Assembly: GCA_947650365.1 (NCBI GenBank)
Contig: OX393553.1
Location: forward strand, 37,167,526 to 37,231,525
Source: Chamaelirium japonicum
Taxonomy: Eukaryota > Streptophyta > Magnoliopsida > Liliales > Melanthiaceae
Direction of reading: 5' to 3'
DNA: 64,000 bases
The notes under the pieces were generated by a model that was not told the origin of the DNA, searched no databases, and was given only the letters and a program-made list of their open reading frames with translations. Below, piece after piece: positions 1 to 64,000 of this stretch. A program made the position numbers and the translations under genes. Within the stretch, counting starts at the first letter, position 1; each line of letters opens with the position of its first letter.

Positions 1-519
1 TCCGTCCAAATCCTCCTCTTTGATTCTTCTTTGGCTTTGTTAGCCAGCCAATCAGCCACACTGCTGCCTTCTCGATAGGTATGCAAGATACAAACTCCAT
101 AACACCGCTTTAACACTTTTAAACAGTCTTCTATAATTGGTGAGGCATTCACTCTATTCTTGAGGTAATCGATGATAATGGATGAACCCCCTTCGACCAA
201 TAGCCCGACATCTGGAAACTCTTTTGCGTATGACTTGAAGGCCTTCCCACAGTCCCCGAGGTTCAGCTAAAGGCACAGCCTCTGTTGCGTATGACTTGAA
301 GGCCTTCCTCATTTCCTTGGATATTGTGCCATCAAAATTCAGTTTGACTTCACTGGTTCTCTGGTCTTCCCATCTGAACTCGATATGATTCTCCCTCATC
401 AACTTTTCCTGCGAGACAGGGCTATGGATAAGATTAGCATCCTTATAAGCTTTGGCAATTGAGATGCTTCTTCTAGCTTGAGCCATAGGAGTTTCCTTCT
501 TGCTCTCAAATATTTTCAA
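1..519 (-). pseudogene. L1-type LINE RNase H domain, decayed fragment
   Basis: Read on the minus strand, the stretch gives an RNase H-like domain of plant L1 retrotransposons. The start has EVKLNFDGT near 320-350, the usual first-strand motif around the first catalytic Asp. The end has SSVADWLANKAKEES near 1-75, the usual C-terminal helix of this domain. The domain runs off the window edge at position 1. The frame breaks near 250: a 24-bp segment occurs twice (224-247 and 285-308), and the 61-bp spacing shifts the frame between the halves. No reverse transcriptase is attached. This is a dead fragment rather than a host RNase H gene. Confidence 0.7.
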
Positions 520-1130
520 ATTTCTAGCTTTCTAAATGGACCAACATGTTGTGATGAGGGTAGGTCCAAGCATCCTATGATCATGCCCATCCTGAATAGT
601 ATGTGAAGACTGATGTAAGGTTTAGTCCAAATTCTCCTCTTTATAAGAGGAGATATCCCCTAAAACTGATTTAAGGTATAGACCAACATCAGTTTGCTTA
701 ACAGAAGAAAATAAATACACATTTAACATCCCCTTTGTTTGTAAAACTAAAGATAGTCCCAACCCGACTTGTAAGCAAGTTATCCAAGGAACTCCAATGA
801 CCTGCAAGAAGTACAACCAGGAAACAGGGTCAACCTGCAAGCATGCCAATCGAGGAACATGTAAGAGTCGCTAAGGCCCAATGCCAAATAGGTGGAGTGA
901 TGACGAATGCAGCCAACAATAGTAGAACTCGACGCACCTAGACAAGACGGAAAACACCTAACATAAGGAGCACGACCAGGAAAGGCAATAGCCGGGCTCC
1001 CAGCATGCTGTGCGCACTAGAGGAATACATTACACGAGAGCGTCGGGCTCCCGTCATGCTAAACGCGCACCCAGGGAATACGGTGGATGCCTGGTGTGCG
1101 GAGTGCACCCGGTGAAGACGATGGTGTAGC
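520..1130. other. Unassigned intergenic DNA
   Basis: I recognise no gene, LTR or inverted repeat here. The short open frames have no family resemblance. The stretch separates the L1 fragment from the minisatellite. Confidence 0.5.
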
Positions 1131-1405
1131 TACGAATGAATTAGAATAGCTCGTACGAATGAATTAGATTGGCAACTTTTATACGAATGAATTAGAATGG
1201 ATACATTCGTACGAATAAATTAGAATGGCTATATTCATACGAATGAATTATAATAACTCGTACAAATGAATTAGATTGGCTACCTTCGTACAAATGAATT
1301 AGTATGGCTACCTTCGTACGAATGAATTTGAATGGCTACATTCGTACAAATGAATTATAATGTCTTGTATTAATGAATTATAATGGCTACTTTCGTACGA
1401 GATGC
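1131..1405. repeat. Minisatellite, about 25-31 bp unit, roughly 10 copies
   Basis: A degenerate tandem array is visible by eye. Each unit contains ACGAATGAATTAGAATGG followed by a variable CTA(C/T)NTTCGT part. Units alternate between a shorter form (with CTCGT) and a longer form (with CTACNTTCGT). Point changes such as AATTATAATG and AAATGAATTAG separate the copies, so the array is not recent. It has no coding potential. Confidence 0.85.
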
Positions 1406-2747
1406 TTAAAGCAATCTGAGAACATAATATCAATTGAACTGTCAGTGTCGATGAGTATTCGGTTAACGGTGCTCCCGTTGATGATAAGCCGTAGGACCAG
1501 GGGATCTCGATGCGGAGGATACACTCCTTGAAGGTCTGAGTCGTTGAAGATGATCGATCGTTAGTTTTGGCAGTTTCGACATTTTTGGTAGTTTTGGCGG
1601 TAGTTTCAGCAGTTTCGATGGTTTCGGCCTTTTCGGTTGTTTCAACAGTTTCAGCAGTTGATAATCCTCAAACCCTGTAGAATAACAAGAACAACATTGA
1701 ATAGCGACCAATTGGAAGCAAACGGTATTCAAAAATCCCATAAACGATCGAATCGAACTCTAATATATGGGCAGACTCATAGGGTGAAGGGAGGTGACTG
1801 GAAGCATAGTGAAGAGGGGAGGAGGCCCATCACCTACCTTTCCCTCATCAAATCCGGAGTGCCCAAGGGAAGAAGGGATGCAATCTATCATCTGCCCGCT
1901 CCTCCTCCTCCTTTAATCAAGAACAACAAATGGGGGATCCTCATTAAAGAGCACATCGGATCCAAATCAATAACGCGCGGGAAAGATCTCCCTGAGATGC
2001 GATGCTCTCGCTGGTCGCACTCTTGTATCCATACTTGAAGTCCAAACAAAGAACATGTGTCAAGGTCTCTGTTTCGCACAGTAGATGGAGAGCAAACATA
2101 GTAGTAGGAATGGGTTTAGTCTACTTCTTAAATACGCGGAGCTCGGATACAAAGAATTTGGATTGCCTGGGTCATTTGATCATGAGTTGCAATAGTCTTG
2201 ATGGATAGTTGAGATTAAGACCCCTTTCATCTTTTTCTAGGGTTTTTGCACTTAAGAGTTGGATCCGTCGAACAGATAGAAGATATCGAGTGACAACGTG
2301 TTTGATCGGAGCCATTGTCAATTGGATCTAAGTTTAACTGACCTTTGTATTCTTCAAGATCGCGACACGAACGGTGAAGGGCAGATGAGGCAGTTGAGGA
2401 GGCCAGACACAACTGCATTTCTGAATCACGAGGACGTCAGCGACCATGAGAGATCAAAGAAAAGCCACAAGTAGAACTCAGAGGTCCGACGTTTGATCGA
2501 TGAGGAGGGGTTAGCGTTCGAAGGACTGCATGCGGATTTGAACCACAAGCGGAAAAGGTGCAGCTAGAGGATTGACTAGAGTCAGAAGGAGGTCGGAGGA
2601 TACAAACTCGAGTCGGGGAAGAGGCGGGAAAAAGGAAAATTGATTTTAATGTTCCCGGCCTCCTCAAGGTCGCCGACGATGACCGAGGAGGCCAAGGCCA
2701 AGGTATAACTCTAGAACCCTAAACCGATCAACTTAGCTTTGATATCA
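1406..2747. other. Unassigned region, possible internal part of a Copia element
   Basis: No gene is recognised. A short degenerate array based on GTTTCGGC/AGTTTC lies at about 1560-1660. The right end (about 2733-2746), read on the minus strand, gives TGATATCAAAGC. This differs at two of 12 positions from the usual plant initiator-Met primer site TGGTATCAGAGC and abuts the LTR-like repeat that follows. The stretch may therefore be the internal region of a minus-strand Copia relative, but no gag or pol motif is readable. Confidence 0.35.
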
Positions 2748-2998
2748 TGTTACAAGAGAGAGACTAGGGTTTCAGAGAGAATACTCTAGTATTGATTGAT
2801 TACCATATTACATAAACACTACTTCTTCTTTTATGCAGGGAGGGAACACACATCATTATAATACCGTGGACCATATGGGACTAAACTATGACTATATCTA
2901 ATGTAATATGTAGGGTAATCGGTGTCTCTCGAGTCAGTAATTTCATCGACTCTTTAGAGTCGGGCCTCTGATGCGTGCATGGTGCTCATGCTTTAACA
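2748..2998 (-). mobile_element. Copia-type LTR fragment (5' LTR of a minus-strand element)
   Basis: The block begins TGTTACAAGAGAG and ends TTTAACA, the TG..CA form of LTRs. A primer-site-like sequence abuts its left edge in minus orientation. The first 12 bases match the start of the LTRs of the Copia element at 40.2-45.5 kb, suggesting a related family. I could not find a second LTR or a target duplication, so the right boundary is provisional. Confidence 0.45.
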
Positions 2999-3753
2999 AT
3001 GCATATCGATCTCCATATGCAAAACAATAGAACAAAGTTAAAAGGTAAAGATAGTGATCCGTGTCATTGAAGCATGGGCGGGCCACATCCATCTTTAGAT
3101 TGATAACAAACACCAAATGTTTAAGTAAATCGTTCAGGATGAAAATTATAATAGATCGGATAATCCTAAGAAAAAGTGGAATATATTTATTTTACCGGAT
3201 AGATATGTTTATAATAATATCTGACGGTTATCCAATGTATCGACATATTAAATATAGCATCTCGTCGAGATTTCTAAACAATCGCATCAAATCGTTACCA
3301 AATCGCTATTGATGGCATTGTTAAGTAGCTTAGTGTTATTATTCTACATACATATAGTTTTCATGTAGTAAGAGAACAAGAAGGATTGATGTCGTGTTGG
3401 ACAAAGATGGCATAGAAAGGACAAAGTATAACTTTTATTTTTAGCTACAAATCATTATATACAACGGCCATATTGTAAGCATGCATACTTCTTTCTATTA
3501 TGTTGCCTGATCGGCGGCGCCAATATCGATAATCTACTTCTTTCTTTTTTTTCTCTTTCTCTCTCTAGTGACTCGGTGAGGGTTATGATACATGCGGATC
3601 CAATGAGCTAGATTTAACATATCAAACAAAATGTACGCCCTAGATTTTATTGACTAAATTTAGATACCAACATAAAATATGATCCAGACTAATCCAACCT
3701 AAGTAAATGGGCCAGGACCAAGTCCATATAAAAATGATCACCCAATTTGGCAA
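2999..3753. other. Unassigned AT-rich intergenic DNA
   Basis: No gene, LTR or clear inverted repeat is recognised. The short frame at 3061-3312 has no family resemblance and is probably chance. Confidence 0.5.
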
Positions 3754-3950
3754 GGAGTAATGCTATTCAACTCGAAGCGTTTGTCCCGAATACTCAACCC
3801 GAATGATGTGGCATCCAATCACAGAATCCCTTTGCCTGCTGGTCGGGACTGAGTGCGATCACCGATCAGGGCTTGGTGCAACAGACGACTATGATCCGGA
3901 CATGTCATCCTTGTAGACCATTCGGAATAGATAGACAAATAGTATTGTCC
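3754..3950. mobile_element. MITE, family A copy 1 (197 bp)
   Basis: The ends are imperfect inverted repeats: GGAGTAATGCTATT on the left and GGACAATACTATT read inward from the right. The element is flanked on both sides by TTTGGCAA, an 8-bp target duplication (9 bp, TTTGGCAAG, if one terminal G is assigned to the target). Two relatives follow within 1.2 kb, sharing GCGTTTGTCCCGA, CAACCCGAATGA and GACCATTCG. It has no coding capacity. The duplication length fits the hAT or Mutator superfamilies. Confidence 0.8.
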
Positions 3951-4174
3951 TTTGGCAAGTAGATGGACTTAATTCATTGGAATCAACAACCGACCTAATA
4001 TTTTATTTTTACGGATCTTGCAATTCGATTACAATAATTTTTTACGAATTTTCCATACTCCGAAAATAGTATGGTCTCTCGGCTGATATACACCGACAAA
4101 TTGAAAAATAAGTGAAACATGATCAAATTCAAGGTGAGGTTCTTGCCTTCCTTTGGCAGTCGATCTATTAATAC

Positions 4175-4370
4175 AGAAGAAGTGCTATCCAACACAAAAG
4201 CGTTTGTGCCTAAACGGTCAACCCGAATGATGTGGCATCTGATCACAATGTCACTTTACCTATCGGTCTGGGCTGAATGCGATTGATCACTAGTTGGGGA
4301 TGGATGTAATGGACGACTGTGACCAGGACACATCATTATGGCTGACCATTCGCGCTAAATAGTATTTTTC
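4175..4370. mobile_element. MITE, family A copy 2
   Basis: It is homologous along its length to the element at 3754-3950 (AAGCGTTTGTGCC, CAACCCGAATGATGTGGCAT, AATAGTATTTTTC) and lies in the same orientation. It is more diverged. The ends are approximate because no clean target duplication could be matched. Confidence 0.65.
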
Positions 4371-4708
4371 TATAATAAAGTGATGCGATAATTCATTAGA
4401 CCGCAAAATAATTTGATAAAAAAAAAAAGAGAGAGGTGAAGGGGTATGCTCACCTAAAAGTTGTAAAGAGAAGTAAAAGAGAGATAATAGAGAATAAAGG
4501 TTTGTTCTCTTAATGATGATTAGTTGTAAAGATAACAAAGCACCCCTGACACACCTCCCACCTCCCCCCTCCCCCACTGAAGTTTTTGCTCCACCTTCTG
4601 GCCACTCGAGGCTTTGCAGGGTACAGTCGCGGGGCCCACGCCAGCCTCGGGGGTCGGGGCGGAATCATTCACCGCCCGACCCCGCTTTGCGTTGTTTATG
4701 TTTCTTTC
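4371..4708. other. Intergenic DNA between MITEs
   Basis: No gene is supported. The open frames on both strands here follow from the GC-rich repeat sequence rather than from protein conservation. Confidence 0.45.
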
Positions 4709-4878
4709 GAGTCCAGATCTCCTCCAGTCGTCGTCCCCCGGTCGGTGGGCCCGGCGGTCATCACAACGGCACAATGGCTGGTGACCCAAAGTGAATCTCA
4801 CTCCGGTCGACCACGTGCGGCGTTGATGCGCCCCGGCCCCACCGACCGGGACCGACCGACTGGAGGAGATCTGACCTC
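4709..4878. mobile_element. Small Mutator-like MITE (170 bp)
   Basis: Both ends carry the same inverted repeat, GAG(T/G)(C/T)CAGATCTCCTCC followed by AGTCG. The inverted arms continue imperfectly inward through a GGTCGGTGGG(C/G)CCGG stretch. The element is flanked by GTTTCTTTC on both sides (4700-4708 and 4879-4887), a 9-bp target duplication typical of Mutator-like elements. A second, left-truncated relative lies at about 23.64-23.75 kb. Confidence 0.8.
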
Positions 4879-4897
4879 GTTTCTTTCGGGCTTCCCT

Positions 4898-5066
4898 GCG
4901 TTTGTCCCGAGTGCTCAACCCGAATGACGTGGCAAACAATCATAGAATCCTCTGCCTACCTGTCGGGGCTGAGTGCGATTCACTGGTCGATACTGGATAG
5001 AACGGAGGGTTATGATCGGGACACGTCATTCTGGTTGACCATTCGGGATAAATGCTTAGTATTTCC
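4898..5066. mobile_element. MITE, family A copy 3, left end missing
   Basis: It starts inside the family consensus at GCGTTTGTCCCGAG and lacks the first 20 or so bases seen in copy 1. It is complete on the right. GGCTTCCCT flanks it at 4889-4897 and 5067-5075, a 9-bp duplication. An end-deleted copy with an intact duplication is unusual and is noted as a finding. Confidence 0.7.
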
Positions 5067-5075
5067 GGCTTCCCT

Positions 5076-5689
5076 CCTCTTTTTTTAAGCTGAAGGGGCC
5101 CGCTCCCGGGTCCGCTCACCTGCAGCTGACCAATGCCGTCCGATCATAGGCCGACGATTGGATGGGTACAGAATCTTTGCCAAGCCCCCGAATGTGCCAA
5201 AGCGATTGTCCTTGCTGTTCCTCCATGTTCCCGCCTAAACGTGCTTTGGAGGGGACACCGATCGGGTGGTCCAGATCTGTGGGCTTCACGCGCTTGGAAA
5301 AGTCACAGACAAGTCCAGACGCTTACTTTATTTTTGTACCCTACGGTTGCGAGTAGTGTTGCTGGGCCGTGGCTGAGGGTCATCTTGCAATAATCGGACA
5401 ATTCAAGGAGCAGATTCTAACTATCCATTGAGCACGTGCCCCATATTCTCGCAACGGCCATGGCGATGTTCCTTGCTCAAAGTAGTTTTTTTTTTTTCTT
5501 GAGGTAATGTGACTTAGGTCCTTGTATAACATATCAATTTAGTATAGGGACATCGAAACTGTTGATTATAGTTATAGTCTCTATGATTATGAATTCAATA
5601 ACGTTTAGTCACTTCAAAAGGCACATGGAGGTCAGAACTCTTGAAAAATAACCAAAACAGTATTTTGTATTCTTTCCTTCTTCATGTGA
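5076..5689. other. Unassigned intergenic DNA
   Basis: No gene or clear repeat boundary is seen. Overlapping short plus-strand frames at 5133-5393 have no recognisable domain. Confidence 0.45.
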
Positions 5690-6155
5690 AGAATTTCATG
5701 CACCGTCAAAAAAAAAATGCAACAGTGACTCACTATTGTTTTTTTTTTAAAAAAAACAAGATTTTTTTTTTTAAAAAAAAATGCTACAGTGATTTCATTG
5801 TAGCAAATGTTACTCTTTATAAATAGTAACATTTCGATAATGAAGAGTAACGTTTGCTACAGTGATTTTGATGTATATAATTTTTCTATTTTAAACAAGA
5901 TTTATTTAAAAAAAATACTACAATGATTTCATTATAGCAAATATTACTCTTAATTATTCGAAGTATTACTCTTTATAAAGAGTAACATTTCAGTATAAAG
6001 AGTAACATTTGCTACAGTAATTCACTATAGCAAAAATATATAAATTTTAATATCGAGTTTTCCAATAAAAAGTATTTGTTGTAGTGATTTCAATATAGCA
6101 ATTATAAAAATTCTGAAAATAAATAGTAACGGTTGCTACAGAGCTTATATATGTT
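5690..6155. repeat. AT-rich foldback MITE cluster
   Basis: The same palindromic modules recur in both orientations: TGCTACAGTGATTTCA, TGTAGCAAATGTTACTC and GAGTAACATTTGCTACAG. There are at least five occurrences. The arrangement looks like two or three nested or tandem copies of one small foldback element. Boundaries of single copies cannot be set without an alignment. Confidence 0.65.
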
Positions 6156-6703
6156 CGGATGTCTATTGATGGCAAGGTTTGTAATTTGAGCAAAGTCAGA
6201 AGGGTATCAATAGGTCTTTAAAATAATCTGATGGTTAAATATTGCTGGTGGTGTCCTGTTCTTTGCGGAGGGACCCCAACTCAAATTAACTTTTGGGTGT
6301 CATGTATGCTAAAAAGGCTTTTTTACGGAACCGACTACTAACTCTCTTCTTTTTTTTTCACTTACACCCTCACTTTTATGTTGAAATCTGAGTTACAACC
6401 CCATTTTATAGAAATTTGACTTTACCTCTTAATCTGTCACTTGACCATATGGATGTGCAAAAAAATCAATCAAACCGATTAACCGAACAAAACCAACCCA
6501 AGCCAAACGGTTTGGGTTGGTTAGTCACGAATCACATTTATGGTTTGGTTTGGTTTTATAATTTGAAAAAACTGATCTAATCGGTTCGGTTCGGTTCTAG
6601 GCTTCAAGCATAAAGTAGATAAAATCCAAACAAAACCGAGCTGAACAGAACCAACTCCTAGTCTCATGTATGTCCGTAACCCGTTGTGCCATCTATCTAT
6701 ATA

Positions 6704-6998
6704 TCTATACTAAAATGGAAGTCTCTCTCCCATGTTGTGACACGTTGACGTCTTTTAAAGAGCTATAATTATTCTTTCGTGTGTGAACGCAACTCTTTTT
6801 TAAATCCATTTAAAAATCTACCATAAAGATGGTAAATTTTTATTCAATGACATTTAATGATCATTTGATGTTAATCTCTATTTCTAACAAGTGAATCACA
6901 CTCACTTCAGATTTCACACTTCTTCGAACAATTGCGATATCGTCTTTGCCAAATGACATCATCAAGCACATTCGGGCATTGCCCGAGTTTCTTACTAG
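6704..6998 (+). mobile_element. Non-autonomous Helitron, first of a tandem pair (295 bp)
   Basis: It has the three Helitron hallmarks: a 5' TC (TCTATACTAAAATGG), a 3' end CTAG followed by T in the host, and a GC-rich hairpin just upstream (TCGGGCATTGCCCGA, 7-bp stem and 1-nt loop, about 10 nt before CTAG). There is no target duplication, as expected for Helitrons. It encodes no Rep/helicase. Confidence 0.8.
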
Positions 6999-7000
6999 TA

Positions 7001-7295
7001 TATATACTAAAATGGAAGCCTCTTTTCCGTGTTGTGATATGTGGACATTTTTAAAGAACTAGAATTCTTCTTTTGCGTGTGAACGCGGCTCACTTTTAAA
7101 TCCATTTAAAAACCTACCATAAAGATGATAAATTTTTATTCAATGGCATTTAATGGTCATTTGATGTTTATCTCTCTCTCTAACAAGTGAATCACACTCA
7201 CTTCATATTTCATACTTCTTCGAACAATTGTGATGTCGTCTTTGCCAAATGACGTGCATCAAGTACATTCGGGCATGGCTCGGGGTTTTTACTAG
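7001..7295 (+). mobile_element. Non-autonomous Helitron, second of a tandem pair (295 bp)
   Basis: It follows the first copy head to tail with only about 2 bp between them and has the same length. It ends ACTAG before T, and its hairpin is imperfect (CGGGCATGGCTCGG). The 5' TC is changed to TA. The internal sequence matches the first copy closely, including AATCCATTTAAAAA and AACAAGTGAATCACACTCAC. Confidence 0.8.
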
Positions 7296-7853
7296 TTCCC
7301 ATTAAATCGCACCCAAGGTATGTGGGTTGTAGCTGATAGTGGTCGGATTCCCTCAAAATATCCTGAGAGACTAATCCCGACCCTTCATTCCATTCCCCGT
7401 TCAATTCAGAATTTTGAATTGCAGTTGTTGTTAGTACACTTAAATTGCATGTGTTGGCATGGAGAAGAAGTTGAGGAGGTGTGGTTGGTGATGCAGACAA
7501 AAAGTAACTCTTGTAACCATTTAGACCTGCTTTATACTTAAATTGGGAAGAAGAACCTAATAGTTAGACCAAATAAAACCGATCGAACCAAACCGATCGT
7601 AATTGGTTGGTTTGGTTCGGTTCTGGGATTTGGTTGGTTTGATTCGGTTTGAAAACTAGAAAAAACCGACTAAATTAGTTCGGTCCAAGTTTGAGGCCAA
7701 AAACCGAAAGAACCAAACTGATGCACAACCCTCCCTGACTCTGAGCGGCTAGTAGGGTGTAACTCAAATTTTGACATAAAAGTTGGGGTATAAATCCAAA
7801 AATAACACCACATTTTAACGGGTAGTTCACGGTCATTGATGAAGGGATGGATT

Positions 7854-8390
7854 TATGGGTGTGCAGGATCTAAACCAAACCGACTGATTTTGATCGGTTT
7901 CGACATACTCAATGGATCGAATTGGATTGAGTTTTTTAAAAACCGACATGATTGGGTCGGTTGGCGGATTTGTAAATCTAAAACCGATCTAAACCGAATC
8001 GAACCGACATATGCTTATACATATGGTATTTTATTAAGTATACCATATATCCTCAAAATCTCTTGCTACCAATAACCTTTTCAATATTGTAGGATGACTC
8101 AATGTCGGTTAAAAATCTTATTTAGGCCTAATGATTTGATAATAATTATTAATTTTTAAGTTAAAACTAGGTTCTAATAGAAGTAGAAAAAAAAAAGCCC
8201 AATAAAAAAATGGGCCAAAGCCCAAACTAACTATCCAATTTAATCCAAACCGACTTTAATTGGATCGGATCAGATTGGATTCCAACCTTAGTTCGGTTTG
8301 GATCGGATTGAAAAATATCGAAACCGACCAAGATTGGATCGGTTTGGGTTTTGCCTAAATAGGTTGGTTTCAAAATGATGCACAATCCTT
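7854..8390. mobile_element. hAT-like non-autonomous element (537 bp)
   Basis: The ends TATGGGTGTGCA and TGCACAATCCTT are imperfect inverted repeats. GATGGATT flanks both sides exactly (7846-7853 and 8391-8398), an 8-bp target duplication as made by hAT transposases. The arms are rich in AACCGA/TCGGTT words, and it is the same family as 6448-7733. It contains no transposase frame. Confidence 0.75.
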
Positions 8391-8487
8391 GATGGATTAG
8401 TAGTAAAGTCTTATTTATAGAAAGTTGGGGATGTAACCCAAATTTTGACATAAAAGTGGGGATGTAAGTCAAAAAAATCTCTTCAGA

Positions 8488-9234
8488 ATATCTTTCTTGC
8501 TGCACGATAAGGCCTATGCTGCAAATCTACACCTTTAGCCTGCTTTGGGTTTGAATGGCGCGTGCGGAATGGGACAAATGGTCGGTCCAGACCAATTAAA
8601 TTGAAAACCCTTGTATGAACAGATTGGCAGGTTGTGAAACTTCCATAGCAAAAATCGGTGGTAGGAGTAGTGATGGCAATGGGTCGGGTTCGGGTTTTAA
8701 ATCCCTATTGTAAACGGGACTGGTTCGGGACGGGCCTATTCAAAAATCATAAAACTGCAAGATCTAAATCGTATGATCCCTTTCTTTGTTACATGGTTTG
8801 CCCCCCACGCCATAATTAGGGGTGCAACTGAGGTCCAGTAAAACTGAGAACCGACCCAATCCGACCTAAATGAGCCCGGTTGGTTTAGATATTTTGGCCA
8901 AATGGGTTGGTCATGTACTAAGCTTTATGGACAACAAGTCGGTTTGGATAGGCATGTTAATGGATAGGATCATAGTTCGAATCCGACCCGATCAACCGAT
9001 ATTTGCGATTAGTTTTCCAGTCTGAGATCCAATTAGAAGAGATTTGACCCGATTCAAATAATAGTCGGATCACATTTGGATCTATTTTGATCCGATCTGC
9101 TATATTTTAATATAGGGATATGTTTTGCTACAGCTCTGGCCCAGCTTGGAGCCTGGTCCAGGCTTTGAGACCTTGACACGTTCATCCAATTGAATTTGTT
9201 TACATTGAAGTAAAAGGTGACAACTACTAAACCT
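8488..9234. other. Intergenic DNA with fragments of GGTCGGGTT-type repeats
   Basis: Short remnants are visible, such as GATGGCAATGGGTCGGGTTC near 8672 and AGGGGTGCAACTGAGGTCC near 8819. They resemble the ends of the inverted-repeat family at 9235-9673, but no complete element can be closed. No gene is recognised. Confidence 0.4.
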
Positions 9235-9673
9235 AGGGCTGGCAATTCTGGACCCGACACTACAGACCCAACACGAAGTTAGCGTGTCTGGGTTAAATGG
9301 GTTCGGGTCAACACGGTAGACCCGTTTAATAAACGGGTCGGGTCCAGGTTTAGGGTTTGGACACGGTAGACCCGGGAAGACCCGTTTAAAATTCAACGGG
9401 ACGTGTCGGGTCGGGTCTACCCTCAATCCGATTATGTAGTATGTAGTACCAGCAGTCTTATTGGTTCAGGTCGGGTTGAGTCGGATTGGGTCGGATCAGG
9501 TCAACTGAATAGACTCGTGTGGTAAACGGGTCTAACGGATCTTATCGGGTCTACCCGTTTATAAACGGGTCGGGTACGGATTTAGGGTCTAGACACGATT
9601 AGTTAAACGGGTTGGGTCCAGGCATGGGGGTTTTGGACACGAACCAGACTCGACCCGACCCATTGACACCCCT
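9235..9673. mobile_element. Inverted-repeat element, AGGGGTGGCAAT family (439 bp, diverged)
   Basis: It begins AGGGCTGGCAAT and ends ATTGACACCCCT, imperfect inverted repeats. The interior is made of GGGTC/GACCC words. The flanks TACTAAACCT and AACTAAACCT (9225-9234 and 9674-9683) agree at 9 of 10 bases, the same 10-bp duplication length as the copies at 38.7 and 50.7 kb. It is non-coding. Confidence 0.7.
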
Positions 9674-9800
9674 AACTAAACCTGACCTCTCTCTCCCATC
9701 AACTTCAACTACCGAACAAAGCGCCAGAAACCCTTTGGATCTCCCTCGTCTCTCTGTGTTTCCAACGACAGGCAGGGCATCTCAGACAACCTCCGGCTGA

Positions 9801-9803
<3 letters not shown>

Positions 9804-9876
<73 letters not shown>

Positions 9877-9958
9877 CCAACAGCGGGGGCCGGGTCATAA
9901 ATCTTTGACAGCCCCTCCCCAGCCCCCCCCCCTCCTCTCTCTCTCTCTCTCTCTCTCT
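9804..9958. repeat. Two (CT)n microsatellite tracts
   Basis: A near-perfect CT run spans 9804-9873 and a second spans 9934-9958. Arg/Glu-repeat frames on the opposite strand are products of this run. Such tracts are common in plant 5' leaders, but no coding sequence follows here. Confidence 0.9.
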
Positions 9959-10561
9959 GGATGTGTGTGTGTGTTTCCAACGGTGGGTTAACAAACTCGC
10001 AAACATGGCTTAGGGTTTTTGATTTGGTATTTTTTTTAAAATTATTATCTTGGGGCTTTAGGGTTTTTTATTTGACTTTTTTTTTGGATTCAGATCTTTT
10101 AGCTTTTATTTTATTTTTTTTTGGAATTCCGATCTTTGGGCTTTTAATGGTTTTTTTTATTATTTGGATCTTTACCCACATTTCCAATTCCTCACTACTT
10201 CTTTGGTTCTTCATTGCAGAAAGCTAGAAAAGGAAAGGAAGGTTGGCCGAAACCCTAAATTGAAAATCTGGGCCATCCGTGTGACCTCGCGCCGTGACAC
10301 ACGAGTCGTGCTGTTGGTGGTGTTTTTCCCCAGAACCGGCGGGCTTCGTGGTGCTGGTTTGGTTTTTTTGAGGTTTTTTCTTTCTCTTTTTTGTGGGGTT
10401 TGTGATTCCTGTATCCCGATCTGGTGTGGTGGTGTCCTCCGCCCGGTGTGGCGTCTTCTCGTTGGTGGTGGTGCTGTTGTTTAGGCTTCCATTTTGTGGT
10501 TGCCTTTCTAGGTTATGTTGTCTTCCTTAGCTTCCCTGGTGGTGGCGGTGGTCTCCACCCA
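9959..10561. other. T-rich and GT-rich region, no gene found
   Basis: The stretch has leader-like composition (CT tract, TAGGGTTTTTG, T-rich runs), but no frame with a recognisable protein follows. It could be the remains of a gene leader cut by the 4.3-kb insertion that starts at 10562, or chance. Nothing decisive is visible. Confidence 0.3.
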
Positions 10562-13500
10562 TGTCACGCCCCAGAAATCTGAAACCGATCCCTGGGGTGT
10601 GAGGTGAGAAAAACCAAGGGGATTTAGGGTTTAGTCAGCTATCTATGCCAATGAGGGTTTCTCACAAGACTGCAGCTCTCTCCTAAATGAAGAAGAAGGA
10701 AGAGGGAGAAACAATGGGTATTTTAAAACTTGGTTTTTATGAAAATATTTTTATTTTAAAAGAGAGATAAAATTTTTGTCGATAGAGAGATGATCACGCT
10801 CGACCTTCAACCGGGTTATCCTCTCAGCATGTGCGGCAAGCCGATGCCCCACATGCTGACAGAAGTCCCTCTTAAGGGAGCACGAGGCTCAAGCCTCTAA
10901 CGGCGAGCCGAGTAGTCTCACCCGCTCTCTAGCACTCGGGCACTGTTTTAGAGGTCCTATCTACAGGGCTAGTCAATTAAGTCACTTTAAAATTTATATT
11001 TTATTATGAGCTATCCTAGGCTTGGGGCCTTGAGGAGAGGCCTACCCAAAAGAATTTAGCTGGATCATCACCACTAATAGTCACCAAACACTGACTAAAC
11101 TAAATAATTCTTATTCCAATACAGGTCAATTATATCGAATGAAAGAAAGCCACTACTAATATTGACATGCTAAAAATGAAAAACAAACTAAGACTCTAAC
11201 TCAGCCTCTGGCCTCTCACTGCTACTCCTGAACCTCCGTACCTGCAGGAGAGTATACTCGTGGGAAAGAGTAGCCCCAATAGGAAATTGGGAGATTAGCC
11301 AAATTAATGGCTAGTGACATCCTAATAGTCTCTAATAATATGAGACAACCGATCTAATTAAATTATTATTATTAATTTTTTTTTAGCAGTTCTAGTACGA
11401 ATTATTAATATTTACAAAGGGATAACCTAATCCTACCAGCAGTCTATGTTTTCATGCAATACCTACTGTTATTAGATTGTCTATCATAAAATTCACTCAA
11501 TATTTTACAATATTAATAAACTATTTGAACAAAAAGGTCATCTAAATGTTACCAGATTGTCAATGCTCCAAAATTCCGCTATCCAACATTAAGATTCAAT
11601 ACTTGTTAATTAGTAATCATATAAAATATCTATCCTAATGTGAACCCCGGATATTTTGTTCATCCTGCCCCCGGTCGGGCATTACTATAGGGCCTTTATT
11701 TCGATGTAGAGGGTCAACTCTCTCGCCGCGCATACTCCGACACCATGCGCAAAGTCACCCATATGATCATAAGGGGTTTCCCGTCTTTCACGGTGGAGCT
11801 CTACCGCCCAACTTGCTTTCCTTGGGGGCTTCAACTACCCCAGGACAGGATTGCTAGGCCAATCCCACTTCGAGGGCACCACCTATTGGCTTTACCACAA
11901 TCCCTGCCCGTGACCCCCTAGCCTACTGATCTTCGACTGTGCGCGCAGGGTAGTTCACGGCCCTTGCGCGCACGAGGTCCTAATCTTCTCAATTTCACCC
12001 ATTTTAACAAAGTATTAAATGCTCAAACAGTAAATAATTATTTTTACATAAATACTTAGATAATTAAAAAAAATGCATACGGTGATTAATAGTTTGCAAC
12101 ATTTTAACCCTGGTCCCGCACTGCTCTCGCAATCCATAATAGCGCTACAGCTAAAGGTCACATCGCTCTTAAAGCGATTCAACCTACACTCCCCCAAAAC
12201 CAGTATATTAGGGTTGCCACTCCTTTTAGTAGGGTGGGTCCCGATAATCATTATTAAATTATATTTTTAATTTAAGGGAATACCTAATTACGGTGTCCAT
12301 GCAAAAACTATAATTATTCTATTAATATTTTAAAGCATGTTTATTTTAATAATATTTTAAAGCATGCGTCGCCGGACTCGCGACTTCGCATGCAAGAAGG
12401 GGTCCACGTGACGACATGCGGCGATGCCCGGCGGGACCCGCATGCAGTACCATGGACACCTACCCTAGTTGTTCTCATTTCCCACTATCAAAGACCACGG
12501 GAAGGGGAGTAGATGTCACCTGGTTGTCGATCACGCACAAACTCCCGTTAACTGCCCTTGATCCATCTCCGCTCCATCTACGGCTGGATCATCCCGGTTA
12601 GCACTGCCAAATTCACACATAGCAGACCCATGGTCAATACTTGCTATTGCGTAATACAGGTTTAGGGCCAAGTTGGCCGAGTCAAGAATTTATGCATCAT
12701 CGGACGTCGGTTTATTAGCACGCAAGACGATGCTACAGTCTTGGTTAGTCGGTATTGCCGATGCAAATAATTGCACTACGGCTCAATTGTACTATTCCGT
12801 CTAAATGGTCGCATCCGCGTCGAGCGTGACTTGTGCTCCGAAGAGCCTTCGGCCTTACTACCAAGGTGTGGGTTCAAGTCAAGATTGGGTTCGATTCATC
12901 ATTCCGCCCGATATGATCTCGGGCTTGGGTGCGGATACGGTCGGGTTGCAAAGACAAGTTGTTAAGCCTCACCGAGCCGACGCTTGGGTTGGTGATAGGG
13001 AATGTGTCTCACCCGGTCAATCTCTGGAATTGGCCAGAAGATGCTCTGGGAGCCATCGGGCACCGTCTCGTTTGCACCCAAAATGGTGCGATCGATGAAA
13101 GATTTGCTAAACACAAGTAGGGACATTTTGATAATTCTGATTGGTATGTGTCGACCAACATTCGACGATTAAAGATCGTGAGTTGGAGTCCGATGCCGCT
13201 AGTTTCGCAGCAATCGGAGTCTGTTAGACCAGTTACGACTGACTCTCAAGATTGGTTGGATCGGGTCCTGATAGGGGCGTTTTGGTAATTATGTCTAGTA
13301 GTTGTTAACCCAACGTCAATGGGTAGGTCTTGAAGAATCGAGTCTATTGCCGCCTGTTTCGCCGAATTCCGACTTCGGCAACGAAATGGCGGTCGGGACA
13401 ATTTCGACCACTATGCACTACGTAGTGTAGGGTCTGCCGCTTAAGTGGGGTCCACTCACTTAAGTAGGACCAGCGAGACCTCCCTTCAAGATGGGGGCCA

Positions 13501-14873
13501 CATATTTAGGTGGGGCCACTATTTAAATTTTAATTATTTAATATTGGTGAATTGTATAAGATTACTTGAATGTCCACTAGGGGCATTCGAATTTACAAAA
13601 CCCGCCACTCCCCATTGTTACAGACAGCGAGCTTGGGAGGGGGTTTATGCGATGCTCCCCAGTCTCGCACGGGGGTTGGCCAGCCTCGCCATCAACGGCG
13701 ATCCGAAGAGGGCGCTAGGGAGAGCGGCCCAGAACTCTACGTGCGAGTAGGGGCGACCTAATTCCTAGCCAGTGGGGTTTTGAAAATGGCCCAGAGTTGG
13801 GATGTTCCGAGGCATGCAACAGAGAAGGAAGGGTGTAGAGGGGCTTGCCTCGGGTGGGGTTCGTGGAGATCGGTGGGAAGAAGGAGTCTTGTTGATTCAG
13901 GATGGAAGCTCATGCTTGCACCGCTCGATCATGCTTTCACGATTGTATATGCACACACATGCACATAAACGATTACAACACGTACTCACACAGGCATGCC
14001 ATCAGTCCTCAGTTGAGAGAGACGTTCGGAGTTGTCGGCATCGGCCGTCCAAGAAATTACCGGGGTCAAGGTGCTTGCACCCACTCGCTCACGCTACTGG
14101 TTTTCGGTGGTCGGACCGGGTGGCGACACAAGAGAGGGGCCGGAGGGGGGGGGCTCTCACCTGAGCAGCGGCGACCATCGGGCGGCGCCGGCAGAACCCG
14201 AGAGAGGAAGGGGGGTGAGGGAGATGTAGAGCAGAGAGAGAGAGAGATCAGAAGAGAGAGAGTGAGAGGTCAGAGGAGAGCGGGGGTCGGATTGAGGAGA
14301 GGGAAATGGGGATCGGGTTTTTAATGGGAAAGGCGGTCGGCAGCCGACTGTGCCGGCGGAATTCGGGCTCGGGAAGAGGGCGGCGGCCGGCGGTATTCAC
14401 GGCGAGATCTGGGGCGGCGGCCGGCGGGATTCGGGGCGGCGGCGACTGGCGGGATTCGGGGCGGATTTCCCGGGATCGGGGGCCAGCGGGATTCGCGGCG
14501 GGGATCCGGGCGGTGGTCGGATTCGGGCGAGAGAGATGAGAGATCCGAGAGGGAGATGAGAGATCCGAGAGATGGGAAAGATCCGGGAGAGAGAAGGGAG
14601 AGATCGGGTGAGAGGGAGAGCTCCGATGAGAGAGAGAGAGATCTGGGAACTGGGTGAGAAGAGAGAGAGGAATAGAGAGAGAGAGAGAGGGTCGGTTGGG
14701 GTGTTTGGGTGTTGGGGTCGGGTCGGGTCTGGATGGGTTTGGGTTGGGTGGGGTTTTGGGAATTAAAAGAGAGATAATGAGAGAGAGAGATATATGTTGG
14801 GTTGGATTTGGGTTTTTAACTTTTTTTTTTTTTTTAACTTTGTTTTTTTTCTCTTCTAATACCAGTTGTTACA
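10562..14873. mobile_element. Candidate solo LTR or LTR-element block (4.3 kb)
   Basis: The block begins TGTCACGCCCC and ends TTGTTACA. The ends are nearly complementary (TGTCAC against TGTAAC). ACCCA flanks it on both sides (10557-10561 and 14874-14878), a 5-bp duplication as made by LTR-element integration. No gag or pol frame is readable inside. The right part (14.1-14.8 kb) is rich in GAGAGA and GGCGG words. An alternative exists: minus-strand TGGTATTAGAAG at the right edge resembles a primer site, which would place a Gypsy 5' LTR to the right of 14866. A 4.3-kb LTR is long but known in plants. Confidence 0.4.
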
Positions 14874-14878
14874 ACCCA

Positions 14879-15981
14879 GTGGCGGATTGCTCTGATGTAT
14901 TTGCCGGCATGTGGCGCGTCCTGAAGATTTGGTTGGGATCTCCCCTTTGAATGACTACAAAAAATAAAGTAAAATAAAATAAAAATTATGATTTTAAGAT
15001 GCTTATAATTTATAAAATACAATTTTTTTGGTTCATGATGTGGGTGTCTTTCGGAGCATTGTCTGGTTTAGACAGTTTTAAATCTAACCATTTAAACTAG
15101 CAATTTTAGGACTTACTTAAATTCTTAATAGGCAAAGGTTATTTAGTTTAGCAAATATTGTTTTTGTAATGAAAGACAAGTCACATGATTCTTTTAGAAA
15201 TGATTTACCAAGGCATAGCAGGTTCTATGGAACCGTCATGCATATTGCCGAACTTTTCTAGAAGATAGAAATATTCTAAATAAATTATCTTAAATTATTT
15301 AGGTTTAAAATTAGATGCAAATAATTTTATTTAGATCTAATATAGAAAAAGATGAGAGTTAGAAACTCTGGTCTGATGGTCGAATCGCGCTAGGCGCTGT
15401 CTCAATAATCTTATTGTCTCCCCTCGTGTGGGTCTCGTGGCAATGGATATCGAAAATATGACGACCTTGGTCATGCAACCTTCCTGTCAGCACTGCTCCA
15501 GGAAGGATATGCCACATATGCATATGCGAACCTGAAGATCTTTTAGGAACCCAACGAATCAAAAGTAAGAGACGATATTCTCGGAGCAAGGCGGTAGTAC
15601 CGTAGCACAAGCTCGATCCAAGAGAGAAAGACTGTGAGCAATTTCGGCTTTCGGAGTATCAATTCTTGATCCATATATAGCTGCACCAAGCCTTATATAG
15701 GCATCGGGTAGTTAATAGGAGGCTAAAAGAGGAGAGTCGTACGTGGGCTGCGATTAAGCCCATTAACCCCGCACGTTACAGCTCGCAGAGAGTTTGCTCG
15801 TAACGACTAGCATGCAGCAACAGCTAGTAGCAAAAATAGGAAATATTAAATATGATTGGAAGCAAAACTAAAAATAAGGCTGGTGTGGACCAGGCCATTT
15901 CGAATGTACTATCATGTCCGGGTCCACGGGCGCACACAGACACGCCGCCCAGCCCAAGCCTGGCCCGGCCAAGTTCGGCAT
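14879..15981. other. Unassigned region, possible LTR debris
   Basis: No gene is recognised. The stretch 15.36-15.75 kb has LTR-like composition (a TATATAG near 15676 and mixed-GC leader-like sequence) but lacks a second copy or defined ends. Confidence 0.35.
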
Positions 15982-18477
15982 TGCTGGAAATAAATCCATG
16001 GTAGAGGCCCACAGCGGAAGCAAAGAATAGGTCCGAAGACCATGAGCGGTGTGCGTTACATATCAAAATTTTCATCGAAACGATCTACGTGCATGTATGA
16101 ATCTAGCATAGCAACTACGCGAACCCCTAACGTCGATCTAATGCAAATGAACAATCTAGCATGTATGCATGTTCTATCTATGCTAGATCTACATGTTAGA
16201 GATCATACCTGCGTGCAGATTCTTTCACCGCGATAAGTTTCTTCTTTGTCGATGGAGACGGGCTCGGATCTGCTCGGTATAGCTTTGGTGCGATAGCTAT
16301 AACTTTCTACTCCGAACTCGGATTGGGCTAAAATTTGAACTACAGGTAGCCAACTTCAAGACGCAACTTTTGCAATAAGTTTTACCTCGTTTGGACTTCT
16401 ATAGCTCCCGGAATCATAAAATTATCACTGATTTTTTGTACAGATTCTGGACAGCAAAAGCTTACGGGAGATGTCTTCTGGTTCACCCGATCTCGCATGA
16501 TGCACGACACCTCATCGATGGATCTCTGAGTGCCTCCATTCGATGAGCCTTCTTCTTCTACGAAACCCTACGCGAGGAATATGAGTCACCATCCAATGGC
16601 GCAAGTGAGCGAGAGAAACGAGAGAGGAGAGGAGAAGAGATCTGAGGAGAACAAAGGAGGGGTGGTTCGGTTTTTCCATTTGGCATCATACTTGGCCAAC
16701 CCCCCCTCTCCCCTTTTATAAGGCCGGCCTATCCCCTTAGATAAGGCTCCAAGGGGATAGGTTTGATCCCCAAAAGATCTCTTTAAAAATCTCCCTCGAT
16801 CTCTCATTCTCCTTATCCGTTTTCCCCACTTTCAGGGCTTGTTTTGACCAATTCAAAACCCCTATCTTATCCCTATGACCGGCCCTATTACTGGGGATTC
16901 TCATCCCCATAATATAGGGGCCAGCCCTGCATGTGTCTCCCATAACTAGGGTCGATCACTAGTGAGGCTTGGTAGTGCGTGTTTTTACCAAAATGCCCTT
17001 ATGCCTCAAATTGACAATTTCTAGTGTGCGAGACTTAGTGACTCTTCCTTAAGTGATCTTGACAAGTTACTTTACTATTAACTGAGGTCACCGGAGGGTG
17101 CCCCTAGTAAAGTCAACCAATCAACTCGCAACATATCTCAATGCATCGCACCCATATAACAAAGTTCACTTATGGCGAGGGATAACTACATGCGTCTATG
17201 CACTAACCTAGGGTTTCCCCTTAATGCACACATGTAGCTACGCATCTACCGTGCACTAGTGCGAAGCACTCACGGAGCGTAGGCTTGAACTTCTCGCTTC
17301 CTCTTACTGCGTCCTGTATTTTGAGGAGATGGTACAAGGACCGTACATAATGTGGATAAGGTGGAACCTTCAGGAACCAGGGTTCATAGCTTCCAACTCA
17401 GACTCGATCGACACACTACCCGAGTGTACCATCGATCCTCTGAGTTCGAGTTAACTTGTATGGTCACCCAGAGTGCGACGCAGGCTGCACTCCAATCCCC
17501 CATGGACTTACTATGTTCTCCCTTATACCCTTGCTCTCCGCTTAGTATGGTAAACCCGCTGTCCCTCCATCTAGTGCCATGATGCAACTCGAGCGGTGGA
17601 TAATACCGTCAGACTCGAGTGCTCATATGACTCGGTTCCTTCCAGGTTGACCATGTACATCGTACCTCCTATTACTCTGTCGAATAACCAGATCCGTCAC
17701 CAGTCCAACTGATGACCACTTTGCCAGGGTTTAATACGACGTAGGTCAAACCAAGGACTGTACCTCCCGTTAGGGGTGTGGATAGCCTACAGGAGTGACA
17801 CGCTGATGCAATGCCAGCCAGGTAACCCAGTACATCGTGGTTTTGGATCACTGCATCTGGATCCTCATACATTGGTGCGCCAAAGCACCACATAACTGGT
17901 TAGTCCACCAGACATGGTTTCTTAGGATTTAAGACCATTTTATCCTAAGCTGAAACACGGCTTAGTGCACCGGTGTCTGCTTACCGATCTGTGCACCGTG
18001 TTGGTTCCGTTCGGCCACAGATACTGTGTCTGGTAATTACCGTGGTGGAGACACCTACGCTCTGTCATCCCAATAGCTTATCCTGATAGGGCGACCAACA
18101 CTAATCAGAGCTGCGAACATATTTAGATTACATGGGACCAGTCCCTTGAGTCTCCCACTCAAGTGGATTACCATGTAGCCATGGCTCTCTGTTATGTAAT
18201 CAGAACATGTACTAAGGTACGTACCAATATGCAATCCTATACTACCAACCATACATAGCTAAACTATAGGTTTTTACGAGCTGTAGACCTCACCAATTCT
18301 AAAAGGCACAGCACGCACATGCTTGCGTGTGTAAGTTTGTGGAGTCCCTCCTCTAGTATGATGACTAATGGGGAGAAATGGAGGATCCCTTTTTAAGTTG
18401 GTAAAGGGGTTTTTCCCTTACCGATATGGGACTATACCCATTATTGTTTTGTGTGGTTTTCAAACACACGACCAACA
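15982..18477 (-). mobile_element. Long LTR (3' LTR) of the degenerate Copia element
   Basis: The right edge is precise: minus-strand reading gives a purine tract (ACATGTGGGGGA) immediately before TGTTGGTCGTGTG, the usual polypurine-tract/LTR junction. The left edge TGCTGG is the inverted counterpart of CCAACA, giving TGTTGG..CCAGCA ends on the element strand. The length would be about 2.5 kb. The other LTR is not in the window because the element is truncated near 23.7 kb, so the left edge rests only on terminal symmetry. Confidence 0.5.
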
Positions 18478-20035
18478 ATCCCCCACATGTGTTTAAAACT
18501 ATCAAATATTAAATAATCAATAAAAATTTTAAAATATAAAATAAAAAAACTTTGCTGGATTTCTTATACTACGTAGTAAGTGTAGATACCTTTCAGTTTG
18601 AACCTCCACTTAGTACATTTATATACATCTGTAAGGACTTGGTGGACTCGCCTTGAACCAGTCTCATTTATCGGGTTTCTACAAGTAGTACATGTAATAC
18701 AATTTTCGATGGTTCTAAGCGGGTTGCGCTATTAATGGCTTAGCACAAATATCTTTTCGTGTAGGTTTCTAGAGAGCAACCTTGATCCCAGAGCTGCGGC
18801 CTCATAACTACATACATATAGGTAAGTCCTAGTAAGGGTGTGAGTAAGATGACACCCAGCCTCATGGGTCTTGGACTTATTAAGAATTTTAACTCATCCC
18901 ACCCCTTACTTTTAATAAGCACTGGCATAAGAGGGACGAGAGCATTATCCAATGCTCCTCATTTTCAATCACTACTACAGTTTGTTTCTACCCATTGAAC
19001 TTCAGTGAGGTTGGATTCCTACTACGTACGGTGATTTTTCTTATCGGCTTAATCTCATCCCCTTCGATGATTCTAATATCACTGTGTTCGAAAGGCCATT
19101 GGTTAGATGATCCGTCAAATTCGTTTCGGATCTAACAAAATATAGAAAAATTATTTTATTTTTTATGTTATATCTGAGATATCTATGTCTTACTTTCAGA
19201 TGTCGATTTATTTTCATATCGGTGCTTTTTTTATTATATTTATTAATCGTTGATCGACAATCACAATGAATAGATATAATTAGTAGTGGCTTTTCTATTA
19301 ATGGGATCTCATATAGAAGATCTTGAAGCTATTATATGTTTGTGCTTGTGGTATCTAGTGATATCATTTCTGATTCTAAAGTACTCATGACAATAACGGT
19401 CTGTTTGGTGGATTTTTAAGATATGGCTCCACCTCCTAATAGGAATACAAATCTGGTTATGAATTTAATATCTATTGAATCACTAATCTAGTTGGTATTA
19501 GAGTATCCTTATAATACTACTGGATAACCACTATAGTGGAGTCAATAGGATATGGTTCCCTTAAGCTATCTAAAGACTCTTTGTAACACATTCCAATGGG
19601 TCTTATTTGAGTTAGATGTGTAACGACTAAGTTTGTTTACTGCATAGGCAATATCTGGTCGAATATAGTTTGCTAGAAAACCTAGCGGTCCTATGATTTG
19701 AGCATACTCGCTCTGTAGTGTAGGAAGTCTTAAGTTCTTTGTCAAATAGGTATTTGGATCATAAAGTGTGGATACCAGTTGACATTCGAAGTCGTATAAT
19801 TTTCTAAGGATTTTCTCAACATAGTGAGATTAGGATCACACTAAACCATTATCCTTTCTAATAATTTTTTTGTTCAAGATAACGTCGACTTTTCCTAGAT
19901 CTTTCATGTCAAAGTTTTGGGATATGAAGTGTTTGATGTTATTTATAACTTGTATGTTTGATCCAAATATAAGAATATCGTCAACATACAAACATAGGAT
20001 AACAACATTGTTACCATCTACTTTATGGTAGACAT

Positions 20036-20632
20036 TGTGGGGGAAATTTTCGAGCTGCCTTGATCAGGAATCTCGCCCCACAGCCTTGATTGAATATTGA
20101 TGATTTGTAGAGTTAGAGAGATGGGAGAGTAGATAGAGAGAGTAGAGAATGATGACACAAGGATTGATGACGGAGTTCGGTCTTACGACCTACATCTCCG
20201 GGCGTGAGGTGCCACCTGATCTTCACTATAATATGAGTAAGGAGGGGGAAGCGTTCTCTCGACAGGCCGAGAGATGCTTTGTACAGTGGGGTTGCACGGG
20301 GCAACTAGAAGGGAATAGGAAGTGGACAATTGAGCTCTAGCACTTGCTCTGGAATTCTCCTTCTTTGATCTAGTGACCAACCCTCTTTTTGGATGCCTTG
20401 GGGGTCCTTTTATAGCATAGGCATGTGCCCAATATGGCGGTGATGACGTGGTGATGGTTCTGGGCCTCCTTGCTGGGCCCTTATTGGGCCGTTGTTCGGG
20501 CCCAATAAGGGGGAGGGCTTGATCTGCGAGCCCCGTAGAGTGGGCCCATGAGACCGAGCGGGCTTACCCACTTGGGCCGTTGCGCGGGCCCATGCCGCTC
20601 TGATCCGGTTTGATATAATTTTTGCACCCACA
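20036..20632. mobile_element. Solo LTR, family S, copy 1 (597 bp)
   Basis: It starts TGTGGGGGAAAT and ends TTTGCACCCACA, with TGTGGG/CCCACA terminal inverted repeats. GACAT flanks it on both sides (20031-20035 and 20633-20637), a 5-bp target duplication. It sits inside the reverse transcriptase of the degenerate Copia element. Nothing internal remains, so it is a solo LTR left by recombination between two LTRs, or a very short element. Confidence 0.85.
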
Positions 20633-21932
20633 GACATATTTATCTGTGGTATTGATATCAAATCTATAGGTTATGATAAGTTTATCGAATTTCATATGCC
20701 ATTATTTTGGGACTTGTTTTAGTCCTTAGGGGATCGAATTAACTTACACACCTTTTCCTCTTGTACAGGTGTGAGTCACACGGGTTGGTTTATGTAGCTT
20801 TCCTCATTTAGGTCGCTATTTAAGAAAGCTAAGACGATAAGGATCCTAATCGTGGTTATTCTAGCGACAGGTGAGTAGACATCAAAGTAGTATACCCTGA
20901 GTTTTTGGATAAGCCCTTTGCTACAAGTCATGCCTTAAATTTGTCTATGGTACAGTTGGTCTAAGTTTCTTCTTAAACACCCATTTTATATCCTATCATT
21001 TTACAACCAATAGATAAATCGATGAGTTCTCAGGTATGATTTTGAACTATAGATTGGATTCCATTATCTATGGATTCCTTCCAAAAGGGTAAGTCCATGG
21101 ACGTCATTGCATCTGTATAGGTGGAGGGAGAGTCCTCTACCAGAAATGCATAGAAGTCATCAAAGATTTTTTCTACATGGATACACTTAGTTTTCTTATG
21201 TTAGGTTTGGATTATCGGTTCAGTCTGGTCTTCAGGTTCTAATTGGATTTCTGGTTCGATCTGGGTTACATGATTAGAACTTGAGACTTGGTTATCGATA
21301 TCGATCCTAATATAAATCCTAGTTTTATAAGAAAAAATATTTTCGAAGTACAAGACATCTCTAGCCTCGATTATGATATTATTGTCTATCTTGCTTATTT
21401 CAGAGTTAAACACTAAAAATCGATTAGTGTTACCATTTGAAGCATAGCCAATGAAGATGACATTTACTGTCTTTGGTCTTATCTTCTTCCTTTTTTTTAT
21501 CGAGGATCTTCACCTTAGTTAGGCACCCCCATGCTTTTATGTAATCTAAGTTGGGTTTTCTATATTTTCATATCTCGTATGGGGTCAAGTCATTATATTT
21601 GAATGAAATTCGATTGAGTATAAAATAGGCTATCATTAGATCTTTCCCTTACAAAGTCTCTGGCACTCCAGCTACACCATTGGATTGGAAAGTGTAAAGG
21701 GTTGTGACCTTATGGAATATTCCATAATCTTTACAATATTATCTTAATTCGTTTGAGGTATACTATCATCCTCTGTCTGACCTAAGGATTTGAATGTTTT
21801 CGTCTAATTGGTTCTCAACCTCAGCTCTGGATATCTTAAATTTACTAAGTACCTCATCCTTAGTCCTAAAGAGGTATATGTGGTAATATTTCGAAGTGTC
21901 ATCTATAAACGCTACAAAATATCTATTGCCAC

Positions 21933-22624
21933 TGTGGGGGAAAATCTTCGTGCCGACCCGAAGACCTCGCCTCACCAGTCAATCGAAGTTGAAGTCGAAG
22001 ATCGTTGCTAGATCTGTTGATTGAAGTCGTTGCTTTTGATATGTAGACAGAGAGATGCAATCAGAGAGAATATTGACACGAGAGATGTGATCTCGGAGTT
22101 CAGCCGAAGCCTACGTCTCCGTGCTATAGGGAGCAACCCGAATTCACTAACACTTATTTCGAAGTGACCTCGACAGGCCGAGTGTCACTGAAGTTTCTCA
22201 CTTGCTCAAAGACAAGAAGAAGATCAAGGTGAGGTATAGGGTAAGAGGAGATAGAGGTTTCTGAGACAGATATCAGATGATGGCACTGATCTGTTTTCAG
22301 AGCTCTGGTTTGAGTTCTGGAGTTTCAGGTTTTGAAAATCCGATCCTTTTATATTCGAAGGCTCTGCTATTTATAGACTTCCCGGGGAGGAATTCCGGGA
22401 CATATGGCGGTTTCTGCTGCAGCATCTGAGGATCCTCCAGGTAAGGCTGGTGGGCTCCGCTGCCGTCTTAGGGGGCCTACCAGGCAGGGCCGGTGGGTCC
22501 CGCTATGGTACTCAAGGGCCCACCAGGCAGGGCCGGTGGGTCCCGCTGTTGTCTTCGGGGGCCCACCAGGCAGGGCCGGTGGGTCCCGCTGTTTGCAGAC
22601 TTCTTGCCAAAATTTGCACCCACA
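21933..22624. mobile_element. Solo LTR, family S, copy 2 (692 bp)
   Basis: It starts TGTGGGGGAAAATC and ends TTTGCACCCACA. The duplication GCCAC lies at 21928-21932 and 22625-22629. It is homologous to the element at 20036-20632, sharing both ends, CGGAGTTC, CTACNTCTCCG and GACAGGCCGAG. It is about 95 bp longer, mainly because of an internal 43-bp tandem repeat. It splits the integrase-side coding region of the old Copia element. Confidence 0.85.
22430..22595. repeat. 43-bp tandem repeat inside solo LTR copy 2
   Basis: Four units start at about 22430, 22473, 22516 and 22559. The last three are nearly identical, with core CCACCAGGCAGGGCCGGTGG followed by GTCCCGCT; the first is diverged. The array keeps an open frame on both strands, which explains the proline/glycine-rich frames here. 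It is not a gene. Confidence 0.85.
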
Positions 22625-23639
22625 GCCACCTCTTGAGGTTCTTTCAGAATCACAGACGTCACTTTTAATCAATTCAAGTACCTTGGAATCTCGATCGATG
22701 GTTGCGAAGGGTTTCTTAGGCTGTTTGGCTTTTATGCATATCTCACACTTGTCGAGATTTTTTGTATCAAATTTTGAAATGATATTTAGGGTCATGAGTT
22801 TCTTAATAGAGTTATATTTTACATGACCTAGTATTTGGTACCAAGTGGTCCAAAACTCAACATTCAAAATTATAGATGAAGGATTAAAAATATTTAATTT
22901 AAATAAACCATCACAGAGAAATTATTTTTTAATAAAATTTATTTCTTTAGTTATTATAATTTTATTGGACTCGAATACAAACTTATAGCCATGTTGAACT
23001 AATAAAGATCTACTAATAAGATTTCTTATAATCTTCGGAACATTGTGGACTCTGCACAGGGATAAGATCTTCTTCGATGTCAGTTTCAGATCGATCCGTC
23101 CTATCCCTAGCACACGAGCCTCAACATTATTCCCCATGCTTACAGCTCCTTCACCTAAGACTTGATAAGTGGAAAATAATGATTGATCAGAGCAAACATG
23201 AATGTTAACTCCTATGTCAATTCACCAATTAAATACTTAAAATATCATGTTAGCTTCAGGGGTGAAGAGAACATACCCGAAAGCGGTCCCAAAAGAGCAA
23301 GCTCAAGAAGTCACAATGTTGACTTGGGAGTCGGGCGGCGTTGGACTATTTCTTTTTGCATTTGGAGATGATGCTGTCTTCATGTAGAAGCATTGGTTGG
23401 TCATTTGATTGGTTCGATCGCAGATATAGCAACAATGTACTCCTTCATTATTTTAGTCCTTGGGCTGGTTTAGGTTATGATTGCTAGTATAAGGCTTCTT
23501 GGTGTAGGGTTTAGGCTTAGGATGGAAGGGTTTCTTATGGAGCTTATACTTGGGTTTCTGGAATGACTTGGATGGTTGACTTTCTATATTATTCACCTTG
23601 GGTAGCCCAGTGATGGCCTCAATGTGTATCACAACCATA

Positions 23640-23748
23640 TAATGGTTGGCGACCCAAAAGTGAATCACACTTCAGCAACCACGTGTGGCTGTGATGCGCG
23701 CCGAGCCCACCGACCAGAGCCAATCGACTGGAGGAGATCTGAACTCCC
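23640..23748. mobile_element. Left-truncated copy of the 4.7-kb Mutator-like MITE
   Basis: It shares GGCGACCCAAAAGTGAATC, ACCACGTG, the CCACCGACC block and the right terminus CGACTGGAGGAGATCTGA with the element at 4709-4878. The left inverted repeat is absent. It begins close to the point where the degenerate Copia gag frame ends. Confidence 0.65.
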
Positions 23749-24182
23749 TTTTGCACGGCCAATGACATACCAGTAACGCCCAGACTTGTCTAATTCGGTA
23801 GCAACGTGTGCAATTCACATTAATAAGAGTGAAACTCGAGTGATTGGGTTAGTGCTCAATCCAAACCTAACCAAAGGTGGTATACCTCAACCCTAATTCT
23901 AACCCTAACCCAACCCAACCCAACCTTGGGTTAACTTAACTCAAGTTGATTGGTCAGGTTAAAGTTTATTAATACTTTTAGTCTATTATATTTCAGTGCA
24001 TTATTATTTTTTCCTAATAATTGCTATATATATAATTTTTTTTTGAAAAATTGTGCTTTTTCTAAAAAATAGAGACAAAGAAAAAGTTATATATAGGACA
24101 AATACTCGATTAACATTCAACCGTATCAAATTTTACAAAAAAAAATCCCTACCAATAACTAACTTTTAATGTAAAAAAATTA
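23749..24182. other. Unassigned AT-rich intergenic DNA
   Basis: No gene or closed repeat is seen. A few TAACCC/CCTAA words at 23.88-23.93 kb are not a telomeric array. Confidence 0.45.
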
Positions 24183-24810
24183 TCTATACTAATATAAAAG
24201 ATAGAAGTATCTATATAATATGGCACGTCGGTATTGTGCTGACTAGACAAAACGGAACGCTGACTACACAAAAATGCGTATGCTGACTAGACAAAACATT
24301 CAAGTTGATAATTACTAACAAAGAAACATAGAGAGAATCGGCAATACAAATTTTTAAAAAAACCCAGCTCATATAAAAAAAAAAAAAACTTGTTCACGTC
24401 CCAACCCCAAATCGAAAACTGTGATCCCCTTCGTTCACCACCCTCCCCCCCTCTATCTCTCTCGTGCCGGTAAGATCGCCCCCCTCCTCCCCCTCCCCCC
24501 CTCTCTCTCTCTTGTGCCGGTAAGATCGCCCCCCCTCAAAAAAAAAAAATCGTATTCATGCCCAGGTGCCAACGGGCACGGGCATACACTATAACTAAGA
24601 TGTGTTGCCGCTGAAGGCGGCCCGAAGTCGGCCGGGGTCTGTGGCCGCTGAAGACGGTTAGGTGTGTTGCCGTTGAATACAATGGTATGGGTGGAGGTGG
24701 TGATGCCTGGTGGGTGTTTTGCCGCCGAAGACGGCCCGATGTTGTGCCGACATGTGTGTTGGAGCCGAAGGCGGCCTGCTATAGTGCCGACAGGCACGAG
24801 CATGCACTAG
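24183..24810 (+). mobile_element. Non-autonomous Helitron (628 bp)
   Basis: It begins TCTATACTAATATAAAAG after an A and ends GCATGCACTAG before a T. A hairpin GTGCC-GACA-GGCAC lies about 11 nt upstream of the end. The start resembles the Helitrons at 6704 and 7001 but the interior differs. Internal repeats of GCCGNTGAAGNCGG occur at 24.6-24.78 kb, and an end-like motif (GTGCCAACGGGCAC) near 24570 may mark an older Helitron terminus inside. It encodes no protein. Confidence 0.75.
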
Positions 24811-25230
24811 TTAGTGTACACTCTACACTACCATCTCAAATGTATAGAACTTGAGATTTGGAATATATTTGACGAAACTATTCCATAAGAAAGAAAATAT
24901 AAAATAAAGATAGAAGAAATGTATACAGTAATCAGTTTCGGATCGGGTCCATTAACCTGGACCCTCAACCTAAGTCCGTCCAAGTAATTAATCGGGTTGA
25001 CAGTTTCTCAGCCCAACCCATCGTTTGACTGTCCAAACCCAACCCAATGTCGTGTTGAACTCGGTTAGGTCGGGTTTTACCCGTCCAAGTTTCGGCCTTA
25101 TCGGCACTGTCCTGTACTGACAAAAGTACTTGCGTATCTTGGACGCTGACTCTGCATCGGACGGTCTGGGCTACTACTGATCTGTTACTGTTACTGGCCA
25201 GCTTTCGTACTGGAGCAGACTCGCTTCTGT
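24811..25230 (+). promoter_or_regulatory. Upstream region of the DnaJ-like gene
   Basis: This lies between the Helitron end and the CT-rich leader, so it should hold the core promoter. I cannot point to a convincing TATA box. GGGTCGGGTT-type repeat words at 24.94-25.08 kb suggest transposon-derived sequence within 200 bp of the leader. Assignment is by position only. Confidence 0.3.
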
Positions 25231-25267
<37 letters not shown>

Positions 25268-25887
25268 CCGCATTCCTTGTGCTTCTACTCTCTGCGCTCT
25301 CTACTGCATGCTGCTCCGCCGCTGTTAAGAGGGAAAGCTGGTAAGAGTCGACCCCATTTCACCTCTATGGAATCTAGGGTTTCATGATCGATTTCGCCTT
25401 CGACCTCTATGATTTTGAGGGGATTTCCCCCAATTTTGTGCCTGACACCATACGTACGAGCCTTGGCTGATGGAATGGGACCAAGCTCCCTGTTTTTCTG
25501 CTCCCACAACCAGACCACACGGGGAGTGGGAGATCGAAAAGAAATGCCGAATGTTTTCAGCACCATTCTCCCCACCAGTCCATCTCATCTTATTTCTACT
25601 GTAATGTACGCTTTGTTCTCTCATAATTATGGGGTTTTATTCTTTTAGCCCCTTCCTCTCTGATTCGATTTGGAGAGAATACTAAGGGTTTTGCCGATTT
25701 GGGTTCTTGGTGCTGAATGCATTGCCTTCAGCTAATGGAATTGCAAGAAACCCTAATTGGGTTTTGTTTCTAGATCCACAGAAAAATGGGTAGAGGAGTA
25801 ATCTTCAATTTTTGGATTATAATAGCTGGTTTTCTTGCAATACCTAATTGTTATTGAAAAAAATTGAGTAATTTTCAGAGAGCGGGG
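25231..25887 (+). promoter_or_regulatory. 5' leader of the DnaJ-like gene with one intron
   Basis: A (CT)n tract at 25234-25265 starts a pyrimidine-rich leader. A donor site AAGCTG|GTAAGAG at 25340/25341 and an acceptor ATTTTCAG|AGAGC at 25878/25879 define a 538-bp leader intron that ends 9 bp before the start codon. Leader introns close to the ATG are common in plant genes. The acceptor also explains why an in-frame TTG upstream of the ATG should not be used as the start. Confidence 0.6.
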
Positions 25888-28071
25888 ATGGGCGATGGTG
25901 AGGAGGAGGCCCTTCGAGCGAAAGAAGCCGCCGCGGGCAAAATACGGTGCAAAGACTACACCGGTGCGAGAAACCTTATTCTCGGGGCGCTGAAGGCCTT
26001 CCCCAGTCTCGAGCACGCCTCTGAAATGCTCCTTGTCTGCGACATTCTCTGCTCCGCCGGAATAGAGCTCCCTGGCTGCGGGGTTGACTGGTACTGGGTC
26101 CTCCAGCTCTTCCCTTCAGCAGCGGCAGGCACCATCGAAGACGAACATCGGAAGCTTGTATCCCTACTGGTGCCCATGAAGGATGACTTCCCGGGCACTG
26201 AGTTGGCTCTTAAGTTCATTGCGGATGCGTTCTCTGTGCTCTCGGATCCGGTGAAGCGTGCGGCATTCGACGCTAAGAGAAATGGCCTAAGGAATGCATT
26301 TGATGACTCCGATTCCGAGATTCAGTGCAATGGTGCTGAGAGTTCATGTAAAGAAATCATCGCAGAGGGAGCAGTTGTGGGAACTGATTTGGATGCACCT
26401 AGCTCATCTAGGCCTAAGAGGACAGCTTACGAGGCTTGCAGCAGACGTGGTGATGGAAGGGCATTGGCCGAGGACCCCGCTGATGAGAAACAGAAGAAGA
26501 AGATTTGTGCCCAGGAAGCAAGTTGGTTTACGGATCAAGTGAGGTCAGAAGAGGCGGTTGCTTGCCAAGGGACGATGGAGGCTGCAGAAGAGAGTCGGTC
26601 TTCTTCACCACAAGCCAGGCTGAAGCCTGAATTTCACGACTTTGAGAACAATAGGAAGTCGGAGCCCTTCTCTGATGGTCAGGTATGGGTTGCCTATGAC
26701 GAAGAGAACATGCCTCGTCGCTATGCTCGGATAGATAGGGTTATCCCTGACAAATTTCATCTGTATGTCTCATGGTATAAACCTTGCCCGCGATCCATGA
26801 ATGAGAAGAGGTGGGCTGATGCAGGCTTGCCTGTTGCTTGTGGAAATTTTGCTCTGGAGTTGAACAAAATCATGCTAAGTGGGAGAACGGCATTCTCACA
26901 TCTGCTTACAGATTGTGTGCAGAAGCAACCATTTGAAGTTTACCCAAAGAAGGGTGATGCGTGGGCAATCTATAGAGATTGGGACGTCGAGTGGTGCTCC
27001 AACACGGGGATGTGGAAAAACTGTGGCTTTGAAATGGTAGAGATTCTTACCGACTATGCGAAGGATTCGGGTGTCAGGGTTGCTTATTTGGTGAAGGTCG
27101 ATGGGTTTAGAAATGTTTTTCAACGTTACTCGAAGAGAGGGAATGAATTATCATTCCATATCCCTGTCATGAAGCTCTTGATGTTCTCTCACAATGTCCC
27201 TGCATTTAGATTTCTGGGCGGTGAACTTTGTGGCGTCACAAATGGTATGTTGGAGTTGGACCCCCTGGCCATGCCTGATAATTTGGTCCAAGACTTTTCA
27301 TGTGCCATTTTTGCTTTGGTGGATGCTGGCCCCCGAGTGTCCGAAGAAGCAAACTGCAGCGACGAGGCAAGTTCCATGAACATAACGGACACAAGCGGAC
27401 CTAACCCGGTTGTCCAAAATCGTAAACCCAAGTGGTCCCCTAAGGACTTCGCACCAGAGCAGGTATGGGCTGTATGTGATGGCCCGGATGCCATGCCTCG
27501 ATTATATGTCAAAGTAAACAATGTGATATCACGAACCGAAGTGTGTGTGACCTTCTTAGAACCTCACCCAATGATCGACGAAGAAATACAGTGGGTGGAA
27601 GAAAGCCTTCCATTCGTGTGTGGGATATTTCGAGCTAGTAGGGCAACAGCTAACCTGGAAATGTCCAGGTTCTCTCATGTTGTTAAGTGCGACCGGAGCA
27701 CGAAGAAGTCCTTCTTCAGAATCTTCCCACAGAAAGGAGAGGTTTGGGCAATGTATAAAAATTGGAAGGTCAATTGGAAAAGTTCTGATCTTGTTGGGTA
27801 CCAATGTCGGATGGTTGAGATCCTCTCGGACTTCTCAGAGGAGACTGGCACAAGCATATGCAGTTTGATTGAGGTGGATGGGCGCTTGACCTTTTTCCAA
27901 AGGCAACTGCACGAGGGGTTTCAGTTGACGAGGCAGCTTTCGAGATTGGAAATGCTCAGCTTTTCACATCGGATCCCGGCTTTCACTGTGCTTGGAATCA
28001 AAGACCGTGACATCCCGAAAGGATCTTGGCATCTTGAACCTGATGCGCTGCCTCCGAAGTTCATCAACTAA
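25888..28071 (+). CDS. DnaJ-like protein with HPD-less J-domain and two DUF3444 domains (727 aa)
   Basis: One uninterrupted coding exon gives 727 residues. Residues 1-60 are the helical N-terminus of the plant large DnaJ/DUF3444 family (EALRAKEAAAGKI, YTGARNLILGALKAFP). Residues 67-128 are a J-like domain (DWYWVL..., FIADAFSVLSDPVKRAAFD), but the HPD tripeptide needed to stimulate Hsp70 ATPase is VPM at 95-97. The zinc-finger segment usual in this family is not visible. Two DUF3444 domains follow at about 264-467 and 522-727. Each has an opening (G/E)QVWA(V/A)-type motif, a central (K/Q)KG(D/E)(V/A)WA(I/M)Y motif and an FSH(N/R)(V/I)PAF segment. DUF3444 has no assigned biochemical role. By family this is probably a soluble, possibly nuclear protein; Hsp70 co-chaperone activity is doubtful. 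The start at 25888 follows the leader-intron acceptor. The gene looks intact and is transcribed away from the Helitron. Confidence 0.92.
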   Translation: MGDGEEEALRAKEAAAGKIRCKDYTGARNLILGALKAFPSLEHASEMLLVCDILCSAGIELPGCGVDWYWVLQLFPSAAAGTIEDEHRKLVSLLVPMKDDFPGTELALKFIADAFSVLSDPVKRAAFDAKRNGLRNAFDDSDSEIQCNGAESSCKEIIAEGAVVGTDLDAPSSSRPKRTAYEACSRRGDGRALAEDPADEKQKKKICAQEASWFTDQVRSEEAVACQGTMEAAEESRSSSPQARLKPEFHDFENNRKSEPFSDGQVWVAYDEENMPRRYARIDRVIPDKFHLYVSWYKPCPRSMNEKRWADAGLPVACGNFALELNKIMLSGRTAFSHLLTDCVQKQPFEVYPKKGDAWAIYRDWDVEWCSNTGMWKNCGFEMVEILTDYAKDSGVRVAYLVKVDGFRNVFQRYSKRGNELSFHIPVMKLLMFSHNVPAFRFLGGELCGVTNGMLELDPLAMPDNLVQDFSCAIFALVDAGPRVSEEANCSDEASSMNITDTSGPNPVVQNRKPKWSPKDFAPEQVWAVCDGPDAMPRLYVKVNNVISRTEVCVTFLEPHPMIDEEIQWVEESLPFVCGIFRASRATANLEMSRFSHVVKCDRSTKKSFFRIFPQKGEVWAMYKNWKVNWKSSDLVGYQCRMVEILSDFSEETGTSICSLIEVDGRLTFFQRQLHEGFQLTRQLSRLEMLSFSHRIPAFTVLGIKDRDIPKGSWHLEPDALPPKFIN

Positions 28072-29040
28072 GAAGGCCTTCTTGAAAAGGCTGAACCCAA
28101 GCAGTGGGTTGGGTTGCTACATCTACCTGTTGTAAGTTATCTTCTTAACGATAGATGTTTAATGCATTGTTTTAAATGCGCACAATGTAATGCTGGCACG
28201 GCGGTGACGGCGCTTGGTAACCCTGGAAAAATATTTTGCTTGTGTCATTTTTCAGCCTTGCTTTTCCCCCCCATTTTTTTGTGCATTTCATTAGAAGGTA
28301 CATGATTCGTCAATACTAATGCCTGAAGCTAGAGCTTAATATCAGGAAGCCTTCGATGCTATTTATCAAGAGAACCCTCGATACTTTTCTTAGTGCAGGT
28401 GGTTTTATAGTTAAGCTTGGATAGCAGCACATATGTTGCAGGCAGTCAAAACCTCTGCTGCCTTTGATATTTCCTTCTACCCTTACGAATATTTCATCAG
28501 CTGTATATGGTAAATTCAATCATGATATCTGTTTTTAGGTTTGGCTGTCCTCATTGCATGGGATGTACGAATTATAATTGATCTGTTGTATGATTCAAAT
28601 GCTCTCTGATCGGCTTATCTACTTTGGCTATTATAGTTTAATATTGAATTGAAGACGTCAATTATTCCTAATATCAAAGTTCTACACCATTAATGAGATT
28701 CATGTGGATTCTCTAGTTCCATTTTTTTGGTTATCCTCTCATTTCTTCTTGTATGTTTTAAGTAATTTGTCTTTGAAACTAAGGTTTTTTTTTTTTACTA
28801 TGTAGGGTGTTAGATTTATTTGAGCTTGTCTTTGCATTGGATATGCTTATGTTGTTTTCTTCACCGAACTTCTTTAGGCAGTCTTTCCTTCTAACTAGAA
28901 ATATGTTGAGGATATTGAAGGATTCTACTTTTTGTTCACCCATGTCATGCACAATTAAATTCTCAACATGTCTGAGTTGCAATATCAAACTCATTTTTAT
29001 GGTAGCTCTAAAAATGTTTAGTTTTTTCATTGATGCTTAT
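28072..29040 (+). other. 3' untranslated and downstream region of the DnaJ-like gene
   Basis: It contains no further coding sequence. The 3' UTR must begin at 28072, but I cannot set the polyadenylation site. T-rich stretches (28.26 and 28.78 kb) and AATGTAATG-type words are compatible with plant 3' ends. The frames at 28.78-29.04 kb on both strands have no family resemblance. Confidence 0.4.
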
Positions 29041-29105
29041 TAAGACGACGATAACAACAACTACTGCCAAACCTTATCTCATTAAATGGGGTCGGTTATG
29101 GAACA
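29041..29105. mobile_element. RTE-LINE/SINE-type 3' end fragment
   Basis: The word chain AACAACAACTACTGCC followed by TTATCTCATTAAATGGGGTC and GGTTATGG matches the conserved terminal segment of plant RTE LINEs and the SINEs that use them. Only this short terminal piece is present. It lies against the inner end of the L1 remnant that follows. Confidence 0.55.
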
Positions 29106-29230
29106 CATTTTGAAAATCGAGTATGCTCCACCACAGGATAGAGCAAAGTTTTCCGGCTAGCTTACAGATTGTCGTCAACCTTTTCGCAACATGTGCCAAG
29201 GTTCTTGACATATGCCAACTGGTAGGTAGG

Positions 29231-29233
<3 letters not shown>

Positions 29234-29298
<65 letters not shown>
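29234..29298. repeat. (GA)n microsatellite
   Basis: A near-perfect GA run of about 65 bp lies at the end of the L1 ORF1 remnant. A second simple run, poly-C, lies at about 29528-29551. Confidence 0.9.
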
Positions 29299-29300
<2 letters not shown>

Positions 29301-30217
29301 GATATTCTCTTACATTAGGAAGCAATGCAGGGCCTTCAAAATGGTCATCAATATATGTAATCAAATCCACCACCAAACTCGTGGTGATCACAATATTTTC
29401 TTCATTTACACCCTCTTTGTTTGGGCTCCTCATTTGATCTCCACCCCCCTCCTCATCCAGAATTGCAAATCTAGAACCTGTTGTTGATTTCTCATGATTA
29501 ATCATTGGTTCCTTTCCTATCCTAGAACCCCCCCCCCCCCCCCCCCCCCCCAAGTCCAAGATGGTTGTGTGTTCCCGACAACTACGGTGGCGGGTGCTCT
29601 AATGGTTGTAGCAACAACAAGATGCTGAACTACATTAGTGTGCTTGGGTACACCAGCCTTGGGCACTCACCCTCTTCTCATGGCTAAACGTGCTTTGGGG
29701 ACTGAGGGATTTGTGCCAGCAACTGCACAATTAGAAGTTGAGTGCCCAACGACTTTACACATAGAGCAGCTGGTAGGCTTCACTCATACTGAACGTTCTG
29801 CATAAAAAGGATCCTCATTTTCATCGCAACCCAAGGCTTCATTTGGGAGATCATCCTCAAACTTAACCTTAATACATCTTGCGAATATTCGCTTATTTCC
29901 TTTGAGAGTGGCTTGGTCCCTAGTGAAAGGAACCCTAATGAGGCTAACAAGACGACTGATACCATCCTCGGACCACTAATCTTCTGGCAAATTCGGGAAT
30001 TTAACCTAAATTGGAATTTTGTCGAGCGAGTCATGGTCATGTTTGATCTCCTTGCTCCATTGCTTCAGGACCACGAGTCTGTCAAAGTGCCATTGGCCTC
30101 CCTCAAGGACTAACAATTATTCTCTTCCAGAAATTTTAAGAGAAACATTCCACTGATTTCCATAATTTCTGCATAATAAACTGAAATCTAGGGAAGCATG
30201 GTTTCCTCCCCACAACG

Positions 30218-30496
30218 CAATGTTGTCGCCTAGGCCTAGGTCTTTTCGAGCTTGGTCGCCTAGGCCACGGGCAACCTATAAAAAGTTTTTAATTTTTTTC
30301 TCTTTTTTTGGTTTCCTTTTCCTATGCACGTATGATCCAAATACTTAAATATCATTTTATTTGTCTTTCTTCTCACCTATCTATCAATGTCCTAATTCAA
30401 AGTTTGTATTGTATTTTTTTATTAGGGCTAATGTTATTGTTTGATTGTGATTTTTTTTTTGTTCTCTTTGAATTATGTTTATATATATATATATAT

Positions 30497-30561
<65 letters not shown>

Positions 30562-31002
30562 ATTTATCTTCTCCCATGCTTCTATTTTTCAAATTTTATG
30601 ATTGTGCTAAATTTTTAGGGTTTGTTTATTATACTTGATTTGTACATAATGAATGTTAGGGACAAATGGTTTTTAATGTTCTAACTTCTAAGTTATAACT
30701 TTCTAATAGTAACTTAATTTGATTCATTGATTGATATATATATTGATGATGCATGATATACATGATTTTACATTTTCACATTTTAGTGATTTAGCATGAC
30801 AATGTTGGCATGAATATTCTTTTTGAATAAGAATGTTTGATTTTGGTTGTTTAATTAATTTCACATGAAGTTTTGTTGGTATTATACTTATTATTTGTTC
30901 AAATTTGAATATTATCGCATATGTATAATTTTTAATATTAAAAAAAGTTTGTCGCCTAGGCCACGCCTCGCTTAGGAAAGCATGGCCGCCTTGACGACAC
31001 TG
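30218..31002. mobile_element. hAT-like insertion in L1 ORF1 (785 bp)
   Basis: It starts CAATGTTGTCGCCTAGGC and ends GCCTTGACGACACTG, imperfect inverted repeats related to the element at 33333-33868. The flanking octamers are CCACAACG (30210-30217) and CCAATATG (31003-31010), identical at 5 of 8 bases. Read as ORF1 protein, these two octamers both encode the same site (YVVG and YILA), which supports an 8-bp duplication that has since diverged. The interior is AT-rich and holds the (TA)n tract. Confidence 0.65.
30480..30558. repeat. (TA)n microsatellite
   Basis: An alternating AT run of about 79 bp with a single GA interruption near 30498, inside the hAT-like insertion. Confidence 0.9.
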
Positions 31003-31960
31003 CCAATATGTAGCCTACTAAAGTGTGTTCCCATCCCTTCAAGTTAGCAATTATATCAGACTGTGTGAATATAGCATACTTGACCCCATTCAAGACCTCT
31101 GGCTCGACATAATGAAGTCGTAAATCTTCCTCTTGAAGGGAAGAGCCTCCACAAAGTGCAGTATAAGACAAACCTCCTATGGCTGACTCTAATTTAGGAG
31201 CTAGAACATACCTTGGAGCAAGTCGGTTTACAGTCTGTGATGGTCCAGGCACTTCAACAAACAAAATGCAAAAGATAAACTAGAATGATTCACATCCGAG
31301 AACCCTTGACAGATTGAAACCCCTTGTGACCTACTCCCCCAAAATATGACCCTCCTAAACGAGGAGATAGTTCGCCTGGCTTTGAGGGGCAAACTGAAAT
31401 GGGGGAAAATCTCCATGTTCCTCGAGATCCAGGCTGGACTATAACCCATCCCCTTGAGACATTTCAGAAACTGGCTGGGGGGAAGAACTAGTCCTACCAG
31501 CCAAGTCTGATGATCCCGAGGTAGCAGCTGCTCTAGAACTTGAACCCGAGGTGATGCCACCCCTACAACACTTACAAAACTTCCTCCACGCCTTGACGAT
31601 GCAGATTGGGCCCCTCTCTTCCCTCTCAAACCGGTTGATATCAAAATATATCCACTATGGTGGGGCTAGAGGGGGATGGAAATCCAGTGGCATATCCTCC
31701 CTCTCCTCACCCTCAAAGGATGGGAGAGGAGCATTAGGAGAAGAACTAGGTGGTGCAAGCGGAGAAGGAGAATGAGGGGAGCCCCCCATGGAGAGAGCCT
31801 CCAAGGGAAGAAGCAGCCTCCACCACCACCCGAGCTCTTGATTTCCTACTCCTATGCTTGTAGGAGGAACCCCTTGTCACATACACGACCATTTCCACTT
31901 CGGAAAATTTTAGTTTGCATAAATCACACAACTCTCGGGTAGTAGCTTTCTGCTTCAATG

Positions 31961-32799
31961 AGCTTGGCCTAATTCTATTTAAATTGTCTAATCTATTCTT
32001 TCATATTTGTATTCCATGATAAGGGCAAACATTTTGTGTGCGTGTGGATGGGTGGGCATATATTCTATATATATCAACCGTTTTATGTAGAGTAGTGTAT
32101 TTTTCGGAGGGCTACTATTTCCACAATTCTCCACAATCTTTGCTCAACTCCGGCAAAGTTGAACCGAACTTCATCCAACAATGAAAACATTCAGACCCGA
32201 GATAAGATAAGAAACCTGTTACCAACTAAGAGCCTCCGTAATCCTTCTCTTGTCGGATTGTGGTCTGCTAATCTTTGGCATCCAATAGCTGTTGCTCTGA
32301 GGTGATATTCTTTCACTCAAAAAATCTGTATTCAAGCCGACTTCTTTATGAGCTGTGCTCTAGTTTCGGGGTGACACCATGATTGCCAACCAAGCAAAGG
32401 ATAGGTGTTCAAGCTTTAGATCTAGAATCTACACTAGTTACACAATGTCTTTTTGCTATGTTGGCTTTCCTGCAGTTGAGCCAAGGAGGTCAAACAACTG
32501 ATAGAGTACCCTGTATTCTGCAAAACTTTTAAGGTAATGAGTTCTTCCCCTCCGTCCTCCCCTTCCTTTCCTTCCCCACTGCCGAAGTCACCACCGCCTC
32601 TCATTATTCTTCTACCGTTTTCACTTCTTTCCCATAGCCGGAGATGCCACCGCTTCTCTTCCTTTTCTTTGTCGTCCTTGTCACCGCCTCCCCTACTCCC
32701 CTTCTACTCTTCCTCTTTTTTTCGTCGCCGGAGTCGTCAGTGCCCTCCCTTCCCCTCCCTCCGTCGCCCAACTTGTTCGACAGAATGGAGGAGAAGCTA
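31961..32799. other. Region between the two L1 remnants
   Basis: No domain is recognised. The right part (32.53-32.78 kb) is a pyrimidine-rich Pro/Ser-coding stretch (CTTCCCC, TTCTTT, CGCCG words) with open frames on both strands. It may be a leader-like or captured sequence rather than a gene. Confidence 0.35.
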
Positions 32800-35700
32800 G
32801 ATATTGATTTACCTTCATTTTGTCTCTTCAAGATTCAGATGACTGTGTTTATACTACTCGTTCAGACATGGAAAGACTCATTTGTGACTCCTTTAAACTT
32901 CGATGATATGTTGATCCTCATAGTGACCTTCTCGAGGAGCTCTCATCTCATATCCTCTTGCTTATTAATCCGGCTATCAATATTCAACTTACTAAGCCTT
33001 TTACCTATCTGGAAATTAGGAATGCAGTCTTTGACTTTATAATGTCTCGTAACAAAGTGCCAGGCCTTGATGGCTTTATGATAGAATTTTTTACATTCAT
33101 GTGGCCCTACATTGGTCGCGGTGTATGTCGTGTTATTATTCATTTCTTTTGTCTTGGTCGTATGCCTCCTACTTGGAATGATACATTTACTACTTTAATT
33201 CCCAAGAACGATAATCATGTAACTCTGGATCACTGTCATCCCATTAGTCTTTGTACTTTTCTCTATAAGGCCATGGCTCACCTTCTTGTTAATCAATTGA
33301 AACCTATATAGCCTTTGCTTATCTCACACGAGCATTGTTGTCAAGGCGCGGGCCTAGGCGCGCCTAGGCGCACGGAGACATCTAGGCCCCAGTGCGCCTA
33401 GGCACACCTCACTAAGCGGCGGCCTAGGCGCACGCCTAGTTTTAGGTAATGATTTTTGTTTTTTGTTTTAAGTAAAACCCAACCCACCCTCATCTTCTTT
33501 GTTTATTTTGTTGTTGTATACTTGTTTATACTATGTGTTCATTGTCGTGCATGTATTTGATTAGAATATGCTCAATTTTATGTTAGCAAGTGTTTGTAAT
33601 CTATTTGTTCCTTTTGTTTTTTACTTGTTTATACTATGTATGTGTCATTGTGTTCCATGCATTTGACTATAATATGTTCAATTTCATGTTAGTAAGGTGT
33701 TATATTGCTTCCTATTACATATATACCTGCAGGTATAGAGTATAGATATATACCTGTGCCTGGAGAATGCCTATGCACATAAGGCTACGCCTATGAACGT
33801 AAGGCCACGACTAGACTCCTAGGCTCCCTCCGGGCGCCTAGCCTCACCTTGATGCCTTGACAACTATGCACACGAGCAATCAACATTTATCTACGGGAGG
33901 AACATGACTGATAATATCTTGTTAGCTAAGGACGTTATGCATTCTCTGACCCAAGACCTCAATTCTTCCCAAATGGCACTTAAGATTGATCTCTCTCAAG
34001 CCTATGATCGTATGTCCTAGCAATTTCTGGGAAAGGTTCTTAGTTGTATCGCCTCCCCCGCATATGCTATATTGCTCAATTGCTCCCCTACTGCCTGGAT
34101 CCCTTCGAACCGAGGTTTGCAATAGGGGGATCCTCTTGATACATATGTTTTTTATTTTAGGTATGGAGGTGCTTCATCGCTCGATAAAAGCCTTACATGT
34201 GGGTGGTGCTTCAGCGGGTTTACAACTTTACATCCTACTCAAGCGGTTAGTCTCCCTATATCAGCATTTGCGGATGATTGTCTATTCTTCCTTAAAGCCA
34301 GTCTTCATCAACTTCAATTGTTTATGGACACCTCCATTCCTTTTCCTGTGCATTTGGCAGTAGGTGAACTCTTCCAAGTCGTCTGTTATCTTTGGGGCAG
34401 CTATACCTCGACGCCATAAGAAGTTAATTATTATTTCGGCATCTTGATTTTTCTGAAGTGACTACACCTTTTCGCTATCTGGGGGTGCTCATTTGGGGTC
34501 ACCGCATCCCAGCTCAACGCCAGGCTGACCTCTCTCATTAACAGTGTTTCATCTAAGTTAACAGGGTAGCATGCTAAACTACTCTCCTTTCTTGCTCTTA
34601 TTGTGCTAATCAAGTCTATTTAAGCTTCCATCCCCATTTACTCCATGTTTGCCACTTGGATTCCTCAATGGGCAGTGAACATCATTGGTTGTCTTATTTG
34701 GGAATCCTCTGGACAAATCAGTTGAACAATCAGGGTTTACAATTGGTTCTCTGGTCCACTCTTACTATTGCGACTTCTGCTGGAGGGATGGGTATTCGGT
34801 CTTTTGCCCATCTTCAGATGACTTTAATGACCTTAAAGGGTTTTGAAGCAACTTCTTTCTCTCGTGGGATTTGGCTCCTTTGTGGCTTCTAAGTATTCTT
34901 TAAGCTTTAATCCTTGGATGTGGCCACGGTCTCACCATTGCTCTCTGGCTTGACAGGCTATATACCATAGCGTTCCTTTACTTAGACTTTGGTCTCCATA
35001 TGTTGAGGGACCCAATGACCACTCCTATCCCTCTGATGAAATGGTCACCTTTTTGTGTATGTGGAGGTGGCTGCTACTCTAGGTTTTGTTGCTTGTGGAT
35101 GACAGCGGAGGCTGGAATGAATCTATGATATCACAGTTATTCAACCCATCCCTTGCAACCCATATTTTCCAATTGCCTATTTCATCTGCTGCTTCTCATG
35201 TGCAGCAGCTTTGGGGCCCCAATAACTCCACAAGATTTACTTTGCATGATGCTTTTGGTTAACTCCGGGTTATGATGCTTCTGATGAACCTATCTGGTTG
35301 GACCATGCTGAGCATTCTGAGTCCCAAGCCCTTACCAACTTTTCTATTTCCTGCATGGAAGATGATCTGGACTGTTGCGGTGCCTCCATCGGTTGTGCTC
35401 TTCACCGCTCCTTGCCCACTCGACAATTCCTCCATCACCGAAGCATTTTAACGTTTCCCACTTGCCCAGGATGTGGGTATGCCACCGAGGTTATCACTCA
35501 CAACTTTGGAATTTGTTAGGTCTTGGTTGCTGTTTGGATTTGTTTTTTTCTATGCATGTTTCGTACAGGCAATCGATTACCTCGCTCCAGGAGTGGTGCC
35601 TCTCCTTTTTGGTTCGAGCACAGTGCCTTTACGTGCTCGCTCTCTTTGGCCGGGTGTCTTTGCTCTCTTTGGCCGGGTGTCTTTACATCACTTCTTTGGT

Positions 35701-36320
35701 CCGTGCGGCGTGCTGGAGACAAGGAACTGTTTAATGGTCTCCAGACATCACCCATGAAGATATTACATGATTCCACCTTTCATATGCATGAGTTCCTCTA
35801 TGCAAATTATCTTTTTTTCTCCCATGTTGTGCTCTTCTGTGCAGGCTCCACTTATTTTACCTTTCAAATGGGATCTTCCTTACCTTGGGGACCTCAAACT
35901 AAATTTTGATGGCACCGCATCTGTCTGTAATCGAAAGGTGGGTGCCATTTTTATTTTGCGGGATCACTGTGGACATGTGCTATGTACAACCTCTATTCTG
36001 CTTTCTACATCATCTCCAATTGAAGACAGACGAGGGCATTATGGGAAGGTCTTCGTTTAGTTACTAGTTGTTATCGAGATGATAAATTATGGATTGAGGG
36101 GTGATACAGTATGTTATTCAGTGGATTTAAATATCCACTGATTTCCAGTATTTCCTTGCTCACATCAGGGAATTGCTTGAGCTCATCCCAATAGTTCGAA
36201 TCTCCCATCTGCATCGTAAAGGAAATCAAGCTGCCAATCGGCTCGCACGCGAAGCAAAGGACATCATCAGGCTGACATACGCGGGTTCGGGATTTTTCCA
36301 GCCCCTTTATGTGCCGTAAC
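32800..36320 (+). pseudogene. L1 LINE ORF2 remnant: reverse transcriptase, zinc-binding and RNase H domains
   Basis: The plus strand carries the 3' two-thirds of a plant L1 ORF2. RT fingers are at about 32.95-33.31 kb (SRNKVPGLDGF, PPTWNDTFTTLIPK). The RT resumes after an hAT-type insertion with ALKIDLSQAYDRMS (33975-34018). The active-site box AFADDCLFF lies at about 34264-34290. A zinc-binding segment LPTRQFLHHRSIL...CPGCG...H is at 35.41-35.52 kb. RNase H runs from LKLNFDGTAS (35.90 kb) to HRKGNQAANRLAREAKDI (36.21-36.26 kb). The endonuclease domain is absent. Many stops and frameshifts are present. The RNase H domain places it with plant L1 elements that have this extra domain. Confidence 0.8.
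33333..33868. mobile_element. hAT-type MITE in the L1 reverse transcriptase (536 bp)
   Basis: Ends CATTGTTGTCAAGGC and GCCTTGACAACTATG are inverted repeats differing at one position. CACACGAG flanks both sides exactly (33325-33332 and 33869-33876), an 8-bp hAT duplication. Both arms are full of GCCTAGGCGC words. It interrupts the RT frame between QLKPI and SHEQSTFIYGR. It has no transposase. Confidence 0.85.
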
Positions 36321-36714
36321 TTGCACCACCGATATCTTTGCTTGTACTTTTATTTGCTTTCTATAATATATATCTAGTTCCTGTTTCTTACCTAAATAAA
36401 GCACAAGGACACAAAACCTAGAAAAAAGAACTGACGGTTGTGCTGATGCCACCCCTCCACATGACGACAACACATTCCACCTAGTCAAATGAGCATTCCG
36501 GCGGCACAGCCCGCCGATTGCACCATCCAAAACCGCCACACGTGGGTCCCGAGACTTCCCCTCCAACACAGCCGAAGGACGCGACCCTGAGCTACCGTCA
36601 AGCAGCTCCGCCACCAACTTGCTGACTCCACCTCCACCTCTGCCTGCCTTATGGAAGCAAACAGGAGGCAAACCTTCATATATAAACAGTTGCGACACAT
36701 AATTGTCGTTGCAA
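36321..36714. other. 3' region after the L1 remnant
   Basis: No confident feature. It may contain the L1 3' UTR (A-rich GAAAAAAG near 36.42 kb). The minus-strand frames at 36267-36718 have no recognisable domain. Confidence 0.35.
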
Positions 36715-36915
36715 TCAATAGAAATTAGTCATCGAAGTTGCGATGACTAAGCGAGAAGCAAATACAGTCCGGGAGCCTTCGAACGAACCATCGAAATTAA
36801 GCTTAACTTCACATAGATATGGTTGGTACCATTTAAATGGCAAGGATGCAACAGCACTAGAAATATGTGGTTGATGGTCCCCTGCAACCTGATGGGCTGG
36901 CATAAGCATGTGCAT
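36715..36915 (-). pseudogene. Second L1 RNase H N-terminal fragment
   Basis: The minus-strand frame contains LPFKWYQPYLCEVKLNFDGS, the same segment seen at the start of the RNase H domain in the plus-strand L1 remnant (LPFKWDLPYLGDLKLNFDG). It stops soon after. It is a separate, oppositely oriented relic. Confidence 0.55.
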
Positions 36916-36973
36916 CCACTAGTACTCGAGGCCGTGTAGTATCAGGCGTTTCCACCATATCATAAAAAAAAAA

Positions 36974-37136
36974 GGAAAATTTTATTCATATCCCAAAAAT
37001 TTGTAACTAGCCCGTCTAGTTTTAAATATTATTTATACCCTTATCTTAAACCCCATAAACTTTTGGGTATCTACTACAATTGGAAAGGAATTGCAGTAAA
37101 GATTCTCCCGATCGGATTCCTCCAAACGAGATCTAA

Positions 37137-37188
<52 letters not shown>

Positions 37189-37454
37189 TCAAGCCATCAA
37201 GGAATGTCAAAATGTCAAATAATCAAAATAACCCTCCTCACTTCCCAATACTCACGGGGCTTCATAATTGAAAGGGAATGGGATATGATCAAGATGGGGT
37301 GGGCCATTTAACTGGGGTGTATTCAAGATGGGGTGTAAAAGAGAAGAGTATTTTTGGGATAGAAATGGGGTATGATAAAAGAACACGGGGTGTCTTCAAG
37401 TTTGTTGGAAATGGGGGCTAATTATAGATTTTTGGTGTAAGAATAAAATTTCCC
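36974..37454. mobile_element. Inverted-repeat element (481 bp)
   Basis: The left end GGAAAATTTTATTC and the right end (read inward GGGAAATTTTATTC) begin arms of about 40 bp that continue with CCAAAAAT and TAGCCC. A-runs on both sides hide any target duplication. It contains a (CT)n run at 37139-37186. Confidence 0.65.
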
Positions 37455-37462
37455 AAAAAAAA

Positions 37463-37702
37463 TAAGATAAATTACACATAGACCCCTCCTAGTTTGACTG
37501 ATTATCACTTACACCCCCTCTTGTTTAAAACCCGACAAATGTCCCCCTATAGTTTGAAAAACCATACACATAGACCCCTCTGGAGGGGTGCAAGCGATGT
37601 ATTTTTCAAACTATAGGGGGGCATTTGTAGGGTTTCAAACGTGAGGGGGGTGTAAGTGAGAATCTGTCAAACTACAAGGGATTTATGTGTAATTTATTCT
37701 TA
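37463..37702. mobile_element. Foldback MITE (about 240 bp)
   Basis: The arms carry ATAAATTACACATA then CCC and AGTTTGAC on the left and the inverse on the right. They pair over about 100 bp, including TTACACCCCCTC and AACTATAGGGGG. It starts directly after the preceding element. No duplication could be resolved in the A-rich flanks. Confidence 0.7.
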
Positions 37703-38113
37703 AAAAAGGAGCCCGATTGGGGACTTCCAAATGTGAGAATTGCCATTGCCTCATTACTATCACGCAGCGCCAGTGGCGGATCTAGGAACTCCAAACTTTA
37801 AATTTTAGAGGGACCATCTGTAAAGAATTTTTAAATTTTTTAAAACCTCAAAAGGGTCTTATTGAAAATTTACCAACTTTGGGGAGGGGGGGGGGGGGGG
37901 GGGGGGCAGCGCAACAGGCCAACAGTCGTGGACCTTTCCTCAATTGACAATAATATCCTTCTTATATTACTAAAATCCTAACCAAACTCCACTATTGTGG
38001 TTCTATTGATAGGGACATTATCTACAACTTAAGCGGCCATATTTTTGTTTTTTGGTTGTGAATGTCACAGGTGTGTGAATGGTACCACTGCCGAAGCGTT
38101 GTTGCTTGCAACA
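37703..38113. other. Intergenic DNA with a G-run
   Basis: A segment starting AGTGGCGGATCTAGGAAC near 37770 resembles a common dispersed plant repeat end. A G-run of about 21 bp lies at 37886-37906. No gene is seen. Confidence 0.4.
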
Positions 38114-38122
38114 TTAATAGAG

Positions 38123-40005
38123 GGATAATGATAGGGGAGCCCCATTCAACAAGCCCCATCGGGAAGTCCCGTTAGATGGCAACCAACCAATGACTAACCT
38201 ATTTTATATAAAAATAAAACCAAGATGAAATATCTTTATTGTCCTCAAAAGCATGATGCATACCTGACGAGCATAGAGCGAGCCTCATTTCAAAAGCATA
38301 ATGCTTTTTGGGATTTGAGTTTTTCACTTTAAAAAATCCATAACTTCTTGTCTATATATCAAAATTTTATAAAATTTATATTTTTGGAATATGCTCATGG
38401 AACTCTACAAAACTAGATCCATATTGCCTATGAAATTCTAAGAAAAAAATTTGGATATAAGACTACCTTAGGTTTGTAAAAAAAGTCCATCGGTCCGAGC
38501 TCGACTTAACCCGATCAACGGCCTGACCCAGCCCGGCCTGAACACACCATGGGTCGGGCTTGGGGCTACCACCTTGAGCCCGCAGCCCGGCCCGATTGTT
38601 ATAAAAAACTGAAATTATCATTTTTAAATCTTGGTTTCACGTTAACTGATTAAATGTCACTTACAAAAGTAAATGTCATGTAAAACTGATAGTTACAAAA
38701 TCAAGAGGTACTTTATCAGACACAAATTGCAGATAAAAGTAGGGGTGGCAATCCTTGACCCAACCCGCCAACCCGACCCGAAGTTAGCGGGTTTGGGTTT
38801 GGCCTAAACGGGTTCGGGTCATAAACGGGTCGACCCAATTGACCTGTTTATTTAATGGGTCGGGTTCGGGTTTGTACTTATGACCCGATTGACCCGACTT
38901 GACCCGTTTACCAAATGGGTCGTGTCAACCTGACCCGAGCCAACCCGTCCCAACTCGATCAAACCCGGCCCAATCCAACTTGTCTTGACCTAACCCGGTA
39001 GGTTTACATGGGTTCTATTGACCCAACCCGAGCCAACCCGACCCGACATGACCCGACCCGTTTAGTACACAGGTTAAATGGGTCGTTTCGGGTCAACCCG
39101 TTTATTCGATGGGTCGGGTTTGGGTTTAAGGTTTTGACCCGTTTATTAAACGGGTCGGGTTCGGGTTAGGTGTTTTGCCCTTATACCTATGTCTCAACCC
39201 GACCCAAACCCGACCCATTGCCACCCCTAGATAAAAGTCTCTTAATTTTACAACTGTAAAAAAAAAAAAAATGTCACTGTTGAAATCTTCGTTTCACGTT
39301 AACTGACTAAATGTCACTTAACAAAGCAAATGTCACGTAAAAATGACACTTGCAAAATCAAGAGACACTTTATCGGAGACATTTTCAGTTTATGACAGTT
39401 GTAAAATTAAGAGACTTTTATTGGTATTTTGTGTCCGAAAAAAAGTACCTCGTGATTTTGCAACTATCACTTCTACGCGACATTTGTTTTGTAAGTGATG
39501 TTTAGTCAATTAACATGAAACGAAAATTTCAAAAATGATATTTTTAGTTTTTATAAACAATCGGGCCGGGTTGCAGGATCAAGGTAGCAGCCCGAGCCCG
39601 GTCCATAGTGTCTTTGGGCCGAGCTGGGTCGGGCCGTTAATCGCGCTGGGCTGGGTTCAGACCGGGCTCCCACCGAGTTCAGGCCGATGGGCTTTTTTTA
39701 CAATCCTAGGGTAGTCTTATATCTAATTTTTTTTCTTAGAATTTCATAGGCAATATGGTTTTAGTTTTGTAGAGTTTGATTGTAGATTCCAAAAAAATAA
39801 TTTTTTCATAATTTCGATGTGTATACAAGAAGTTACGGTTTTTTTAAAATAAAAAACACAACTTACAAATAAAACAAAGAGCTCATTTTTTAATCTTTTA
39901 AAAAGCTGAAGGTAAGATAAACTAAGGATATAAGGGTTCGGTTTGAATTGCCACGTCAACGAGCTTTGTTGAGGCCTATAGAAGGTGAGCCGAGAATCAT
40001 TTTCC
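38123..40005. mobile_element. Long-arm Mutator-like foldback element (1.88 kb with nested insert)
   Basis: It starts GGATAATGAT and ends ATCATTTTCC. TTAATAGAG flanks it exactly (38114-38122 and 40006-40014), a 9-bp Mutator-type duplication. The two ends form inverted arms of about 0.6-0.75 kb. Modules such as CCATAACTTCTTGT, CATAGGCAATATGG, GACTACC..TAGG and ACGTTAACTGA appear inverted on the other side. The centre also has a direct repeat of part of the left arm (39.27-39.37 kb). A 488-bp element is nested at 38741-39228. It encodes no transposase. Confidence 0.8.
38741..39228. mobile_element. Inverted-repeat element, AGGGGTGGCAAT family (488 bp), nested
   Basis: It begins AGGGGTGGCAATCC and ends CATTGCCACCCCT. 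AGATAAAAGT flanks it exactly on both sides (38731-38740 and 39229-39238), a 10-bp target duplication. The interior is dense in GGGTCGGGTT/AACCCGACCC words. It is very close in sequence to the copy at 50695-51150. Confidence 0.85.
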
Positions 40006-40235
40006 TTAATAGAGTGATGCTTGCCACTAGTTGGGACCAAAGTGGAACAGTTCCAAGGAACTCCTCCGACTACTCTTTATTCTAGGGAACCATATGGGCT
40101 ATGCAACAAATTACGGAGTCACTTTTTTGAACCATCTCTAAGGGACTCAAGCCACTTCCAATTCTTTTTTAAAAAAATCCTTTTTACAACTTTCAAAATT
40201 TCAAAATTTATTAATGCCTAGCAAAAAAAATAAAA

Positions 40236-40408
40236 TGTTACAAGAGAGGGGAGAAAGAAGAATGCACTTGGGGATGACGGCTACGCTCTCACAAAACGTA
40301 AGAGCCTCTTGTTTATTCATAACATATATATAGAGAGCTAGGGATAAGGGATAGAGGTGTCGGTTAGATGTATCCCACTAAAGTGGGCAGCCACATATAT
40401 CTGTAACA
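40236..40408 (-). repeat. 3' LTR of the Copia element (173 bp)
   Basis: TGTTACAAGAG..TGTAACA on the plus strand. It matches the other LTR with roughly half a dozen differences by eye (for example CTTGGGG/CTCGGGG, ACGTAAG/ACGTGAG, CACTAAAG/CACCAAAG and a 2-bp length change). Confidence 0.92.
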
Positions 40409-40419
40409 CTCCCCCTTGG
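40409..40419 (-). other. Polypurine tract of the Copia element
   Basis: Minus-strand CCAAGGGGGAG lies directly before the 3' LTR, where plus-strand DNA synthesis would be primed. Confidence 0.8.
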
Positions 40420-40999
40420 ATGCCCACTTTTTAAAACATTGCCTCATTAAAACCTTACTAAGAAAAACCCAATGGGACAAAACCTTTAGTGAAGGAAAAA
40501 GAGTACAATGCGTTTTTCAGGAACGTAGTTCTTCAGGAACAGATTCGTCTGGAATCTCAGATTCTTCTAAAATTTTAGTGGGTGCGATTAACACTGCCTC
40601 ATTAAAACCTTTCGATGGAAAAACCCTATGGAAAAAACCTTATCGCAAGAAAAAGAGTACAATGCACAAAAGTTATTCTTTTGGATGTCTCCATCTGCAT
40701 CTGCAGGATGCTCCCCCTCATCTTTATCCTATATTCTATTACAAGCATTGCTTACATCAATCTTCAAAAGAAAAATACTCCCTCCCCCTAATATATTAAG
40801 ATGCTACTTCCCACCCTGTTAATACATCAATTTCGAATAACATTCATATGCCATGTTGGTGAAGTCTCCTGATGCCAATCTGATGCACCAACTTCTGGAA
40901 TGTAGAATTTGGAAGCGCCTTGGTGAAAAGATTTACCAAGTTCTCAGCTGACTTCACCTGCTTTATAATAATCTCTTTCTTCTCTTGGAGTTCATGGGT

Positions 41000-42204
41000 T
41001 TAGAAGAATTTCGGAGAGATGTGCTTGGTCCTATCGCCTTTGATGAAGTCACTTTGAATTTGAGCTATGCATGCTGCATTATCTTCGTAAATTTCTATAA
41101 GTATATTCGTAGCTGATGGGAGTTGACAACTTCCTCTGATGTGTTGAATCATCGATCGTAACCATACGCATTCTCTACTTGCCTCATAAAGGCCAGTATC
41201 TCTGAATAATTGGATGACGTTGCTACTAGTGTTTGCTTTGTGGATTTCCATGAGATAGTTGCGTTACTATTAAGAAACACATAACCTGTTTGTGATCTCC
41301 CCTTATGGGGATCGGATAAGTAACTAGAGTCTGCATATCCAACTAGGTTAGTCCTTTTATATGAATAGTATAAGCCAAGGTCAACTGTCCCTTTTAAGTA
41401 TCTAAATATATGCTTTATACCATTCCAATATCTACGTGTAGGTGCAGAGCTATATCTAGCAAGTAGATTAACAAAAAATGAAATATCATGCCTAGTGCAT
41501 TGAGATAGATAAAGAATTGCACCTATTGCACTTAAATAGAGTACTTCAGGACCCAATACTTCTTCATTTTCCTCTCTAGGTCTGTATGGGTCTTTGTTAA
41601 CATCTAAAGATCTTATAACCATGGGTGTACTAAGTGAAGAACACTTATTCATATTAAACATCTTCAGGAGATTTTCAGTATATTTTGCTTGATGGACTAA
41701 GATCTCATCCTTGTTGCGTTCGATCTGCAGGCCGAGGCAAAATTTTATCTCACCCAGGTTTATCATTTCAAACTCATTTTTAAGATAGCCAACAGTCTTC
41801 TCAATCTCTTCGGGAGATCCTATTAGATTTATATCATCTACATATACTGCTGCTATTGTAAATCCATTCTGGGATTTCTTAATAAATACGTATGGGCATA
41901 TATGGTCATTTTTATAGCCTTTCCTAGACAGATATTTACTGAGCCGATTATACCATAATCTTTCGGATTGTTTCAGATCGTACAATGCTCGTTTTAATCT
42001 AATTGAATGCGTATTTCTAGATTTGGAGTTTGGTAAATCAAATCCTTCAGGGATTTTTATGTATATTCCACTGTCTAGGTTACCATATAAGTAGGCTGTC
42101 ATTACATCCATAAGTCTCATGCTCAATCTTTTAGAGACAGCTCGACTTATAAGATATCTAAATGTGATGACATCCATAATTGGGGAATATGTTTCCTTGA
42201 GCAA
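41000..42204 (-). pseudogene. Copia reverse transcriptase and RNase H
   Basis: The frame starting at 42204 begins inside the RT fingers (ETYSPIMDVITFRYLIS), continues with MRLMDVMTAYLYGNLDSGIY, and carries the active site YVDD at 41833-41844 (AAVYVDDINLIGS), followed by INLGEIKFCLGLQIE. The thumb/connection region reads CSSLSTPM. The RNase H part reads VGYADSSYLSDP near 41.31-41.34 kb. A frameshift near 41.15-41.25 kb moves the end into a second frame ending near 41000 (IYEDNAACIAQ). Synthesis of element cDNA is the family role; this copy is broken upstream and near its end. Confidence 0.88.
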
Positions 42205-42251
42205 CTAAGCATGCTTTATATCTTTGGATCTCGTTCTTTTCATTTCTTTTT

Positions 42252-42857
42252 CTAACAAACATCCATCTGAAAACCTTCAGGGTTTATTCCTTTTGGGGTT
42301 TGTATTATAGGTCCAAACACTTCACGCTTTGCGAGGGAATCTAGTTCCGCTTGAATCACATCCTTCCATTTTGGCCAATCTTTACTTTGTTGACATTCTA
42401 GGATTGTACGTGGTTCAGTGTCATTATCATCACCCTTTATTATCTCATTTGCCATAGCATGTAAGAACATATCATCGATGACTATTTCTTTTCTATTCTA
42501 TATTTCCCTTGAGTATGTGTAGAACACAGATATCTCATCATTGTTGGATACCGATACCTCTTTCCCAGTCTCTTCTAGGATCTGGAGCATAACCTCGGCC
42601 GGAGCGATATGCTTTAATTTGGAGAAATTGGATTTTTGATTCATGATATCTTCCGGACCGTCATGAACCTTCTCTTCAGGAGATTTTATATTATGAACAA
42701 CTTCTTCAGGAGCTGTAGGGTGTGATATGCTATTTAATCTCCTCTTTCGGGGAGCTAAATCTTTAGAACCTATAGGTCTGCCACGCTTTTGGCTTGTGTC
42801 AAACTCATTTGCTGCCTTATTCTTACTTGGGATATCAATCATGGCAGGTACATTCAT
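42252..42857 (-). pseudogene. Copia integrase-RT linker, two frames
   Basis: Two adjoining minus-strand frames (42498-42857 and 42252-42470) fill the usual variable region between the integrase and RT. One carries KRGRPIGSKDLAPRKRR, the basic linker commonly seen in this family; the other carries ECQQSKDWPKWKDVIQAELD, the conserved segment before RT. A stop and a frame change separate them. Confidence 0.75.
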
Positions 42858-42926
42858 AGCTAGTATGTGTGATTTAGTTACTTTTGCAGCATCATTGAAT
42901 GCATCTGGTAACTCATTTGCAATAGA

Positions 42927-43790
42927 TTACAAGTGTATTATTCTCCTAACTTCATGCTCACATTGGGGAGTCCTGGGGTCTAGATGAGACAGAATGGAAG
43001 TATTCCATGATAATTCACGTCGTTCCTCTTGGATGGGACGTTCATTATCTTTCTTATCTCCCCCTAACGATGGAAAGACTGTCTCATCGAATTGACAATC
43101 CGCAAACCTTGCGGTAAAAATGTTGCCTGTTAAGGGTTCTAAATATTTGAGAATCGAAAGAGACTCAAACCCTATATAAATTCCCAATCTACATTGGGGA
43201 CCTATTTTAGTTCTCTTTGGTGGGGGAATAGGAACATAAACTGCACATCCAAATTTTCGAAGATGAGAAATATTTGGTTGAATTCCAGATACTAATTGTG
43301 CAGGAGAGAACTTATGGTATGCAGTTGGTCTAACTTTGATTAAAGATGTAGCATTAAGAATTGCATGGCCCCAAACACTAGTAGGTAATTTTGAGTGTAT
43401 TAGGAGGGGTCTAGCAATCATTTGAAGTCGTTTGATCAGGGATTCTGCTAAATCATTCTGGGTATGAACATAAGGTACATGATGTTCAATCTCTATCCCT
43501 AGTGATAGACAAAAATCATCAAAAGCTAGAGAGGTAAATTTTGCTGCATTATCCAGCCTAATAGATTTGATGGTCTGGTCAGGAAAATGTGCTCTCAACT
43601 TTATGATTTGTGCTAGTAATTTGGCAAATGCAAGGTTTCTAATCGATAAAAGGCACACATGGTACCATCTAGTTGATGCATCTATTAAAACCATAAAGTA
43701 TCTGAAAGGTCCATTAGAGGGGTGAATTGGTCCACATATATCTCCCTGGATTCTATGAAGAAAAGAAGGTGATTCAGACTCAATCTTCAA
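42927..43790 (-). pseudogene. Copia integrase core and C-terminal part
   Basis: The frame shows the D,D,E core: IQGDICGPIHP, then IKSIRLDNAAKFTS, then HTQNDLAESLIKRLQ. In active relatives the second site is usually DNGGEF or DNAGEF and the third QNGLAE; here DNAAKF and QNDLAE differ, which suggests decay. The C-terminal part reads FGCAVYVPIPPP and RLGIYIGFES. Integration of element cDNA is the family role. Confidence 0.85.
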
Positions 43791-44028
43791 GAATGATGGT
43801 CTGGTAATAAGCTTACTTTGGGAACAAGGGATACAAACTAACTCACTAGGTATGTGCTAATGTGCTAAAGGATGACCACAAGAGTTTTCTATGATCTTTT
43901 TCATCATTGTTGTCCCAAGATGTCCTAAACGATCATGCCAGATATTAAAAACCATAGGATTATAGAGCTTCTGGCTCACTATTTGCCTTGGATTAGTACT
44001 GAGCTGCTGGCTCATGTTTGCATGTGAC

Positions 44029-44436
44029 TCAATAATCCCAATGAATGAAGTATATCCCTAAGGATAGATTGGAGAATTTCTCTAGAGTAAACTTCTGGTT
44101 TCCAACACTAGAGGTTATACATAAGAATTCATTGTTCCCCTCGCTCAAGGTTTCTATGTGATACCCATTGGCTCTTATATCTCTGAAACTGAGTAAGTTT
44201 CTTTTAGAGTTACTAGAGTATAAGACAGATTGTATAAAGATATGGGTTCCATTAGGTAACACTAGGTGTGCTTTACCGGAGCCTTCTATTATCTGAGCGG
44301 GGCCAGCTATGGTCGATATTTTATTTGAACCAAAGTTAATACTTGAAAAGTATTTCTGGTCCCTAAGTATCGTATGAGTAATGACACTATCTATCAGACA
44401 AATGTTATCACTATTCATGTCTCCCTTGAATTCCAT
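44029..44436 (-). pseudogene. Copia protease region
   Basis: The frame contains ICLIDSVITHTILRDQKYF, the position of the aspartic protease active site. The usual DS(G/A) is DSV here. It continues with NLLSFRDIRANGYHI, typical of the protease to pre-integrase segment. It opens near 44436 with no gag upstream and ends before the zinc-binding head of the integrase. Confidence 0.75.
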
Positions 44437-44620
44437 TTCCTAATCAAAGAAATAAAGTATTATTTGATATAAGGTTCTAGCAACTTAGATATATAGGAAA
44501 TGAGAAAATTTATATTTAAGAAAGATCTAAAAGATATTATACCAAACAGACGAAATATTAACTAAAAAAAATAACATGATAATTGTTCTGATAAACGATA
44601 GAAGTCTCTCACTCAAAATC

Positions 44621-44762
44621 TCCAGGACTAAGGCTTTAGCTTTGTCTTCAGGATTAAGGTTTTGGCCTTGTCTTCAGGACTAATGTTTTAGCCTTGTCTC
44701 CAGGACTAAGGTTTTTGGCCTTGTCTTCATGACTAAGATTTTAGCCTTGTCTTCAGGAGCCT
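44621..44762. repeat. About 35-bp tandem repeat in the Copia 5' internal region
   Basis: Four to five units share TTTAGCCTTGTCTTCAGGAC plus TAAGG. They occupy the place where gag would be. Confidence 0.8.
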
Positions 44763-45340
44763 AGTGAGTAAATGGATTAAAAACTACCAAATTCTAGGAA
44801 CATCGAGATCCTCATTGTTAAGGAACTACTGGTCTTCTATATAGTGAAAAACTAGCTAAAATGTATCCGTAGCCACATTGTACTGTCTCAGCTGACAAGG
44901 GCTGAGCTCACACGCAGGCTATGGATGAGTTTAAAAAGTAATCATTGTACCTAGTTGACATATGACCATAAACAAATAATATCATGTAAAGCAATATGAG
45001 TTTGTAAAATCGAGCTGTTCCGATGCGTCCGGAATAGTCCAAATATTCAAGGTATACATTCGGATCATCTAGATCAGGTCTAGATAAAGTCCATGATCAT
45101 ATAACTAGAATCGATGGTCCATAATAAACATATATTAAATAAATTTAATTTTGAAAATCGAACCGTACCGATGCGTCCGGAATGGTCCAATAGGCTAAGA
45201 TCCATTAATAGATGGAACATATTGGCCCCAGATCGGGCTTGCAAACACATAGTTAAATCTATGGTCCAAATTAAAACAGGCAGCTAAATATATGTTAAAA
45301 CATATCAAATTGAACTGGTTGGATCTATCATCAGACAGTC

Positions 45341-45357
45341 GGGTCGTGCTGATAACA
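45341..45357 (-). other. Primer binding site of the Copia element
   Basis: Minus-strand TGTTATCAGCACGACCC directly follows the 5' LTR. Its first 12 bases match 9 of 12 of TGGTATCAGAGC, the initiator-Met type site. Confidence 0.65.
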
Positions 45358-45532
45358 TGTTACAAGAGAGAGGGGAGAAAGAAGAATGCACTCGGGGATG
45401 ACGGCTATGCTCTCACAAAACGTGAGAGCCTCTTGTTTATTCATAACATATGTATAGAGAGCTAGGGATAAGGGATAGAGGTGTCGGTTAGATGTATCCC
45501 ACCAAAGTGGGCAGCCACATATATCCGTAACA
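45358..45532 (-). repeat. 5' LTR of the Copia element (175 bp)
   Basis: It has the same start (TGTTACAAGAG) and end (GTAACA) as the LTR at 40236-40408 and is flanked on the right by the TAAAA duplication. Confidence 0.92.
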
Positions 45533-45622
45533 TAAAAAGATTTTTTGAGGAATTTTAAAGGCTCACAATTAAAACAGTGAAAATAGGAAGAGGTGCTAGG
45601 TGTCGGTTGTAGCCAATTTTTT

Positions 45623-45886
45623 TGGGTTATTTTGACTGCCCCCCAAAATTTGCCTTGAATTAGGCTTTACCCACCACATTTTCATTAATTAGACTTTACC
45701 CCCCAAAACTAACTGTTCCGTCAGCTCACCATCTAAGAGAAAGGGTGAGTTGACGGAAAAGAAATACAGTTTTGGGGGTGAGCTGACGGAACAGTTAGTT
45801 TTGGGGGGTAAAGTCTAATTAATGAAAGTGTGGGGGGTAAAGTCTAATTCAATGGAAAATTTGGGGGGCAAAGTCAAAATAACCCA
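45623..45886. mobile_element. Foldback MITE (264 bp)
   Basis: TGGGTTATTTTGAC at the left is repeated inverted at the right. The arms pair over about 110 bp (CCCCCCAAAA..TTTTGGGGGG, AACTGTTCCGTCAGCTCA). T-runs on both sides hide the duplication. It lies about 90 bp right of the Copia element. Confidence 0.8.
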
Positions 45887-45997
45887 TTTTTTTTCGCTCG
45901 TCACTTTCAGCGAGTGCAAGTGGCTCGGGCGGGTGATCGCACATTCCCCGTGGCTGATCCTTTTCCGTGGAGTAATGCTAGATGGCCCACTAGTTAG

Positions 45998-47418
45998 GAG
46001 GTTTTTACTGAAATGGCCACCAACTCTCAACTATTGTTGAGAATGGGCCAGGTTGCTTTTGGCTTTACTAAAATGACCACTGAAACTCTTTGGGACCAAA
46101 CTATCCTCATTTGGACGGCAGCTTCCTCCACCTCTTTCGACTGCAACTTTAGGACGAAAAATGGACGAAAAAATGGACGAAAAATGGACGAAAAAAGGAC
46201 GAAAAATGGAACGAAATTGATAAAATTAACAGCACATTTTAGGACGAAAAATGGACGAAAAAAGGACAAAAAAAGGAACGAAAAATAGACGAAAAATGGA
46301 CGAAAAATGGACGAAAAAATGGACAAAAAATGGACGAAAAAAGGATGAAAAATAGACGAAAAATGGAACGAAATTGATAAAATTAAAAGCACATTTTAGG
46401 ACGAAAAATGGACGAAAAAAGGACAAAAAAAGGAATGAAAAATGGACGAAAAATGGACAAAAAAAGGAACAAAAAAAGGACGAAAAAAGGAACGAAAAAT
46501 GGACGAAAAATGGACGAAAAAAGGACAAAAAATGGAACGAAATTGATAAAATTAACAGCACATTTTACGACGAAAAATGGACGAAAAATGAACGAAAATC
46601 AGACGAAATAACAAATTTCGTCTCTAGTTTTCGTCGCCGAAAAATCACAGTCAGTTCTGGCAGAGACTGGCTATGGTCTGTTTGACGAAAATCGGACGAA
46701 ATAACAAATTTCGTCTAGTTTTCGTCACCGAAAAATCAGAGTCAGTTCTGGCAGAGACTGGCTATGGTCTGTTTGACGAAAATCGGACGAAATAACAAAT
46801 TTCGTCTAGTTTTCGTCGCCGAAAAATCACAGTCAGTTCTGGCCGAGACTGGCTATGGCCTGTGTGACGAAAATCGGACGAAATAACAAATTTTATCTAG
46901 TTTTCGTCGCCGATTTTATCAATTTCGTCCATTTTTCGTCCTAAAATGTGCTGTTAATCTATCAACCACTTTTTGTTGATTTCGTTCCTTTTTCGTCCTA
47001 ACTATAATGATGAATAGCCAATTTTATTAATTTCGTTCCTTTTTTCGTCCATTTTTCGTTCCTTTTTTCGTCCTTTTTTTGTCCATTTTTCGTCCTAAAA
47101 TGTGCTGTTAATTTTATCAATTTCGTTCCATTTTTCGTCCTTTTTTCGTCCATTTTTCGTCCATTTTTTCGTCCATTTTTTGTCCATTTTTTCGTCCATT
47201 TTTCCGTCCATTTTTCGTCCATTTACAGTGGGTAAGAAAGCAAGTTACCCAGCCACGATAGGTTTTTACAGTGGTAAGGGTCAATATGTCTTTTTACCTG
47301 GTTAGTGTCACCGTGCAACCTGTTTCCCACGTGCCGGTGGCTATTTTCGTTCAGATTTCTTGACGGGGTCCATTCTCAACAATAGTTGAGAGTTGGTGGC
47401 CATTTCGGTAAAAACCTC
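45998..47418. mobile_element. Mutator-like foldback with GACGAAAAATGG arrays (1.42 kb)
   Basis: It starts GAGGTTTTTACTGAAATGG and ends CCATTTCGGTAAAAACCTC. ACTAGTTAG flanks it exactly (45989-45997 and 47419-47427), a 9-bp Mutator-type duplication. The terminal arms continue with CCACCAACTCTCAACTATTG on both sides. Inside are a purine-rich array of GACGAAAAATGG-type 12-mers (about 46150-46600) and its inverse (about 46.92-47.22 kb), flanking a 91-bp tandem repeat. The Lys/Asn-rich and Phe/Ser-rich frames here are products of the arrays. No transposase is present. Confidence 0.88.
46588..46915. repeat. 91-bp tandem repeat at the centre of the foldback
   Basis: About 3.5 units start near 46588, 46681, 46772 and 46863. 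Each holds GACGAAATAACAAATTTCGTC, itself a short palindrome, then a non-palindromic part with CAGTCAGTTCTGGC and GAGACTGGCTATGG. Units differ at few positions, so the array is young relative to its surroundings. Confidence 0.85.
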
Positions 47419-47427
47419 ACTAGTTAG

Positions 47428-48772
47428 CCTACTTTTGTTGCCAACTCCACGTGGTGTGGAGTGCTGGCAGGCCCTCATTGCCGGAAATATTATGTGGGGC
47501 CCGTGGGGGCCATGGGAAGAAGAGCCCTAGCGGATGCCACGTAAAGTTGGCTACCTAGCGTTTGCCATTTCGGTGCTCGAACTTCGGACAGTGAACGCCG
47601 TTATGACTGATATCGGTTCGATTAGCGGCGTTAGTTTGGCCACGCATCGCCGTCGTCACCAGCACTTAAAATCATGTCGTCCGGTCCCACAGTCCTCCAT
47701 TTTCAACGCTGTTTATCCACAAGATCCCCTCTGGCCTCTGGGTCCTCCTCTCCTCCCTCCCCGGCGTCCCCGCCTTTTTTTTTTATCCTTTTTCTCTCTC
47801 TTCCACATTACCCCCCCTATTCTCAGTATTCTCTCTCCAATATTAAATCCAAATCCCTCTCCCCCTCTCTCTCTCTCCTCTCCCTCCCTCTCTCTCTCTC
47901 TGTCTCTCTCTCTCTTTCTGGGTGTCTATCTCCTCGCCGGAGGCTCTATAGATTCCGGCGAGGGACGGCCAGACGTCTAATCTAGGGTTAGGGGGAAAAA
48001 AAGGCGAGGTGTCGTAATTAAAATATTCCTACTCTCCGATCATCGAGGTTGTGTGTGGTTTCTCTTGCTTGCAATGCAGGGGAAAGTGCCATCGTCGAGG
48101 TTGGACGCTCTCGCACGCCACGAATTCCGAGAACGATCACCTTGCCAATCCCTTCCCTTCCCACTCTCCGATCTCTTCCTTTAAGTTCTTCCTCCTCTCT
48201 CTCTCCCTCTCTCTCTCTACCCTGAAGGTCTGATGAGGCTTTGGTGAGCTTGCTGGAGCCATCGGAGTTGATCTGGTGAGAATTCCTCCTTGTGGACTTC
48301 TTGCTCGTATCCCACTCTCTTTATTGTTTTTTTTTTTTTGTAATTTTGATTTGCCATCGAGTTCTCATCCTGATTGGTGCGAGTGAGGAGCTAGGGTTCG
48401 ATGTGAGCCCCGCGATCTGAATCTGAATTTATGTTTTTTCTGCCTTTGATTTCTCCGTACTGTGTTTTCTTTTTTTCCTTTCCTCCGTATTTTAAGATGA
48501 TCGGTGTTAAGATTTGCTGCAGCGATCTTGCATTAAGAGCTCTCAGCGCCCAAAAATTGAATTCCCTGTTTTCCTTGGAATTTTCTGGTGGAAAAACATT
48601 GAAACCTTCACCGATCAGTTTGTCTTGTCTTAGTTGTTTAATTTTGCTGGATCTTGTTGAATTCCAGCACCGGGAAGCAGTTTGAGAAAGCATGGTTATG
48701 CCGGGAATGTCGCAGTTGTGAGTTTTAAATTTTGCTCTCAGGCTCACAACTTGGTGGTTCAAGAGCTTCAGG
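47428..48772 (+). promoter_or_regulatory. Promoter region and 5' leader of the Mei2-like gene
   Basis: Roughly 47.43-47.66 kb should hold the core promoter by position, though no convincing TATA box is seen. A C/T-rich leader begins near 47.7-47.95 kb. A donor GATCTG|GTGAGAA at 48275/48276 and an acceptor CTCTCAG|GCTCAC at 48741/48742 suggest a 466-bp leader intron ending 31 bp before the ATG. The opposite-strand frame at 48391-48891 overlaps this leader and is not a gene. Confidence 0.5.
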
Positions 48773-51700
48773 ATGCCATCTAATATCATGGACCAGAGGC
48801 GGTTGTCTTTCTTCCACATGCCTTCAGCACCATCGTCTTTCTTTTCGGACGAAACCTCCTTTCCTTTTGAGGTACAAATTGCTCCGGACACGGATCACTA
48901 TTTTGTTATTTTGTTTCAATTATCCGTGGCATTAGTAGTTTAGTACATGTGGATGATGAAAAAATTGGCTATGACTTTATCTGATGATTTCTTCTTGTTC
49001 GTCAAATTCAGTGGGTTTTTTTGGATTGAAGTGCTAGTCTAAATTAATTCTCTTCTTTCTTGTTTTCAGAGACAATTTGGAATTTGGAAGCCTGAGTCTA
49101 TGCCCGACCATCACGGTAAGTGTCATTGTCGCCTCACCCATGATCAAGTCCGCATGTTGTTGTTAATGGAAACTATCAATGCACATAATATGATTCTCTC
49201 GCAATATTAAACTTTCACATGTAACCCAAAAAACTTCATTTGTACATTGTTCTAATGTTTGCAATTATTACCTTGTGCAAACTTTTCCTTAAAAAGTGTT
49301 AGCAAGCGAAGGAAAAAAATGGGGAGAGCAATTTTTTAAAATTTTCAAGGAAAAAAAACCTAATTCATTCCAGTTGGAGAATTCAGCTTGTGGACAAGGC
49401 GTAGGCTTTCTAGAGACCTTGGCCACACACCTAAATTGTGGCATGATGATGCAAGAGCAAATAAGGGTCAAATTCAAATTAATTATTTTGATGTCTTTGT
49501 TTTTCTTCATTGTAGCCATTAGATTAATTTATATTTGTTTTAAAGATAGTTTTACTTTTCTAATTGATAGAGATCTTAGTATAATTTAGGAAAAGTAGGG
49601 ACTAAAGTGCAGAAGTCAAAGGAGGGTCTTTTTGTAATAAAATAGTTCATTGGCAGTTAAATGGCCACACAACCTCTTTCATGTTTAATAGGAAAATAAT
49701 CATTATATTTGAGGGGGGAAAAATATTCATTTAATGAAGCAACTAATCCCTAGATGTAAGGATAAGGAAAAGGATACCATGATTTCTCTTTTAAGGGGTA
49801 GAAATCCCGAGATTCCTCGCACCTATGGGATGCACAAGAGGGTTGAGGAAACCCACGGGTTCCTCCCGTGGAGACGGAATTTTAGTGGGCTGATAACATC
49901 TTATTTAAGAAGACACTTTTGGACGAGCGAGCTCAGGGCCAATTATATTCCTATATATATAAGTATTGAGCATGCGTTTCAAAAGGGGATTTTGCATAAC
50001 TTTGCAGAATAAAATCTCAATAATGCAAATAAGTACAAAAAATAAGAAGAAGAGACAGATTGAAGTAAGAGACCTAATTCAATTTAATTTCAGACTCCTA
50101 CATGTAGTATTTGAGTTTTTGATATGTTATAATCATGGGTTTGAAAGCGAGTATTATTAATTTGCATTTCTAATTTTGTAAAATTATTTTGAAAGAAGAA
50201 TTACTCATTATCCATTAATTTCGGCCTTTTATATTGAAATCACATTTCTCCTTCTGCTCTCTTCTTTGTTATAGATGACATGATGATTGGTCTATCGTTT
50301 TTGGATTTTGGTCCAATAGATTTGGATTAGAGCTTCATCTATCGGTATCATTTCTTCTGCGGCACCTTGATATTTCGATACAGATTGTATCTGATCATAC
50401 TAAGGCACATCGGAAGCGACATTGTATGGAATTAAAACTTTACATATTGGTATCAATTTTGTTGCGCACCTGATATTGCGATATTGAGCGTATCAGATCA
50501 CACCAAGGTACAACAAAAGGAAATAAGGTGGTCGAGATCGTAATATACCGAGATCGCACCAAAAGGGAAATCCTATCATGCACAAGAACACCAAGATATT
50601 GGCAACAACGTAATGATAATTTCTTTATTATGAGAATTTATAATTACAATCTTTAACAACCTCACCACTCCCATAAGCCTTCTTAGACCCACATAGGGGT
50701 GGCAATCCTTGACCCGACCCGCCAACCCGACCCGAAGTTAACGGGTTTGGGTTTGGCCTAAACGGGTTCGGGTCATAAACAGGTCGACCCGATTGACCCG
50801 TTTATTTAATGGGTCGGGTTCGGGTTTGTACTTATAACCCGATTGACCCGTTTACCAAATGGGTTGTGTCAACCTGACCCGAGCCGACCCGACCCAACCC
50901 GGCCCAATCCGACCTGTCTGACCCAACCCGACAGGTTTACATGGGTTCTGTTGACCCAACCCGAGCCAACCCAACCTGACACGACCCGACTTGTTTAGTA
51001 AACGGGTTAAACGGGTTGGGTCGGGTCAACCCGTTTATTAGGCGGGTCGGGTTTGGGTTTAAGTTTTTGACCCGTTTATTAAACGGGTCGGGCTCGGGTT
51101 GGGTGTTTTGCCCTTATACCTATATCTCAACCCGACCCATTGCCACCCCTAGACCCACATGATAAAAGTTTGACAAAGAATAATCCAGGATAAAACACTT
51201 GAAGATACAGAGCACTAGTCCACTCAAAACCCAATAAAGAAACACTATGAACATATACCTCGAAGGAAAACGTTCCTTCACTTTTCTCTCTTCTTCCTCT
51301 CTATCTGCATAAAGTGAGGAACCCTTGCTGGATCGTTGGATTTGCTGCTAATTCCTTTTTCAAACATGTGACAAGTTTTTTTACCAAATATAGCCTCACA
51401 CAACAACTATTATATATATTAAGGAGTTTCCTTTCTCTAAGGGTTCCAATACACACTAGCTAAAGCCTAAGTTACTACCAAAACCCGTGAGTTCGTCGGA
51501 CTTGAATCAAATTTTTTTTTTTTGCAGTTGTAATAGTCTTCCACTTGCAGACGAAACTCCACAGATTCTCTCAACCGACCCCGCAACTAGTATCCTTTAT
51601 GCCCACGTTGATATAGCTTATTTAAAAGCCGTATCACAAATCTCCATCTTGGCTTTTATATATCAACCAACCAGAAGAACAATATGAAGACTAAAATTGT

Positions 51701-54700
51701 CATCTCTTTGTCATGTTCTAAGAATCTGTGAATTTTCAAGCCTATCGTTTTTTACTTGTTGTCACCTTTACACCCACACCGGGTGCCCCTTCATCTTGTG
51801 TGAAGGACCAAATCTAATATATCCTTGAAGTTGCTCACTAAATCCTACTTCTTAATCAACTTTTTTGCACTCGAGATTATTCCATCTGCAGTCTTATTTT
51901 GTATTTAACCCTCTACCCTTGAAGCTATCCTCACTGCAACCTTATATAAGCCACTACTTAAAATTTCTTTCAGGATTAAAGAAGTACCATCTCAGACCTC
52001 CACAAGTCCACTTTGATTGCTGAACTTGTATGTGGGAGAATCTTTATTAGGAAAAAAAACCAGTTTATCTCTAAAATTCTAAGCATTATGAACTCCTTTG
52101 AGTGTTTGAATTGACCTGTAAAACATCTTCAAGTGAGTATCACAAACTCTCTGTATCAACATCTTGGATCCATTGCCTATCGTTATCGTGCCACCCTTAT
52201 ACCTCACATAATTACTGAACCATGCCGTGTGTGAACTACATGGGAAAATTTTGGAAGGCAATATTGATATTTAAATACTTTCCTAAGTTGACTAGTACTT
52301 CCTATCATTTAACTATATAAGCATGGATTCATGGTACATGACATGAAGGAAAAAAGAAAAATATATGACTTTTCACTAGAAGTGTCCAGTCACTTGAAAA
52401 TTAGTCTTGCTTGTTAATTCAGATTCCTACCTGGATAATGGTCCTTTGTTGTGATGTGTCCAAGTGTTCTCAATTGTTGATTCAAAAAAATTTTCTTATC
52501 TCTAAATAACACCTTATAGGAAAATTAAAGATGTTGCATGTCTATAGGCTGAGCTTTAATCAATTTCACTATCTGTTCACATTTATCAGGAGCCATTTGT
52601 ACACCTATAACGAAAGTTTGGTGTTTAGAACCATATAGTTGTAAGTTAGTTCAATTGTTAAACCTCAGTGTGACTTCAAACAATTGCAGCTCTTTTCTTG
52701 AAACCTTGTTTGTGCATGTCAGCTACATTTTAACCATATAAGATGATCGATGTGCCTGTATTATAGTTATTCCAGAACTGCAAATGTGTGCTGGAAGCAA
52801 GGTGGGAAGTGGAGTAGGAAATGATTGTTTGAAGAAGGCATATATTTGAAATTGCTAATGTTTTAGGAAACAGAACGAAACTTGTAGGAAGCATAATTGG
52901 GTAAATATCTAGAGAAAGTCATAACTCCTAAATAGGTAATTAAATTAACAACATCAAGATTGAAACAAACTGATGCCTCTATTTGCTCTCTTAATTCATC
53001 TCATGCAATAAATGTTGCATGTTGGAATCACATTACTTGTTTATTAAAATTGCATGATTAAACCATTTTGCATTACTATTAAACACTTTCTTTACTGTCA
53101 AAACTCATTTTCTATTGGATATTTAGAGGTCTTCTTGCCTATCTGGAATATAGTTACCATGGGTTTCCCTTCTAAGGGAACCAGGTTAAACCGTTAAAGG
53201 GAAACAAAGGCATTGGATTTCTTAAGTGACTTTGTGGAAGCCTTTAACATGAGTGGAGGAGTTTCACTCCGACTGTTGACTATACAACTTGTTAATCAAA
53301 ATAATTTTTCATACTGAGATTTTATAGACTGAGATGTTTAAGAGCTTGCGGATTGTGTTAGCAGCAACCTGCCTTCAAGTGACTGTTCCATCGACCTAAC
53401 CTGCCATAACTCTTCTCAATCATATGTTAGTTCTGGCTTGTATGTGAACATTTTCTCATGCATGTGCAATTCCTCCTCTTTTTTCATTCTATTGGGTATG
53501 ACTTGGCACTTCTCTTTCCCTTTTTGTTTGGCTTGTTTTCGAATCATTTAGACCTTCAATTTACATTATGCAGGAACTGGGGGAATGTCATTAATGTCTG
53601 GAATTCAGTCAGTTTCTTTATCTCCTCAAGAAAAGCTATGTCGAATGGGAGGAAACTCGGTGGAATGCTTACAACTTCCACAAGCTTATGCTCTCAAAGA
53701 CCAGGAGACTAAGATTAGCCTTGAGCGTCATTTGATGGGTGTGGAGAGCACTACCACACTCTCCTTGACTTCTTGGAGAGCTCGTAACCAGGATTTTGGA
53801 TCCCGGACGAGATTATATGTACAACCTGCATCCCAGTTTATGGCAGGGAACAAAGTTGTGTTGAATGGGCTCCATTATGAGAATGATCTTCTCTCAAGTT
53901 GTTTGTCTGAGATGTTCAACAAGAAATGTATCTTTCTTCTCTTTCTTTCACTAAGATGCTTTTTTGCTTACAAACTGCAAACACCAGTGAACCCCAAATT
54001 ATTTTATATGCAGTTGGCATTTCTGTTTAATGGCATCTAATTCATGCATTCAAGTTCAAAATAAGTGGGTTTTATTTTATAATGTTTGATCTTGTAGTGG
54101 AAATTCCGGATGGCTGTTTAACAAGATTTGTCAACTATGTACTTATGCAATCTTGAATATTGATGGTGCAGTAAGTTTTTCATCAAATGGTGCTCCTTTT
54201 GGTCAATCTGTGGATACATCTGGGAATGATGAGCCTTCTGAATCCTTGGAAGAAATTGAAGCACAAACTATTGGAAACCTCCTTCCTGATGACGATGATT
54301 TGCTATCTGGAGTTATCGATGATCTTGCTCGACCCAACAGTGGAGACGATGTTGAAGATGATCTATTTTGCAGTGGAGGTGGGATGGAACTAGAAGCTGA
54401 TGATATTCCCAACTCCAACAAAACTTCTGATTTTATTGGTGGGGGAGCTTCTAATGGTCAGCTGGGGGGTTTGAGTATCCAATTTTCTGGTGAACATCCT
54501 TCCCGAACCCTTTTTATACGAAATATCAATAGCAATGTCGTGGATGCTGAGCTAAGGGATCTTTTTGAGGTATTTTTTTATTATATTTTTTGGCAATTTT
54601 ATTATTTGCTAGTATGATCTGTATGTAGAATTTATGTGGTACTTTGTCTCTCTTAACCCATATATTTATTCTATTCAGCAACATGGAGAGATTCGCGAAC

Positions 54701-56431
54701 TGTATACAGCCTGCAAACATCGTGGTTTTGTAGTGATATCTTACTATGATATAAGGGCAGCCCAAAATGCAATGAAAGCTCTTGCAAACAAGCCTTTCAG
54801 GGGTCGGAATCTTGACATACACTTTTCGATTCCGAAGGTATCCTCTTTCCACGTGTTCTCCTAATTAGTCTTATATGAGGCATCGATTGGAAATTTGGTA
54901 GTATAATTTTTTATTATGATAGTCGAAAAAGCCTATTTGAAGTGGTAAACCTCTTTTTGCTTTTATGTTCACTTGCATCAAGATGATTATTCATCATTTG
55001 ATATATAAATCATGTGTGTGCATGCGCACGTGTGCGATTGTTTGTGCTGTGTGGAGAAAGGGTTGGGCCAAAGATCACATGAATAGAGGTGGTGCAGATC
55101 CTAAGATGATTTCTATAACAATGGACGCAGGGTTTGAGAGAAATGAATGCCATGGAACGTTCTTCAAACCTGAGGGGGGTGGAGGGGGTGAATGCATGAT
55201 TATAGAGTAACATGATTTCTGTAGCGGTGCAGGGGATAGATTTGCGTAGTTTATTGTGGTTGCAGTTCTTTAAACCTGACCCCACATGGGGGGAGGGAGG
55301 GAGGGAGATGCTTGTATTATATAGTAACCTGATTTCGGTAGCAGTGCAGGGGATAGATATGCATAGTTTATTGTTGTTTCAGTTGTCAGATTTGTGTGCC
55401 TATATGTTGCGTCTATTTGGTCTGTTACTCATTGGTAGCCAGTAGCCACCAATACCTACCAGTTGGATGCCGTAGATAGTGTTGATGTGTTTCTTATGAA
55501 TATATATTGTTCTAACCTAAATTGCAATGAAGTAATATCATGTGGGAGGGAGGATGTTGATAACTTTTTGGTGTTGCTTTTGCTGTAAATGTGCAATTAC
55601 GCATTGTGTGGCCTTATGGCAGCGGGGCTTTCTTTTTCTAGGATGATTTTTTACTTACCAATGCATGCGTGCATACATGCCTCCACAGAGGCAACAGCCT
55701 GTTTCATGCTTCTGATGTATTAATTGTGAACGCTTTGCTATTAGGACAATCCATTGGAGACGAATATTAACCAGGGTACCCTTGTGGTATTCAACCTTGA
55801 TTCTTCTATTTCGAATGATGATCTGCATCAGATATTTGGTGTCTATGGGGAAGTCAAAGAGGTGACCTGGTCGTATATCCCATACTGCATTTTCTCGAGT
55901 TTTATTTTACTATGACGTTAATGTTGTTAATACTTGATTGGTTTACAGATTCTCGAAACTCCACACAAGCATCATCACAAGTTTATAGAGTTTTACGATG
56001 TTAGAGCTGTTGAAACTGCTCTTCGTGCTTTAAACAAAAATGTTATAGCGGGCAAAAGAATAAAGCTTGAGCCCAGCTGTAATGGTGCAAGACAGTGGTA
56101 TTGCCCTGGCAACTCACTTCTATTTTCATCCATGCCTCTTTAGTAGCCTTAAGCTCTGATTTAAATCAATTGATATATTCAACCATTCATATTAATGCTG
56201 TATTGGAAAGGTTTAAGTGGCAATATTGTTCTTAATAGGGTCTGACAAGCTTGTCAATAGTATTTATAATATTCCAGTGTCTTAATTAGTCATAGTAATG
56301 GCTCAAATTGAATACTGAGTTACATGCATGTCCTGACCTCATATTTTTATTTAGGATAAGATATTGGTTTGCTTTGAACTATATCATGTTTAGGTAACTT
56401 TTTTCCCCTGTCTTTATGCGCCACCCCCCTC

Positions 56432-56480
<49 letters not shown>

Positions 56481-59400
56481 ACACCCACACCCACCCACCC
56501 ACACATCTTTTTTTTTTTTGAGAATCCCTCACAAATGAGGGGGGAGGGGGGGGGGGACCATTTTATTAATAATTACTCAAAAGGAATTTTAGAAGAAGGA
56601 AATCTCTCTCTAGCCAGATCGACCAAATATATCGCTCGCAGTTTGCTGTTGAAAATCCGAGTGTTTCTCTATAGCCAAATTGACCACAATATTGCCATCG
56701 CTAGGATATCCCAAGCTGCACGGATAGGTTTGGTGACTGTCCTTCGCCTCCACGTTGTCCATAGCGATCGGAGGGCTGTTGGAAAGCTTCTCAGGTCTAG
56801 CTTCTCCAATAGAGTAGAACGGGCACTTGAGCAGGACGTGTCCTGCAACACAGAAGGTACATTTGTGGTCACCTAGGAAGCACAGACACTTTCCCAGACC
56901 TCCCGTACCCGTGTCGGACACGCGTTGGACACGCATGTGCCGTGTCCTACGTGCTTCCGGGAGCCGGACACGGCCAGACACTCGTCGGACACCCACCGGA
57001 CACTGCGGGTTGACAGACTGTTCGATATAGGGTCGGGTTATAAGCTGTGGTGATTCAGTTTTGGCTTCAACCTATCTGATCCTCTAAGATTATAACCTCA
57101 GAGGATCAGATAGGTTGAAGCCAAAACTGAATCGCAGCCGTTCTTTTGCTTGCCATTTGGGCCTGAGTTTGATTCACTTGTCAGGATGGTTATGATGGAC
57201 GATTACGATTCAGGTTTGGCTTTAACTTATCTTATCCTCTGAGGTTTCAAATAGGTTGAAGTCAAAACTGAAACACAACCGTTATTTTTCATACCATTTA
57301 GAGCTGCCTGCAATTCACCGATTGGGCTGGATGTAACTAACGATTGCTATTCAGTATGTATTAAATTTTTATTTTAGTTGTTTTCTATGAGATTTTTTCG
57401 GTTATTGAAATATATATGAATTGCAAACACACATAAAATATAAATTTAAAAATATAAATTTATTTTGCCGTGTCTCCGCCGTATCCGTGTCCTCCTTTTT
57501 TTAGGATTTGCCGTGTCGGCGAACCCGTGTCGTGTTGTACCTGTGTCCCCGTACCAATGTCAGTGCTTCTTAGGTGGTCATCCACAGCCGAATTGTGATG
57601 CCTCACTAAGGTCACTTTAGTCAACATCTTCTCTTTGGTCGCCAACAAGGAAAATATATGTATATGTTGTAGGACTTTCGCCTTCCAAATTAGAGTCGCC
57701 GTTGGAAAAAGATCTCCTTTAGAGGATAGCAAGTAGTAGAAGCTCTAGACCATAAATATCCCCGACATGTCCCACCTCCATGACAATCTATCCTTGTGCT
57801 CCACTAGAGTGATAGGCCCTAGCATCTGTGTCAGCACGTCTCTGTCTTCTCGGATACTCAACGATGTGCCTTGCTTGGGAGTTAGTCTCCACCGTCTCAA
57901 CCCCTTGCTGTAATGAGAAGTCACTGAGCAACCTTTTACGTTAGCGGCATCATACAAATGAGGGAACAATTCCTTCAACAGAGCCTCACCTAGCCAAACG
58001 TCTTCCCAGAACCTCGTGTTGATGCTGTTCCCGATTACGATCTTACACTCTAATATGAAGGCATCACCCGTTTTCACTACACGCCTCGCCAAAAAGGGGA
58101 TAACCTCCCGGAAACTCTCGATTTAACCTAAATTGGGTTGAGTTGACTGAAATATTTATCGAGGATAATCAGTTTGCACCCAATTGGGTTGGGACATCAT
58201 TATTTGATAGTTTTAATTTTAACTATTCTCTCACTAAGTTCGTTTGTGGTTAGCGTAATGGTGGGAATAGAGATTCTATCTACATGGTGTTACTTGCACA
58301 GCTTGTTCAACTGATTATCGTGACTTGATGCAACAAGTTGTCACCTGGTTAGGGTTTGTGTTTCCCATATTTTTTTCCCTTGTTTCGAAATTTTTTAAAT
58401 TTGAAGATTCACATTTTTATGAGTAGTTTGGTGGTTATAACCGGATATTTGAAATGGAGTATATAGGAAGGAAAATCGGGAAAGATAATGGTTTTGTAGA
58501 GCATCCAAATACTCCCTAAAGTTATGACGATTCTGGAGTTTATTGTTGTCAAGGTGTCTATGGATTATGCTTCAGTGTTTGCCTAGCAGCTTGTAATTCC
58601 TACACTGTGTGCGTGAGATCTGTTAGTGTTTTATTATTTTCAATGTCTTTGTGAAAATAAAGAATTTTGTGTTGCATGTATGTTGTCTACATCATTGGGT
58701 TCCCATGTCATTTCACAATTTTGGTTGAGTTTTTTGTTTTTTTGATACTTGTTTACTTTTAAATTTATTGGGTTCATCAGTACAATCTCAATTTATATAC
58801 CTTAACCATAAACCATAACATAACAATCAAGCCATGTCCCATCTAATTGGGTTTGTCTTTAGGAATCCTTCTTCACAATTCATTTCTATTTAGGCCTATA
58901 TCTGTTGTCAATTAAAGTTTTGCATGTCTTTTCTAATAACTTCCATCAATGTTATTCTAGGTCCCCCCCCCTCTCCTTGGACCTTCCACACTAATATGAA
59001 ACCCTCTCCATATCAAGCCCACCACTACTCTACGTTGTACATGGCCAAACCATAATAATCATCTTAATCTTCTCTCCATTATCTAATCTCAGTTTTTTCA
59101 ACAAAAAAAATGTATTGTTTAATTATCTGAAACTTTGCCTTGATTCACACCCGTTTATGTTACGAACTTAACATATTTAGATATAAAAATAACTCATGTT
59201 GCCAAACTTCTATTAAAGCCAATAGCTGTTAGATATGATTCCGTGAGTTAAAAGTGGAATTCATTTAGTGCTATATGAAGAAGTTATTGGGGTAGCATAT
59301 ATTTTTGTATGAGAACCCAATGCTTAAATTGTCAACACTTTTAACAGTGGCATTTCAGATCATAATAATCGTCTAGTTACTTGGTTAGATATTCCCGGAG

Positions 59401-62400
59401 TCCTCCGTTTTGAGATTGGCGTTTTCTTTATTACATAAAAAATGAAATGGATAAAAAAAAAGATTTTTGTTATTCCTACTTATATATGTTACCGATAGGC
59501 AATATTTTGACAGCTTAAATATGGATGTTTAGTAATAGGTGGTTCGGTTTCTGTAAAGTTTGAATAATCCTTGTTACGATGGCCCAGCCAAAACTCTCCT
59601 AAAATTGCTGTCGGACCTTTTGTCAACTGTTCTCGGTGAATCTTTGTAGGATTACTAGGATAGTAGGATGTCATTGGGAGCTTTATCCCTTTTCAAAATT
59701 AAATATGATATGTGTTTTGTTGTGTTTTTATAGTTGATCATACAGACATTTCAGAGTACCTTATTAGAGAAACTGTTTTTCATCAATTACTTTTTTGTCC
59801 ATATTTGGGGCTATTTCTTAGAGTGATTTTTTTTTGTGTATCGTAATTTGATGACTGGAACAATCTTTGTCGGCAGCCTAATTCCACAGTTATATCCAGA
59901 TCTGGATCAAGAAGAATTAAGTGGATGCATGCAGGGACGCGTCCCTAGTACTTCATCAGAATGCTTTGGTATGATTGCTGGCTAATCATCTATTTCTGTT
60001 TGTCTTGCTTATGTGGTTATGTTTTCCTTTTATCCTGGTCTGCATGACAGTTTCTTCAGGATCGATCGCCCTCGGGGCATTTACCTCCAATGGTCTTGAA
60101 AAGGTACCTATTCAGGGCCTCGCAGGCCGAGCACCAGTTAGCCCATTTATGGGAACCTCATCTCATGGAATTTCTTCTAGTGTGGCACATAATTTATGTC
60201 CTCCGGTGATGGCTGCGACAGTGGGGAAGCACAATAATCAATCTGGCCCTGGTGATCTCAGCCATTCATTACGGCATAGAAACTTTGGTTATCAATGCGC
60301 GCCAACCTTCCATCCTCATTCACTTCCAGAATACCACGACACAGTGAATAACGACATTCCTTTCAACCCCCCAAGCACCTTGTCAGCCATGGATTTTATC
60401 AACTCCAGACCCACCGACAGAAACGATAACAGACATATTCATCATAGGATTGGCTCGGGTGGCCTCGATAACCATTCTTTCGGACACCATGAAGGTGGTA
60501 AGTATGAAGCACATGGAATGTTGAATTTTTGTTGTTGGTTGAGCGGAGTGCAGTCCTCACTTCTATTCAGCAAGGAGAATATCCCTAGTGTTTACAATAT
60601 AGATGTACTTTCATCCTATTAGGCTTGACCTGAAAATAGAGACGAGATTTTTTGTTATGCCTAACTTATTGCTTATGCTTCCTTTTCTGGCAGCATATAT
60701 TTAACAAGGGTAAATTACACTTACTCCCTGAAGTTTAGCCCAAAATCACTTAACCCCCTTCAAGTTTTGTTTTTATTCCAAATCGGTCCCTATAATTTTA
60801 AATGTTAGCACAATACCCCTTTTTGTCAACTACTAATTTCCTCTTTTCGGTATTTTCTATCTATTCAAAACTGAATTAAAGGGGGCAAAATGTAGTTTAT
60901 TAACTATATGGTGGTTAACTGATTTTGGGCTAAACTTCAGGGGGATTAAGTGTAATTTACCCTTAAAACAAAATATTTTTATTCTCATATTACTTGCTTA
61001 ATAAGTAATGTTTCCTTTATTTCACAGCATTTGGGGTTCTGGGAAATGGAAGTTTCCCTCTTCATGGACATGAATATGTAGGGAACACCTCTGAAACATA
61101 TCACCTTAATCTCCCTGGGGCCATGATATGGCGAGGCTCACCATCTTTTGTGAAGAGTATTCCATCTCATTCTCCGCAACAAATGCATGGTGTCCCAAGA
61201 GCACCATCTCATATGCCGAGCACAATTCTGCCCTCACACCACCATTATGTTGGTTCAGCACCTGCTGTAGATCCCTCACTGTGGGACAGCCGGCATTCTT
61301 ATGCAGCGGATTCTATGGAAGCCTCTGCTATTCACCCAGGCTCTCTTGGAAGTATTGGGTTCTCTGGCAGCTCTTCGTTGCACCCATTGGAAGTTGCTTC
61401 TAGTAACCTATTTCCTTGTGCTAATGGAAACTGTGTAGACCCTTCTATGCCTTCGGCTCATGTTGGGATTGCTTCACCTCAGCAAAGGTGCCAATTTTTT
61501 AATCGAAGGAATAAGCCTGGTTCACATGATTCTCCTCCGGACAGGGTTAGGAGCCGACGAAGTGATGGAAATGCCAACCAGGTTGATAACAATAAGCACT
61601 ATGAACTTGATATTGACCGCATTATGCGTGGTGTAGACTCTCGAACAACGCTCATGATAAAAAATATTCCCAACAAGTAAGTGGATAAAGGCGTTCTAAT
61701 TCTAATCTCTACATTTCCCCTTGAGTCTTTGTTATCGTGCCTGTATATATTTTTTCATCTTATGTATTCTTATATGATTATCAGGTACACATCTAAGATG
61801 CTTTTGGCTACTATTGATGAGCATCATCGAGGAACTTATGATTTTATCTATTTGCCGATTGATTTTAAGGTAGTAGTTCTTTATTGATCAGAACCTTCTC
61901 ATATTTGCTGTGGTTTTGAATGTCCTCTTCCTATTATGGATTCGTCTAATGGGGATTTTTTTTCTTTTGTTTTCCAGAACAAATGCAACGTGGGCTATGC
62001 TTTTATCAACATGATTGATCCTCAGCATATCATTCAATTATTTCAGGTTCTACTCATCATTTCCTGATTGAAATAGATTGTTGATTATTTATATTTTTTT
62101 CTGTGTGTATGTGGTTGTGGGTGTTAGTTTCTGTTGAACCCACTATGTTCTAGTGAGATGTAGGAATTATATCTCTGATAAAAAAAATTATTTTAGTTTT
62201 CAATATGGATTTTCTATGTTAGTTATACATATATCATTTATTTTTTATGCGAGTTCTGCCCCAAACACAGCTCTGGCCATGTATCCTTAAAGAACACCAT
62301 AAGATTGTAAGGAAATCTTTTGCAGGCTTTTAATGGGAAGAAATGGGAGAAGTTCAACAGTGAAAAGGTGGCTTCACTTAAATATGCTAGAATCCAAAGT

Positions 62401-62684
62401 AAAGCGGCGCTTATTACTCATTTCCAGAACTCAAGCTTGATGAATGAGGATAAACGGTGTCGTCCTATACTATTCCATACGGATGGCCCAAATGCAGGGG
62501 ATCAGGTATTAGCCATCATACAATATTTTTGATGGGTCTTCTAAAATTAGAATAAATACACTCTAGAATATATATAAATAAATGATCTAGTGCTCACTTT
62601 TGTGCACGGTTGGCCATGTTCATCATCGATCAAAGCCATCCTTTATCATCATGGACGACTGTGATCGATGGTGAGCACTAGATC

Positions 62685-62764
<80 letters not shown>

Positions 62765-63686
62765 TATAATGCTGCCTTTGCTTCTTCACCTAAGCTTTAG
62801 AAAGAAGCTTAAATAATATCTTTCCTATTTCCTGCCATAAATGCAAGGCCTGTTTCTTCACCAGTTTATTACCCAGGGAAATATGTTCAGAATAAAAAAA
62901 TGTCATCTATGTTATCATATTTTAGTGAGTCGCTATGGGGGTGTTTGGCATGAGGAACAGCTGTTCCGCTTGATCCTCATCCAGCACAGGGTATTCCTGT
63001 CAATTACCAATTCTGGTGTAAATTTGATGGTTCAGCATCCGGTTGGCAGAGAAACGGACGGAGCCGTTACTTTTTTGTTCCCAACTCTTCATTCCACCGG
63101 AACAAATGTTAGCCGTTACTTTTAAAATCAGGATTTGGGAATAGAAACGGCAGGTTCCAGAACGATGCCAAACACCCCCTATGTTTCTGACGTCCATTAC
63201 TCCTCACTGGATGTACCTTTGATTCCCAACCATCCAATTGAAATGTATTGATTTGGTTAATTCTTTAAAGTGTTTCATGACCCGTGCCTTCCTCTGAAGA
63301 ACAATCAATTTGTCCGTGGTCCACCTTACTATGATGATCCCCGGCTCAGTTTCAATAACTTATGAGGCTTCTAATATTGTTAAGGATGAACTGCTTTCCA
63401 ATTCATGACGACTCCGTATTGACCTCAACATTCTCTGGTCACCTGACAGCATATGTACCAGATTACCTTTCTGCTGTCCACATTAGTACTGGCTATTTCT
63501 GGGTGATGATTTCTAAGCATTTCAATGGTTTTCTTTTTTCAGGAACCCTTTCCTATGGGGGCCAATGTCCGATCGAGGCCGGGCAAATCGAGGACCGCTG
63601 GCGGTGAGGAGGTCCATCAGGGAAGCCCACCAAACTGCCTAAATGTAGAGGAATCCTCCAACGCACCGGACGACTCAGGAATCTGA
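48773..63686 (+). CDS. Mei2-like RNA-binding protein, 14 coding exons, 995 aa
   Basis: Coding exons are 48773-48871, 49070-49115, 53574-53927, 54172-54569, 54679-54837, 55745-55861, 55949-56097, 59877-59968, 60051-60497, 61028-61676, 61785-61869, 61978-62046, 62326-62505 and 63543-63686. All introns are GT-AG and the exons sum to 2,988 nt in one open frame. Domains: an N-terminal region (starts MPSNIMDQRR; ESLEEIEAQTIGNLLPDDDD at about 180-200), RRM1 about 277-352 (RTLFIRNINSNV..RGFVVISYYD), RRM2 about 363-433 (TLVVFNLDSS..HHKFIEFYDVRA), and the family-defining C-terminal Mei2 RRM about 825-945 (RTTLMIKNIPNKYTSKML, NVGYAFINM, SLKYARIQSKAAL). Plant Mei2-like proteins bind RNA and act in meiosis, growth and TOR-linked signalling. 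The N-terminus suggests the AML1/AML4 clade, less surely. The start is set by the leader acceptor and family N-terminus. Introns 2, 7, 9 and 13 carry transposons; the coding sequence is intact. Confidence 0.94.
50695..51150. mobile_element. Inverted-repeat element, AGGGGTGGCAAT family (456 bp), in intron 2
   Basis: It begins AGGGGTGGCAATCC and ends CATTGCCACCCCT. AGACCCACAT flanks it exactly on both sides (50685-50694 and 51151-51160), a 10-bp duplication. Most of its length matches the copy at 38741-39228. It lies inside the 4.46-kb second coding intron of the Mei2-like gene, the rest of which shows no recognisable feature. Confidence 0.88.
56424..56477. repeat. Poly-C and (CA)n microsatellites in intron 7
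   Basis: A near-continuous C run (56424-56448) passes directly into a CA run (to about 56477). They lie 40-130 bp left of the L1 fragment in the same intron. Confidence 0.9.
56560..58100 (-). pseudogene. L1 LINE zinc-binding (zf-RVT) fragment in intron 7
   Basis: Minus-strand frames read as the C-terminal zinc-binding domain of a plant L1 ORF2: IGNSINTRFWEDVWLGEALLKELFP (57.95-58.05 kb), RLSWRWDMSGIFMV (about 57.75-57.79 kb), then LIWKAKVLQHIHIFSLLATKEKM (57.62-57.69 kb). After a nested DNA element it resumes with DHKCTFCVAGHVLLKCPF (56.81-56.87 kb). Frameshifts are present. It is antisense to the Mei2-like gene and lies wholly in its intron. Confidence 0.7.
56876..57575. mobile_element. Inverted-repeat DNA element nested in the L1 fragment (about 700 bp)
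   Basis: The left end (GGAAGCACAGACAC) and the inverse of the right end (GAAGCACTGACATTGG) match. Both arms carry GTGTCGGACACG / CCGTGTCGGCG-type words. The element splits the zinc-binding frame of the L1 fragment. I could not settle a target duplication, so edges may be off by about 10 bp. The middle holds an inverted copy of CCTCTGAGG..AGATAGGTTGAAGCC at 57.06-57.13 kb. Confidence 0.6.
58785..59110 (-). pseudogene. RTE-type LINE 3' fragment in intron 7
   Basis: On the minus strand the 59.05-59.1 kb part matches the well-conserved C-terminal segment of plant RTE reverse transcriptases (RLRW.GHVQ-type) in broken frames. The terminal CATGTCCCATCTAATTGGG segment near 58.83 kb and the ACCATAACATAACA tail match the usual RTE 3' end. 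It is short and decayed. Confidence 0.5.
60706..60964. mobile_element. MITE with 40-bp arms in intron 9 (259 bp)
   Basis: AAGGGTAAATTACACTTA at the left is repeated inverted at the right, and the arms pair over about 45 bp (CTGAAGTTTAGCCCAAAATC). It sits within the 530-bp intron between exons 9 and 10 and so makes up half of it. No clear target duplication. Confidence 0.8.
62581..62687. mobile_element. 107-bp MITE next to a (TA)n tract in intron 13
   Basis: AATGATCTAGTGCTCAC and its exact inverse form 17-bp terminal repeats. AT-rich flanks hide the duplication. A (TA)n microsatellite (62688-62768) follows immediately. Confidence 0.75.
62688..62768. repeat. (TA)n microsatellite in intron 13
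   Basis: About 80 bp of alternating TA with one CA interruption near 62760. Confidence 0.9.
62938..63178. mobile_element. MITE GGGGTGTTTGGCAT in intron 13 (241 bp)
   Basis: The left end GGGGTGTTTGGCAT is the exact inverse of the right end ATGCCAAACACCCC. CTATG flanks both sides (62933-62937 and 63179-63183). Non-coding. Confidence 0.8.
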
Positions 63687-64000
63687 ATGACCCCAGCGGT
63701 TTTCACGGGCCTCTGACCTGTATAGCATCTGCTCCAGTTTTACCATCAATTTTGTTTTTCTGATGTCTACAGCTTGGAGAAATAGTTACAAAGCCTGAAG
63801 TTTTGGATGTGGGGCTTCAATTTTCCTGGTTTTACATACACCAAGTCTGTAACTGAGGTTGACGATGTACGAAGATTTTGAGATTTAGGTGGCTGTGCTA
63901 GGAGTTAGAAGAGTTATTTTAAAAATTGTACAGTACTTTCCAAAAGTGAGGCGATGTTTTTGAGGATTTTTTTTCTTTTTTGTGCATTTTTTGAGTTGGG
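63687..64000 (+). other. 3' untranslated region of the Mei2-like gene
   Basis: It follows the TGA at 63684-63686 and extends to or beyond the window edge. No coding capacity is seen. TTGTACAGTACTTT near 63927 and T-rich runs near 63960-63985 are typical of plant 3' ends, but the cleavage site cannot be fixed. Confidence 0.5.

Follow-up and report, generated by a model that had tools for sequence, protein, structure and literature searches.

The window that we analysed, a stretch of 64,000 nucleotides of Chamaelirium japonicum DNA, carries at positions 45998-47418 a 1,421-bp element that we regard as very probably a non-autonomous foldback member of the Mutator-like elements (MULEs), built from the noncoding repeats of an autonomous relative that resides in the same genome. 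Its terminal inverted repeats (TIRs) are 49 bp long and identical at 48/49 positions (left TIR, starting with GAGGTTTTTAC, plus strand, 45998-46046; right TIR, minus strand, 47370-47418). A comparison of the flanks revealed an exact 9-bp target site duplication (TSD), ACTAGTTAG, on both sides (45989-45997 and 47419-47427, plus strand), a length within the 8-11 bp expected of a MULE. The exact duplications and matching ends that the initial annotation had described are thus present.

Read from left to right, the left TIR is followed by about 105 bp of subterminal sequence (46047-46151, plus strand), an array of GGACGAAAAAT-like units of about 11 bp (46152-46590, plus strand, from TRF and unit mapping), a core of 3.5 tandem copies of a 91-bp unit (46592-46913, plus strand), the short array in inverted orientation (46933-47224, minus strand, from TRF and inverted pairs), about 145 bp of subterminal sequence (47225-47369, plus strand) and the right TIR. 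TRF describes the left array (46152-46542) with a period of 11 and 34.7 copies, the core at 94% and the right array (47031-47224) with a period of 11 and 17.1 copies; the first-listed inverted pair (46152-46300 and 47037-47185) extends over 149 nt at 97%. The arms begin some way in from the ends, at about 155 bp on the left and 195 bp on the right, so that the TIR proper measures 49 bp. The inverted arrays and the 91-bp tandem repeat between them had been recognised correctly in the initial annotation; its 12-mer unit needs to be amended, as units in the 34 copies analysed mostly follow one another at 11 bp (1,276 cases) and less often at 12 bp (461 cases).

The flanks show that the element entered a pre-existing repeat and duplicated 9 bp in doing so. 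When the flanks are joined (178 bp), they match 39 other places with 78-83% identity (40 places were scored of 572 candidates); 38 of these 39 matches span the junction, and the remaining one begins 3 bases before it. These empty sites are paralogues of the host repeat and do not represent an allele of the window locus. Because the joined flank is partly palindromic, we regard the host as an older MITE-like repeat, about 150 bp long; its left piece lies at 45970-45997 and its right piece, partly palindromic and covered by the same matches, at 47428-47555 (both plus strand). The repeat split by the MULE has at least 39 other scored copies of about 80% identity. Tandem and inverted repeats by themselves would permit a satellite-like palindrome that formed locally, with no transposon involved, but the chance of this is vanishingly small, given that it is contradicted by the TSDs, the dispersed copies and the autonomous partner described below, and ruled out by the empty sites.

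The element belongs to a sizeable family. In the 1.52 Gb of genome sequence searched, the first 24 bp of the TIR occur with at most two mismatches at 841 places (420 forward, 421 reverse; reversed-pattern control, 0), and the junction between the left end and the array has 49 occurrences, including one on a duplicate contig (control, 0); the search for other elements with the same end and array that had been suggested at the outset was therefore productive. With 49 junctions set against 841 ends, only about one family member in eight has the hairpin form. Among the first 100 places listed, 38 inward-facing TIR pairs lie within 40 kb: 18 of 1.4-2.4 kb, five of 3.3-8.9 kb, ten of 11.5-12.4 kb and five longer ones, with some of the longer pairs possibly being chance neighbours. 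Seven of the 38 listed pairs form a uniform second size class of 2.32-2.40 kb (e.g., C1:4122131-4124468), which may represent another non-autonomous subfamily.

We scored 40 hairpin copies out of 990 first-look candidates, a selection biased to close relatives, and found both TIRs with arrays between them in 36 (one being a duplicate locus). The TSD of these 36 copies is a perfect 9 bp in 31, 10 bp in three, a duplication with one mismatch in one and absent in one. Arm similarity and folding were assessed in 34 of the 40 copies and the ends were aligned for 35; set aside were L060 (a duplicate of L059 at the same site on an unplaced contig), L067 (where the pairing caught a neighbouring element), L077 (rearranged arrays) and L051, L056 and L071 (one end missing from the stretch fetched). 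All 34 copies analysed share a single architecture with inverted short-repeat arrays, which substantiates the original designation as a foldback element, and their arms hold between 6 and 55 units on the left and between 9 and 57 on the right. The mean pairwise divergence of the ends among 35 copies is 2.0% on the left and 3.15% on the right. At each of its ends, the window copy departs from the majority by about 2%, compared with medians of 0.7% and 1.0%, and judged by these differences it is somewhat older than most of the best-scoring copies.

The locus L067 also holds a member of 1,375 bp that has no short arrays, although its ends and TSD are intact and 91-mer-like repeats are present; the short arrays are consequently dispensable for insertion. 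The ends of neighbouring family members lie only 21-39 bp apart at three of the 40 copies (L066, 1519/1540; L067, 1558/1597; L076, 2763/2789), which suggests clustered insertion. L059 and L060 represent the same insertion, with the TSD AAGGATATA, on C2 and the unplaced contig C765; they differ in length by 11 bp and are probably a haplotig pair or a duplicate.

The autonomous partner that we read (C2:8854259-8865798) measures 11,540 bp, 5,000 of which are N. It has TIRs identical over 49 bp and a 9-bp TSD, TCGATATTA, and it contains a 700-codon open frame with MULE transposase, Mutator transposase, MuDR DNA-binding and SWIM domains (PF10551, 1.7e-19; PF00872; PF03108; PF04434). The assignment to the Mutator-like elements, initially made from the window, is borne out by this partner, which has matching ends and encodes a transposase of the MURA type. 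Directly ahead of the 700-codon frame lies one of 226 codons that has no Pfam match and may be the first exon of the transposase gene. Of 1,655 first-look candidates, 64 were scored (the query included); they match the 700-codon part with 95-100% identity, and 40 of these 64 are free of stop codons in it; such similarity and integrity point to an autonomous family that is recent and possibly still active. None of 30 loci retrieved in a PF10551 search has an end of this family within 3,285 bp (best TIR score, 13/49), and their own ends may lie beyond. The 91-bp repeats of the partner are themselves inverted across the transposase gene (about 309-658 versus 5204-5956), so that long internal inverted repeats occur there as well.

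With the transposase gene placed on the plus strand, the building blocks of the window element can be mapped onto this partner. Its left 110 bp, and with them the left subterminal stretch, correspond to the transposase-gene side of the autonomous element (97.3% identity to bases 1-110), its right 187 bp (47232-47418) to the other end (95.7% identity to 11354-11540), and its core is about 90% identical to the 91-mers that flank the transposase gene, in forward orientation at about 309-658 and inverted at 5204-5956. The arms match the leader at about 632-1027; outside the 91-mers, the leader contains the GGA[C/T]GAAA unit in ones and twos, seven in total at four sites, up to base 1250. The window element has no match in the transposase reading frames of the autonomous copy that we read; its matches there are restricted to ends, leader and 91-mers. 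By this comparison, the alignments show that both core and arms derive from noncoding repeats of the autonomous element, the arms being expanded and oppositely oriented copies of the GGACGAAA motif of the leader, i.e., of the region from the left end to the transposase frames. The order of arrays and 91-mers differs from that of the leader, and a simple internal deletion of the autonomous element can therefore be rejected as the route by which the hairpin form arose. The transposase of the autonomous copies would recognise the shared ends and could thereby move the hairpin element in trans.

A single strand of the window element is predicted to fold into a long and very stable hairpin. The minimum free energy (MFE) of its RNA is -660.6 kcal/mol (-632.5 for the reverse strand), whereas 30 dinucleotide shuffles give -333.8 +/- 8.4 and a control with only the right array flipped reaches -377.1, and the longest uninterrupted helix in the fold spans 52 bp; the long double-stranded stem proposed in the initial annotation is thus reproduced by the folding calculations. 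Flipping one arm lowered the predicted stability of every one of the 34 copies that were folded. Between 96 and 566 pairs join the two arrays of each copy, and the gain over the flipped control is smallest in L076 (-955.3 versus -874.3) and L069 (-478.0 versus -373.5). With regard to the idea of phased or bent DNA, most A-tracts in four copies are spaced by 10-12 bp, a tally made with no random control.

It had been proposed that a transcript of this kind would be a good substrate for siRNA production and DNA methylation. Transitions in the ends of 35 family copies amount to 3.8% at CG, 2.2% at CHG, 1.2% at CHH and 0.27% at A/T, a spectrum that fits cytosines methylated in all contexts and to that extent agrees, weakly, with the proposal. 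The gradient is not specific to hairpin elements, however. Nine copies of a distant MULE, whose transposase shares 18.8-23.8% amino-acid identity with that of the family over the matched parts, show the same order (CG 6.1%, CHG 4.4%, CHH 2.5%, A/T 0.73%), and the gradient had to be discarded as proof of siRNA-driven methylation. In seven of the nine 3,285-bp stretches of this MULE an inverted self-match is absent and the two others hold short ones (longest, 76 bp), a lack of hairpins that applies to the compared stretches, which are largely coding and leave the ends outside. As a MULE devoid of long inverted repeats there gives a similar gradient, the hairpin need not be the cause of it. The decay of CpG within the arrays was likewise abandoned as a measure of methylation, because CA variants (453) far exceed TG variants (97) and the turnover of units confounds the count.

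The arms themselves provide no sign of selection for pairing, given that their unit counts are uncorrelated (Spearman 0.18, p 0.32) and that the similarity between the two arms of a copy barely exceeds that between copies: 16-mer sharing is 0.520 with the copy's own other arm versus 0.499 with other copies (permutation p 0.007-0.026 across four word lengths), and the partner arm is the best match in only 1-3 of 34 copies. Any homogenisation of the arms within elements is accordingly weak. Nevertheless, the sequence permits an siRNA role. The transposase-side end that the hairpin elements have retained points into the arrays, and a transcript starting from it, or one reading through, would form double-stranded RNA. 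The hairpin copies share exact 21-mers with the autonomous copy at a median of 284.5 positions each (34 copies), about 60% of them at the ends and the rest in the leader, the 91-mers and the right-end repeats. siRNAs derived from the double-stranded RNA would match the ends, leader and 91-mers of the family and might, although of this we are less sure, help to keep it methylated. All in all, we consider a silencing role of the hairpin elements possible but doubtful.

A more specific version of this idea takes the maize locus Mu killer as its model, an inverted duplication from the transposase side of a MULE for which a hairpin RNA has been proposed, according to those parts of the description that were accessible (PMC3440606). 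The hairpin elements would then be its mobile, multicopy analogue, in which an expanded and inverted leader motif, combined with the retained transposase-side end, gives rise to hairpin siRNA that restrains the autonomous copies; the family would thereby spread a self-directed source of hairpin siRNA against its own autonomous members. We judge this improbable. Like Mu killer, the window element contains an inverted duplication taken from that side of an autonomous MULE on which the transposase gene lies, and it has a potential hairpin RNA. Mu killer, however, is described in the same accessible parts as one locus that contains mudrA sequence and two TIRA ends (PMC3440606), whereas here about 49 dispersed copies have noncoding arms and two different ends. 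Measured against the autonomous copy read, the window element contains no inverted transposase coding sequence.

A serious alternative role for the arrays can be put forward, though tentatively: they might bind a protein encoded by the family, either the transposase or an anti-silencing protein of the VANC type, at the motif GACGAA, with inversion and hairpin as mere by-products. The VANDAL elements, on which this proposal is modelled, belong to the MULEs. According to the sections of the VANDAL reports available to us, the anti-silencing protein encoded by these Arabidopsis elements targets short motifs in fast-changing noncoding tandem repeats, and noncoding regions of the same elements are targeted by RdDM (PMC5735166, PMC10398659). 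The present family resembles the VANDALs, as described there, in that its noncoding regions hold tandem repeats of short motifs that change rapidly. One autonomous copy is enriched for GACGAA in three noncoding repeats of different construction: in its 91-mers (14 and 32 occurrences versus shuffle means of 0.6 and 1.3), in its leader (5 versus 0.35) and in a 14-bp unit at its right end (8 versus 0.84), and it occurs 46 times in the window copy (versus 1.9). The independent variation of left and right unit counts would also suit binding arrays. These shuffles form a weak control, however, for tandem copies inflate the counts, and the motif is missing from the 308 bp of the left end (shuffle mean, 0.14) and from the transposase stretch, where its absence means little (shuffle mean, 0.87). 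Furthermore, the array-less member at L067 retains intact ends and a TSD. VANDALs encode VANC and have degenerate TIRs in the accounts available to us, whereas the 49-bp TIRs of the present family are near perfect and no VANC-like gene was identified in the one autonomous copy, in which 5,000 bases are N. A binding function and an siRNA function of the arrays are compatible and do not exclude each other.

It is also conceivable, if rather unlikely, that the arrays are a passive by-product, with slippage and template switching having expanded a leader motif once and the resulting founder having been copied by means of its intact ends. The common architecture of the 34 copies analysed, the freedom with which the unit counts of the arms vary and the minority status of the hairpin form (49 junctions versus 841 ends) would all be expected from such a history. 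The presence of both inverted arms in 34/34 copies speaks against it, but similarity was the basis on which these copies were selected, and common descent accounts for the finding as well. A single genome contains about 49 hairpin copies, at least one copy lacking the short arrays and many transposase-bearing copies that are nearly identical. The family therefore permits a clean test of three possibilities: that the autonomous parent is silenced by an inverted array, that the array attracts a transposase or an anti-silencing protein, and that it has no effect.

Whatever the role of its arrays, the non-autonomous foldback MULE in the window joins a class of elements with several precedents. Foldback MULEs are already known, and the present family is a well-documented new one; we found no published description of it or of its motif in the open-licence literature searched, and a text search for the letters of the TIR and the unit retrieved only papers unrelated by title. 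The Tm1 Mutator/Foldback elements of root-knot nematodes, in the portions of the report available, have composite inverted repeats in which tandem repeats of about 14 bp occur in variable number; their TSDs are mostly 9 bp long, and besides short non-coding members there is one that carries a MULE-domain transposase (PMC3169594). The present family thus shares with Tm1 the variable inverted arrays of short repeats, the 9-bp TSDs and the combination of transposase-bearing and short non-coding members. It differs from Tm1, as these portions describe it, in that Tm1 comes from an animal and its transposase is similar to the Phantom subclass (PMC3169594), whereas the window element has a distinct 49-bp TIR outside its arrays and a 91-bp tandem core between them. 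The FARE elements of Arabidopsis, known here from descriptions alone, are likewise plant foldback elements with a MULE-domain transposase (as cited in PMC4486113, PMC3169594). MuTAnT of Medicago, as far as the accessible text describes it, is a plant foldback MULE family with 9-nt TSDs and a transposase-encoding partner (PMC4486113), as is the case here. In the same text, however, MuTAnT targets TA microsatellites and its 144-bp TIRs fill nearly the whole 292-bp element (PMC4486113), whereas the TIRs of the present family are 49 bp long and the 30 of its TSDs that we tallied follow no (TA)n rule. MULEs with tandem TIRs have been reported too, in what could be consulted of that study (PMC3310237).

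The initial annotation had placed the element just upstream of the promoter of a Mei2-like gene and had discussed an influence on its expression. The gene is real: a Mei2-type C-terminal RRM was confirmed on the joined exon text (61009-62064, plus strand; PF04059, 4.5e-35). The placement just upstream of its promoter calls for caution: the first coding exon recognised, an RRM-like exon read by eye with no significant Pfam match on its own, lies at about 54.1-54.6 kb, we infer the leader of the gene from the region with pyrimidine-rich stretches at 47719-48318 (plus strand), and the element itself is lodged in an older repeat. The distance of 0.2-0.3 kb to a CT-rich leader given earlier holds for the pyrimidine-rich stretches, which begin about 300 bp after the element (47719), and does not hold for the first CT tract detected by TRF, which follows at about 440 bp (47857). 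Part of this region (47886-48132) has a 71% match at C3:4907911-4908152, which may be a paralogous leader. An effect of the element, or of silencing spreading from it, on the Mei2-like gene is no more than a possibility; the copy beside this gene is one ordinary instance of the family.

Two further repeats lie on the left side of the element. A second palindromic MITE-like repeat (45622-45894), with TGGGTTATTTTGAC ends and CCCCCCAAAA-rich arms, is situated about 100 bp upstream of the MULE. Farther away, at 41149-43790 on the minus strand, are parts of an LTR retrotransposon with RVT_2, rve and SH3 domains, which we take to be of the Copia type from its domains.
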